Positions 1 to 46,584 of a DNA stretch of 46,584 bases are shown in pieces. The number at the start of each line of letters is the position of its first letter. The first letter of the stretch is position 1. The stretch is from NCBI GenBank assembly GCA_002796835.1, contig LUGL01000051.1, positions 2,884-49,467 of the forward strand, in the 5' to 3' direction. Source of the DNA: Elainella saxicola E1. Its GTDB lineage: Bacteria > Cyanobacteriota > Cyanobacteriia > Elainellales > Elainellaceae. The position numbers were made by a program, and so were the translations under genes. The notes under the pieces are model-generated. The model saw only the letters and a list, made by a program, of their open reading frames with translations. It searched no databases and was not told where the DNA came from.

Positions 1-209
1 ATTTAAATCAGTTGAAAACTTTGGCGATCGAAATTTGTCCTGGATTAGCTGCCTGCAACACTTACGAAGCGGTTGAGTCAGGGCTACAGGCAGCCATTCA
101 ATCTGTCGCGTCAACGGATGGAACGATAGTACTTTGTGGTTCTTTGTACTTGATTGGAGATGTGTTTAAGCGGCTTAGCCTGCATTCCGAGCTTCATGAG
201 TCCGACTGA
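1..209 (+). CDS. folC: Folylpolyglutamate synthase / dihydrofolate synthase, C-terminal fragment
   Basis: This is the 3' end of a gene that begins before the window; the frame is open from base 3 to the stop at 207-209. The visible ~68 residues contain a conserved-looking C-terminal strand and helix, TIVLCGSLYLIGDVFKRL, typical of the C-terminal Rossmann-like domain of Mur-ligase-related FolC enzymes. These add glutamate to folates and, in bifunctional forms, make dihydrofolate from dihydropteroate. The catalytic ATP-binding part is outside the window, so the call rests on this short tail. An antisense small ORF overlaps its last 35 bases. Confidence 0.7.
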   Translation, partial: LNQLKTLAIEICPGLAACNTYEAVESGLQAAIQSVASTDGTIVLCGSLYLIGDVFKRLSLHSELHESD

Positions 210-303
210 CCTGATAGGCCATCAGACCACAAAGAGCGGGACAAGCCACAACACAAATCGAAACCAGAATCAGCGTCATTTCGGGAATTTCAAACAGACT
301 CAT
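175..303 (-). CDS. Small single-span membrane peptide, 42 aa, unknown function
   Basis: A short ORF read on the minus strand from ATG at 303 to TAA at 175. The peptide starts MSLFEIPEMTLILVSICVVA and carries one hydrophobic stretch (about residues 10-32) with two cysteines, then a polar, basic tail ending in EARNAG. The start is supported by AGAGG about 7 nt upstream. I do not recognise it. Its size and layout resemble the many small one-helix subunits of cyanobacterial photosynthetic complexes, but it matches none that I can recall (PetG/L/M/N, PsbK/M/X/Y, PsaI/J/M). It overlaps the folC stop by 35 bases tail to tail. Confidence 0.55.
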   Translation of the reverse strand: MSLFEIPEMTLILVSICVVACPALCGLMAYQVSRTHEARNAG

Positions 304-775
304 AGATTGTTCCTCTTAACAAGTTAGGGTGGTTATTCATCACAATCGTGGCAGATTCGATTGCGATTTGCCTCACCCAATAGGGTTCCTTTATCAGGTC
401 TTTTTCTAACAGTGAAATCACTTCAAATGACTCATTTCGATAACAATAATTCTGAGAGAATTAATTCCAAATATTTCGTTTGTCCACAAATATTTCGTTG
501 ATTTCATAATGCTCCGGCAGGGGCAAAGCATTCGGGTGATAGATTTAGTGACATCGCAAAGATTAAGTGCCCGAATGGTTCGTCCTGATGAAATGTTGTG
601 TTGCGGCAATTACGAAAACCACGATCGCCAATCCCATCCTCACAAATGAAATGGAAAAATTCCCTCTTTCTTGCCAACCGCAAACTTTGATGAAAATTTG
701 TTAAAAGCTTTCATTTATATAAAAATATGAAGCTGAGTTTCCAATCGAAATCAAGTGAAAAATAGGCATTTTTAC
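304..775. other. Intergenic region with no supported gene
   Basis: A+T-rich stretch between the small peptide gene and the end of rlmD. A 63-codon minus-strand frame at 418-609 has no family resemblance and no good ribosome-binding site, so I do not call it. It holds a pair of short direct repeats (listed separately) and presumably the promoter of the small peptide gene. I see no clear terminator. Confidence 0.5.
468..499. repeat. 13-nt direct repeat pair with 19-nt spacing
   Basis: The sequence CAAATATTTCGTT occurs at 468-480 and again at 487-499. The start-to-start distance is 19 nt, close to two helical turns. It lies about 165-200 nt upstream of the start of the small membrane peptide gene (start at 303, minus strand). 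It could be a paired binding site for a dimeric or tandem-binding regulator; this is inference only. Confidence 0.5.
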
Positions 776-2182
776 TCAACGATTTAGAGACAAAAATGCA
801 GCAGCTTCAACATGAGCAGTTTGGGGAAAGAAATCAGCGGGTTGAACTCGATTTAAAGTGTAAATTTGGCTAAGCAATTTTAAATCGCGCGCTAACGTTG
901 AAGGATTGCAGCTGACATAAACAATTTTTTCCGGCTGCTGCTGAATTAATGTTTCAATCACCCCAGCTTCACAGCCTTTGCGCGGTGGATCCAATAAGAT
1001 GACATTAGCGTGAACGTTGAGCTGAGGGAGCAGATCTTCCGTTTTGCCAATTTGAAAGGATACATTCTCGATCTGATTTACTAAAGCATTCTGTTGCGCT
1101 TGGGCAATGGCTTCTGGCTGGCTCTCAATGCCGATCGCCTGCTGCACTTGTTTTGCCAACGGTAAAGTCATCGTACCGACACCGCAATAGGCATCCACGA
1201 GAATTTCATCTCCCTGTAGATCCAGTTCGGTTTGGATGCAGTTCAACAATGCTTCTGCCTGTTCTGTGTTGACCTGAAAGAAAGTGGTCGGCTGAATCTG
1301 AAATTCCAAATCTGCAAAAATTTCGCGGAGATAGGGACGACCGACTAAACAGCGCATTTCAGCCCCAAAAATTGCGTTGGTGCGATCGGGATTCAGATTC
1401 AAACAAACGCCCACCAGATCGGGATAATTTTGCATCCATTGTTTTGCCTGTGCTTCCAAACCAGGAAGCTTTGCACTGCGGCTAATCAGCGTCAGCAGCA
1501 CTTCTCCGGTTCTGCGACCTACCCGCAAACTGAGATGGCGGATCTCTCCCTGATGCTTTTGTTCATCGTAAATTGCCCAGCCCTGACGTTGAATATCCTG
1601 CTTAATTGCTGCTAAGAAGGGATTGAGCCGCTCATCCTGGATCGGACATTGATTCAAATTGATTAATTGGTGGCTGCCTTTCTGGTAATAGCCCGTTTGC
1701 ACCAGACCCGATGCATTCGATCGCACTGGATAGGAAGCTTTGTTGCGATAGGCCAACGGAGCGGCTAGGGCCAAAACCGCATCGACAGGAGGCTGTTCGA
1801 AGCCGCCAATTCGCTCTAGATCTTGCTGCACCAAATTCTGCTTTGCCACGAGTTGAGCAGCATAGTCCACATGCTGCCACTGACAGCCACCGCATTTATC
1901 TGCCACGATGCAGCTAGGCCGAATTCGATCGGGCGAGGCATCCAGGAGCTGATGCAGCTTCCCCTGCGCATATTGAGGCTTAACTCGTACCAGGCGCACT
2001 GCAATTTGATCACCCGGAACTGTATCGGGTACAAAGATCACCCGGCCTTGCCAGCGACCGACGCCTTCGCCGTTATGGTTCAAATTCTCGATCGTCAGCT
2101 CCAGCAGTTCTCCTTGCCGCCATTCTGGGGGCTGTTCTGCTCGTTTGGCTTTGATTGGTCGATCGATCGATTGCCCTGTCAT
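776..2182 (-). CDS. rlmD: 23S rRNA (uracil-5-)-methyltransferase, RlmD/TrmA family
   Basis: SAM-dependent enzyme that makes 5-methyluridine in 23S rRNA. From the ATG at 2182 the protein is 468 aa, normal for the family. An N-terminal TRAM-like RNA-binding domain (about 20-80) is followed by Fe-S cysteines C91, C97, C100 and C179. The SAM loop DAYCGVGTMTLP is at about 340-351, and LLDPPRKGC with the catalytic YVSCNPSTL (C425) is near the C-terminus. The frame stays open further upstream to 2485, but that part would overlap tlyA. The ATG at 2182 has GGGAG about 8 nt upstream and starts just before the TRAM region, so I use it. RlmD and RlmCD members are hard to separate by eye. It is divergent from tlyA with a 68-nt gap. 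Confidence 0.9.
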   Translation of the reverse strand: MTGQSIDRPIKAKRAEQPPEWRQGELLELTIENLNHNGEGVGRWQGRVIFVPDTVPGDQIAVRLVRVKPQYAQGKLHQLLDASPDRIRPSCIVADKCGGCQWQHVDYAAQLVAKQNLVQQDLERIGGFEQPPVDAVLALAAPLAYRNKASYPVRSNASGLVQTGYYQKGSHQLINLNQCPIQDERLNPFLAAIKQDIQRQGWAIYDEQKHQGEIRHLSLRVGRRTGEVLLTLISRSAKLPGLEAQAKQWMQNYPDLVGVCLNLNPDRTNAIFGAEMRCLVGRPYLREIFADLEFQIQPTTFFQVNTEQAEALLNCIQTELDLQGDEILVDAYCGVGTMTLPLAKQVQQAIGIESQPEAIAQAQQNALVNQIENVSFQIGKTEDLLPQLNVHANVILLDPPRKGCEAGVIETLIQQQPEKIVYVSCNPSTLARDLKLLSQIYTLNRVQPADFFPQTAHVEAAAFLSLNR

Positions 2183-2250
2183 TTTGCGCTCCCGTTCCGT
2201 TTGGCCTGCCCCGTTAACCCTTTTAGCATAGTAGGATCCCTTTAGACTGA

Positions 2251-3087
2251 TTGCCCTTCTATCCCGAAACACCCGCCTTGAAACAACGTCTTGATGCCCT
2301 TTTGGTTGAACGAAATCTCTGCGACTCGCGCCAGCAGGCCCAGCGGCTGATTCGAGCGGGTGAAGTGATGGTGAACCAGCAGGTAATCGACAAACCGGGC
2401 ACAGAAATAGATCCGATCGCGGAAATTCAGGTGAAAGCTCGATCGCCCTATGTGTCGCGCGGTGGCGAAAAGTTAGCGAAGGCATTAACCGAATTTGCGA
2501 TTCCGGTGGCCGATCGAATTTGTTTGGATGGCGGCATTTCTACGGGTGGCTTCACGGACTGTCTGTTAAAGGCTGGTGCTCAACAGGTGTATGGCATTGA
2601 TGTTGGCTATGGTCAGGTAGCCTGGGAACTACGTCAGGATCCGCGCGTGATTTTGCGAGAACGGACGAATATTCGCCACCTCAAGCCTGAAGATCTGTAT
2701 GAATCCGATCGACCCTATCCAGATTTAGGCGTGGTAGATGTCTCATTTATTTCCCTCACCAAAGTCCTGCCTGCATTGTGGGAATTATTGCAATCTCCCA
2801 GAGAAGTGGTGCTGCTGGTTAAACCCCAATTTGAGGTAGGGCGCGAGAAAGTAGGCAAAAAAGGCGTGGTGCGAGAGGTGAAAGATCAGGCCGATGCGAT
2901 CGTCCAGGTTTGCGAAGCGGCGCAATCGTTAGGCTGGCAGTTCTGTGGCTTGACCTGGTCGCCTCTGGTGGGTCCGGCAGGCAATATTGAATATTTACTC
3001 TGGCTGCAAATGCAAAGCGATCGAGAATTTCCCGATCGCCTCACTGTTCAACAATTAGCCCAAACGGCTCAAGCGTCTCTGAAATAG
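2251..3087 (+). CDS. tlyA: TlyA family rRNA 2'-O-methyltransferase (S4 + FtsJ-like domains)
   Basis: Family members methylate ribose 2'-OH of cytidines in 16S and/or 23S rRNA and are often annotated as haemolysin A. The N-terminal S4 RNA-binding domain (about 10-70) shows RQQAQRLIRAGEVMVNQQ. It is followed by the linker YVSRGGEKLAKAL and a Rossmann methyltransferase with LDGGISTGGFTDCLL, VYGIDVGYGQ and VVDVSFISLTKVLP, then LVKPQFEVGREKVGKKG. Length 278 aa is usual. The start is uncertain: both candidates are TTG (2251 or 2278). The internal one begins KQRLDALLVER, where most family members begin, but neither has a good ribosome-binding site. The gene ends 12 nt from the convergent SPOR-like gene. 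Confidence 0.88.
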   Translation: MPFYPETPALKQRLDALLVERNLCDSRQQAQRLIRAGEVMVNQQVIDKPGTEIDPIAEIQVKARSPYVSRGGEKLAKALTEFAIPVADRICLDGGISTGGFTDCLLKAGAQQVYGIDVGYGQVAWELRQDPRVILRERTNIRHLKPEDLYESDRPYPDLGVVDVSFISLTKVLPALWELLQSPREVVLLVKPQFEVGREKVGKKGVVREVKDQADAIVQVCEAAQSLGWQFCGLTWSPLVGPAGNIEYLLWLQMQSDREFPDRLTVQQLAQTAQASLK

Positions 3088-3099
3088 TTCGATCGGCTC

Positions 3100-3957
3100 C
3101 TAGCGGCTGAAGCTGACGCGAGCATCCATACCAAAGTCACGGAAATAGCGGGTCCAGCGATTGGCAGCACTGCGGCTATTAAACGGACCGACTCGCACAT
3201 GGTCTCCTTTGGAACTGCCAGACTGCACCATGCCATCGATCCCCATTCCTTCCGTTAAGCGGGACACCTGAGATGTAATGGCGGATATATCTTTGCCTGA
3301 ACCTGGAATGATCACATAATAAGCCCGTCCACTGGAAGCAGCGCTTTCTTGAGGTTGGGGAGCGGGTGCGGTGCCAAACTCCACTCCACCCGAAGAAGAT
3401 GGCACGGTGGTTGTTGGCAGTAATTCTGGCGGTGGCAAGGTCTGTGTTTCGAGCCCACTAGAGGAGCCTGTACTGGTTGCCGGTAACTGACTGACGGTAG
3501 AGGAAGCTGTGGTTACTCCAACTACTTGAGCACCAATGCCGGAAACAGCCAAGGTTGAAACTTGCTGCTGGGCGCTATTCAGATCGCCAAATAAACCGGC
3601 CTGAATGAAGCGCTGGCCGTTATATTCCTGAACGGAAGCCGAAGGTTGGATTTGTTGCACTTGAGACAGCAGAACAGCATCGTCTCCATTGACGACAACG
3701 AGATATTGCTGCGGGGTCTGGGCATTGGCCGAATTGTCCTGTCCAAACATGACGGGTGGTGGCGGGGGTAAGCCATCGACAACTTGCTGGGCCAGCAGAA
3801 AATGACTCGTATCATTTAGCACGGGTTTGGCCCAAGCAACCTGAGCCACAAAACTCTGAGCTACAAAACTACCTAAGAGTCCTCCACAAAGCCCAGCCGT
3901 CACCAGGAAGGCTTTCGTGAAGGGAGTGGGATTCGATCGAGGAGTCATAGGAGTCAT
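3100..3957 (-). CDS. Secreted or membrane-anchored SPOR-like repeat protein
   Basis: 285 aa. An N-terminal hydrophobic segment (about 16-43, ending in a VAWA-like cleavage site) suggests a signal peptide or membrane anchor. Two related modules follow. The first, at about 83-150, has QQYLVVVNGDDAVLLSQVQQ and RFIQAGLFGDLNSAQQQV. The second, at about 208-285, has RAYYVIIPGSGKD and VRVGPFNSRSAANRWTRYF. The 'G-x-F-x-S/D-x-x-x-A' pattern in each is that of SPOR domains, which bind denuded glycan strands in septal peptidoglycan. The Ser/Pro/Thr-rich linker between them looks disordered. A role in the cell wall or at division is inference from the domain. Start choice: ATG at 3957, with ATG at 3948 an alternative. 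Confidence 0.65.
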   Translation of the reverse strand: MTPMTPRSNPTPFTKAFLVTAGLCGGLLGSFVAQSFVAQVAWAKPVLNDTSHFLLAQQVVDGLPPPPPVMFGQDNSANAQTPQQYLVVVNGDDAVLLSQVQQIQPSASVQEYNGQRFIQAGLFGDLNSAQQQVSTLAVSGIGAQVVGVTTASSTVSQLPATSTGSSSGLETQTLPPPELLPTTTVPSSSGGVEFGTAPAPQPQESAASSGRAYYVIIPGSGKDISAITSQVSRLTEGMGIDGMVQSGSSKGDHVRVGPFNSRSAANRWTRYFRDFGMDARVSFSR

Positions 3958-4145
3958 TGCGCACCAGCCCCACTAGATATAGGGTTTACAGGAAGAAAAA
4001 GATCTAAATGGCGCTAATCCTAACATAGAAATTTGAAAGTGAACGGTTTTTTGTTGGGTCGATCGCAGCCATCGAAGCAGTGCAGGTGCTAGCCTAGAGA
4101 GAGCATTTTGTAAAGGAAAATCGCATTTCTAGCGCATGGAGGCGC

Positions 4146-5207
4146 ATGAATAAGGTTGTTGTTGGACTTTCGGGGGGGGTAGATAGCTCGGTTGCAGCCG
4201 CAGCGTTGCATCGTCAGGGCTATGACGTAGTTGGCTTGACCCTTTGGTTGATGAAAGGGAAGGGACAATGCTGCTCGGAAGGCATGATCGATGCAGCCCA
4301 ACTCTGTGAAGAGCTAGAAATTCCGCACCATATCGTCGATACGCGCGAACTGTTCGAAAAGAATATTGTGGATTATTTGGTGAGCGGTTACGGGGCTGGC
4401 ATTACGCCGCTCCCCTGTTCTCAATGCAACAAAGCCGTCAAGTTTGGCCCCATGTTGAACTACGCCCGCAGCGAATTGGGAATCGATCGCATTGCCACCG
4501 GACATTATGCCCGCATTACTTTTGATCCAGCGTCCGATCGCTATCAGTTACGGCGAGCAGTCGATCCCAGCAAGGATCAGTCCTACTTTCTCTATGATCT
4601 GAGCCAGGAAATTTTGGCACACACGGTTTTTCCCCTGGGCGATCAAACCAAGGCTGAAACGCGACGCATGGCTGCTGAATTCGGCTTGCATACCGCAGAA
4701 AAGCCGGAAAGTCAGGACTTATGCCTGATTGAAGCCCATGGCTCGATGCGGACTTTTCTCGACAAATATCTGACGCCGCAGCAGGGCAACATTGTCGATC
4801 GCTCAGGCAAAGTGCTGGGCCAACATGAAGGCGTTCATCACTATACGATCGGTCAACGCAAGGGCATTGGTGTGGCTGCCGATCGACCTCTTTATGTGAT
4901 TGGCATTGACGCTGTCAAGAATCAGGTGATTGTGGGGGATCGCACAGATGCCCAAACGACTGAGTTTACGGTGCAGCGGGTCAACTGGGTGTCAATCAGC
5001 GAGCCGACGATGCCGATTCATGCAGAAGTGCAAATTCGCTATCGCTCGCAGCCTGTCGGGGCAACCATTGTGCCCTTATCGGACGATCGGGTGAAAGTTG
5101 TGTTTGACGAACCTGAATTTAGCGTGACACCTGGACAAGCTGCCGTCTGGTATCACGGGGATGTTTTGCTAGGGGGTGGCGTGATTGAAAGCCCAACCGT
5201 AGCCTGA
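4146..5207 (+). CDS. mnmA: tRNA-specific 2-thiouridylase MnmA
   Basis: Puts the 2-thio group on U34 of tRNAs for Lys, Glu and Gln, using sulfur relayed from a cysteine desulfurase. The 353-aa protein has the ATP-binding PP-loop [13 protein letters not shown] (residues 6-18), the catalytic C94 in [13 protein letters not shown], and the partner cysteine C193 in ESQDLCLIE. The central domain shows [11 protein letters not shown], and a C-terminal barrel contains [17 protein letters not shown]. All expected active-site residues are present and the length is normal. GGAGG stands 4 nt before the ATG. A caspase-like gene follows 44 nt downstream on the same strand. Confidence 0.95.
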
Positions 5208-5251
5208 AATTTCCGCAGCCAGCAGCCCGATTTCCATGGTCAAATAGAAGC

Positions 5252-7528
5252 ATGACACTCAAGCGACGGGCATTTCTACAGCAGGCAGGATCGGCACTGG
5301 CAGCGCTGGGAATCAGCGAAGCGGCCTTGTCGTTGTTGACCGATCGGTATCAGCAGGCCCTGGCTCAACCGACCTGCCGTAAGTTAGCCTTGCTGGTTGG
5401 CATTAATCAATATGCGGAATCAGTTTGTGACTATGTGTCACCGCGTGGCTCGGCCTTGAATGGCTGCCTGACTGATGTGGAATTGCAGCGAGAATTGCTG
5501 ATTCACCGGTTTGGGTTTCAGCCTGCTGACATTCTAGTATTGACGGATCAGGCGGCGACCAGGCAGGGCATCGAGGAAGCCTTTATCCATCATCTAGTTC
5601 AGCAGGCAACTTCTGGTGATGTGGTCCTGTTTCACTTTAGTGGTTTAGGTAGCCAGATTCGGGTTGATGGCACTTCAGAGATGCAGGCCAGTTTGGTGCC
5701 GGTAGATGGGATGTTGCCAACGGCTGAAACGCCGATCGTTCATGATTTGCTGTTAGACACGTTGGGGCTCCTGCTCAGCTCACTGGCGACTAACCAGGTG
5801 ATTACGGTGCTGGATGCTGGCTTTAGTCGTTTGGGCCGCACCTTGCAGGGCAATCTTCACATTCGATCGCGACCTGATACGCCGGTGGGATTAATCGATG
5901 CGGCGGAACAGGCGGTTCAAGACCAGCTCAGTCAGCAAACCCGGATTTCGATCGCTCAGATCCGTCAACGCTGGCAAACGGGACAAGTTCCTGGAATTGT
6001 GTTGCAGGCCAGCAGTCTCGATCGTCCTGCCACGGAAGCCCAGTGGAATGGATTCAGTGCGGGTTTATTCACCTATGCCCTGACCCAGCGACTTTGGCAA
6101 TCGTTACCAGACAGCACCATTGCAGTCACCTTTCAGCAAGCAGTGGGCACAATTTGGCAAACGATGGGTTTAGAACAGCAGCCTGTTTTAAATGGACAGG
6201 CGATCGCTCAGCAAATCCTGCCGGATGCCACTGGTTCGAGTGGAGCGGAAGGGGTGATTCGGTCCGTTGAGGAAGATGGCAAAGCTCAGATCTGGCTGGC
6301 TGGATTGCCCGCTCCAGTTTTAGAAAATGCGGCAGCTTCCTGGTTCTCGCTCGCTAATTTGGAGCAGCCTGATCAGGCAGTGCCTCAACTTCAGTTGCGA
6401 TCGCGAGAAGGGTTGATCGGAAAAGCCCGGAGCTTGACGGGAATCATGCTGCAGCCTAACCAGCAGGTACAGGAAGCGGTGCGGGTTTTGCCTCGTAATA
6501 TTGGCTTGACGGTGGCGATCGACAATAGCCTGGAGCGGATTGAGCGAGTGGATGCCACCAGCGCTTTTGCTGCCATTCCGCGCGTTTCTTCGGTGATTGC
6601 AGGGGAACAGTCTGCAGATTTGCTCTTTGGTAAAACCCAGCCTACTTCGTTGATTGCCGCTTCGTTGCCACTTCAAGCTACGGCGTCTTCTCAAGCAATG
6701 CAGGGTATCCCTCCAGAGCCAGCTGAGCTGCCGCCTGCGATGCCTACGAATGGCTATGGGTTGTTCTATCCCAGCCACTCTGCTATTCCCAATACCCGCA
6801 TTCAAAATATTGAGGCGGTTAAAGCAGCAGTGACCCGTATGGCTCCCCAATTCAAAACCTTGTTAGCGATAAAATTACTCCGCCTTACCCAAAATCAGGG
6901 TTCTTCGCGGTTAGGTGTGCGGGCATTCTTAGAAACCCTTGCTCCGCAGGCGCGTCTATTGGCAAAACAGGAGACTTTACGGCTACCTCTGCCTGCCAGT
7001 TCTGCTCCAGGGGCTGGCTCTGCAAATGCGCCACTGATTCTAACGAAGGGCAGCCAAATTCGATATCGGCTCAAAAATTATGGCAGTTTTCCGGTGTATT
7101 TCTTGCTCACTGGGGTAGATACAAGGTTGAATCCTGTCATCTTCTATCCGACTCAGTCTGGCCTCAGCAATGCTGACCAGTCTAGGGGAACGGGTCGCTC
7201 AATTCATCCTGATGAAGAAATTATCTTGCCGCTCAACCAGCTCAAGAGTTGGCAAATTCAAAGTCCGACTGGTTTAGCTGAAACCCATATCATCTTTAGC
7301 CGCCTGCCGTTTTATCAAACTGAACAGGTTTTAACTGCCGAGTCACGCAGTGCTGCTGAACCGTTTAGCCCGATCGCGAATCCGCTCGAAGTGGCTCAAG
7401 CTATTCTCCAAGATTTGCATGACGCAAGCAGTGCTGTTCTGCCGCCGATTGATCTTCCGACTGACAGCTATGCGCTGGATGTGAATGCCTGGGCAACGCT
7501 CAGCTTTGTCTATCAGGTCACTTGTTGA
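5252..7528 (+). CDS. Caspase-fold protein with both catalytic residues lost (pseudo-orthocaspase), DUF4384-like C-terminus
   Basis: 758 aa. It starts with a twin-arginine-like signal (KRRAFLQQAGSALAALG), so export is likely. The caspase-like domain (about 43-300) begins RKLALLVGINQY and has the N-DVELQRELL, DVVLFHFSGLGSQ and QVITVLDAGFSR segments. In active metacaspases and orthocaspases these read S-G-H-G and D-x-C-H-S-G. Here the His position is Leu132 and the Cys position is Gly190, so peptidase activity is not expected. The C-terminal part (about 560-750), with SQIRYRLKNYGSFPVYFLL, PVIFYP and a late sandwich-like region, resembles DUF4384, often seen after caspase domains. Inference: a non-enzymatic scaffold or regulator outside the cytoplasm. 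Confidence 0.85.
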   Translation: MTLKRRAFLQQAGSALAALGISEAALSLLTDRYQQALAQPTCRKLALLVGINQYAESVCDYVSPRGSALNGCLTDVELQRELLIHRFGFQPADILVLTDQAATRQGIEEAFIHHLVQQATSGDVVLFHFSGLGSQIRVDGTSEMQASLVPVDGMLPTAETPIVHDLLLDTLGLLLSSLATNQVITVLDAGFSRLGRTLQGNLHIRSRPDTPVGLIDAAEQAVQDQLSQQTRISIAQIRQRWQTGQVPGIVLQASSLDRPATEAQWNGFSAGLFTYALTQRLWQSLPDSTIAVTFQQAVGTIWQTMGLEQQPVLNGQAIAQQILPDATGSSGAEGVIRSVEEDGKAQIWLAGLPAPVLENAAASWFSLANLEQPDQAVPQLQLRSREGLIGKARSLTGIMLQPNQQVQEAVRVLPRNIGLTVAIDNSLERIERVDATSAFAAIPRVSSVIAGEQSADLLFGKTQPTSLIAASLPLQATASSQAMQGIPPEPAELPPAMPTNGYGLFYPSHSAIPNTRIQNIEAVKAAVTRMAPQFKTLLAIKLLRLTQNQGSSRLGVRAFLETLAPQARLLAKQETLRLPLPASSAPGAGSANAPLILTKGSQIRYRLKNYGSFPVYFLLTGVDTRLNPVIFYPTQSGLSNADQSRGTGRSIHPDEEIILPLNQLKSWQIQSPTGLAETHIIFSRLPFYQTEQVLTAESRSAAEPFSPIANPLEVAQAILQDLHDASSAVLPPIDLPTDSYALDVNAWATLSFVYQVTC

Positions 7529-7686
7529 TTACGCTGCGGAATTTTTGCATCAGTGCCGATCGCTGACTCAATTTGGCTGTGTCCTTCTGGATTCTGCAAA
7601 CTTTTCAAACAAGAGCACAGGGAGTCTAGTAAACTAGTGCTGCTAAAGCGCCATGCTGTCTGAATTTTGCGTGCCATGTTCTTGCT

Positions 7687-8604
7687 ATGTTGTTGACTGT
7701 TACTGTTCCTGCCACCACTGCTAATCTTGGGCCTGGATTTGACTGTATTGGAGCAGCCCTTTCTCTTTACAATCGGTTCCAGTTTTCGCAATTGGTTGAA
7801 ACAAACCAGTTTCTGATAATTGAAGCTTCAGGACTAGAAGCAGACCGGGTGCAAACGGATGACAGCAATTTGGCCTATCAAGCCTTTGTCCATCTTTACA
7901 AAAGAATTGGCCAGACGCCTCCCCCGCTTCACCTGTCGATTCATTTGGAAGTTCCACTGGCGAGGGGCTTAGGCAGTTCGGCAACGGCGATCGTAGGTGG
8001 TTTAGTCGGCGCGAATGCCCTTGCTGGCCAACCTTTGTCTAATGCTGAGTTGGCGGCCTTAGCCACTGAACTCGAAGGTCATCCTGATAATGTTGTTCCA
8101 GCCTTAATGGGGGGCTGTTGTCTGGCAGCCTCTAGCCAGGATGAAAAGTGGACCATTTGCGATGTTCCCTGGCATGAGGAGGTTGTTCCAGTCGTTGCGA
8201 TTCCCAATTTTGAGCTTTCGACTGCTGAGGCTCGTCGTGTTTTGCCGCCAAACTATAGCCGTAGTGATGCCATTTTCAATACAGCTCACTTGGGCTTGCT
8301 GCTGCGGGGATTGCAGACTGGTAAAGCGGAATGGTTGCAAACAGCGCTCCAGGATCGGATCCATCAACCCTATCGGCAACCCTTGATTCCAGGCTATGAG
8401 GTTGTTCAAGCTGCTGCGCTTGCTGCTGGGGCTTATGGTTTGGTCATCAGTGGAGCAGGTCCAACCTTATTAGCGCTGACTCATCCCGATCGAGCCAATT
8501 TAGTTCAACGAGCGATTGCTGAAGCCTGGACTAGCTTCGGGATTGAGGTAAAGGCTCAAATTCTGCCGATCGACATGCAGGGCACGATTGTTCGATCGAA
8601 TTGA
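7687..8604 (+). CDS. thrB: Homoserine kinase
   Basis: Phosphorylates homoserine in threonine synthesis. The 305-aa GHMP kinase begins [20 protein letters not shown], the family N-terminus. The ATP-binding motif [15 protein letters not shown] is at about 93-107, [14 protein letters not shown] at about 132-145, and the C-terminal GHMP motif [13 protein letters not shown] at about 252-264. Length and motifs are complete. A 158-nt gap separates it from the caspase-like gene, so it may have its own promoter, but I see no convincing ribosome-binding site. It ends 15 nt from the convergent HtrA gene. Confidence 0.93.
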
Positions 8605-8619
8605 GGATGGATGATTCCC

Positions 8620-9933
8620 TTAACTGTTATTTCCAACCGGATAAGCACCTGTTTGCACAGTAATGTTTTGGTCCTGGCTGTTGCGCTTCAGATCAATTTG
8701 CAGACTATTGCCAACCTGAGAGGCTTCTACAATGTTTTGCAGCTGGTCAGCCGTTGTTACCTCCTGGCCATTGACACGCCGCACCACGTCTCCGGCCCGA
8801 ATTCCAGCTCGTTCAGCCGGAGAACCAGACACGACTTTGATTACCAGGACACCGCTCTCCTCATTCACATTGAAGCCAATTGAGGAATTGCCATCATTAA
8901 TTTGCTTCTTCACATCTGGGGTTAAGGTTGCCATCTGCACCCCTAAGTAGGCATGCTCAGCCTTGCCTTTTGTGGCTAACTGGTCTGCAATCCGTTGAAT
9001 CGTGTTGATCGGGATGGCGAAACCAATTCCTTGGGCATCTGCTCGAATGGCAGTGTTCATGCCGATGACTTCACCCCGTTCATTCATCAAAGGACCACCA
9101 GAGTTACCGGGGTTAATGGCTGCATCCGTCTGAATAAAATCGACCCGTTTATCTGGAATTCCAGCATCTCCGCTCGATCGACCTGTTGCGCTAATAATGC
9201 CAACCGTGACGGTGCTGTCGAGACCTAATGGGTTACCGATCGCGATCGCCCATTCTCCAGGCTGAATTTGATCGGAATTGCTCAGTTTCACCGTCGGCAA
9301 ATTAGAGGCATCTACTTTCACAACGGCGACATCGGTGACTGAATCGCTGCCCAGCACCCGACCTTGCAGTTTCCGCCCGTCTTTCAAAGTGACTTCTACA
9401 GTATCTGCCCCATCGACGACATGGGAGTTGGTGATAATCCGGCCATCGTTACTGACGATAAAGCCAGATCCCAGTCCCCGCTCAACCCGTTCAGACTGCT
9501 GAGGTTGCGTTGGCATTTGTTGTCCGAAAAAGTCCCGGAAAAACGGATCGTCAAATCCTTGGGGAGATTGCGATCGAACCGTCCGAGAGGCATCAATCCG
9601 CACGACTGCGGGGCCAACTTGCTTGACAACGTTTGTAATAAAGTTAGGATTGGTCGCCGCTGCTGGAGGTAGCTGGGTAACCGTGGTTGGACTGGCCGAA
9701 GATTGAGGAATGGTGGCTGCAACTGGGGTTGCTTGGGGAGCCTGACGCGATTGAACAAATAGTTGTGAACCAGCCGTTGCGACGCCTGCACCAAGGAGAA
9801 CGAGGCCCAAAGACCGTCCTAAGCTCGATCTAGTGAAGCGCGTGAAGCCCCGCCGCAGCGAGGTTGTCGATCGAGTCGATGATGGAAGGTTGGTCCGCAA
9901 CTGATCCTCTGGGTTTTGGTGGTTCATAGTCAT
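8620..9933 (-). CDS. HtrA/Deg family serine protease with one PDZ domain
   Basis: Trypsin-like protease for protein quality control, probably periplasmic or thylakoid-lumenal. From the ATG at 9933 it has 437 aa. A signal anchor lies at about 36-60 ([16 protein letters not shown]), then a Pro/Thr/Ser linker. The protease domain has a complete triad: H171 in [12 protein letters not shown]201 in [11 protein letters not shown] and S278 in [11 protein letters not shown] single PDZ domain covers about 330-425 ([21 protein letters not shown]). One PDZ is typical of cyanobacterial HhoA/HhoB/HtrA; I cannot say which paralogue this is. The frame runs open to 10089, but the upstream part looks non-coding. 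ATG at 9927 is also possible. Confidence 0.92.
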
Positions 9934-10161
9934 AAGGTTAGGAAACCTGCTGTAGGGGGAATGAGTGGTGCAAATTCCAAAGAAATGGCAGCTTTGCGAA
10001 TTGAGCACTCGATAAAGCTTGTGTGATGAGCTTCCACCATTCAATCTAAACCCGCCGTATGACAAGCGTATGGCGTTTAAATTGCGCAACCATGAATTTT
10101 AGGAAGGCCGAGATCGGCACAGAATCGCTGAGATGCTGCTCAGAAGTGGCTTGGTTCCGAT

Positions 10162-10200
10162 TTTTATGCTTCTGACTTTTACTCTTCTGATTTTTATTCT
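10162..10200 (-). repeat. Imperfect 15-nt tandem repeat carrying repeated in-frame stops
   Basis: Read on the minus strand, two and a half to three copies of a unit like AGAATAAAAATCAGA follow one another across and beyond the stop of the 473-aa gene. Because the unit is a multiple of three, each copy places a TAA in the same frame as the gene: the true stop and two more downstream. The copies differ by a few bases. The repeat starts right at the stop codon, next to a different 15-nt repeat inside the coding sequence. Confidence 0.6.
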
Positions 10201-11615
10201 ATAGAAGGGACTTCTTCTAAAGCAGCCTCTTCTAAAGCAGCCTCTTCTAAAGCAGCCTCAACGGTTTTGACCTCCAAAATGTCAGGTTCTTGCTCTAGAT
10301 TGGCACGATGCTTGAGCTGGGAGAAAATCCGGTAGACCTCCATATCAGCTTCAAGTTTTTGGTGGGAGCAAGAAGCATCATTCATATTGACTAAGTTGTA
10401 CTCGATATTCTCCGTGTAGATCGCTGTGATGATCCGGAAAATCTCGAAGAAATTGACCACCCACTGACATTCCTCTTCCGAATAGCTGGCATAGTAACGG
10501 ATCAAATCGGCAATGCGCGCTTCCAGATGAGTCCGAGAATAGCGGCAGATCAGAATAATTTTGAGCAGCACAATCACCAACGTCAGCGAATTGCCTTGAG
10601 ATAGCAGCAAGACAAACAGAGAAGAGGGTTCCTGGTGATTTTCGGTGGTCAGGTATTCGATCGCCCGATTGGCTGTTCTTAAGATCAGCGCGTTGTTAAT
10701 GGGTTTGTCGTCGTGATCGCTATAGAGCGTACTCAGCTTTTCAGAAAATTGGATCTTCAGCATGCTGGCGAATTCGTCAGGCTCAACCGAAAAAATCAAA
10801 TATTCCAGCAAGCTCTGCTTGAATGCCCCATAGCTTAAATTCTTGGTCTGATTCAGGAAGATATGGGCGATGTTGGGATAGCTGAAGAATCCCCGTTTCG
10901 CCACAATCTTTTTAATCAGACGCAGAACTTCGTCCCCTAAGCTTGTGGGATTTTCCAGTTTTCTTTCTTTGGCTGGCCCTTCTTGAGACAGCGCCGTATA
11001 CATCGCTAAATCGAACTTAAATTTTTCCTTCAACTTGCGCGATAGATTCCGAGCTGCCTGCCGCTGCTCTAAAGGATTTTCCAGATTGATGTATTGTGGG
11101 ACCAGCAAGTAGGAAGCGTAGCGCTGGCTCCAGTGAATTCTGCCTCGATCCTCATAGCGCGTGACAAACAGCTTCAGCTCTTGAAAGTCAGTGCTGGCGA
11201 TAAAATTGCGCAGCCATTCTCTCAGTCGTTTTAGCGTGGGCGAAATCGTGTGCTTATAGAGAATTGGATCTGAGAATAGCTGAATCAGTTTTTGGATCGG
11301 TTCGTGGTTGCGGGTGATATCCCAGTTGTTGATCAGGATGTAGCACGATCGCTTCAGCGTGTTACGAAATTCCTGTTCTTGGTTAGCAAAAACAATTTCG
11401 TAAAGATAAGGCAGCGTATTAGAGCTGACCGTATCAGAATGGTGAATAAATAGGTGCTTGAACTCCTTCAGCACCTCCTCAGGGGACCAGTTCTTCACAA
11501 TCTCCAACAAAAACTCATAGATCGCCTCCTGAGCTTTTGGAACATTCCGGCGAGACTGACTCTGCTTGACTGAAGATTGGGGAGATTGGCTAGCTGCTAA
11601 TTTGTCTCCGAACAT
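10194..11615 (-). CDS. Conserved-looking helical protein, 473 aa, unknown function
   Basis: I do not recognise a named family. The protein has no signal peptide or membrane span. A low-complexity N-terminus (about 1-25, Ser/Gln-rich) is followed by a long, mostly alpha-helical body with many charged and aromatic residues, for example NWSPEEVLKEFKHLFIHHSD and LREWLRNFIASTDFQELKLF. It reads like a helical-repeat cytoplasmic protein. The C-terminus has three copies of EAALE made by a perfect 15-nt tandem repeat. ATG at 11615. It stands alone, with more than 1 kb of non-coding sequence upstream. Its length and normal codon use make it a real gene. Confidence 0.75.
   Translation of the reverse strand: MFGDKLAASQSPQSSVKQSQSRRNVPKAQEAIYEFLLEIVKNWSPEEVLKEFKHLFIHHSDTVSSNTLPYLYEIVFANQEQEFRNTLKRSCYILINNWDITRNHEPIQKLIQLFSDPILYKHTISPTLKRLREWLRNFIASTDFQELKLFVTRYEDRGRIHWSQRYASYLLVPQYINLENPLEQRQAARNLSRKLKEKFKFDLAMYTALSQEGPAKERKLENPTSLGDEVLRLIKKIVAKRGFFSYPNIAHIFLNQTKNLSYGAFKQSLLEYLIFSVEPDEFASMLKIQFSEKLSTLYSDHDDKPINNALILRTANRAIEYLTTENHQEPSSLFVLLLSQGNSLTLVIVLLKIILICRYSRTHLEARIADLIRYYASYSEEECQWVVNFFEIFRIITAIYTENIEYNLVNMNDASCSHQKLEADMEVYRIFSQLKHRANLEQEPDILEVKTVEAALEEAALEEAALEEVPSIE
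10214..10258 (-). repeat. Perfect 15-nt tandem repeat, 3 copies, in coding sequence
   Basis: The + strand unit CTTCTAAAGCAGCCT occurs exactly three times in a row (10214-10228, 10229-10243, 10244-10258). On the minus strand it encodes EAALE repeats near the C-terminus of the 473-aa protein. Such in-frame repeats can change copy number by slippage without breaking the frame. Confidence 0.9.
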
Positions 11616-12629
11616 AAACGGCGCTAATACTAAATGACGCTTTGAGGAAGATAAGAATGCTTCATACCCTGAGATCCTGGTACCCCTGTCAAACTTGCAA
11701 CATCTCTAACCTTCCTAAGGAGGCGAGACCTGCTTGACAACAATAGTTCTATACAATTTGCGTCTGGTAGCAATTATTATGCATTGGTAAAGCAGGACTT
11801 GCTGGGATTCTTTACGTTTTCACAAGTTCCACTGCCCTAACGTACCTGAGCGAATTAATTTTCTTTTTCTAAGAAATTAAGTCAATTAGAACGGTTGAAG
11901 GCAGTTCTAGCGTTATCCAAGGCAGAAGAGTTTGACCAGAATGGAACAGATTGCGGTCAAAAATTGTATTTCCACCGTTTAACGATTCGTAAGGGTAGAA
12001 ATTGAAAGGTTGGAAAGCCTACTCTACAGTGCTCCAACGTAAATCTACAGTTGCCACCGTGAAAAACTCGGGGAGATGACGGCTTTCTCCTGCAACATTC
12101 GGTGTTTTGCTGCAACATTCTGGCGGTTCTTGCGAGCGAGTTGATCGCAACTGAATATCGGCTCATTGCTTATTCATCAAATGGGACCTCCTCAACCCAT
12201 GACCCCAAGGTACTGTAGTCCTTCTACAGATGTCATTTTTGTCACACAAAATTTACACTCTCTTAATCTCTGTCAAAGAGTGAACGGGCCGAATTCAGAA
12301 GGACTGTGATCTCAAGCTCTATTTTGCTCTGTCCGGACTCTTTTACCTATTTCGCTCGCTGAGCTTTCATGTGATTTCTTTGCCCAACAGAGTCGATCGT
12401 GATCTTTGAGTACGAGTATCAAAAGTTACTTTTCTTCTCAAAAATTACTAGAAAGACAAAGGCTGCTGGTTTTTATGGTTTGGGACAACAGGTGTGTCAA
12501 ACCTTGGTGCTAATTAAAAAAGGCTCCTCACCAGCTATCTTCCCCAAATCCGAATCAATGAGGACAGCAGATAAGCAACCTTGCTTGGCCACCAATGGCC
12601 ATCAAAGTAGATCAATTTAGAGTTTGGAA
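11616..12629. other. Long intergenic stretch, no supported gene
   Basis: About 1 kb between the 473-aa gene (minus, start at 11615) and tRNA-Leu (minus, 3' end at 12630). Frames at 11957-12166 and 12399-12620 have no family signal and odd composition, so I leave them out. The 12-nt word GCTGCAACATTC appears near 12110, with a partial copy about 22 nt earlier. A small hairpin CTGTAG/CTACAG (12213-12229) is followed by a T run at 12236-12240; it could be a weak terminator on the + strand. The length leaves room for an unannotated small RNA, but I see no known one. Confidence 0.4.
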
Positions 12630-12964
12630 TGGGGGCAGAGGGACTTGAACCCTCACGACTTCATCAGTCAACGGATTTTCACCCTCTCACAGCTTTCGCT
12701 GCAATCTGCTACAGATTTTGAGGATTGGACCCTCCCTTTACCCTCGCCTTTACGTTAGGGTAGCTCCCGTCGGGCCTCTGCACCTTCCAATCCAAAATAT
12801 CGGAACATTCAGGATTGGCTTGGCTCAGGATTGCCATGTCTGAATTTGGATATCCAAATGTTCAGAGGTAGGTTTCCCTGAGTTTGAGAGCATCCACTTG
12901 ATGGATTTCTCCAACAAGGCTCAGTTTTCTAAGTCCGCAGCGTCTACCATTCCGCCATGCCCCC
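12630..12964 (-). tRNA. trnL-UAA: tRNA-Leu(UAA), split by a group I intron
   Basis: On the minus strand the 5' exon (12964-12931) starts with acceptor strand GGGGGCA and runs through the D arm (GGAATGGTAGACGC) to GGACTT. The 3' exon (12679-12630) resumes with AAAATCC. Joined, they give an anticodon stem and loop with anticodon TAA in a C-T-T-A-A-A-A loop, a long class II variable arm, the T arm GAGGGTTCAAGTCCCTC, and acceptor TGCCCCC with discriminator A at 12630. CCA is not encoded. The acceptor stem pairs at all 7 positions. The split falls after the first anticodon base, the classic position in cyanobacteria and plastids. Confidence 0.96.
12680..12930 (-). ncRNA. Group I self-splicing intron in tRNA-Leu(UAA), 251 nt
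   Basis: The intron lies between T34 and A35 of the anticodon and ends in the expected G (12680). On the minus strand it contains the conserved core segments I know from the Anabaena tRNA-Leu intron: GTGGATGCTCTCAAACTCAG, GGCAATCCTGAGCCAAGCC, GGAAGGTGCAGAG, CGACGGGAGCTACCCTAACG and AGCGAAAGCTG. The internal guide region near the 5' end (CTGAGCC) can pair with the exon end. There is no room for a homing endonuclease gene, so it is a minimal, splicing-only form. Confidence 0.95.
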
Positions 12965-13011
12965 ATGGCTTGTTTAAGTAAATTGCAATCTCTGCAACCC
13001 AGCGGCTCCTC

Positions 13012-13017
13012 ATTATA
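13012..13017 (-). promoter_or_regulatory. Candidate -10 box for tRNA-Leu
   Basis: A perfect TATAAT on the minus strand, about 48 nt before the mature 5' end of the tRNA, which would leave a short 5' leader for RNase P. I see no strong -35 box at the usual distance. Confidence 0.4.
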
Positions 13018-13169
13018 AAACCTCTAGGGGTGCAATTGCTAATTTCATTCAATGAATCTTTAATTCGTCATGCCCACAGACTCGATCGCATTTGGCTTAA
13101 CCCGTTTGGCTCTAGCCATCCGCTGGTTTGAGTCACCCACTGTTGGAAGGAGTGCATAAGCACTGTGCT

Positions 13170-13709
13170 TTAGAAGCGAACCCCAACCCCGCCTTGAATC
13201 GAAGCTGCTGTATCGTTGCTGTTTTTATAAGCATCGAACGCAATGATGGCATTGCCAAAGAGAACAACGTTGCTGTATGGGAAACTGTGATCAATGCCGG
13301 GTTGCAGCACAAAGCTAGTTTGGTTTCCAACCGGAGAGGTGCTTTGATCGCTATCTTGAATGGCAGCTCCAACCCCAATGTAGGCATCGGTTTGCCAGTT
13401 CAACGGCACATCATAGGAAACGGTAGGTACAAAGGCTGTACTTTCGCCAATCAGCGCCTGCGCCCGGATCGAGACAGGAACTTCCAGGAATTTGTAGCGG
13501 AAGGCGATCACCCCACCACCACTTGTGCCATCTCCTGAAGGACCATCCGTGACTCCAAAGGAACCACCAATCCCGATATAGCTGCCGTAAGCTGCTTGGG
13601 CAAAGGCAGATGGAGCTGCGGCGAGCATCAAACCAAAGCCGATCGCGCTACCAAGAGCCATCGCCCCCAGTCCGCCCAATCGACTTCTCCAATCGACTAT
13701 TTTGAGCAT
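13170..13709 (-). CDS. Small outer-membrane beta-barrel-like protein
   Basis: 179 aa with a clear Sec signal peptide (about 1-38, ending in PSAFA-QA). The mature part is rich in Gly, Ser and aromatic residues in alternating patterns (YGSYIGIGGSFGV, DAYIGVGAAIQDSD). The protein ends GGVGVRF, a C-terminal phenylalanine strand of the kind recognised by the BAM machinery. Both ends therefore fit an outer-membrane barrel of about 8 strands. I do not recognise a specific family or substrate. AGGAGG 5-6 nt before the ATG makes the start secure. It lies on the same strand as tRNA-Leu, about 200 nt upstream of it. Confidence 0.7.
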   Translation of the reverse strand: MLKIVDWRSRLGGLGAMALGSAIGFGLMLAAAPSAFAQAAYGSYIGIGGSFGVTDGPSGDGTSGGGVIAFRYKFLEVPVSIRAQALIGESTAFVPTVSYDVPLNWQTDAYIGVGAAIQDSDQSTSPVGNQTSFVLQPGIDHSFPYSNVVLFGNAIIAFDAYKNSNDTAASIQGGVGVRF

Positions 13710-14151
13710 GTATGAACCTCCTGAAGAGTTCGCAAACTAAGGTCCCAATTAATCTTCCAAACGATAGCTCAGGAGTCTAGAGAAAGCCACTTTTTCAGCC
13801 TCTAAGAAGGAGATTTTAGGGGCCAAAACTATTAATATTTTTTATGAAAAGTAAATTTAGCATACTCAACGTTGGATGATCGAATAAAGTTGCGGATGAG
13901 CTTGTTGGTAAGGGCAGGTTGGTCGATCGCAATTTCTGCTGTTCAAACTATCATTTGGTTGGCTGAATTAGAGCGTCTTCAGGGAATCTGGACCGATGAT
14001 CGAGTAAGAAATTAGGGCATTCTAAGCTTTGTTGAGAGGGCAGGAAATTCGGTCAGGTATGACAGGCTCAAAATTCGCTTCAAGCTGATTAAACCTTGCA
14101 ACTCCAATGTGATTCGAAGCCAGTTCAAAAAATCTCAATTATCCTGGAACT
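13710..14151. other. Divergent intergenic region
   Basis: 442 nt between the outer-membrane protein (minus) and the lipoprotein candidate (plus), both transcribed outward, so it should hold both promoters. It has an A+T-rich patch near 13830-13860. I see no recognisable operator, RNA or small ORF. Confidence 0.4.
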
Positions 14152-14973
14152 ATGAGAAAGAATTTGTGGGGTAGGGAAATGCGATCAGTTTTTCTCGTTG
14201 CAGCAATTGCAGTGTTAGGAGTTTCAGCAACTGCCTGTAATTTTGGCGGAGGCGATGAAACAGCTGGAGAACAGCCTGCTGCCGAAGAATCTCCGGTTGC
14301 CAGTAATCCCTCACCGACTGCCCCGTCACAACCATTTCCCTCACCGACTGTGGAGCAGAAAAATACATCCAGAGGTATTTTGCCTCCAGATTTGATTAGC
14401 TCTACGGACCCCAACCAGCGCGTGCAGCAAGTCAAAGGAACCCGATCTGACCCCTTTTCACTGTTGCCGACCACGCCAAAGGTGCAGCTTGCTGAAGGAG
14501 CTAGCCCTCCAACTGTTTTACCGACAGGGACCGCGCTTCCACCTACGGGAAGAACTGTAGCAACTCCGCCTGTCCGCCAGACAGCCCAGACTCCTCCTCG
14601 ATCGCCCAAGCCATCTGGTACGAATAATCCGAATGGAACAACGGCTTCTGGCAATGTTAAACCTGCACCCAAGAGTCCGATCGCCAATAATCCGCCTCGT
14701 CCCCAACCGACGCTGGCCAGAGCAGTGGAAGTGACAGGTGTGGTTCAGGTCGGCGATCAGGTCTATGCCATTGTTAATGCTCCTAATGAACCTTCTAGCC
14801 GCTATGTCCAGGAAGGTCAACGCTTAGCAGGTGGACAGGTTTTGGTTCGTCGTATTGAAACCAATCGACCTGATCCAGTCGTTGTGCTGGAACAGCAAGG
14901 GGTTGAAGTGGTACGGGCTGTGGGAGAAAGTGGTGAATCGGCTGTTTCACCTACTGCTACACCAGCAACTTAA
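14152..14973 (+). CDS. Proline-rich lipoprotein candidate with a C-terminal PilP/GspC-like small domain
   Basis: 273 aa. A hydrophobic N-terminus (about 11-28) ends in SATACNF, a plausible though not ideal lipobox with Cys29. Residues 30-195 are low-complexity Pro/Thr/Ser/Ala, as in a flexible wall-spanning linker. The last ~75 residues fold-like segment, starting VTGVVQVGDQVYAIVNAP and continuing RYVQEGQRLAGGQVLVRRIE, resembles the small beta domain in pilus or secretion-system proteins such as PilP. Function is not established. Start is ATG 14152 or ATG 14179 (the latter with AGGGA just upstream). A good terminator follows at 15103. Confidence 0.65.
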   Translation: MRKNLWGREMRSVFLVAAIAVLGVSATACNFGGGDETAGEQPAAEESPVASNPSPTAPSQPFPSPTVEQKNTSRGILPPDLISSTDPNQRVQQVKGTRSDPFSLLPTTPKVQLAEGASPPTVLPTGTALPPTGRTVATPPVRQTAQTPPRSPKPSGTNNPNGTTASGNVKPAPKSPIANNPPRPQPTLARAVEVTGVVQVGDQVYAIVNAPNEPSSRYVQEGQRLAGGQVLVRRIETNRPDPVVVLEQQGVEVVRAVGESGESAVSPTATPAT

Positions 14974-15358
14974 AGCCTCGTAGCCTAAAGCTTTGTCACT
15001 TGAAGTTCTATCAAAATCTTTGTGTCTCAACCATTGATGTCAGCCATACAGAATGGGTAAAAGGCTGATGTCAGACTGGGCCAAAATTAATCAATCCCCT
15101 AGAAACCCAGGCTTTAAATCAAGGCTTGGGTTTTTCTAACTGCATCTAAAGCAGTGAGGCGGTGATTCTTCCGGACTTTCAGGGTAACGATTTTCAATTT
15201 TTAGTAATAAAACTTAAGCTGGGGAGAAACCGATCGCCACAACAGTCGTAGTACGCTGAGAAGCGACAGCTTAAACAGTCTGGCAACAGTGAGCCTTAGG
15301 TTTGCTGCTAGCTAGATTGAGGCATTAGATGACAATAAACCCCTAAAGGAAAAAACCC
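14974..15358. other. Intergenic region upstream of psaE
   Basis: Holds the terminator of the lipoprotein-like gene (15103-15135) and, after it, about 220 nt that must contain the psaE promoter and leader. The word TGATGTCAG occurs twice (near 15035 and 15067). I did not find a clear pair of HLR1-type RpaB sites. No small ORF is supported. Confidence 0.4.
15103..15135 (+). terminator. Rho-independent terminator after the lipoprotein-like gene
   Basis: Stem AAACCCA (15103-15109) pairs with TGGGTTT (15127-15133), continued inward by GGCTTT pairing with AAGGCT through G-U pairs, with a small A-rich loop. The stem runs into a T tract (15131-15135). Confidence 0.75.
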
Positions 15359-15592
15359 ATGGTTCAACGTGGTTCTACAGTCCGAATCCTTCGGAAAGAG
15401 TCCTACTGGTACAACCAAACAGGTACGGTTGCATCCATTGACCAAAGCGGGATTAAATACCCAGTCATCGTTCGATTTGACACGGTGAATTACAACGGCT
15501 TCAGCGGCACCTCTGGCGGTGTGAATACTAACAATTTTGCACTCGCTGAATTGGAAGAAGTTGAAGCTCCCAAAGCTGCTAAGGCTAAATAA
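15359..15592 (+). CDS. psaE: Photosystem I reaction centre subunit IV (PsaE)
   Basis: 77-aa peripheral subunit on the stromal/cytoplasmic side of photosystem I. It helps dock ferredoxin and supports cyclic electron flow. The sequence shows the SH3-like barrel strands [36 protein letters not shown] and [13 protein letters not shown], then a short Lys/Ala tail. The length is normal. AAAGGAA lies about 7 nt before the ATG. mutM starts 35 nt after its stop, so the two may share a transcript, although psaE itself should be strongly expressed and light-regulated. Confidence 0.97.
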
Positions 15593-15627
15593 AGCCCCAA
15601 GCAGAAGATTAGATTAACTCTTAAACT

Positions 15628-16485
15628 GTGCCTGAACTTCCTGAAGTTGAAACGGTTCGTCAGGGTCTTAATCAAGTGACCCTCAATCAAACAATTCAAG
15701 GTGGGGATGTGTTGCTTGATCGCACCATTGCCCACCCTTTTTCGTCTGCGGATTTTTTGGCAGCTTTGACGGGAACAGCGATCGTCCAGTGGCATCGACG
15801 CGGTAAGTATTTGCTGGCAGCCCTAGAAACGATCGACCAAGACTCATCTCAATCTGCAGGCTGGCTCGGCGTTCATTTGCGAATGACCGGCCAACTGCTG
15901 TGGATGCAGCAGAATGAGCCCTTGCAAAAACATTGTCGGGTGCGGCTCTTTTTCCCAAACCAGCGAGAATTACGGTTTGTCGATCAGCGCACCTTTGGGC
16001 AGATGTGGTGGGTGCCGCCCGATCGTCTACCTGAAAGCATCATGACGGGATTGGCGCAGCTTGGACCCGAACCTTTCTCAGATGAGTTTTCTGCGGCCTA
16101 TTTAGTAGAAAAATTGCGCGATCGTCAACGTCCGATCAAAAATGCCTTGCTCGATCAGGCTTTAGTAGCGGGTATTGGCAACATTTATGCGGATGAAGCC
16201 CTATTTCTCAGCGGTATTCGACCTCAAACCTTAAGTTCTAAGTTAACTCCGCAGCAGATCGATCGTCTCTATCATGCGATTCTGAAGGTGCTGCAAGACA
16301 GCATTGATGCGAGAGGCACGACCTTTAGCGATTTTCGAGATGTGTCTGGCATTAACGGCAACTATGGCGGTATTGCCTGGGTTTATGACCGAAAAGGTGA
16401 ACCCTGCCGTGAGTGCGGTCGTTCGATCGAGCGGATCAAGATGGCAGGTCGATCGGCCCATTTCTGTCCGGTTTGTCAGCCGTGA
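15628..16485 (+). CDS. mutM: Formamidopyrimidine-DNA glycosylase (MutM/Fpg)
   Basis: Base-excision repair enzyme that removes 8-oxoguanine and formamidopyrimidines and cuts the abasic site. 285 aa. GTG start gives the diagnostic N-terminus MPELPEVETVRQG with catalytic Pro2 and Glu3. A Lys in the HRRGKYLL motif fits the family. The helix-two-turn-helix segment LVAGIGNIYADEALF is at about 181-195. A C-terminal zinc finger with two CxxC pairs (CREC and CPVC) ends the protein. It follows psaE closely, which would suit repair of oxidative damage in a photosynthetic cell. Its last 50 bases overlap the convergent LysR gene. Confidence 0.96.
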   Translation: MPELPEVETVRQGLNQVTLNQTIQGGDVLLDRTIAHPFSSADFLAALTGTAIVQWHRRGKYLLAALETIDQDSSQSAGWLGVHLRMTGQLLWMQQNEPLQKHCRVRLFFPNQRELRFVDQRTFGQMWWVPPDRLPESIMTGLAQLGPEPFSDEFSAAYLVEKLRDRQRPIKNALLDQALVAGIGNIYADEALFLSGIRPQTLSSKLTPQQIDRLYHAILKVLQDSIDARGTTFSDFRDVSGINGNYGGIAWVYDRKGEPCRECGRSIERIKMAGRSAHFCPVCQP

Positions 16486-17407
16486 TGGGTTCAGCTGTGA
16501 CTGGTTCAATTGTGACTGGCTCAGCAGCCGTGACCTGTTCCACAATTTCTAGAAATCGCTGAGCAATGGCCGATAGATCTTGATTGCGCCAAGCAACGGC
16601 GACTTCTGCATAGGGAGTTGGCTGTTCCAGCGGTTTATAAACCACACCTGTGCGCTGGAGATTATTGAGCGAAATGGGGACGATCGCAATGCCAATGCCA
16701 CCTGCCACTAAACTGACGATGGTTTGCATCTGCATGGCCTCTTGCACCACAGTCGGACTAAAGCCAGCCTGCTGACACAAGCTAATGATCTGGTCATAAA
16801 CGCGAGGTGACTGCAAACGCGGAAACAAAATAAAGGCTTCGTTGGCCAAACTCGATAGGACAATTTGCGGTTGCTCAACCAGCGGGTGGGTTTCTGGCAA
16901 GGCCACAACCATCGGTTCCCGCATGATCGTGGTGCAACTCAGCGTTTTATCTTCCAGCGGTGGCCTTAAAAAACCGACATCGATTTTGCCGTCTCGTAAC
17001 CCATCGAGCTGTTCCTTTGTACCCATTTCATGCAGCTCTAATCGAACCTGGGGCACCTGACTGCGGAACGATCGCAAAATGGCAGGCAGCACATTGTAGG
17101 CCGCAGAACTAATAAAGCCGATCACGAGCTGGCCCTGTTCGCCCCGACTGACGCGTCGTCCAGTTTCGATCGCCTGTTCGAACTGCTTAAATAATTTTTG
17201 GCTTTCTGTCAGAAAGGCTTGTCCTGCTTCGGTTAATTGGACCGATCGCTTGGTGCGGTGAAATAGCGAAAAACCTAATTCATCTTCGAGTTGGCGAATT
17301 TGCTGACTGAGCGGCGGCTGAGCCATGTGGAGTCGTTCGGCAGCCCGCCCAAAATGAAGTTCCTCTGCAACCGCCATGAAGTAACGAAGATGGCGAAGTT
17401 CGATCAT
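16436..17407 (-). CDS. LysR family transcriptional regulator
   Basis: Start at ATG 17407, preceded by GAGG at a good distance, giving about 323 aa. The N-terminal winged helix-turn-helix (about 1-60) reads MIELRHLRYFMAVAEELHFG and AERLHMAQPPLSQQIRQLE. The effector-binding domain follows (about 90-295: GQLVIGFISSAAYNVLPAIL, MVVALPETHPL, GIGIAIVP). This subgroup resembles CatR/BenM-like LysR regulators, but the ligand cannot be read from sequence. The last ~30 residues are an unusual tail with EPVTIEPVTAEPITA repeats, encoded partly over the 3' end of mutM. No obvious divergent target gene lies beside it. Confidence 0.9.
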   Translation of the reverse strand: MIELRHLRYFMAVAEELHFGRAAERLHMAQPPLSQQIRQLEDELGFSLFHRTKRSVQLTEAGQAFLTESQKLFKQFEQAIETGRRVSRGEQGQLVIGFISSAAYNVLPAILRSFRSQVPQVRLELHEMGTKEQLDGLRDGKIDVGFLRPPLEDKTLSCTTIMREPMVVALPETHPLVEQPQIVLSSLANEAFILFPRLQSPRVYDQIISLCQQAGFSPTVVQEAMQMQTIVSLVAGGIGIAIVPISLNNLQRTGVVYKPLEQPTPYAEVAVAWRNQDLSAIAQRFLEIVEQVTAAEPVTIEPVTAEPITADKPDRNGPIDLPS

Positions 17408-17428
17408 AGACCTCGATCTGAATAACGC

Positions 17429-17457
17429 AAAAGAGGAGGCATAACGCACTCCTCCTC
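17429..17457 (-). terminator. Hairpin with T run upstream of the LysR gene
   Basis: On the minus strand GAGGAGG (17457-17451) pairs with CCTCCTC (17439-17433), followed by TTTT (17432-17429). It sits 22 nt upstream of the LysR start codon. It may terminate transcription from the small ORF upstream (17521-17832) or act as an attenuator in the LysR leader. Confidence 0.45.
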
Positions 17458-17520
17458 ACTTAAACGTAGCTTATTCACTAATTAGCCAAGTTCTCACGTC
17501 GAACAGTCGCTACCCTTTTC

Positions 17521-17832
17521 CTATGCAGGATGGTCGAAGTTGATAGAGAGTTGAGTCTCTAGATTCGGTAGGTCAACGGAACGATCGACCAGACAATGAT
17601 CGATAGATGACGCAGATTCAGGAGAATGTTGAAAATCTTGATCATGACTCGATCGACAAACCAACCAAACGCCGGTTTGTGGATCGCGGACAGCGGTAAA
17701 CGGATTCGGCTTGAGCGTTTTTTTAGCAGAACCAATCATATCTTTAGGGGAAAACACGACAAATCTGTTCTCGATTTTTGCAGGTCGGTCAAATCCTGAA
17801 AATATGCTGGTTGCAAAGTTTATCAGAATCAC
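17521..17832 (-). CDS. Small hypothetical protein, up to 103 aa
   Basis: Open frame from GTG 17832, or from ATG 17739 giving 72 aa, to the stop at 17521. The shorter form starts MIGSAKKTLKPNPFTAVRDP and has a plausible soluble composition. I do not recognise a family and see no strong ribosome-binding site for either start. It lies in a gap of more than 500 nt between the LysR gene and a methyltransferase, so a short real gene is possible but unproven. Confidence 0.35.
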   Translation of the reverse strand: MILINFATSIFSGFDRPAKIENRFVVFSPKDMIGSAKKTLKPNPFTAVRDPQTGVWLVCRSSHDQDFQHSPESASSIDHCLVDRSVDLPNLETQLSINFDHPA

Positions 17833-18003
17833 ATGATCGAGGTTTGCTCAAGCCTGATAAACCGCCCTTTCTGACCTTCCTACGGCCTATTTTCTCTGCC
17901 AAAACAGAACTAATATTTTTAAAATATCAATCTCCCCTGAAAAATATATTGGACATACATAATCCGCTTCGATAGTTTGGAATTATCGAGAAAATGTTTT
18001 GTC

Positions 18004-18780
18004 ATGAATGTGACTGTGAAGCCTACTCAATCTTGGAATGCGAGGCTCTACGAGCAAAACCATGCTTTCGTCTGGCAGTATGGTGAGAATTTGCTAAATT
18101 TGCTGGATGCTCAACCCGGAGAAGCGATTCTTGATTTGGGTTGCGGTACGGGTCAGCTAACTCACCAAATTGCAGCAACAGGAGCAACGGTGATTGGCAT
18201 CGATCGTTCAGCTGAAATGATTCAGCAAGCCACCACAAATTATCCTGAGATCACTTTTCAGGTGGCGGATGCGCGAGATTTTCAGGTCGATCGACTCCTG
18301 GATGCGGTGTTCTCAAATGCAGTCCTGCACTGGATTCCAGAAGCAGATGCTGTAATTCGATCGATCCATGCGTCGTTAAAGCCAAGCGGCAGATTCGTCG
18401 CGGAATTGGGCGGCAAGGACAATGTTCAGAAAATTGTGGCAGCCCTGCAACAGGCCTTTGCTGAGCAAGGTTTAACCCCTCCTTCCCTTCCCTGGTACTT
18501 CCCCAGCATCAGCGACTACGCGACGCGACTGGAACAGCAAGGATTTGAAGTGCAATATGCCGTTTTGTTCGATCGCCCTACCGAACTTACTGCCGGGGAA
18601 GCAGGTTTAGCCAACTGGCTGGAAATGTTTGCAGGCACGATGCTACGAGCACTTTTACCTAACCAAAAGCAGCAGGTGGTTCGATCGATCGAAACGCAGC
18701 TCCGAGATTCTCTTTATCAAAATGGTCATTGGATCGCGGATTACCGCCGTCTGCGCATCCAGGCTTGTAAGCGGGATTAA
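18004..18780 (+). CDS. Class I SAM-dependent methyltransferase (trans-aconitate methyltransferase-like)
   Basis: 258 aa from ATG 18004. The Rossmann SAM site AILDLGCGTGQLTHQIAA is near residues 41-58, followed by VIGIDRSAEMIQQA, a VADARDF acidic loop and DAVFSNAVLHWIPEADAVI. The last is the motif order of small-molecule methyltransferases related to trans-aconitate 2-methyltransferase. Substrate is unknown. The frame opens 27 nt earlier at ATG 17977, but the extra residues (MELSRKCFV) do not look conserved. It stands alone between the LysR region and leuC. Confidence 0.85.
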   Translation: MNVTVKPTQSWNARLYEQNHAFVWQYGENLLNLLDAQPGEAILDLGCGTGQLTHQIAATGATVIGIDRSAEMIQQATTNYPEITFQVADARDFQVDRLLDAVFSNAVLHWIPEADAVIRSIHASLKPSGRFVAELGGKDNVQKIVAALQQAFAEQGLTPPSLPWYFPSISDYATRLEQQGFEVQYAVLFDRPTELTAGEAGLANWLEMFAGTMLRALLPNQKQQVVRSIETQLRDSLYQNGHWIADYRRLRIQACKRD

Positions 18781-18801
18781 AAATTGGGTTCGCGAGCGAG
18801 A

Positions 18802-18831
18802 CGTTTGGGCGATGCCCATGCTTCGCAAACG
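18802..18831. repeat. Short palindromic element after the methyltransferase gene
   Basis: Outer arms CGTTTG (18802-18807) and CAAACG (18826-18831) enclose GGGC-GAT-GCCC. The look is that of the short GC-rich dispersed palindromes common between cyanobacterial genes. There is no T run, so it is not an obvious terminator. Whether it is repeated elsewhere cannot be seen from this window. Confidence 0.4.
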
Positions 18832-18974
18832 CACTTGATCGCCCTGTGGTCAAAACTCGATCGCCTGATCTGTCAGGGAAGTAATTCTTTTCGCTAAGAT
18901 CAGAGGCTGGATTTTCATCCCTCGTTCCCTGATTTCAACTCAACACCTTCAAATTCAAATCGCACAGAATCGCT

Positions 18975-20378
18975 ATGAGTAAAGGCACCTTATTTGACAA
19001 AGTTTGGGATCTGCACACCGTCGGAACGCTTCCTTCAGGACAAACTCAACTCTTTATTGGACTGCATCTCATCCATGAAGTGACGAGTCCTCAAGCCTTT
19101 GCGATGCTGCGCGATCGGGGGCTGAAGGTGATGTTTCCAGAACGCACGGTTGCGACCGTAGACCATATTATTCCAACCGAAAATCAGGCGCGTCCCTTTG
19201 TGGATGATTTGGCCGAAGAAATGATGCAGGCGCTGGAGCAGAACACCCAGACCAACGGCATCACCTTCTACAACATTGGCTCAGGCAACCAGGGAATTGT
19301 GCATGTGATTGCCCCAGAGCAGGGATTGACCCAGCCCGGAATGACGATCGCCTGCGGAGATAGCCACACTTCAACGCATGGGGCATTTGGGGCGATCGCT
19401 TTTGGCATTGGTACCAGTCAAGTACGCGATGTCCTGGCTTCTCAAACATTGGCTTTGTCGAAGCTGAAGGTCCGCAAGGTGGAAGTGAACGGCAAGTTGG
19501 TTCCGGGCGTCTACGCCAAAGATGTAATTCTGCATATCATCCGCAAGCTGGGCGTGACGGGTGGCGTGGGCTATGCCTATGAGTTTGCAGGCACCACGTT
19601 TGAGCAGATGAGCATGGAAGAACGGATGACGGTTTGCAATATGGCGATCGAAGGCGGCGCACGTTGTGGCTATGTCAATCCGGATCAGGTGACGTTTGAC
19701 TACTTAAAAGGCCGAGATGCTGCGCCCAAAGGAGCCGAATGGGATAAGGCCGTGACCTGGTGGCAGAGTATTCGCAGCAATGCTGATGCAGAATATGACG
19801 ATGTTGTGATCTTTGATGCGGCTGAGATTGCGCCCACCATTACCTGGGGCATTACGCCTGGACAGGGGATTGCGGTGAACGAATCGATTCCTACACCTGA
19901 AGCGTTAAGTGAGAACGATCGCGAACTAGCCGCAGAAGCCTATCAATATATGGATCTGGCTCCGGGAACACCGATTCAGGGCACCAAAATTGATGTCTGC
20001 TTTATTGGTAGCTGCACGAACGGTCGGATGAGCGATCTGCGAGAAGCCGCGAAGGTTGCCAAAGGTCGGCATGTGGCTGAGGGCATCAAAGCCTTTGTGG
20101 TGCCTGGATCAGAACGCGTGAAACAGGAAGCGGAAGCTGAAGGACTCGACAAAATCTTTGAAGCGGCTGGGTTTGAGTGGCGCGAAGCAGGCTGTTCCAT
20201 GTGTCTGGCAATGAATCCAGACAAATTGCAGGGACGGCAAATCAGCGCTTCCTCCTCGAATCGCAACTTTAAAGGTCGCCAGGGTTCTGCATCGGGACGG
20301 ACCTTGCTGATGAGTCCAGCCATGGTGGCGGCAGCAGCAATCACCGGAACGGTCACGGATGTTCGGACGCTGCTTTAG
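18975..20378 (+). CDS. leuC: 3-isopropylmalate dehydratase, large subunit
   Basis: Second step of leucine synthesis, isomerising 2- to 3-isopropylmalate with LeuD. 467 aa, the family's usual length, starting [16 protein letters not shown]. The 4Fe-4S ligands are all present: C347 in [10 protein letters not shown], and C407 and C410 in [13 protein letters not shown]. Substrate-binding stretches include [20 protein letters not shown] and [12 protein letters not shown]. The matching small subunit lies 644 nt downstream, with an exonuclease-like gene in between on the same strand, only 14 nt after the leuC stop. The three are probably one transcript. Confidence 0.97.
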
Positions 20379-20392
20379 GGTTGGAATGAGCG

Positions 20393-20959
20393 ATGCCCCA
20401 GGAAATTTTTGTCAGCACTGACATTGAAGCCGATGGTCCGATTCCCGGTCCCTACTCAATGCTGAGTTTTGGATCAGCAGCCTACTGGCCGGATAAAACG
20501 CTGGTCAGCACTTTTTCAGCGAATCTGGAAACCCTGCCTGGGGCAACTGCTCATCCAGACACGATGGCCTGGTGGCAAACTCAACCGGAAGCCTGGGCGG
20601 CTTGTCGCACGGATCTGCAATCTCCAGAAGTGGCGATGCAGCAATATTTAGCCTGGGTCAAATCGCTTTCCGGCAAGCCTGTGTTTGTCGCCTATCCTGC
20701 CACCTTTGACTTTATGTTTGTGCATTGGTATTTGATGCGGTTCACGGGGGAAAGTCCGTTTTCCCATTCGGCGATCGACATCAAAACCTACGCAATGGCC
20801 ATGCTAAAGACGCCTTATCGCAGCAGCACGAAGCGCAACATGCCGCCCCATTGGTTTGATCCCGATCTGCCCCATACACACGTGGCTCTGGATGATGCGA
20901 AGGAGCATGGCATCTTGTTTTGCAACATGCTGGCAGAAAATTTAGGCCAGACTACCTAG
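20393..20959 (+). CDS. DEDD-superfamily 3'-5' exonuclease-like protein
   Basis: 188 aa. The RNase H-like exonuclease fold is shown by [20 protein letters not shown] (first acidic pair D10 and E12), [15 protein letters not shown] (second Asp, about 104) and [11 protein letters not shown] (the His and last Asp of a DEDDh site). All four acidic positions and the His appear intact, so it should be an active exonuclease; whether on RNA or DNA is unknown. The start is ATG 20393, 14 nt after leuC. It has no known link to leucine synthesis, and its place between leuC and leuD may be only co-transcription. Confidence 0.75.
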
Positions 20960-21022
20960 GGCGGAACTTGGCAGCAATTAATTTTTGGATTTTTTGTATT
21001 CAGCATTTGAGAGGAATGGAAG

Positions 21023-21622
21023 ATGAGTCAAGTGAAAACAGTGGTTGGACGTGGTGTACCTCTGGTCGGAAACGATATTGATACCGATCGGATTATCCCG
21101 GCTCGCTTTTTGCGCTGTGTTACGTTCGATGGGTTGGGCGCGCAGGTATTTGCGGACGATCGTACCCAAATGCAAGGTCAGCATCCGTTCGATCAACCTC
21201 AGTATCAGGGCGCGACTTTGCTGGTGGTCAACCGTAACTTTGGCTGTGGTTCTTCGCGGGAACATGCACCTCAGGCGATCGCCAAATGGGGCATTCAGGC
21301 GTTGGTGGGCGAAAGTTTTGCTGAGATTTTCTTTGGTAACTGTGTGGCGATGGGTGTGCCTTGCGTCACGGCTGCGCCTGCGGATGTGCAAGTTCTGCAA
21401 GAATGGTTGGCGGCAAATCCCCAATCCACCGCCACGCTGGATCTGGAACAAAAGCAGGTGCAATTTGGCGAGTCGAGCATTCCGATCAGCATGGGAGAAG
21501 GCGCACGCAACATGTTCTTGAGCGGCACCTGGGATGCTTGTGGTCAGTTGGTGGCTCAAGCTGAACAAATTCAACAAACAGCGGGTCGTCTCCCCTATCT
21601 CAGCTGGAGTCGGGCCAGTTAA
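21023..21622 (+). CDS. leuD: 3-isopropylmalate dehydratase, small subunit
   Basis: 199 aa swivelling-domain partner of LeuC. It shows [20 protein letters not shown] near the N-terminus, the substrate loop [15 protein letters not shown] at about 72-86, and [18 protein letters not shown]. These are all the family's signature positions. GAGG lies about 10 nt before the ATG. Unlike many bacterial leuCD pairs, the two genes are not adjacent here. A good terminator candidate follows at 21731. Confidence 0.96.
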
Positions 21623-21935
21623 ACTGGGCAAACTTAGGATTTGAAACCGAGGCGAAATTCAGGGCATACTGGAGATCGGTTTTAGTGTATGACTGCCGAC
21701 TCAAGTGTACTGATATGGGACAGTGTATATGGGACAGCAGAAATTTACGCTGTCTCCTATTTTTGACAGCTTAGATTCGGTGGAGAGTCACCAGATATAA
21801 AAATATAGCGTGCGTTTAAACAGCCCTTCGGCCACAAATGCTAACCTATATCGATAAACTTGAAACCTGACTCGATTCAGGTCCGGCCTCTGCTTCGATC
21901 GAACTACCTCCCGTCACGGATTCTAGGGCTAAACC
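21623..21935. other. Intergenic region after leuD
   Basis: 313 nt. It contains a direct repeat TATGGGACAG (near 21714 and 21728), the leuD terminator, and a further upstream region for the bifunctional-nuclease gene. I find no ORF or known RNA. Another inverted pair, GACTCGATTCAGGTC near 21871, is weak. Confidence 0.4.
21731..21764 (+). terminator. Rho-independent terminator of leuD
   Basis: Stem GGGACAGC (21731-21738) pairs with GCTGTCTC (21749-21756; one G-U pair, the outermost pair approximate), loop AGAAATTTAC, followed by CTATTTTT. It lies about 110 nt after the leuD stop. Confidence 0.6.
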
Positions 21936-22442
21936 ATGATTGAGATGAAAGTCGCTGGAATTGCCTTGGATGCGGTATCCCGTCATCCGATCGTGCTGCT
22001 GCGAGATGCCTCAGAGCGTCGCCAGCTCCCCATTTTTATTGGCCAAGACCAAGCACGAGCAATCATCAGCGCATTAGAAAATCAAGTTCCCCCCCGTCCG
22101 CTTACCCATGATTTGATGGCCAATCTCCTCGAAGAGTGGGACATGGTGCTAGAGCGGATCGTGATTCACTCTTTGCAAGACAACACCTTCTACGCAGTTC
22201 TCATGGTTCGGCAAGGTGAAGTTCGCAAAGAAATTGATTCACGGCCTAGTGATGCGATCGCGATCGCCCTGCGCACTAAAAGCCCGATTTGGGTGATGGA
22301 AGAAGTGGTGGCAGATGCGTCGATGCCGGTCGATCGGGATGCGGATGAGGCTGAACGCCAAGCATTTCGCGATTTTCTCGCCACTTTGCGACCGGAAGAC
22401 TTTAAACAAGGGGGCCGCTTCAGCAAGCGGGACGAAAGTTAG
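21936..22442 (+). CDS. Bifunctional nuclease (BFN/DUF151) domain protein
   Basis: 168 aa. The DUF151 fold covers most of it: MKVAGIALDAVSRHPIVLLR, RRQLPIFIGQDQARAI, TFYAVLMVR, and the signature RPSDAIAIALRTKSPIWV. A short acidic/basic tail follows. The family is present in nearly all cyanobacteria and plants. Plant members were named from combined DNase/RNase activity; the bacterial role is poorly known. Start ATG 21936. The next gene starts 7 nt after its stop, so the two are probably co-transcribed. Confidence 0.85.
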   Translation: MIEMKVAGIALDAVSRHPIVLLRDASERRQLPIFIGQDQARAIISALENQVPPRPLTHDLMANLLEEWDMVLERIVIHSLQDNTFYAVLMVRQGEVRKEIDSRPSDAIAIALRTKSPIWVMEEVVADASMPVDRDADEAERQAFRDFLATLRPEDFKQGGRFSKRDES

Positions 22443-22448
22443 GCCGCA

Positions 22449-23576
22449 ATGCATTTTCGCCGTTTTGGCCGCACGAACTTAAAGCTCTCGCGATTTTCGC
22501 TGGGCACGATGCGCTATTTAGCCTCCGAAGCAACCGCGATCGAAATTGTGCATCGGGCGATCAAATTAGGTATCAATCATCTAGAGACGGCACGCGGCTA
22601 TGGCAACAGTGAGCTGTATTTGGGTACGGCTCTGCGGTCTGGGATTGATCGATCGCAAATATATCTGACGACAAAAATTCCGCCGACTAGAGATACTGCC
22701 GACATGGATCGATCGATCGATCAGTCTCTGGAGCGGCTGGGCGTTGATTATCTGGACTGTCTGTCGATTCACGGCCTCAACACCTGGGAGCATTTAGCCT
22801 ACATTGAAGATCCAAACGGCTGTATGGTTACGGTGCGGCAGGCAGTGGCAGATGGGCGAGTGCGGCATGTTGGATTTTCGACTCATGCACCCCTGGACAT
22901 TATCCTGCGGGCGATCGCCACCGATCAGTTCGAGTTCATTAATTTGCACTACTACTATTTCAATCAGCGCAATGCTGCTGCCGTGGAGTTAGCCCATCGC
23001 AAAGACATGGGCGTGTTTATTATTTCTCCAGCAGATAAAGGGGGAATGCTCTACACGCCTTCTGCAACCTTAACTCAGCTCTGCCAGCCCTTCACGCCGC
23101 TAGAACTCACCTATCGATTTTTGCTCAGCGATCCTCGTATCACCAGTCTGAGTGTGGGTCCGGCTAATTCGAGCGAATTGGACTGGCCGCTTTCCTTCGC
23201 CGATCGCGATCAGCCCCTGACTTTAGAAGAACAGCAAGCCCTTAAAAACCTGGAAAATCATGCGACTGCTACCCTTCAGAGCGATCGCTGTAGCCAATGC
23301 CATGCCTGCCTCCCCTGTTCTGAAGCCATCAATATTCCTGAAGTGTTGCGGTTGCGGAATTTGGCCGTTGCCTATGGCATGACAGAGTTTGGCCAATATC
23401 GCTACCGCATGTTTGAGAATGCAGGTCACTGGTTTCCGGGCCGTAAGGCGAATCACTGTACCGACTGTGGTGACTGTTTACCACGCTGTCCTGAGCAATT
23501 AAACATTCCGGAGCTGCTGCGCAACACGCATGATCGGCTCAATGGAGCTGCCCGACGACGGCTTTGGGAATCGTGA
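22449..23576 (+). CDS. Aldo/keto reductase fused to a double Fe-S (ferredoxin-like) domain
   Basis: 375 aa. The N-terminal TIM-barrel reductase (about 1-265) begins MHFRRFGRTNLKLSRFSLGT. The catalytic tetrad can be placed: Tyr51, Lys76 and His108 are present, but the usual Asp is Glu46 (HLETARGYG). The C-terminal 110 residues carry two cysteine clusters, CSQCHACLPC and CTDCGDCLPRCP, each followed by an INIPE/LNIPE motif, so two 4Fe-4S clusters are likely. This reductase-ferredoxin arrangement is a known cyanobacterial and archaeal type of unclear substrate. It follows the BFN gene by 7 nt. Confidence 0.88.
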   Translation: MHFRRFGRTNLKLSRFSLGTMRYLASEATAIEIVHRAIKLGINHLETARGYGNSELYLGTALRSGIDRSQIYLTTKIPPTRDTADMDRSIDQSLERLGVDYLDCLSIHGLNTWEHLAYIEDPNGCMVTVRQAVADGRVRHVGFSTHAPLDIILRAIATDQFEFINLHYYYFNQRNAAAVELAHRKDMGVFIISPADKGGMLYTPSATLTQLCQPFTPLELTYRFLLSDPRITSLSVGPANSSELDWPLSFADRDQPLTLEEQQALKNLENHATATLQSDRCSQCHACLPCSEAINIPEVLRLRNLAVAYGMTEFGQYRYRMFENAGHWFPGRKANHCTDCGDCLPRCPEQLNIPELLRNTHDRLNGAARRRLWES

Positions 23577-23633
23577 TGGGTCAAGCGAAAATACTGGATA
23601 ATGGGCAACATCCTTATTTTGTGAGTGTTCGCC

Positions 23634-24233
23634 ATGAAGGTCATTATTGTCGGGGGAACAGGGACGATCGGTCGAGCGGTGGTGCAAAACCTTTCGCCTC
23701 GGCATGATGTGGTAGTGGTTGGCCATTCTTCAGGCGATTTTCAAGTAGACATCACGGCTACTGAGTCAATTCGCCAGTTGTTTGAACAGGTAGGTCCCTT
23801 TGATGCGCTAGTCTCTGCTACAGGCAAAGTTCACTTCGGAGCCTTTGAAGAGATGAATGCCACCCACTATGACGTGGGGCTGCGCAGCAAATTGATGGGG
23901 CAAATTAATCTGGTGTTGATTGGACGGGATTACATTAACGATCGCGGTTCCTTTACCCTGACCAGCGGTATTCTCAGCCACGATCCGATTCGCTTTGGCT
24001 CCAGTGCCAGTATGGTGAATGCGGCGATCGATGGCTTTGTGATTGGGGCGGCGATCGAAATGCCGCGAGGCATCCGGCTGAATGTAGTGAGTCCCGGCAT
24101 TGTGGAAGAGTCTGTTCCGGCGATCGGACAGTTTTTCCTGGGGCATGAGCCCGTGCCCGTGAGCCGTGTGGCACTGGCCTATAGCAAGAGTGTGGAAGGA
24201 TTGCGGACGGGGCAGATTTTCCGCGTGGAATAG
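23634..24233 (+). CDS. Short-chain dehydrogenase/reductase-like protein without the YxxxK site
   Basis: 199 aa from ATG 23634; GTG 23625 is a less likely start. The nucleotide-binding motif VGGTGTIGRAVV is at about 6-17 and a Rossmann fold follows. Where classical SDRs have Y-x-x-x-K, this protein reads SSASMVNAAIDGFVIGAA: Ser replaces Tyr and Met replaces Lys. The next segment, PRGIRLNVVSPGIV, is normal SDR. A group of SDR-like proteins with this change exists, so it is probably a family trait rather than a mutation, and the chemistry is uncertain. It follows the aldo/keto reductase by 57 nt. Confidence 0.82.
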   Translation: MKVIIVGGTGTIGRAVVQNLSPRHDVVVVGHSSGDFQVDITATESIRQLFEQVGPFDALVSATGKVHFGAFEEMNATHYDVGLRSKLMGQINLVLIGRDYINDRGSFTLTSGILSHDPIRFGSSASMVNAAIDGFVIGAAIEMPRGIRLNVVSPGIVEESVPAIGQFFLGHEPVPVSRVALAYSKSVEGLRTGQIFRVE

Positions 24234-24358
24234 GATAGGCGCATCAGGAACTATTTGCACCAGAAAATTGAGTGAATTGCTAGTCAGGAACTCCGCTGTC
24301 GATTCAAGATCTGGTAGGGTTTTAGGACATTGTTGTTCTTTCTCCACAATTTTTTAGG

Positions 24359-25297
24359 ATGAGCGTAGCGTCATTAAAAGGTCGAGACCTGCTCAGCATG
24401 GCCGATTTGAGTGCTGAAGAATTGCAGGAACTGTTAGCGCTGGCGGCAGAACTGAAGGCTGGCAAACTTCCACTTCGCTGCCAGGATAAGGTGCTGGGTC
24501 TGTTGTTCAGCAAAGCTTCAACTCGAACGCGAGTTAGCTTCTCGGTTGCCATGTTTCAACTGGGTGGTCAGGTGCTCGATTTGAATGCCAGCGTGACGCA
24601 AGTGGGGCGCGGAGAACCCACGGTCGATACGGCACGAGTGCTCGATCGCTATCTGGATGTGTTAGCCATTCGCACCTTCGAACAGCAGGAATTAGAAACC
24701 TTCGCTCATTACGCCCAAATTCCCGTTATTAATGCCCTGACTGATCTGGAACATCCCTGTCAGGTGCTTGCCGATCTGCAAACGATTCAGGAAGAGTTTG
24801 GCCAGCTCTCAGGTCTAACCCTGACCTATGTGGGAGATGGCAACAATATGGCGAATTCGCTGCTGCTGGGCTGTGCTTTAAGCGGTATGAATGTCCGAAT
24901 TGCGGCCCCAGTCAATTTTGAACCCGACCCGGCGATCGTTCAACAGGCGAAAACGATTGCGGGCGATCGGTCAGAAGTACTCGTTACGCAAGATCCCGAA
25001 TTAGCTGCGAAAGGTGCACAAGTGCTATACACCGATGTATGGGCCAGTATGGGACAGGAGAACGAGGCCGAAAGTCGCATGCCGATCTTCCAGCCATATC
25101 AGGTTAACGATCAATTGTTGAGCTTGGCCGATCCCAAGGCGATCGTGCTGCATTGTTTGCCTGCCCATCGTGGTGAAGAAATTACCGATGCTGTTCTGGA
25201 AGGGCCACAGTCGCGAGTTTGGGATGAAGCGGAAAATCGCCTCCATGCTCAGAAGGCTTTGCTCGCTTCGATTTTAGGGGCAACACCGCTCAGTTGA
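24359..25297 (+). CDS. argF: Ornithine carbamoyltransferase
   Basis: Makes citrulline from ornithine and carbamoyl phosphate in arginine synthesis. 312 aa, normal length. The carbamoyl phosphate site STRTR is at 54-58 and HPCQ at 132-135. The ornithine-side HCLPAHRGEE is near 265, and the SMG-type loop is present as VWASMGQE. The start ATG 24359 lies 125 nt after the SDR gene, with no strong ribosome-binding site. A hairpin at 25337-25364 lies between its end and the convergent aquaporin gene. Confidence 0.96.
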   Translation: MSVASLKGRDLLSMADLSAEELQELLALAAELKAGKLPLRCQDKVLGLLFSKASTRTRVSFSVAMFQLGGQVLDLNASVTQVGRGEPTVDTARVLDRYLDVLAIRTFEQQELETFAHYAQIPVINALTDLEHPCQVLADLQTIQEEFGQLSGLTLTYVGDGNNMANSLLLGCALSGMNVRIAAPVNFEPDPAIVQQAKTIAGDRSEVLVTQDPELAAKGAQVLYTDVWASMGQENEAESRMPIFQPYQVNDQLLSLADPKAIVLHCLPAHRGEEITDAVLEGPQSRVWDEAENRLHAQKALLASILGATPLS

Positions 25298-25329
25298 GGG
25301 CGTCCGTCTCCAAGTGACGATAGCGACAT

Positions 25330-25364
25330 AAAAATAAAGGCTGCACCATCAGGAGGCCAGCCTT
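25330..25364 (-). terminator. Terminator between argF and aqpZ, best on the minus strand
   Basis: AAGGCTG (25337-25343) pairs with CAGCCTT (25358-25364). On the minus strand the stem is followed by TATTTTTATG, so it suits the end of aqpZ. The + side has no T run, so it is weak for argF. Confidence 0.6.
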
Positions 25365-25421
25365 AATGTTGATTACTGAAGTGGAATTGTTGAGAGGTCA
25401 AACCAGAGGTCAAACCAAGAT

Positions 25422-26189
25422 TTATCTTTTTGCGGTTACTTCTGAGCGCAGCTGCTCAGGAACTTCAACTGGATCCGGATCAATCACATAGGTGTATAGC
25501 CAACCTGCCAAAATAGCTCCCAAAATTGGAGCAACCCAGAATAACCAAACTTGACTAAACAATTCGGGGCCTGCAAATAAGGCAACTCCGGTACTGCGAG
25601 CTGGATTTACCGAAGTATTGGTGATCGGGATACTAATCAGGTGAATCAGCGTCAGAGCAAGACCAATTGGAATGGGCGCAAATCCTCCTGGGATGCCGTT
25701 ATCTGTAGCACCCAAAATCACGATTAAGAAGAAGAAAGTCATGACCACTTCAGTCACTAAACAGGCCAAGAGGCTATATCCGCCCGGTGAATGTGGTCCA
25801 AACCCATTAGTTGCAAGCGGATTCGTTCCGCTTAGCACAAAGTCAGGGCGACCACTGGCAACTAGATATAGTAAACCTGCGGCTGCAACTGCGCCTAGCA
25901 CTTGAGCGACGATGTAGGGTAAGAGTCCAGAACTGGGAAAGACTCTTCCGGCCCAGAGACCAAGCGTCACAGCAGGATTAAAATGCCCACCTGAAATTCG
26001 ACCTACGGCAAATGCCATCGTCAGCACACTTAATCCAAACGCAATAGCAACCCCCAAGAGGCCGATCCCTAAAGGGTTGCCAGCGTCGCCATAGGGAATA
26101 TTGGCAGCAAAGACCGCACTCCCACAGCCCGCTAAAACTAGCCAGAATGTTCCAATGAATTCAGCCAAAACTCTTTTTGTAAGCGGCAT
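25422..26189 (-). CDS. aqpZ: Aquaporin Z-type water channel
   Basis: 255 aa, six hydrophobic spans. It begins [21 protein letters not shown], and both half-helix NPA motifs are present ([12 protein letters not shown] and [11 protein letters not shown]). The selectivity region [16 protein letters not shown] is like AqpZ rather than glycerol facilitators. It acts in the cytoplasmic membrane in osmotic adaptation. GGAGT lies about 10 nt before the ATG. It is a single gene, converging with argF. Confidence 0.94.
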
Positions 26190-26353
26190 TGATGCTTAAC
26201 TCCTTCATCAACTTTTCTTCGCACTGAAATTTGTAATGTAATCGTAGTCCAGTACATAAAAAAGAGATGGTGAGGAGTTAGCAATTCAATCAAGGAGGAT
26301 ACTTTTTACACTTTCTATACTTTTTAGAACGGCATAGTTTGAAGCAATCGTCT

Positions 26354-26373
26354 CCACTCACAAAACAGAGTGG
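26354..26373. terminator. Hairpin after the GH57 gene
   Basis: CCACTC (26354-26359) pairs with GAGTGG (26368-26373) around an A-rich loop, 10 nt beyond the stop of the GH57 gene. No T run follows on the minus strand, so termination is uncertain. Confidence 0.35.
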
Positions 26374-26382
26374 CTCGAATTC

Positions 26383-29157
26383 TTAACTCGTAGCCCCTGC
26401 ATCAGCTAACCAAACCTGGACATCAACCGATAAGCGCTGGCCCAACTTGAGAAACTGCTGGATTTGGGCAGTACCCCATTGCGATTCGACCTTGGAATGA
26501 TTACCTTGAACATCCTCTGGTGCAGTTAAGTGAGATGCAGTCAGGTGAGGCAAGACTTGCTGATGTAATCCCTTGAAATAAAGCTCCTGAGCCCGATCGA
26601 GCGAGAGATGTAAATGAAACCGATCGGCCAAATTGAGCAGGCGATCGATCCACTGCATCTCGGCTTCTGCGGTTGCAGGATTAAAGTTTTGCAGGAGCCA
26701 CCAGAGTGAACGCAACACCAGGCGTTCCAACGTTTGTTTGATCTGGGGAGCGGTTAGGCGACAGTGGAGATGATCGGCTTCGATTGCGATCGCTTCTAGC
26801 TCCGATAAGTAGCTGTAGCAAAGCTGGGGATTGGTTGGTGGATAGTCGCTGGTTTCCCGATCGAGCGATTGCAACGTGGTGACAGCTCGGTGACTGAGGG
26901 CAATTTCGGCAGCAACCTGCAGCTCCTGCGGCACTTCTAGCTCATCCCGATGGAACGCCACCAGAATTCCGTAGTTGTCCCGATAGACTTGTGTGTAAAG
27001 CTGATCCAGGCGCGTCAGGGTTTCCCGGCTGAGCAGACGCATGATCCGGTGACGCTCTTCTGCAAACAGGTTGTGCAGACTGTAAGACTGATCGCCAAAA
27101 AAGCGATTCATTGCCAGAATCATTTGGGCAGCGCTGGCCTGCCGCAATGCCTCCAGCAATCCCTCTTTCATTTGCGTATAGGCTCGGCGTCCGGTAAAGG
27201 ACTGGATGCAACAGTGGAAATCCCAGCCCCCCAAATGCAGCACGGCAAACACCAAGACTTTGCTTTCGCGGGTCATCTCGGATGTCAGGTGAATTTGGCC
27301 GATCGCCAACGTCATCGACCCTAAGCGCTGGAGCTGATAGTCCAACTGCTGGATGGTATAGCAATAGACCTGCTGCTCTGGAGCATAAGGCGTAAATAAG
27401 GAAGTGATGCCATAATGGGCTGCCACCTGTTCCAGGCTAATTTGAGCTGGGATCACTAACTGCCGATAGACTTCAGCTCCATTCTGGAAGCAGTCCACAT
27501 TGCTAGATGCTGCGGCCAGTCTGCGAATAAATGGCTTTTCGAGCTGCACCCCAGCCACATCGCCTGCGAGTTCGATCGCTCTAGCCGCATAGCGTAAAAT
27601 CTGCGTGCCTTCCGGACGAGAAATTTCGTCAAAAAACCAGCCGCAGCTCGTATACATCAAAAGCGTATGACGCTGCATTTCCAGCAGTCGCAGGGCATCG
27701 ACCCGCTCAGAGGCCGTCAGTTTATGGGTCTGGTGCTTCGCTAAAAAGCGGCTGATGCTTTCTGGACTGCGATCGAGCATCACTTGAATATATTGATCGC
27801 GAGCCTGCCAGGATTCCCGAAACAGCTTTTTGCCCTGTTCCTCATAGACTTTGATTAACTGATCCCGCAGCCAATCTAAGCTATCTCGCAGCGGTTTGCG
27901 CCATTTTTGGTGCCATCCACCGCCGCCGCCACAACCACAGTCTTCCTGCCAGCGATCGACCCCATGGGAGCAACTCCAGGCCGTCACAGGCTTTAATTCC
28001 ACCTCCCAGGTGGGTGGGTTGAGGCTGAGGTAATGGGCGAAGTTGGTGACCGTCCAGCCATGGCGCGGAAATTCTTCCGTGAAGGCATAGGCCAGCGCTT
28101 TTTCGGTGCCGCCTTTGTGGTGGCCAAACGTTTCGCCATCGGTGGCAACTGAGATGAGCTGCGCCGGACGATGATCGCCTCGAACCGCTTGGGCAATACG
28201 TCCGATGAAATGATGGGAGTTGCTCAACACATCGCTGAAGCCCATATCGCGGGAGATGGGTCCGTCATAGAAAAAGATGTCGATGTAGGGACGATCGGAC
28301 GAGTCTTGAGGGTGAATTGTGGATTGCAGAGTAATGTGCGCTTCCAGATCGGTGCTGAGACTGGGAGGCTCGGATGGCTTGAGATAGCAGCGGTAAGGCT
28401 GGATGGGATCAATTTGGCTGCCGCCGACTTCCAACCAATGGGGATCAGGATTTTCAGGAGTTGGCAGAGGACGACAGCGTTGAGCCTGAGAGGGCGCTAA
28501 AACCAGGAACTTGATGCCTTCTGCAATTAGAACTTCCAGCGTGGCGTAATCTACTGCGGTTTCTGCCAGCCACAGCCCCTCTGGATCTCGACCAAATCGG
28601 GCCCGAAAATCAGCTTTGCCCCAGCGAATTTGGGTGTACTTATCAGCTTCGTTAGCGAGCGGCAGGATGATGTGATTGTAGGCTTGAGCGATCGCGTTCC
28701 CATGCCCATTTAAGCGCTCACAGCTTTTGCGATCGGCCTCCAAAATCCGCTGATAGGTTTCCAGGTCATAGCGCTCCAGCCAGCTCATCAAAGTTGGACC
28801 AATGTTGAAGCTGAGGTACTCAAAGTTGTTTACGATCCCCAGCAGTTCTTCTCGATCGTTCAGCACCCGAGCAAAGGCGTTAGGCCGATAGCATTCGTGG
28901 TGAATTCGCTCATTCCAATCGTGAAACGGTGAGGCGCTGGGTTGCCGCTCGATCGCATTCAGGTAGGGATTTTCGCGCGGAGGCTGGTAGAAATGACCGT
29001 GGACTGTGACATAGACGCCTTTGGCCGTATGCAGCGATTCTGCCTGCGCTTGGGTTGTCTCGGGATCGCTCGCATGCGGGGCGATCGCTTGGGAATTGAT
29101 CCGTTGCACAGACGTTTCCGAGGAATTTGCTAATTCCAAATGCTCAAAGGCTGTCAT
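26383..29157 (-). CDS. Glycoside hydrolase family 57-type protein with DUF3536 domain
   Basis: 924 aa from ATG 29157; TTG 29172 would add five residues. The N-terminal GH57 barrel contains VYVTVHGHFYQPPRENPYL (about 48-66), the likely catalytic Glu199 in GLWLAETAVDY, and an Asp in VATDGETFGHHKGG. A Cys/Gly-rich loop CGCGGGGGWHQKW follows. The long C-terminal region (about 400-880) is helical and matches what is usually labelled DUF3536. GH57 enzymes cleave or transfer alpha-glucans, so a role in glycogen metabolism is likely. The exact reaction of this subfamily is not known to me. No signal peptide. Single gene. Confidence 0.88.
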   Translation of the reverse strand: MTAFEHLELANSSETSVQRINSQAIAPHASDPETTQAQAESLHTAKGVYVTVHGHFYQPPRENPYLNAIERQPSASPFHDWNERIHHECYRPNAFARVLNDREELLGIVNNFEYLSFNIGPTLMSWLERYDLETYQRILEADRKSCERLNGHGNAIAQAYNHIILPLANEADKYTQIRWGKADFRARFGRDPEGLWLAETAVDYATLEVLIAEGIKFLVLAPSQAQRCRPLPTPENPDPHWLEVGGSQIDPIQPYRCYLKPSEPPSLSTDLEAHITLQSTIHPQDSSDRPYIDIFFYDGPISRDMGFSDVLSNSHHFIGRIAQAVRGDHRPAQLISVATDGETFGHHKGGTEKALAYAFTEEFPRHGWTVTNFAHYLSLNPPTWEVELKPVTAWSCSHGVDRWQEDCGCGGGGGWHQKWRKPLRDSLDWLRDQLIKVYEEQGKKLFRESWQARDQYIQVMLDRSPESISRFLAKHQTHKLTASERVDALRLLEMQRHTLLMYTSCGWFFDEISRPEGTQILRYAARAIELAGDVAGVQLEKPFIRRLAAASSNVDCFQNGAEVYRQLVIPAQISLEQVAAHYGITSLFTPYAPEQQVYCYTIQQLDYQLQRLGSMTLAIGQIHLTSEMTRESKVLVFAVLHLGGWDFHCCIQSFTGRRAYTQMKEGLLEALRQASAAQMILAMNRFFGDQSYSLHNLFAEERHRIMRLLSRETLTRLDQLYTQVYRDNYGILVAFHRDELEVPQELQVAAEIALSHRAVTTLQSLDRETSDYPPTNPQLCYSYLSELEAIAIEADHLHCRLTAPQIKQTLERLVLRSLWWLLQNFNPATAEAEMQWIDRLLNLADRFHLHLSLDRAQELYFKGLHQQVLPHLTASHLTAPEDVQGNHSKVESQWGTAQIQQFLKLGQRLSVDVQVWLADAGATS

Positions 29158-29725
29158 GTATTTTTTGTCCAATTACGTTAAAGCTGAAAAACGGGAAATT
29201 GATCATGCCAATCCTGAGTCAATACAGGCTATTTCCCTGGGGATCAATTGAGGAGTCAATCGATCGATTGCTTGATTCATTTCCTAATGGCAATTGGGGA
29301 TCACAGGATGCTGAGATTGCACAATCCCATTGACGATTAAATTGTGCCCTCAACCGCCTGAAACATTTGCTAAGTCTGACTATTAGTTTTGTCTATTGTT
29401 GCTGACTGGCTGACTCAATGACAGAATCGAAAGGTGGATTTCAGATAGCTAACGTCTTTATTTTTTGGGATCGCGATCGTGCCTAATCGAATCACTTTGA
29501 AAGTGAAAACATGTCCACTTCAAATACTAACGATGTTTATCCCGCAATTGTTCTAGATGTATCTTAAATGAATCTAAAACCTGTCTCGGAAAATTAAAAA
29601 AATGCAATTAAACCACAAAAAACATTACATAGTGGGCGAAGAGAATGCGCCAAAAAATGGGACACCCATTCAGGCATCCCGTACAGATTAGATTCAGATA
29701 ATGGACAACTTAGGCTTTGAGTGCT
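29158..29725. other. Intergenic region between glnA and the GH57 gene
   Basis: 568 nt, A+T-rich. It holds the glnA terminator at its right end (29651-29680) and should hold the promoter of the GH57 gene. Short frames at 29021-29333 are extensions of antisense reading and are not supported. No RNA gene recognised. Confidence 0.4.
29651..29680 (-). terminator. Rho-independent terminator of glnA
   Basis: On the minus strand GGGATGCC pairs with GGGTGTCCC through G-C, A-T and G-U pairs around a short loop, followed by ATTTTTTGG. It lies 45 nt after the glnA stop. Confidence 0.8.
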
Positions 29726-31144
29726 TTAGCAGTCGTAGTAGAGGGCAAACTCGTAGGGGTGAGGACGCAGACGCATCGGGTTCACCTCATTGTCGAGCTT
29801 GTACTGGATCCAGGTGTTGATCAGATCTTCTGTGAAGACACCACCTACGGTGAGGAACTCATGATCCTTCTCGAGGCATTCCAGCGCATCTTCCAAAGAG
29901 CCCGGCGTGGAAGGAATCTTCGCCAATTCTTCAGGGCTGAGATCATAGATGTCCACATCCAACGGCTCACCTGGATCGATCTGGTTCTTGATCCCATCAA
30001 TTCCAGCGCAAAGCATGGCCGCAAAAGCGGTGTAGGGGTTGGAAGTCGCGTCTGGACAACGGAATTCGAGCCGCTTCGCCTTTGGATTGGTGCCAGAGAG
30101 CGGAATCCGCACGGAAGCAGAACGGTTGCCCTGGGAGTAAGCCAGGTTCACGGGTGCTTCAAACCCAGGCACCAAGCGCTTGTAAGAATTGGTGGTGGGG
30201 TTGGTGAAGGCCAACAGAGCCGGAGCATGCTTCAGAATGCCACCAATGTACCAGAGGGCCATTTGGCTCAGCCCTGCATATTTGTCACCGGCAAACAGCG
30301 GCTGACCATCTTTCCAGATCGACTGGTGGGTGTGCATCCCGGAACCGTTGTCGTTGAAGACGGGCTTAGGCATGAAGGTGACAGTTTTGCCATACTTTCG
30401 CGCCACGTTTTTGATCACATATTTGTAAATCATCAGGTTGTCGGCAGACTGCACCAGGGTATCGAAGCGGATCCCCAGCTCGCACTGACCGCCCGTAGCC
30501 ACTTCATGGTGATGTTTTTCGATCGGTACACCGCACTCTGCCATCGTCAACAGCATTTCGCTGCGCATGTCTTGTGAGGTGTCGGTGGGGGCAACTGGGA
30601 AGTAACCTTCCTTGTAGCGGGGTTTGTAACCCAGGTTGCCGCCTTCTTCCTTGCGACCAGAGTTCCAGCGCCCTTCGATCGAATCGACATAGTAGTAGCC
30701 TTCATGCTGATTCTGGTCAAACCGGACATCATCAAAGATGAAGAATTCCGCCTCTGGACCGAAGAAGGCTGTGTCGCCAAGTCCGGTGGTGGCCAGGTAA
30801 TCAACCGCTTTCTGAGCAATGACGCGGGGGCAGCGAGAATAGGGTTCGCCAGTCCGAGGTTCTTTAATGCTGCAAATGACGCTGAGCGTCGGTTCTTTCA
30901 TGAAGGGATCGATCCATGCAGTGTTGGGATCGAGCACCATCGACATGTCTGACTCATTGATGGCTTTCCAACCCCGGATACTGGAACCATCGAAGGGGAC
31001 GCCCTCATCGAAGCTACTTTCGTCGATCTGGTTCTCATAAACGGTGAGGTGCTGCCAAATCCCAGGCAGGTCAATAAACTTGAGGTCAATTAGCTTGATG
31101 CCTTTGTCTTTAATCAAGCTTAGGACTTCTTGGGGGGTTGCCAT
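29726..31144 (-). CDS. glnA: Glutamine synthetase type I
   Basis: Main ammonia-assimilating enzyme: glutamate + NH3 + ATP to glutamine, a dodecamer in the cytosol. 472 aa, starting [20 protein letters not shown]. The first signature [17 protein letters not shown] (about 52), the metal site [28 protein letters not shown], and the glutamate-binding [10 protein letters not shown] are all intact. In cyanobacteria this enzyme is controlled by NtcA and by small inactivating proteins rather than adenylylation; no inactivating-factor gene is in the window. The leader is structured (see below), and AAGGAG precedes the ATG. It is divergent from apcF. Confidence 0.98.
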
Positions 31145-31260
31145 GACTACTCCTTACAATCTTGTAAGCTACTTCTACTCGGTTCAGTCCGTACTCGCTC
31201 CAGCCAGATGGCGGAGTTGATAAAGACCTTTGGTTGCGGCTGTGGTTCACGTTGAGCGAT
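31145..31260 (-). promoter_or_regulatory. Structured 5' leader of glnA
   Basis: Read on the minus strand, TCGCTC (31259-31254) can pair with GAGCGA (31200-31195). Just inside, CAGCC pairs with GGCTG (31242-31238 with 31205-31201), leaving an 11-nt bulge on one side. Downstream, CTTACA-AGAT-TGTAAG forms a perfect 6-bp hairpin (31167-31152) whose 3' arm runs directly into the GGAG ribosome-binding site. The outer stem resembles the first stem of the glutamine riboswitch in position and partly in sequence, but the conserved GGAAGTAGG core is not enclosed by it, so I do not call a riboswitch. Confidence 0.4.
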
Positions 31261-31733
31261 CGAAATACCCTGTTATATAGTCACCTACCCAATATATTTT
31301 GGCGGAAACTCAGGCTAGCAACCGCTTTGCTCAGACAGGATAAAGCATCCCCAATGAACCGGACCCTGACACACCTGAATCATCGTAGAAACAGGGCTAC
31401 CGAGATTTTGTATTCAAAACTACAAAATGGATTGCTGAGCCTCTGAAAAGCCAATAATCGTCCATGCAGCTTGGGTCTGGATTGACAAATTTTGTATTTC
31501 TTAACAATCAAACCCTTGGCTTCTCCGGTTTTGAGCGAATTCTGATAAACGTCGCGTGATAAACTAAATTGCGATCGACAGTCTAGCCGTTTCCTGCAAT
31601 CGGCTGGTCGATCCTTTAGCCGCAGTCATCTAGGCAAATTTCAGAACAACCTGTGCTTCAGCCTGGAAGATTGAGCGCGGCCAACCCATAGCAAACAGAT
31701 TACTGATAAACAAAAGTTGGGAGACGAACTCTA
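31145..31733. other. Divergent intergenic region glnA-apcF
   Basis: 589 nt with both promoters, transcribed outward. Besides the glnA leader, the apcF side has TTGACA near 31482 and TGATAAACTAAATT near 31556, neither forming a clean consensus promoter. GGGAGA lies 9 nt before the apcF ATG. The short frame at 31234-31446 is not a supported gene. Confidence 0.45.
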
Positions 31734-32243
31734 ATGCGGGACGCGGTGACCAGCCTGATTAAAAACTACGACACCACCGGTCGATACCTCGATCGCAATG
31801 CTCTGGATACCTTGAAGTCCTATTTTGAGAGCGGTACAGCTCGTATCCAGGCGGCAGCCGCAATCACGAGTAATGCAGCGGCAATTGTGAAGCAGGCTGG
31901 CTTACGCCTGTTTGAAGATATCCCTGAGCTGATTCGCCCAGGTGGCAATGCTTACACGACTCGTCGCTATGCTGCTTGTTTGCGTGACATGGACTATTAT
32001 CTGCGCTACGCCACCTATGCTCTAGTTGCAGGTAACAACGATGTTTTGGACGAACGGGTGCTGTATGGCCTTAAGGAAACCTACAATTCGCTTGGTGTGC
32101 CGATCGGTTCAACCGTGATTGGCGTTCAGATCATGAAAGACATTGTCAAAGAGCAAGTTGCTGCTGCGGGCATTGAAGTGGGCAGCTATCTGGATGAGCC
32201 TTTTGACTACATCACTCGTGAACTCAGCGAAGTGGATGTCTAG
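31734..32243 (+). CDS. apcF: Allophycocyanin beta-18 subunit (ApcF)
   Basis: Phycobiliprotein in the terminal emitter trimers of the phycobilisome core, involved in passing energy on to the photosystems. 169 aa, longer than ApcB, and the N-terminus MRDAVTSLIKNYDTTGRYLD is of the ApcF type. The phycocyanobilin attachment Cys82 lies in TTRRYAACLRDMDYYLRYA. The globin-like helices ERVLYGLKETYNSLGVPIG and the C-terminal FDYITRELSEVDV agree. Single gene away from other apc genes, as usual for apcF. A good terminator follows. Confidence 0.95.
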   Translation: MRDAVTSLIKNYDTTGRYLDRNALDTLKSYFESGTARIQAAAAITSNAAAIVKQAGLRLFEDIPELIRPGGNAYTTRRYAACLRDMDYYLRYATYALVAGNNDVLDERVLYGLKETYNSLGVPIGSTVIGVQIMKDIVKEQVAAAGIEVGSYLDEPFDYITRELSEVDV

Positions 32244-32269
32244 TTGCGAGCCGAATTGGCATTTTCAAA

Positions 32270-32285
32270 TCTGAAGATCTTCAGA
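32270..32285. repeat. Perfect 16-bp palindrome after apcF
   Basis: TCTGAAGATCTTCAGA, symmetric about its centre, 26 nt after the apcF stop and upstream of its terminator. It could be a protein site or an mRNA 3'-end hairpin with no loop; no function is evident. Confidence 0.6.
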
Positions 32286-32306
32286 ATCAAATTGGTGAAC
32301 TGCTGG

Positions 32307-32338
32307 GGGATGCGATGTTTGCATCCCTTATTTGTTTG
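32307..32338 (+). terminator. Rho-independent terminator of apcF
   Basis: GGGATGC (32307-32313) pairs with GCATCCC (32321-32327), 7-nt loop, followed by TTATTTGTTT. Confidence 0.75.
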
Positions 32339-32363
32339 GAGCTGAGTGCAGTCTGTTGCAGCT

Positions 32364-34727
32364 TCAACTCGATAGTGCCCTCGCATAGGCCTTGTGCAGC
32401 CGCTGAATATAGTTTTCCATGCTAAATGCCTGTGCATTGAGCTGCCCTGCCTGAACTAACCGATCGCGCAAGACCGGATCGCCTAACAAAGTTTCGATTT
32501 TTTCCTTGATGTCGCGCACATTATAAGGATCGACATAGAGCGCTGCATTGCCGCAGATCTCCGGCAAACAGGAGGCGTTAGATGTGATCACCGGGCAGCC
32601 AAAATTCATCGCTTCTAAAGGCGGCAAGCCAAATCCTTCATAGAGCGACGGAAAGACCAGGCAGGACGCGCCCCGATAGATGTAGCGCAGGCTATCGGCT
32701 GAGACATATTCCAGCAATTTGACCTTTTTCTTAGATTCCTTGTTGTCGAACATGAAGGCCGTTTTGCCCAACTCATCTTCCCAGAGCCAGCCTTTCTTGC
32801 CGACGATCACTAACGGAATATCGATATCCATTGAGGCATAGGCATCCAACAAACGCCCGACGTTTTTCTTCGGTTCGATCGCTCCCACGAACAAAATGTA
32901 GTTCTGAAATTCCAACCCATAGCGCCGCAGAAAGAAAGCCACTTCCTCATCGGTTGCTTCCAGGGGTTTGAGGGCGATCGGCTGATAGGTGACGATGATC
33001 TGGTCTGGATCGACATCGTAGTAAGTCAGAATATCCTGCTTGGAATTCTCAGAAACGGTAATGGTGACTGCCGATTCTTTCAGCGAATCCCGCAGCTTGT
33101 TGTAGAAAACTTTCTTGCTGTCGAGTGTGGCATAGGGTAAACGCAGCGGAATTAGATCGTGGATCGTGGTGATTTTTTGAGCTCCCCGTACCTTCATCGG
33201 TAAGGGATAGGTGGCATGCCAAATATCAACTTTTTCGGCGATCGAGACATTCGTGGTGATTTTCAGCCGATCGTACAGTCCATTGGCTAGGTCATAGCAC
33301 TGCGGCAAACTGAAGGAAGTGGCATATTTCAGGAAATCTTCCGTGTACTGGCCTTGCTTGACGACCAATCCGGCAAAAGATTTCCGGCGTTTTGCCCGAT
33401 AAAGCGGAGAGAGAGATTTGAGCACCCATTTGCCTAAAGTGACCCAGTCCTGCCGTCCACCCTGGTTATCAAAAAAGAAGACTTCATCCAGGATTGGATT
33501 GGATTTGTAGCCACCCCGGCTCAGCAAGATGTCGATCGTTGCACCAAGGCGATCGAGCCCTTCAATCAGACTTAATCCGTAGGTTTTGATACCAGTGCCT
33601 TTGGTGAGCTGAAGATTATAGCCATCTACCAGCACTTTGACGTTGTCGAGACGTAATGGTTTTGCAGCCTGATCTTCACTCGATGCTGTAGTGCGGCTGG
33701 TGGCAAATTGCTGCGGTTCAAAGCGGCTAACTAAACCAGGAAGACAGATCACATAACCGCCCTGTTTAACGATCGATCGAGGTGACCAGGCTGTGATCCA
33801 CCAATCCTCATCGATGCCGCCCGTTTTGAGCTGGGGCTGATTTGGTTTGGGCGCGTTCAGATAAGGGGTGGGAATGGGAAGAATGTCAGTCCAATAGTCT
33901 CGATGGGCATGAAAATGGCCCCCCGACATAGAGCGTTTGAGCAGGACAGTTTGACCAGCGATCGTCTTGGTCTCAAGCGTGGGGTGGTCTGGATCATCCT
34001 GGCCAACCAGGAGAGGATATGTTGCCGCATCCTGGACCTGAGTCAGGATTTTCAGAGCGTCAGGCCGGACGGTAACATTGTCTTGAAAGCAAGAAATCCA
34101 AGCAATGTCTGGATCAGCCAGCCAGTAGCTGACGCCCACATTAATGGCGCTCGATCGTTCCCGATGGCTAGGCAAAGAGAGCAAAGGCACCTGATAACGA
34201 CTGGCGATCGATTGGTTGGCTTGCAGGTGCCCTGGTGAAGAAGCGTCGTCCACAATCACGACTGGGATCCCCAGCTTGAGCACTTGCGGTAGAGATTGTT
34301 CTAAGCACCAGGGACGGTTATAGGTCGTGATGACGGCTGCAATTTTGGGTTGAATTGGCTGGCTGAGGGCTGTATTGACATCTTTGAGTTGTTCGAGCAG
34401 TGCTTGAATGTCATTTTGCTCCAGTCCAATTGGTTCTGCTAAAGGCGTTTTTGCATAGAGGACGAACACCGCATTTGCAAAAACAGGGTGAAAATCCCTC
34501 AAAATTTGCTTCACTAGGGAAGGATCAATCTCGGTGAGTCTGCCTTTGTGAAATGCAACAAAAGCGAACTGATCAACCGGCAGTTGGTTAGAAGATTGGT
34601 AGGGATAAGTCCCTGGAAAAAATTCCAAGAACTCGTTAGGGGCGAGCATTGCATCTAGGGGTTGAACATGCTGCTCCAAAAAAGCACGCGCTTGGAGCCA
34701 CTGTTCATCTTCGACTGGAAACCGCAT
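32364..34727 (-). CDS. Bifunctional glycosyltransferase: GT2 domain plus GT4 domain
   Basis: 787 aa. Residues 1-125 are an unassigned N-terminal region. A GT2-like (GT-A) domain follows at about 128-345, with PKIAAVITTYNRPWCLEQSL, VVIVDDASS and WISCFQDNVTV. A GT-B domain of the GT4 type covers about 365-785: VLVDGYNLQLTKGTGIKTY, TIHDLIPLRLPYA, ILFVGAIEPKKNVGRLLDAY, and the nucleotide-sugar site FPSLYEGFGLPPLEAM. It probably adds two successive sugars to an extracellular glycan. GGAAGG precedes the ATG. It lies 97 nt downstream of another glycosyltransferase gene on the same strand. It lacks the coiled-coil tail found in its neighbours. Confidence 0.88.
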   Translation of the reverse strand: MRFPVEDEQWLQARAFLEQHVQPLDAMLAPNEFLEFFPGTYPYQSSNQLPVDQFAFVAFHKGRLTEIDPSLVKQILRDFHPVFANAVFVLYAKTPLAEPIGLEQNDIQALLEQLKDVNTALSQPIQPKIAAVITTYNRPWCLEQSLPQVLKLGIPVVIVDDASSPGHLQANQSIASRYQVPLLSLPSHRERSSAINVGVSYWLADPDIAWISCFQDNVTVRPDALKILTQVQDAATYPLLVGQDDPDHPTLETKTIAGQTVLLKRSMSGGHFHAHRDYWTDILPIPTPYLNAPKPNQPQLKTGGIDEDWWITAWSPRSIVKQGGYVICLPGLVSRFEPQQFATSRTTASSEDQAAKPLRLDNVKVLVDGYNLQLTKGTGIKTYGLSLIEGLDRLGATIDILLSRGGYKSNPILDEVFFFDNQGGRQDWVTLGKWVLKSLSPLYRAKRRKSFAGLVVKQGQYTEDFLKYATSFSLPQCYDLANGLYDRLKITTNVSIAEKVDIWHATYPLPMKVRGAQKITTIHDLIPLRLPYATLDSKKVFYNKLRDSLKESAVTITVSENSKQDILTYYDVDPDQIIVTYQPIALKPLEATDEEVAFFLRRYGLEFQNYILFVGAIEPKKNVGRLLDAYASMDIDIPLVIVGKKGWLWEDELGKTAFMFDNKESKKKVKLLEYVSADSLRYIYRGASCLVFPSLYEGFGLPPLEAMNFGCPVITSNASCLPEICGNAALYVDPYNVRDIKEKIETLLGDPVLRDRLVQAGQLNAQAFSMENYIQRLHKAYARALSS

Positions 34728-34824
34728 CTTTCCTTCCCCACTGTGAAAGAACCACCGTGCTATATGATGCCATTGGACGGTTTGGCTTTGCTAAATAATT
34801 TCAAACTGCGGGAGCTGAAAAGGC

Positions 34825-35832
34825 TCATTCGCGATCGACTGGCAATCCTAACTTTTGTTTGAGCTGGAACCAGACCGATCGAAGCTGCCAGAATTTGCTG
34901 GTTTCCATGGCGGCGATTCTGGCTTGAAGGTCACCGTTTTCTTGCTGAAGCTTGGCAATTTGGGCGTCCGTTTGGCTTTTGTCCTGAGATTGGACCAGTT
35001 GCCTTTCGAGGGTTTTAATTCGATCTTCTGCCCCTTCAATGTGGCGTAAACGAGCCAGAGATAAAGTATTCGTTCTTTCTAGCAGATCGTACTTCTCGAC
35101 GAACATGGTTTGCAGCTTGTTCAAGCGTTTAATCAACCACTCCGGCTCAGAACAAAGCGGGTTTTGATTTTGAATGTCAAAAACTTCAGTAAACAATTGG
35201 ACAATGTTGGCGGATGCTCCCCCATGGGCGTAGGAGACGATCGTCCGGGGTAAGTAGCAAAACTTGAATGTTGGATCTTGCAGAAATCTGAGAAACCATT
35301 CGTAGTCTGAGGCGATTTTATAGGTTTCGTTGAACAATCCAACCTGCTGGAATAAGTTAGCCCTAAAAAAGCTGGTAGGTTGGTGAAAATGATCATCTCC
35401 CAAGCACACCATTTCTTCCAGCATCTTCTCTGGCAGAACAGGTTGATAGATGGCTCGATCGCCTGAGGCAAAACGTGCTTCGTGATTGCCATAGACGAGG
35501 TTACAGTCAGGATGAGCCAGGACAAAATCGACTAAATCTTGAATGACGGACGCATCAAATAGATAATCGTCGGCGTTGGCAAAGTAAAGGAAATCACCAG
35601 AGGCTTGGGTAATTCCCCGGTTCATCGCTTGATAAATGCCATTATCAGGTTCACTCAGAAAGACAGCAATTCGATCGCGATATTGCTGAATGATTTCTTT
35701 AGTTCCATCCTGTGAATCACCATCAATTACAAGATATTCAATGTTGGGGTAGGTTTGGTCAAAAATCGCCTGGATCGTTTTGGCGATCGTCTTTTCTGAG
35801 TTTTTGCAGACGGTGATAATTGATACTTTCAC
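34825..35832 (-). CDS. GT2 glycosyltransferase with C-terminal coiled coil and FW tail
   Basis: 335 aa, GTG start. The GT-A domain (about 1-215) is canonical: KVSIITVCKNSEKTIAKTI, YLVIDGDSQDGTKEII, the acidic sugar-nucleotide site YFANADDYLF, and an acceptor region with ASDYEWFLRFLQD. A coiled coil follows (about 270-310, QIAKLQQENGDLQARIAAM). The protein ends in ETSKFWQLRSVWFQLKQKLG, the tail shared with three other proteins of this cluster. The enzyme resembles WcaA/colanic-acid type transferases. Donor and acceptor unknown. Confidence 0.9.
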   Translation of the reverse strand: MKVSIITVCKNSEKTIAKTIQAIFDQTYPNIEYLVIDGDSQDGTKEIIQQYRDRIAVFLSEPDNGIYQAMNRGITQASGDFLYFANADDYLFDASVIQDLVDFVLAHPDCNLVYGNHEARFASGDRAIYQPVLPEKMLEEMVCLGDDHFHQPTSFFRANLFQQVGLFNETYKIASDYEWFLRFLQDPTFKFCYLPRTIVSYAHGGASANIVQLFTEVFDIQNQNPLCSEPEWLIKRLNKLQTMFVEKYDLLERTNTLSLARLRHIEGAEDRIKTLERQLVQSQDKSQTDAQIAKLQQENGDLQARIAAMETSKFWQLRSVWFQLKQKLGLPVDRE

Positions 35833-36117
35833 AGGTTTTTACGGCTGGATTTCAGAATTCAAGACTGTAACGGATGATTTTGCTCAATATGGATGATCGA
35901 TATCATCCAGCATACGCAGGCTGCACTTCCTAACGAATTGATCAGAGCCAATTTTTAATTTTTGAGAGGATTACTCAGAAGCCAATCTTTTCAGGGTGAG
36001 TTGTCCATAACAATAACCATATCTGCGCTCAAAGCAAGTGGTCAATCCATTTCCGTTCTCTGTTATTGTGTTGAGGTTATTAGATCAAGCGATAGTCCCT
36101 TTCTTCAATGCAAGCTT

Positions 36118-37251
36118 ATGGATTACAACGAACAGTTCGCGATTGAAGCTAATAATTTCTACAATGTAGCTGGGAAATCTGTTTTAGTTGTAGGCTGTGC
36201 ATACGGCAAGGATTGTACCTATTTTATTGAATTTGGCGCTTCGACTGTTTGTGGAATTGATGTTAACGAAGCAATTGGCAGAGACTTTGTTCACGAGCGA
36301 GTAACCTATTTCTGCATGTCAGCAGAGAAGATGGATTTTCCAGATGACTATTTTGATCTGACCTACTCGGTTGCCACAATGGAGCACATACCCCATATTG
36401 AACCTGCCTTTTCAGAGATGGTAAGAGTAACTAAGCCTGGCGGCGCGATATATTGTGTGGCAACACCGCTCTGGAATTCTCGCGAGGGGCATCATAAGGC
36501 TGATGTTTTTGACACTAATAAGTATCCATGGATTCACTTGCGCTTTACTAAGAATGAAATCATGGAGAAGTGTCATCGAGGAGAGATTGATTATCCTGCT
36601 GAGATAACAGATATTAACCTTCATATTGAGTACATCTTTAATCCCTTGCATTTCAATTTTGAATCAGCTCAAAAGTATTTGGATGCATGTAATAAATTAG
36701 AGAATATTGAAATTATCCGTAATGAAATCGGTTGTGAATCCAACGAGATTCTCACGGAGGAGCTGAAGCAAGAACTCTTTGCAAAAGGATACAATGAACT
36801 AGAGTTGCTTGGTTTAGGTCATACTTTTGCAGCTATTAAGAAACCTAATGAATCTTCGCAGAAAGCAGAAGTTGAAACTACATTCAACCTTCAAAATGAG
36901 GATCAACAAACTTGGGTCTTAACAGAAAGTCTTAAGCTCATTAAAGAGCAACAAAAGCTAGCTCAAAAGGCTCGAGAGGAATGTCAGATGCAGTATGCTC
37001 AACTCGAAAGCCTGATATATCAGCTTCAACAAACCACTAATCAACAATTGCTCTTAAAAGACAAACAGATTGCAAAGCTTCAAAAGCAATTGGATAAAAA
37101 AGAAGCTGATTTAAGAAAGTACTCTAATCAAGTAAGAGAGATGGAGATAGTTGTACAAGCTATGAAGAGTAGTAAATTCTGGAAGTTTCGTTTGTATTGG
37201 CTTCGATTGAAACAGAACCTAGGAATTAAAACTGATGAAATTGTCAGTTAA
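36118..37251 (+). CDS. SAM-dependent methyltransferase with C-terminal coiled coil and FW tail
   Basis: 377 aa from ATG 36118. The methyltransferase domain (about 15-170) shows GKSVLVVGCAYGKDCTYFIE, VCGIDVNEAIG, DFPDDYFDLTYSVATMEHIP and VRVTKPGGAIY. After about residue 245 comes a Gln/Lys/Leu-rich coiled coil (KDKQIAKLQKQLDKKEADLR). The end carries KSSKFWKFRLYWLRLKQNLG, the cluster's shared tail. The frame is open 52 codons further up to TTG 35962, but that part has no methyltransferase likeness; no ribosome-binding site decides the start. Substrate is probably a glycan sugar, by context. Codon use is more A+T-rich than in the housekeeping genes. Confidence 0.82.
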   Translation: MDYNEQFAIEANNFYNVAGKSVLVVGCAYGKDCTYFIEFGASTVCGIDVNEAIGRDFVHERVTYFCMSAEKMDFPDDYFDLTYSVATMEHIPHIEPAFSEMVRVTKPGGAIYCVATPLWNSREGHHKADVFDTNKYPWIHLRFTKNEIMEKCHRGEIDYPAEITDINLHIEYIFNPLHFNFESAQKYLDACNKLENIEIIRNEIGCESNEILTEELKQELFAKGYNELELLGLGHTFAAIKKPNESSQKAEVETTFNLQNEDQQTWVLTESLKLIKEQQKLAQKAREECQMQYAQLESLIYQLQQTTNQQLLLKDKQIAKLQKQLDKKEADLRKYSNQVREMEIVVQAMKSSKFWKFRLYWLRLKQNLGIKTDEIVS

Positions 37252-37782
37252 TGGAATCTGTACTGTTTGTCAATTCCTCCTCAAGCTAAGGAGTAAGTAG
37301 CTTGAGGAGGCTAATTATCCATTCCTTAACTTTACATAGCTGATCATAGATGCCAAAATCTCCTAGCCTTAATTAAGCAGAGCTCTAAATTTACATTTTG
37401 TAGTTGATTGAGTGATTGTAGAACCTTCCTTGATCGTAGAATTCTTGCTTGAGCTTGCTATGCGATCGGCCGGTTGACAAACGAATTTCAGACGGTAAAT
37501 TTGAGGTAGCTGAAAAGATGAGTTCGACCATAAAAACTGTTTGGTTCGACTGTGCGTAACATAAGGAAGTCTTAATTTCTAGAGAGTTTATTGTTAAGTA
37601 GATTGAAATTCTTGCTTGATAGTTAGTTACGATTTTCATTTTGCAAAAATCAAAACTCCTCTTCATACCGAGCCCATAAAAGGTATATACTTACTCTTTG
37701 TTATTGACAGTTGATTAATTTTTTGTTTGAAAACATCAAAAGATTACGATTTGCTCCTATCAGTGTTCCATTTTGAGGTGTC
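37252..37782. other. A+T-rich intergenic region
   Basis: 531 nt starting with a long hairpin (37276-37310). The remainder has no supported gene; a 91-codon minus-strand frame at 37391-37666 shows no family signal. The last 100 nt should contain the promoter for the three-gene run 37783-41661. Confidence 0.4.
37276..37310 (+). terminator. Strong 13-bp hairpin after the methyltransferase gene
   Basis: CCTCCTCAAGCTA (37276-37288) and its exact reverse complement TAGCTTGAGGAGG (37298-37310) with a 9-nt loop, 25 nt after the stop at 37251. The T tract is poor (CTAATTATCC), so it may act as a terminator or only as an mRNA-end stabiliser. Confidence 0.6.
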
Positions 37783-39207
37783 ATGAAAACTTCTTTAGCC
37801 CGAAAGCCTGTGCAATATGAACAGCTTCAAGATCCTCTGGAGAAGTGGCGAAAACGTAATCTTTATTACTACAAAGATCTGGAGAAACTTTGTCAGTTTT
37901 GGGTGCAGACGGACTCTAGGGTGTTAGAGGTTGGATCAGGAACAGGCTACTTGCTGAATGCCGTGCGACCAAAAGAGGGATTGGGAATTGATAACAACCC
38001 TATTGCAGTAAAAGTGGCTAGTGAGAAATTTCTGGATTTAGATTTTGAAGTGGCCGATATTGAGGAGTTTCAAGAGGGCAGTAATTTTGATTATGTTTTG
38101 ATGGCTAATACGATCAGCTATCTCAATAATATTCAAAAATCCTTGCAGAATATTCGTGAGCTTTGTCAACCTTCTAGCCGACTGATACTGACTTTCCATA
38201 ATCCTGCCTGGGAATTAATTCTGAGATTTGCTACCCTTATCCGCCAAAGAATATCTCTGCCGCCTCTAAATTGGTTGAGTTTTGAAGACGTGGAAAATCT
38301 GCTAACGTTGGAAGGGTTTGAGGTTGTGCGGCATGGGAAACGTTTGCTTCTACCTAAGCGAATTCCTTTGATTTCTTGGCTTGTGAACCGTTTTTTGGCT
38401 CCACTACCAGTCTTGAATCAACTATGCCTGACAGAATACATTATTGCTCGTCCACAACCTACTGTGGCTCAAGCAAGTGTTTGTAAAGCTAGCTGCTCGA
38501 TAATTGTTCCAGCCCGCAACGAAGCAGGGAATATTGAGCAATGTGTAAGCCGTATGCCCCGTATGGGTAAGCATACAGAAATAATTTTTGTTGAAGGGCA
38601 TTCCTCTGATAACACCTGGGATGAAATTCAGCGTGTGCAGGAAAAGTACAAAAAACAGTGGGATATAAAGATTTGTCAACAAACTGGGCGGGGCAAGGGC
38701 GATGCAGTCCGTCTAGGATTTGAGATGGCATCGGGGGATGTGTTGATTATCTTAGATTCCGATTTAACTGTTAGGCCCGAAGATTTGCCGTATTTTTTTG
38801 AGTCTGTTGCATCGGGTCGTTGTGAGATGGCGAATGGTTGTCGCTTAATTTATCCGGTCAACTCTGAGTCTATGCCTTGGCTTAACCGTATGGCAAATCG
38901 TTTTTTCGCTTGGCTTCTCTCTTATTTGCTCAATACCAAAATTAAGGATTCGCTGTGTGGAACGAAAGCGATGTCACGAGAAAACTATCTTAAGCTGGCA
39001 GCAAATCGTTCCTATTTTGGAGATTTTGATCCATTCGGAGATTTTGATCTTTTGCTTGGTGCAGCAAAAATGGGATTGAAAATTCAAGATATTCCTGTAC
39101 GTTATGTTCCAAGAACATATGGTCAATCGAATATTCAACATTTCAAAGAGGGGCTGATTCTGTTAAAGATGTGTTTGTATGCAGCTAAGCGCATCAAATT
39201 TACCTGA
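37783..39207 (+). CDS. Fusion of a SAM methyltransferase and a DPM1-like GT2 glycosyltransferase
   Basis: 474 aa. The N-terminal methyltransferase (about 25-225) has SRVLEVGSGTGYLLN at 45-59, GLGIDNNPIAV and a late FHNPAWEL region. From about 236 a GT2 domain follows: CSIIVPARNEAGNIEQCVSR, EIIFVEGHSSDNTWDEI, GRGKGDAVRLGFEMASGD, VLIILDSDLTV (acidic metal site) and DSLCGTKAM. This set is closest to polyprenyl-phosphate sugar synthases such as DPM1/ArnC, but it lacks their extra membrane spans. GAGG lies 4 nt before the ATG. It heads a run with a second methyltransferase and a GT-C-like membrane protein. Confidence 0.88.
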   Translation: MKTSLARKPVQYEQLQDPLEKWRKRNLYYYKDLEKLCQFWVQTDSRVLEVGSGTGYLLNAVRPKEGLGIDNNPIAVKVASEKFLDLDFEVADIEEFQEGSNFDYVLMANTISYLNNIQKSLQNIRELCQPSSRLILTFHNPAWELILRFATLIRQRISLPPLNWLSFEDVENLLTLEGFEVVRHGKRLLLPKRIPLISWLVNRFLAPLPVLNQLCLTEYIIARPQPTVAQASVCKASCSIIVPARNEAGNIEQCVSRMPRMGKHTEIIFVEGHSSDNTWDEIQRVQEKYKKQWDIKICQQTGRGKGDAVRLGFEMASGDVLIILDSDLTVRPEDLPYFFESVASGRCEMANGCRLIYPVNSESMPWLNRMANRFFAWLLSYLLNTKIKDSLCGTKAMSRENYLKLAANRSYFGDFDPFGDFDLLLGAAKMGLKIQDIPVRYVPRTYGQSNIQHFKEGLILLKMCLYAAKRIKFT

Positions 39208-39249
39208 TGATTACATTGGCGAAAATTACGTTAGAGGTGGTAATTGCTG

Positions 39250-40029
39250 ATGAGTTTATTGAAGATGGTTAAGCTTCCAGAAGCCTCTCAAATGCAGAAT
39301 TTGGATGATCCCGAAAATATTTATGTATTGAAAAAGATCATCCGCCGTAAACCATTCTTGTTTAAAACTTATAAGGAGTTCTACCGAGATATCTTACGTA
39401 AGATTCGGACTGTTCCTTTTGATGGTGAGGTGATTGAACTGGGCAGTGGAGCAGGCTTTCTGAAAAGCATGGCACCTTTTGTCATCACTTCGGATATTTT
39501 GCCCTATGAAGGCATTGACCGAGTTTTCTCAGCTTTAGAAATGCCAATGGATTCAAAAAGTGTAAGTGCTTTCGTCATGATTGACGTCTTACATCACATT
39601 AAAGATTCCAGAGCCTTTTTTACAGAAGTGAACCGTTGCCTGAAGGTTGGTGGGAAAATTGTGATGATCGAACCCGCTAACACACTTTGGTCCCGTTTTA
39701 TTTACAAAAATTTTCATCACGAACCGTTTGATGTAACGGGAGGCTGGGGATTTGAGACAGGAGGTCCTTTGAGTGGAGCAAATATGGCAATCCCATGGAT
39801 TATTTTCTATCGGGATCGGAACAAATTTGCTAAAGAATTTCCTGGTTTGAAAGTACGATCGATCTGTATTCATACTCCATTTCGATATTTACTAAGTGGA
39901 GGTCTGTCATTACGGCAGCTTTTGCCTTCTTGGTCTTATCGTTTCGTTCGGCTTGCGGAGTGGGTGATGTCGCCATTCAACTCCTATCTTGGCTTGTTTA
40001 TGACGATCGAGTTGCAAAAAGAACTTTAA
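39250..40029 (+). CDS. SAM-dependent methyltransferase
   Basis: 259 aa from ATG 39250 (TTG 39244 is possible). AGAGG lies upstream. The SAM motif GEVIELGSGAGFLKSMAPF is near 55-73, followed by a DILPYEGIDRVFSALEMPM acidic loop, SAFVMIDVLHHIKD and LKVGGKIVMIEPANTLW. The C-terminal half has several hydrophobic segments and an FHHEPFDVTGGWGFETGGPL stretch seen in methyltransferases acting near membranes or on glycans. Substrate not known. It sits 42 nt after the fusion protein and 15 nt before the membrane glycosyltransferase-like gene, so these three are probably one operon. Confidence 0.85.
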   Translation: MSLLKMVKLPEASQMQNLDDPENIYVLKKIIRRKPFLFKTYKEFYRDILRKIRTVPFDGEVIELGSGAGFLKSMAPFVITSDILPYEGIDRVFSALEMPMDSKSVSAFVMIDVLHHIKDSRAFFTEVNRCLKVGGKIVMIEPANTLWSRFIYKNFHHEPFDVTGGWGFETGGPLSGANMAIPWIIFYRDRNKFAKEFPGLKVRSICIHTPFRYLLSGGLSLRQLLPSWSYRFVRLAEWVMSPFNSYLGLFMTIELQKEL

Positions 40030-40044
40030 CAAAAATATTGAATT

Positions 40045-41661
40045 ATGACTCCTATATTTAGATTGAAAATAAGTCGGGAATCAATTACTTTCTATTTCAT
40101 TAGCTTCGCTCTAATTCTTGCCCTCTGGTTTTTAATCTTCTGGCGAACTGGACTGCTTACTTCAGGCTTTCGCTACCTTATCAACGATCACTTGATGATT
40201 ACAATGGCCCATGATCTTGGGCAGAAAGGGTTTTTATCAACCGTTCGAGATTGGATTGTTTTTGATCATTCCATTGGTAGATTTCAACCTTTCTATTATA
40301 TTCAAGCAATTACTATAACTCAGCTTTTTGGAATCAATCCAACATTCTGGTTGAGCTATGTTTGCTTACTAGCTGGGTTGAGTAGTTTTTTCCTATTTTC
40401 TTTTGCCCGTTTATATGGAATGCCTACTTTAGTTGCTGTCATCTTTGTGGGAATTATTTTTATTGGCCCCCAAGCGACTATGTGGGCATTACCAAGTAAC
40501 CCTCAAGTGATTGGGATGACGTTTCTTTCAGCGACGTTGCTACTTGCAGCACTGAATGCCGAATCAAGAAAGCAGCGCATTGTTTTAGACATCACTTTTA
40601 TCCTACTTACTGCACTTGCTTCATTAAGTAAAGAATCTTTTATCCTCTTTATTCCAGCCTTGCTCGTTATTAAAGTCCTGCTTGAGTCTGAGCACAAGCA
40701 AATTACTTTGTATCAAGCAATTATGCAGAATAAATCGGTTATTGCTCTACTGCTATCTCTCATGGGTGTTGAGCTTGCATTTATTCTGTCATCGGTTGGA
40801 ACAGATCGCATGGGCTATGCTGGGGTTGATCAAAATACTTTTGATTTTGAAAAGATTTTATCTACTATTGGTACTATTACGAAAGTAACTCATTTGGAAG
40901 TTGTAGCAATCTTAGCAATTCTGCTTGTAGTTACTATTGTCTGGAGAAAAGAATCTTTCTTAAATATCTCTAGAAAGCTAGCCCCAACTCTAGTAATCTC
41001 ACTTCTAATCGTTATTCCTCAGATCTTACTTTATACAAAATCAGGTATTGATGGGATTTATCTGATTCCTGCAACAGTTGGAGTGGCACTATTAACTTGC
41101 CAAATCTTAACTTTGTTGCAATCGCAAGCAAAATTTGTAGGCTACTTTCTATCAGCTTTATTGTTTGTCATTGTCCTAACAGGACTACCTGCTGTTTTGT
41201 CCACCTATAGTCAAACAGCCATTGACAGTAAGAATATGAACAATTTGTTTCAACAGGCCCAAGCTTGTACGCCTAATAATGATCCAATCCTTGTAGCTGT
41301 AAACCCCAGAGTACGTTACGAAGCTACTCTTGCGGTTAAAAGGGCGCTGAATTATGTTTATCAAAGAAATAATTTGATCTTAGCAACGTACGGGCTAGAA
41401 AAAACAGATTTTTTCTCAGATCGCCTTCAACTAGTTGAAGCTAGCATGTCTTTCCTGAATCCCCAAGGACCATTAGAATGGTACGATAATAGATCAATTA
41501 CCCATTTCAGTGAAAAAGATAGAATTTCAGCTGTAATAGTTTTCGATCACTTAGACGAAGACTTTTTGAAAAGTTCAGATAATTGGTTCATTCCTTCGAA
41601 TTACAAACATACTGATTTCCCGATTAGTTTTGCTCCAGCTCGTCTGTATTGCAAGCGATGA
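40045..41661 (+). CDS. Polytopic membrane protein, GT-C glycosyltransferase-like
   Basis: 538 aa with about 11 hydrophobic spans between residues 15 and 400. A soluble C-terminal domain (about 405-538) is probably outside the cytoplasm. The first loop after span 1 contains RYLINDHLMITMAHDLGQ, an acidic loop where GT-C enzymes keep their catalytic Asp or Glu. This layout fits a lipid-linked-sugar-dependent transferase, and the gene directly follows a DPM1-like synthase that could supply such a donor. Wzy-type polymerases or other membrane proteins are alternatives; no family signature is decisive. The ATG at 40045 is 15 nt after the methyltransferase gene. Confidence 0.65.
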   Translation: MTPIFRLKISRESITFYFISFALILALWFLIFWRTGLLTSGFRYLINDHLMITMAHDLGQKGFLSTVRDWIVFDHSIGRFQPFYYIQAITITQLFGINPTFWLSYVCLLAGLSSFFLFSFARLYGMPTLVAVIFVGIIFIGPQATMWALPSNPQVIGMTFLSATLLLAALNAESRKQRIVLDITFILLTALASLSKESFILFIPALLVIKVLLESEHKQITLYQAIMQNKSVIALLLSLMGVELAFILSSVGTDRMGYAGVDQNTFDFEKILSTIGTITKVTHLEVVAILAILLVVTIVWRKESFLNISRKLAPTLVISLLIVIPQILLYTKSGIDGIYLIPATVGVALLTCQILTLLQSQAKFVGYFLSALLFVIVLTGLPAVLSTYSQTAIDSKNMNNLFQQAQACTPNNDPILVAVNPRVRYEATLAVKRALNYVYQRNNLILATYGLEKTDFFSDRLQLVEASMSFLNPQGPLEWYDNRSITHFSEKDRISAVIVFDHLDEDFLKSSDNWFIPSNYKHTDFPISFAPARLYCKR

Positions 41662-41732
41662 GTTAGTCTCGACTTTTGTTAGTTGTTTATCATAAATAGC
41701 TTTTAGAAGTCTCCTATTTTAGGGAGTGCTTA

Positions 41733-43061
41733 TTATTCTCTCCTAATGAGGATGGTTTTCAACTTGGTAATCTGATCACGTACCTTCCAAAACCTACTTG
41801 CTTTCATTGACTCAACTTCAGCTTTAGATTCCCTAAGCTCGTTCTGTAGTGCTTCTATTTTTATCTTTTGACGTTGAACTCTGCCGCGAGCTTTCTCTAA
41901 ATTCGCTCGTACTTTCTGAACTCGGTCTAGACAATTCTCTAAATCTTGCTGGCTGTGCTGAAGTGAGATTAGGGCTTTGCAGTGACGATCTTGCTCTTCA
42001 GCAAGCTTGATCTGAGTTTCATAGAGTTGAGTTTGTGACTCTATGAATTGAGCTTGTGCTTCTGTTAACTGATCCTTACCTTTTTGAACTTGATCATTCA
42101 GAATTTGGATATCTCTTCCAAATCGTTCAGCAATTTCAAAAGCCTTACCCCGATCGTCTTCAACAAATGTGAGGCGATCGGCTAGTTGAGTATATCTGTT
42201 GCGACTGTCTAATAATGCTTGAATGATTCGCTGGGATGGCTGCTCAGATAACCTCTGGTTGATTACCTGATCATTATATTGAGTCAAAGGTTTTTGGCTG
42301 ACTACAAAAAACATATCCGTTTTAAACATTGGTTGTTCAAATTGGATACAACCAAAATCTAGACGCTCGAACAGTTGTTTGGTGGAACGCTCATTAAATA
42401 GATATAAATGTTCGATAGGAACCAACATCTGCAAGAAAGCATCTTGCTCCGCAACCAATTGCGTATATGATTTACCTTGATAGTTTGGCATTTGTATTAG
42501 AAAGATGCCATCTTCTTTTAACAAAGACGTACAACAGGAAAGCGTTGAGATGGGATCAGGAAGGTGTTCCAGAACATCAAATAAAACGATCGCATCTAGC
42601 GATTTTTCAGGCAGATGCTGTTCTTCAATACTTCCTTGTAAGACTGGAATATCAAAAGTTTGATGGGCAAAATCGACAATCCAAGGGCTGAGTTCCAAGC
42701 CTACTGCGTCAAATCCTGCCCAACGGGCTAGCGCAACAAAACCACCGTGAGCACAGCCTAACTCTAATACTTTAGCCTGGGGAAGCTTATACTTCAAAAG
42801 TGTTTGCAACCAATATAAGCAACGCTCTGGCAGATCTTGGCGGGCACGCTGATGAATATCTGGAAAACCGTAATTGTCGGTTTGATGCGAAAACCAATAG
42901 TCTTTGCCGTAAAAATCTTCATTGTCATTTTGGACGATCGCTTCTTCTGCGGTGAGACCAGCTTGAGAGACTAAAGTTCCACAGGCAGAGCAGAGGCGAT
43001 AGTCTTCAGAAAAAGGGACTAAATCCTCACTGCCGCACCAACAGCGTTTTATATCAGCCAT
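41733..43061 (-). CDS. SAM-dependent methyltransferase with N-terminal zinc ribbon, long coiled coil and FW-type tail
   Basis: 442 aa. Two cysteine pairs at the start (CWCGS and CSACG) form a likely zinc ribbon. The methyltransferase domain (about 85-235) shows AKVLELGCAHGGFVALARWA, VGLELSPWIVDFA, DAIVLFDVLEHLPDPI and DGIFLIQMPNY. A long coiled coil covers about 300-415. The end is KASRFWKVRDQITKLKTIL, a divergent copy of the cluster's tail lacking the second Trp. It starts 41 nt after the stop of the 1036-aa protein on the same strand, with AAGG upstream of the ATG, so the two are likely co-transcribed. Substrate unknown, probably a sugar. Confidence 0.88.
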   Translation of the reverse strand: MADIKRCWCGSEDLVPFSEDYRLCSACGTLVSQAGLTAEEAIVQNDNEDFYGKDYWFSHQTDNYGFPDIHQRARQDLPERCLYWLQTLLKYKLPQAKVLELGCAHGGFVALARWAGFDAVGLELSPWIVDFAHQTFDIPVLQGSIEEQHLPEKSLDAIVLFDVLEHLPDPISTLSCCTSLLKEDGIFLIQMPNYQGKSYTQLVAEQDAFLQMLVPIEHLYLFNERSTKQLFERLDFGCIQFEQPMFKTDMFFVVSQKPLTQYNDQVINQRLSEQPSQRIIQALLDSRNRYTQLADRLTFVEDDRGKAFEIAERFGRDIQILNDQVQKGKDQLTEAQAQFIESQTQLYETQIKLAEEQDRHCKALISLQHSQQDLENCLDRVQKVRANLEKARGRVQRQKIKIEALQNELRESKAEVESMKASRFWKVRDQITKLKTILIRRE

Positions 43062-43102
43062 ACCATACCTTGAAAACTTTAAGTATAGATCTAATGATTA
43101 GA

Positions 43103-46100
43103 TCACGTGTCTTCGATCGGTAACCCCAGCATTTGTTTAACCTTGAACCAACGTGAACGAAGTTTCCAAAATTTGCTTGTCTTCATGGCAAAAATCATCC
43201 CTTCTGCCTCTCCTAAGCGTATCTGAGTTTCTTCTAGACTTTGGTTGGCTGTCTGTAGTTGTTGGCGTGTAGTCTTTAATTTTTCGCGAGTTTCTTTCAG
43301 CGTCTTTTCAGTAGACTGGATTTGAGCTTGTGCTGCTGCTAATTCGTTTTGGAGTTGCTGGGTGTCGGCATTGACTGAGGCAACAGGAGCAGTACTTTGT
43401 TGAATTTGAGACTGCAAATGACGAAATTCATTCCAAATGGGAGAGACTTGCATAAATGCATCATGCTGCAATTTTTCCGCCGTTTGCATCAGCACATTGG
43501 CAACAATATCAGCCATTTTTGTCCATGAAAAGTGCTGTGCTTGCTCCAGACCAGCAGATACCATGCTTTCGCGAATGTGAGGATGGCGTACCTGTTCCAA
43601 AGCCGCGATCATCTCTTTGATATTGCCATCTGCAACATAGCAAGCTGCATCACCCGCAACTTCAGGAATAGAAGAGTGACGCCCTGTGATCACCGGACAG
43701 GCACAGGCCATGGCTTCCGCGATCGGCAATCCAAATCCTTCATATTGAGACGGATAAACCAACGCTAATGCACCACTATAAGCCGTCCGCAAGTCATTGT
43801 CGTCTAAAGAGATAACGTGCGTTTCAACTCCTTCTGCTAGAGCTGCAAGTTCTGATTCTAGTGCTGGACGTCCGCCTACACAAACAATAGCAATATCATG
43901 CTTATCTGCAAATTCTTGCAATGCACGGAAGAAGAAAATGGCATTTTTATAACCATTCACCCCAAATCGATCGCCCACTAACAAGTAATAGGGTTTGGAT
44001 AAGTTGAATTTGGCTTTGAATTGTTCTACTGCCTCTGGGCCAGCAGGAGAAAATCCCTTTGGCACACCGCAGTGTGCAACCGTGACTGCCCACTCAGGGA
44101 TGTGAGGAAAGAACTTTAACAGATCTCGAGCAGTGCTTTCGGAAATGGTGATATAGCGGCAAGCATGGAAAATGCCATAGTGCTTTTCTTTCCAGCCAAT
44201 TTCGTTTAAGTTTGCTCCGATCATCTCTGGAATCATGTCATAGGTCATGAAAACCGAGGGAGTCGATAGGGGAGCTGTGTAATAGGTAGAAATGAAAAGG
44301 TCTGCCTGTTTCTCGTCACAAACCTGCTGCAGCATTTGGGCATCAGAGCCAGTTTGATGATAATCGAATCGCCGGACCGGACGATAGCGAACGCCAGGAA
44401 TTCTAGGGGCAGTTCCGTCGCGATCGAGCACAATCACATGTTGGGCAAAACCATTTGCAACCCATTCTTCTAAGAGCGATTGCCAAACTCGGGCAATGCC
44501 GGATTTTGCGACCTGAAAGAACATGCCATCAACCACAATTTGGGGAAATGGCTTTTTCATTTGGTTCATCGCTTCTTCCCACCCCTCTTTCGATAGAAAA
44601 TACCAGCTATCCGTGTCTGCTTGACGTTGTGCAACCGGAACAATGCCACATTTCTCTGCCGATTCCACTAAAGTATCGTCATTTACCCATGGAAAATACT
44701 CTCGCAAGAAGATGGGATAAGTGAGATCAGCTTGTTGCTGAAGTTCCATCCAACGAGCTACAGCTCCCTTGTAACCGTAGTACTGCTCTTTGAATTGCAA
44801 TTGCTCTGGCGTGACATAGGCAAAATGCTGGAAAAGCAACCCCTGTTTTTCTGTTTCCTGATGGGAGAAGGGGTTAATTGATGCAATATCCAAGTTTTGA
44901 TCGTTTGCCAAAGGCTTGACTAACCGGGGTGGTTCGTGAGCTACCCAAATTGCTCCGGGCTGGAATCGCCATGTTCTCAACCATTCTTGTTGAGGATTTT
45001 GTGTATAGCAGTTGCGAGAACTGATCACTAACTGCTCACCTACAAAATACCAACACCAATAGAAAGCAGCTGTCTTTTCGGGATGGTGAACAAACAGTTG
45101 ATGAACTGTTGCAATTTGTTCAACTGACCAAAATTCATCGACATCAACTTGCCAGAGTAAGCATTCCTCCTGGATATTTTCCAAGGGTGCATTAACCATC
45201 TCTCGTTTACCATCCCAGAATTGACCTTCTGGTGGGCGATAGAGTGTGACTTGATCGGGATATTCTTTGGCTAACTTATTGAGATATTCAGTTGTCCCAT
45301 CTTTGCTCAAGCCATTGCAATGAATATCGTCAGTTACCTGCCCACCATGGGAAAGACTCCAAGCTGTGTCATGTTTTAGATCAGCAACCCCTTCAACAAT
45401 GTGCCAGTGCCATCGATAGGGCAATTGCTTGAAAATATCAATGTGGTAGCGAATGAAAGGTTCTCCATTCAGAACGATCGTAAAAAAGTGAATGGGTAAA
45501 TCTGTTGCCAAGTCTGTGGTTTGAGGACGATCGATCTTTCTGAAAATAGAATACCCATTTCGTAGAGAAGTATTTTGAGCAATCAACGCATAGTTTGGAT
45601 CAGCCAATAAGCGTCGATGGCTGAAGTAATTTTTATAAGTGCAGATATCATCTAGAAGAATAAATTTAGCACCATAGACTTCGTCTAGCTCGATATTTCC
45701 TGTGAACTCGGATCCATCAATTAAAACTAGATCAAAGCAATCAATCTGATTCTCTGCTTTAATGCGTTGAATTCCGTCATCTGGAACTGATGTGGCTGTT
45801 ATATAGTCAATATCTTGCTGTAGCCAACCCACTACCTGTTGTTTGGGAAAATTCTTGAGGGGAGTTTGATATTTATCGTAAAACGCTTCAATTTCAGCGG
45901 CAGTGGGAAAGTTGGAGACTGGAATGGAAGAGACATTGTAGCAGTGCACGAAAGAATCATTGTCGTAGCAAGCTTTTAGGGCTGCAAAACGGGCTTGGGA
46001 AACTTCCATGCAAAACATGCGGGGAGAATTAGGGTTCCTCCGCAAGCCTTTGACAAAAGCTTCCGTACTACCACCTCCTGATGAAGAACCAATTTCTAGA

Positions 46101-46213
46101 ACGGTTCGAACATCGCTGCGTTGGGCAAGCCGCTGAATTGCAGAATAGAACTCATCATTTTTGATCTCGGGGGCAATGAGATAGTTGAGTTCAGAATCTG
46201 TTACATTACTCAC
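43103..46213 (-). CDS. Three-domain protein: methyltransferase-like + glycosyltransferase + GT4, with coiled coil and FW tail
   Basis: 1036 aa from GTG 46213 (GAGG 8 nt upstream). Residues 1-228 form a Rossmann domain with RTVLEIGSSSGGGSTEAFVK and DLVLIDGSEFTG, as in CmcI/FkbM-like methyltransferases. A GT-A-like part covers about 238-540 (HFFTIVLNGEPFIRYHIDIF, ECLLWQVDVDEFW). A GT4-type GT-B domain follows at about 563-925 (VDGMFFQVAKSGIARVWQSL, YLLVGDRFGVNGYKNAIFFF, YPSQYEGFGLPIAEAMACAC). A coiled coil at about 945-1005 leads into KTSKFWKLRSRWFKVKQMLG at the end. It probably carries out several steps of one glycan's synthesis. Confidence 0.88.
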   Translation of the reverse strand: MSNVTDSELNYLIAPEIKNDEFYSAIQRLAQRSDVRTVLEIGSSSGGGSTEAFVKGLRRNPNSPRMFCMEVSQARFAALKACYDNDSFVHCYNVSSIPVSNFPTAAEIEAFYDKYQTPLKNFPKQQVVGWLQQDIDYITATSVPDDGIQRIKAENQIDCFDLVLIDGSEFTGNIELDEVYGAKFILLDDICTYKNYFSHRRLLADPNYALIAQNTSLRNGYSIFRKIDRPQTTDLATDLPIHFFTIVLNGEPFIRYHIDIFKQLPYRWHWHIVEGVADLKHDTAWSLSHGGQVTDDIHCNGLSKDGTTEYLNKLAKEYPDQVTLYRPPEGQFWDGKREMVNAPLENIQEECLLWQVDVDEFWSVEQIATVHQLFVHHPEKTAAFYWCWYFVGEQLVISSRNCYTQNPQQEWLRTWRFQPGAIWVAHEPPRLVKPLANDQNLDIASINPFSHQETEKQGLLFQHFAYVTPEQLQFKEQYYGYKGAVARWMELQQQADLTYPIFLREYFPWVNDDTLVESAEKCGIVPVAQRQADTDSWYFLSKEGWEEAMNQMKKPFPQIVVDGMFFQVAKSGIARVWQSLLEEWVANGFAQHVIVLDRDGTAPRIPGVRYRPVRRFDYHQTGSDAQMLQQVCDEKQADLFISTYYTAPLSTPSVFMTYDMIPEMIGANLNEIGWKEKHYGIFHACRYITISESTARDLLKFFPHIPEWAVTVAHCGVPKGFSPAGPEAVEQFKAKFNLSKPYYLLVGDRFGVNGYKNAIFFFRALQEFADKHDIAIVCVGGRPALESELAALAEGVETHVISLDDNDLRTAYSGALALVYPSQYEGFGLPIAEAMACACPVITGRHSSIPEVAGDAACYVADGNIKEMIAALEQVRHPHIRESMVSAGLEQAQHFSWTKMADIVANVLMQTAEKLQHDAFMQVSPIWNEFRHLQSQIQQSTAPVASVNADTQQLQNELAAAQAQIQSTEKTLKETREKLKTTRQQLQTANQSLEETQIRLGEAEGMIFAMKTSKFWKLRSRWFKVKQMLGLPIEDT

Positions 46214-46318
46214 AGAACAAGCCTCGCTAACGCTTTACCACATGATGTTGCCAAATACAGGAATATTAAGATAATTAATAGATTTCCTGTTCAGTTGAAA
46301 CAATACCATTCATGGAGC

Positions 46319-46584
46319 TCAAGATCTACTGGTTTGCAATTGACTTGCTTTGAGCTTGGCAATTTTGTTTCGCGCAACTTTAAGCTCTTCTTGAGTGCTC
46401 TGATGCTCAGCGAGCAGCAATCCATATTGATTCTGGAGCACCTGATATTCTTTGGCAATTCGATCTCGATCGGCTTCAGTCGCAGCCAACCATTCTCTGA
46501 GATTGATCACAAATTCCTGAAATTTGAGGAGCCTGCGCTTTAACCAATATTTTTCTTGAAAGGGAGGAAAATTATTTTGGATTC
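46319..46584 (-). CDS. C-terminal fragment of a coiled-coil protein, cut by the window edge
   Basis: The frame is open from the right edge of the window to the stop at 46319, giving about 88 residues. It includes FQEKYWLKRRLLKFQEF, then a heptad-like stretch (EYQVLQNQYGLLLAEHQSTQ, EELKVARNKIAKLKAS) and a short end QLQTSRS. It lies 105 nt upstream of the 1036-aa protein on the same strand. The coiled coil resembles those of its neighbours, but the terminal FW motif is missing; the sequence stops right after 'KLKAS'. The catalytic part, if any, is outside the window. Confidence 0.65.
   Translation of the reverse strand, partial: IQNNFPPFQEKYWLKRRLLKFQEFVINLREWLAATEADRDRIAKEYQVLQNQYGLLLAEHQSTQEELKVARNKIAKLKASQLQTSRS

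Follow-up and report, generated by a model that had tools for sequence, protein, structure and literature searches.

The analysed DNA, referred to as the window, is a stretch of 46,584 nucleotides from Elainella saxicola E1. It contains four genes for glycan enzymes, three on the minus and one on the plus strand, whose products end in a coil followed by a short, shared tail. The tails read from the ORF translations are exactly those quoted in the original prediction. The first protein (34825..35832, minus strand; 335 residues) is a GT2 glycosyltransferase (PF00535, E 4.2e-26), with coiled-coil-like helices predicted by AlphaFold for residues 230-281 and 285-311 (34900..35145) and the tail ETSKFWQLRSVWF within residues 306-329 (34846..34917; E 6.6e-25 against the tail profile). 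The only plus-strand gene (35962..37251) codes for a methyltransferase (PF08241, E 3.8e-16), a coil and the tail KSSKFWKFRLYWL (37153..37224; profile E 1.3e-24); the start at 36118 used in the original prediction is an in-frame ATG within this longest frame. The third protein (41733..43061, minus strand; 442 residues) is also a methyltransferase (PF13489, E 1.6e-24), in which a coil of about 130 residues leads to a degenerate tail, KASRFWKVRDQITKLKTIL (41748..41816; profile E 8e-19), quoted before as KASRFWKVRD. The fourth (43103..46213, minus strand; 1036 residues) consists of an N-terminal region, a weakly GT2-like middle, a GT4 domain (PF13692, E 1.3e-20), a coil and the tail KTSKFWKLRSRWF (43124..43195; profile E 2.7e-25). 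The description of the four motifs as near-identical needs correction for the third, which lacks the second Trp-Phe pair and the glycine; its five best relatives (L042, L061, L062, L066 and L073) keep the full motif.

The four proteins had been called unrelated-looking enzymes. Different domains are indeed present, but a methyltransferase domain is recognised by Pfam in two of the proteins and these two match the same methyltransferase families. For the 1036-residue protein, proposed as a methyltransferase fused to GT2 and GT4 domains, the GT4 domain is above the Pfam cut-off; the other two assignments are plausible but below it, with FtsJ at E 0.25 for the first 240 residues and Glyco_tranf_2_4 at E 0.021 for the middle. 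The best Foldseek match of the GT2 protein head is the WrtF fucosyltransferase (E 2.3e-18). Among Pfam and NCBIfam models, none matches the tails of the four window proteins above its curated cut-off, and generic coiled-coil models extend into two of them far under cut-off (ASRP over residues 322-435, Rad50 over 857-1025). Of ten ORFs scanned to the left of 26 kb, eight match mostly housekeeping families and two match none. Immediately past the right end of the window, the translations point to a GT2 paralogue followed by a gmd-like gene; the contig stops 2.3 kb beyond the window.

A search of the 8.70-Mb genome with the tail profile yields five strong copies, four of them inside this cluster. 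The window copies, from which the profile was made, score between E 2.7e-25 and 8e-19; the fifth, on contig C111 (locus L005), is outside the profile set and scores E 5.8e-10, with the next candidate at E 0.19. Because the genome-wide profile finds five strong copies, a chance origin of the tails is excluded. The L005 protein has an FkbM-type methyltransferase region and, by eye, a long coil. The suspicion that similar tails may be widespread in cyanobacteria was borne out in two samples. Among 292 cyanobacterial genomes, including that of the window, the tail is present in at least 63, from 21 families, with at least 117 hits at E 1e-3 or better; these are lower bounds, at most 28 candidates having been scored per genome. 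A wider scan covered 84,980 species; of its 288 confirmed stretches, the 80 best correspond to 75 loci, all cyanobacterial by their title or by a known genus name. Plasmid records gave one match (Nostoc) and viral contigs one; no tail was found in phages. Among 184 distinct tails (loci L001-L116 and the window), 151 lie at most 30 residues from the end of the protein and 10 at 31-100 residues, while in 23 the protein continues for over 100 residues past the tail, ruling out that the tail is strictly C-terminal. Tandem pairs of tails also occur. A later set (window, L005 and L042-L193) comprises 259 distinct tails on 252 ORFs.

Where the window copies share a residue with degenerate codons, the codon differs in 33 of 58 comparisons, against 37.3 expected at random (a sum over six non-independent pairs). 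Synonymous sites are therefore near saturation while the residues are kept, and recent gene conversion, or recent copying of one DNA segment within the window, is ruled out by this synonymous divergence. In nine orthologues of the 1036-residue protein, mean pairwise identity (36 pairs) is 66% for the catalytic part, 29% for 60 residues of the coil and 65% for the tail; the coil evolves like a spacer. Both observations bear on the idea that the tail has no function of its own and is just sequence passed on, or reshuffled, where glycan genes recombine. Catalytic modules are shuffled in these clusters and the internal and tandem tails resemble recombination products, as that idea would have it, but retention of residues at saturated synonymous sites and the greater identity of the tail than of the coil make it, already disfavoured, very improbable.

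An extended coil between the catalytic head and the C-terminal region is a general feature, although coiling itself is predicted. By a crude composition rule, the four window proteins have coil-like runs of 58, 103, 133 and 64 residues, and the median over 252 tails is 51. Numbering the tail from its invariant serine (position 0), hydrophobic positions precede it at a regular spacing of three to four residues (-27, -24, -20, -17, -13, -10, -6 and -3); after the serine, the spacing is shifted by one residue (+2, +5, +9, +12 and +16). The GT2 protein was modelled with AlphaFold from 16 sequences (mean pLDDT 85; ten-residue means of 65-82 over residues 241 to 330). In this model, the two coil helices follow the GT2 head, the helix breaks at Ser312, which is Ser 0, and residues 313-327 form a 15-residue tail helix. 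A separate tail helix starting after the invariant serine is thus predicted. A model of a natural tandem-tail fragment (four sequences, pLDDT 48, unreliable) has breaks just before both tails; it is too poor for judging how tails pack against each other. Among PDB chains, the best match to the tail is a designed repeat protein at E 0.4.

The heptad spacing through the coil, resumed in the tail past the one-residue shift, would be compatible with a tail that continues the coil, with Phe2, Leu5, Trp9, Leu12 and Leu16 at a and d positions, fixing a dimer or trimer and perhaps mixing different enzymes. A fragment of WbdD, the coiled-coil chain terminator of E. coli O8/O9a and Klebsiella O3/O5 (PMC3482155, PMC11231755, PMC6286764), that includes the start of its coil is described as a trimer (PMC3482155). 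In the better model the helix is interrupted at Ser 0, and in the poor one before both tails, which argues against such a cap, as does the lack of cluster-specific similarity between tails. Heteromeric pairing of enzymes from one cluster, suggested in the original prediction, is not supported: tails of unrelated enzymes from one cluster have a similarity of 0.540, compared with 0.522 (sd 0.015) for shuffled ones (49 pairs; 241 of 2000 shuffles as high), while the values for the same genome but another cluster and for other genomes are 0.551 and 0.519. This comparison drew on 113 tails from 61 genomes, out of 117 hits in 63 genomes; its power is limited because most tail positions are near-invariant. 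Cluster-specific address tags are accordingly not supported, same-cluster tails being not significantly more alike; the lack of matching between tails of one cluster favours a single target shared by all tails over address codes inside a cluster. An oligomerisation cap is, on balance, unlikely.

In 252 anchored tails (the counts exclude 7 of the 259 distinct tails, to which the anchor rule did not fit), Ser0 is conserved in 97%, Lys1 in 98%, Phe2 in 98%, Trp3 in 100%, Arg6 in 99%, Trp9 in 97% and Lys or Arg13 in 97%. The search pattern of the species scan fixed M, S, K/R, F and W, and the anchor rule S or K/R and W, so frequencies at these positions are inflated. Arg6, Trp9 and Lys13 were preset by neither, and in 94 tails found by profile Arg6 is present in 98%, Trp9 in 99% and Lys or Arg13 in 93%. 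The tail is strongly basic, with a mean net charge of +5.5 from Ser0 to +17 (n=246); acidic residues are absent between +1 and +16 in 202 of 250 tails, with 5.5 basic residues on average. On a helical wheel, the proposed nonpolar face exists as far as Phe2, Leu5, Trp9, Leu12 and Leu16 are concerned, but the basic residues do not merely surround it: Arg6 (99%) and Lys or Arg13 (97%) fall inside the hydrophobic arc, between Phe2/Trp9 and Trp3/Phe10 (100-degree wheel, worked by hand). A pure in-plane membrane helix would not need them there, which weighs against reading the tail as an anchor, and so does the hydrophobic moment, which at 0.36 is barely above that of shuffled tails (0.6 sd). A lipid-binding discriminant is passed by 98% of the tails and by 2% of the preceding coil stretches, mainly via charge. 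Membrane binding alone usually demands less residue-level invariance than the tail has, and this tightness is a further point against an anchor.

A hint of proximity to a membrane comes from four Moorena orthologues of the 1036-residue protein (L061, L062, L066 and L073), in all of which the tail (FRLKPLL) runs directly into transmembrane-like segments; this extension is known from one genus. The simple hydropathy rule used detects such segments in 28 of 252 tail ORFs; apart from these four orthologues, none of them (24 ORFs) has a segment that touches the tail. The PglH ruler helix is reportedly a basic amphipathic helix bringing a glycosyltransferase to the membrane. Of the membrane reading first proposed, proximity of the tail to a membrane is indirectly supported by its basic and nonpolar composition, by the Moorena orthologues and by helices in the closest characterised systems; in our reading, membrane binding by the tail is inferred.

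The enzymes that bear the tail include GT2, GT4 and GT8 glycosyltransferases, several kinds of SAM-dependent methyltransferase, a sulfotransferase and a radical-SAM protein. Pfam was run on 138 tail proteins of named loci, in sets of 65 and 73, several families being possible per protein: Glycos_transf_2 is found in 18 and 27, Glycos_transf_1 in 18 and 14, and Methyltransf_23 in 22 and 21 of the respective sets, with FkbM, Methyltransf_24, TylF and one sulfotransferase as further matches. No kinase family is among those listed (for one set, 25 of 32 families). In a local profile scheme, 189 of the 252 tail ORFs have a GT2, GT4 or methyltransferase-type domain; the other 63, some cut by locus ends, have no match, but when 20 of these were compared with Pfam, 15 reached E 1e-3 or better against a glycosyltransferase, methyltransferase, sulfotransferase or radical-SAM family; among these 15, L116 falls short of the curated cut-off of its family. 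Restriction to one enzyme family, a check set beforehand, was not observed; many catalytic folds carry the tail, as expected for the portable module that had been envisaged.

Tails are also gathered in the genome. In 29 genomes with several copies, that of the window included, 65 of 83 tails are less than 20 kb from another tail, where about 1.5 would be expected from random placement in an assumed 5-Mb genome. Pfam matches for 140 of 422 neighbouring ORFs include GT2 (21), ABC_tran (9), ABC2_membrane (8) and Wzt_C (5). Of the 292 genomes, 49 have both tail and Wzt_C, 14 the tail only, 26 Wzt_C only and 203 neither (Fisher p 5e-24, with kinship ignored). In genomes with Wzt_C, 47 of 87 tails lie less than 10 kb from it, against 0.6 expected, and the remaining 40 do not. 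Seen from the other side, a tail is within 10 kb of 30 of 63 best Wzt_C hits, leaving 33 with no tail inside that distance, and of none of 52 other Wzt_C hits. Such linked tails occur in 30 of the 63 tail genomes and span 11 families. Many tail clusters are thus Wzm/Wzt-type glycan export clusters. The absence of any tie to glycan clusters had likewise been set beforehand as a check; a tie was found instead, and the proposed gathering of the enzymes in glycan clusters is supported by tail clustering, neighbouring families and proximity to Wzt_C. The contig of the window itself gave no Wzt_C hit; the three hits in the genome are on contigs C41, C159 and C91, where the tail profile finds nothing, and two other genomes (G127 and G268) have the cluster type of the window with Wzt_C absent. 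The Wzt link is therefore shown for many tail clusters other than that of the window.

At the level of individual loci, a Wzt-type ORF was identified by motif in 22 of the 75 named loci, with a wzm-like gene (at least four predicted segments) upstream in 11. In 13 of the 22, a tail gene lies directly downstream of wzt, and all 13 encode methyltransferases (12 by local HMM, L094 as TylF) in which a coil-like run of 27-117 residues precedes the tail; these loci are not independent, several belonging to closely related organisms such as Microcoleus and Tychonema. In six of the other nine, the first tail gene comes after a gap of some 0.7-2.1 kb; in the last three, no tail gene lies downstream. 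In L058, L070 and L093, the next tail gene encodes a multi-GT protein with several GT modules after its tail.

We consider it probable, at roughly 60%, that the tail serves as an anchor, a short membrane-proximal helix at the end of a coiled-coil stalk. Cyanobacteria would equip a variety of enzymes from the same surface-glycan pathway with it and so bring glycosyltransferases that build the chain together with methyltransferases that modify or end it, at the cytoplasmic side of the membrane and often beside a Wzm/Wzt exporter. The tail would rest on the membrane with its basic and aromatic face, the coil may set how far the catalytic head reaches or how it oligomerises, by analogy with WbdD, and in Wzt-linked clusters the methyltransferase could end the glycan chain.

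The tail might instead bind not lipid but one conserved protein, such as the exporter, a scaffold or a common coiled-coil protein, using the invariant Ser0, Lys1, Trp3, Arg6, Trp9 and Lys13 as its binding face. The near-invariance of Arg6, Trp9 and Lys or Arg13 across unrelated enzymes, the basic residues inside the hydrophobic arc and the internal tails would all suit such docking, and the C-terminal region of WbdD likewise recruits a protein, WbdA. However, no common partner gene was found in a genome-wide search made for Wzt_C only, which is missing from 14 of the 63 tail genomes; moreover, the tail merges into transmembrane-like segments in the Moorena orthologues, and no solved structure matches it. 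Protein docking is thus a less probable explanation, albeit one with perhaps a chance in four of being correct.

The closest characterised parallel to the tail proteins is WbdD, in which a coil, a membrane amphipathic helix and recruitment of the polymerase have been described (PMC11231755; PMC3482155). WbdD has an N-terminal methyltransferase, an extended coiled coil and a C-terminal region with a membrane-proximal helix; the tail proteins share the extended coil, as predicted, two of the window proteins have a methyltransferase domain, and the tail is predicted to form a basic and aromatic helix that may be membrane-proximal. WbdD works with the Wzm/Wzt exporter, and here the gene for methyltransferase, coil and tail adjoins wzt in all 13 adjacent cases. 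In the available accounts, WbdD is the sole coiled-coil protein of its pathway, recruiting the polymerase via its own C-terminal region; in contrast, the clusters described here have one conserved helix on several enzymes, glycosyltransferases included. The window proteins resemble WbdD in anatomy, and membership of its family is not claimed. The C-terminal amphipathic helix of KpsC (PMC10148158) is similarly short, basic and nonpolar, and belongs to a glycan enzyme of an ABC-export pathway, but it is found on one enzyme family, follows a disordered tether and, in the parts of that paper available to us, is not accompanied by mention of a coiled coil. The ORF6 terminator of Klebsiella O7 and its orthologues, some of them cyanobacterial, combine a methyltransferase with a coiled coil, sometimes with GT modules after it (PMC11231755), an architecture that the layouts of methyltransferase, tail and GT2 seen here resemble; unlike the tail proteins, they form one terminator family with a kinase domain, and the available text mentions no shared tail (PMC11231755). 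The membrane-association helices of the GT-B enzymes PimA and LpxB are basic, amphipathic and bring glycosyltransferases to the membrane, but lie within the catalytic domain, unlike a portable tail (PMC6286764). A tail of this sort is not described in the portions available of the WbdD, KpsC and PglH literature that we found, and the string SKFWKLR was not found in the literature searched, which mostly excludes subscription journals.

Cyanobacterial surface polysaccharides are of industrial and ecological importance. The glycosyltransferases of the cyanobacterial ABC-transporter polysaccharide pathway were, as far as the available text of PMC4594306 goes, left without an attempt at identification. 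In Synechocystis, mutants without Slr1610 are almost identical in phenotype to those without the Wzm/Wzt homologues (PMC3769361). A signature of about 24 residues, occurring in 21 families, offers a search handle for enzymes of surface-glycan clusters, and the tail suggests which methyltransferases may be chain terminators. It is also a candidate tag for building membrane enzyme assemblies, and anchoring by the tail would extend the single-scaffold WbdD model to many enzymes with the same anchor. More tentatively, the tail can be imagined as a phylum-specific sorting tag: recognition of S-K-F-W-x-L-R-x-x-W-F-x-x-K by a specific receptor or lipid would bring any enzyme that acquired the tag to a single place of assembly at the membrane. 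We hold this to be somewhat doubtful. If it were true, cyanobacteria would compose new surface polysaccharides by putting the same tag on new catalytic domains. The original prediction included neither the Wzm/Wzt link nor the WbdD-like gene order, and it missed the internal and tandem tails as well as the predicted break of the helix at the invariant serine.

The matches to Wzt_C, the carbohydrate-binding domain of the Wzm/Wzt glycan exporter, split into two groups in the 292-genome sample that differ in their proximity to the tail, the conserved, predicted helical motif of about 24 residues that follows a predicted coiled coil. A tail is present within 10 kb of 30 of the 63 best-scoring matches, versus none of the 52 weaker ones.

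The 1036-residue protein with a GT4 domain (window 43103-46213, minus strand) has a 1035-residue orthologue, 57% identical and with its tail retained, in a diatom endosymbiont, that of Epithemia clementina (L048). In the Moorena orthologues (loci L061, L062, L066 and L073), the tail is directly followed by about 94 additional residues, containing transmembrane-like segments. Two tails in tandem, spaced by about 50–70 residues, are observed at loci L067, L047, L090/L122, L079 and L104, the last encoding a radical-SAM protein.

A GT2 paralogue (L194:3556-4242), its gene almost entirely beyond the right end of the window, contains one undetermined base close to the gene end. Read by eye, the DNA 3' of it encodes a coil terminating in TSRS, with the tail absent; a related protein (L042:1883-2839) likewise has a coil and a TSRS terminus.

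On the 117-kb viral contig IMGVR_UViG_2914436621, a gene that reads as methyltransferase-like carries a tail (L196:2209-3072), close to a recombinase-like gene. Possibly, this tail gene is cargo of a phage or mobile element, or else it is host DNA.

Within the glycan cluster of the window, the 538-residue hydrophobic protein (40045-41661) gave no Pfam match, even at an E-value of 1. The window also encodes a 758-residue protein (5252-7528) with a caspase domain (Peptidase_C14, E-value 7.7e-15).
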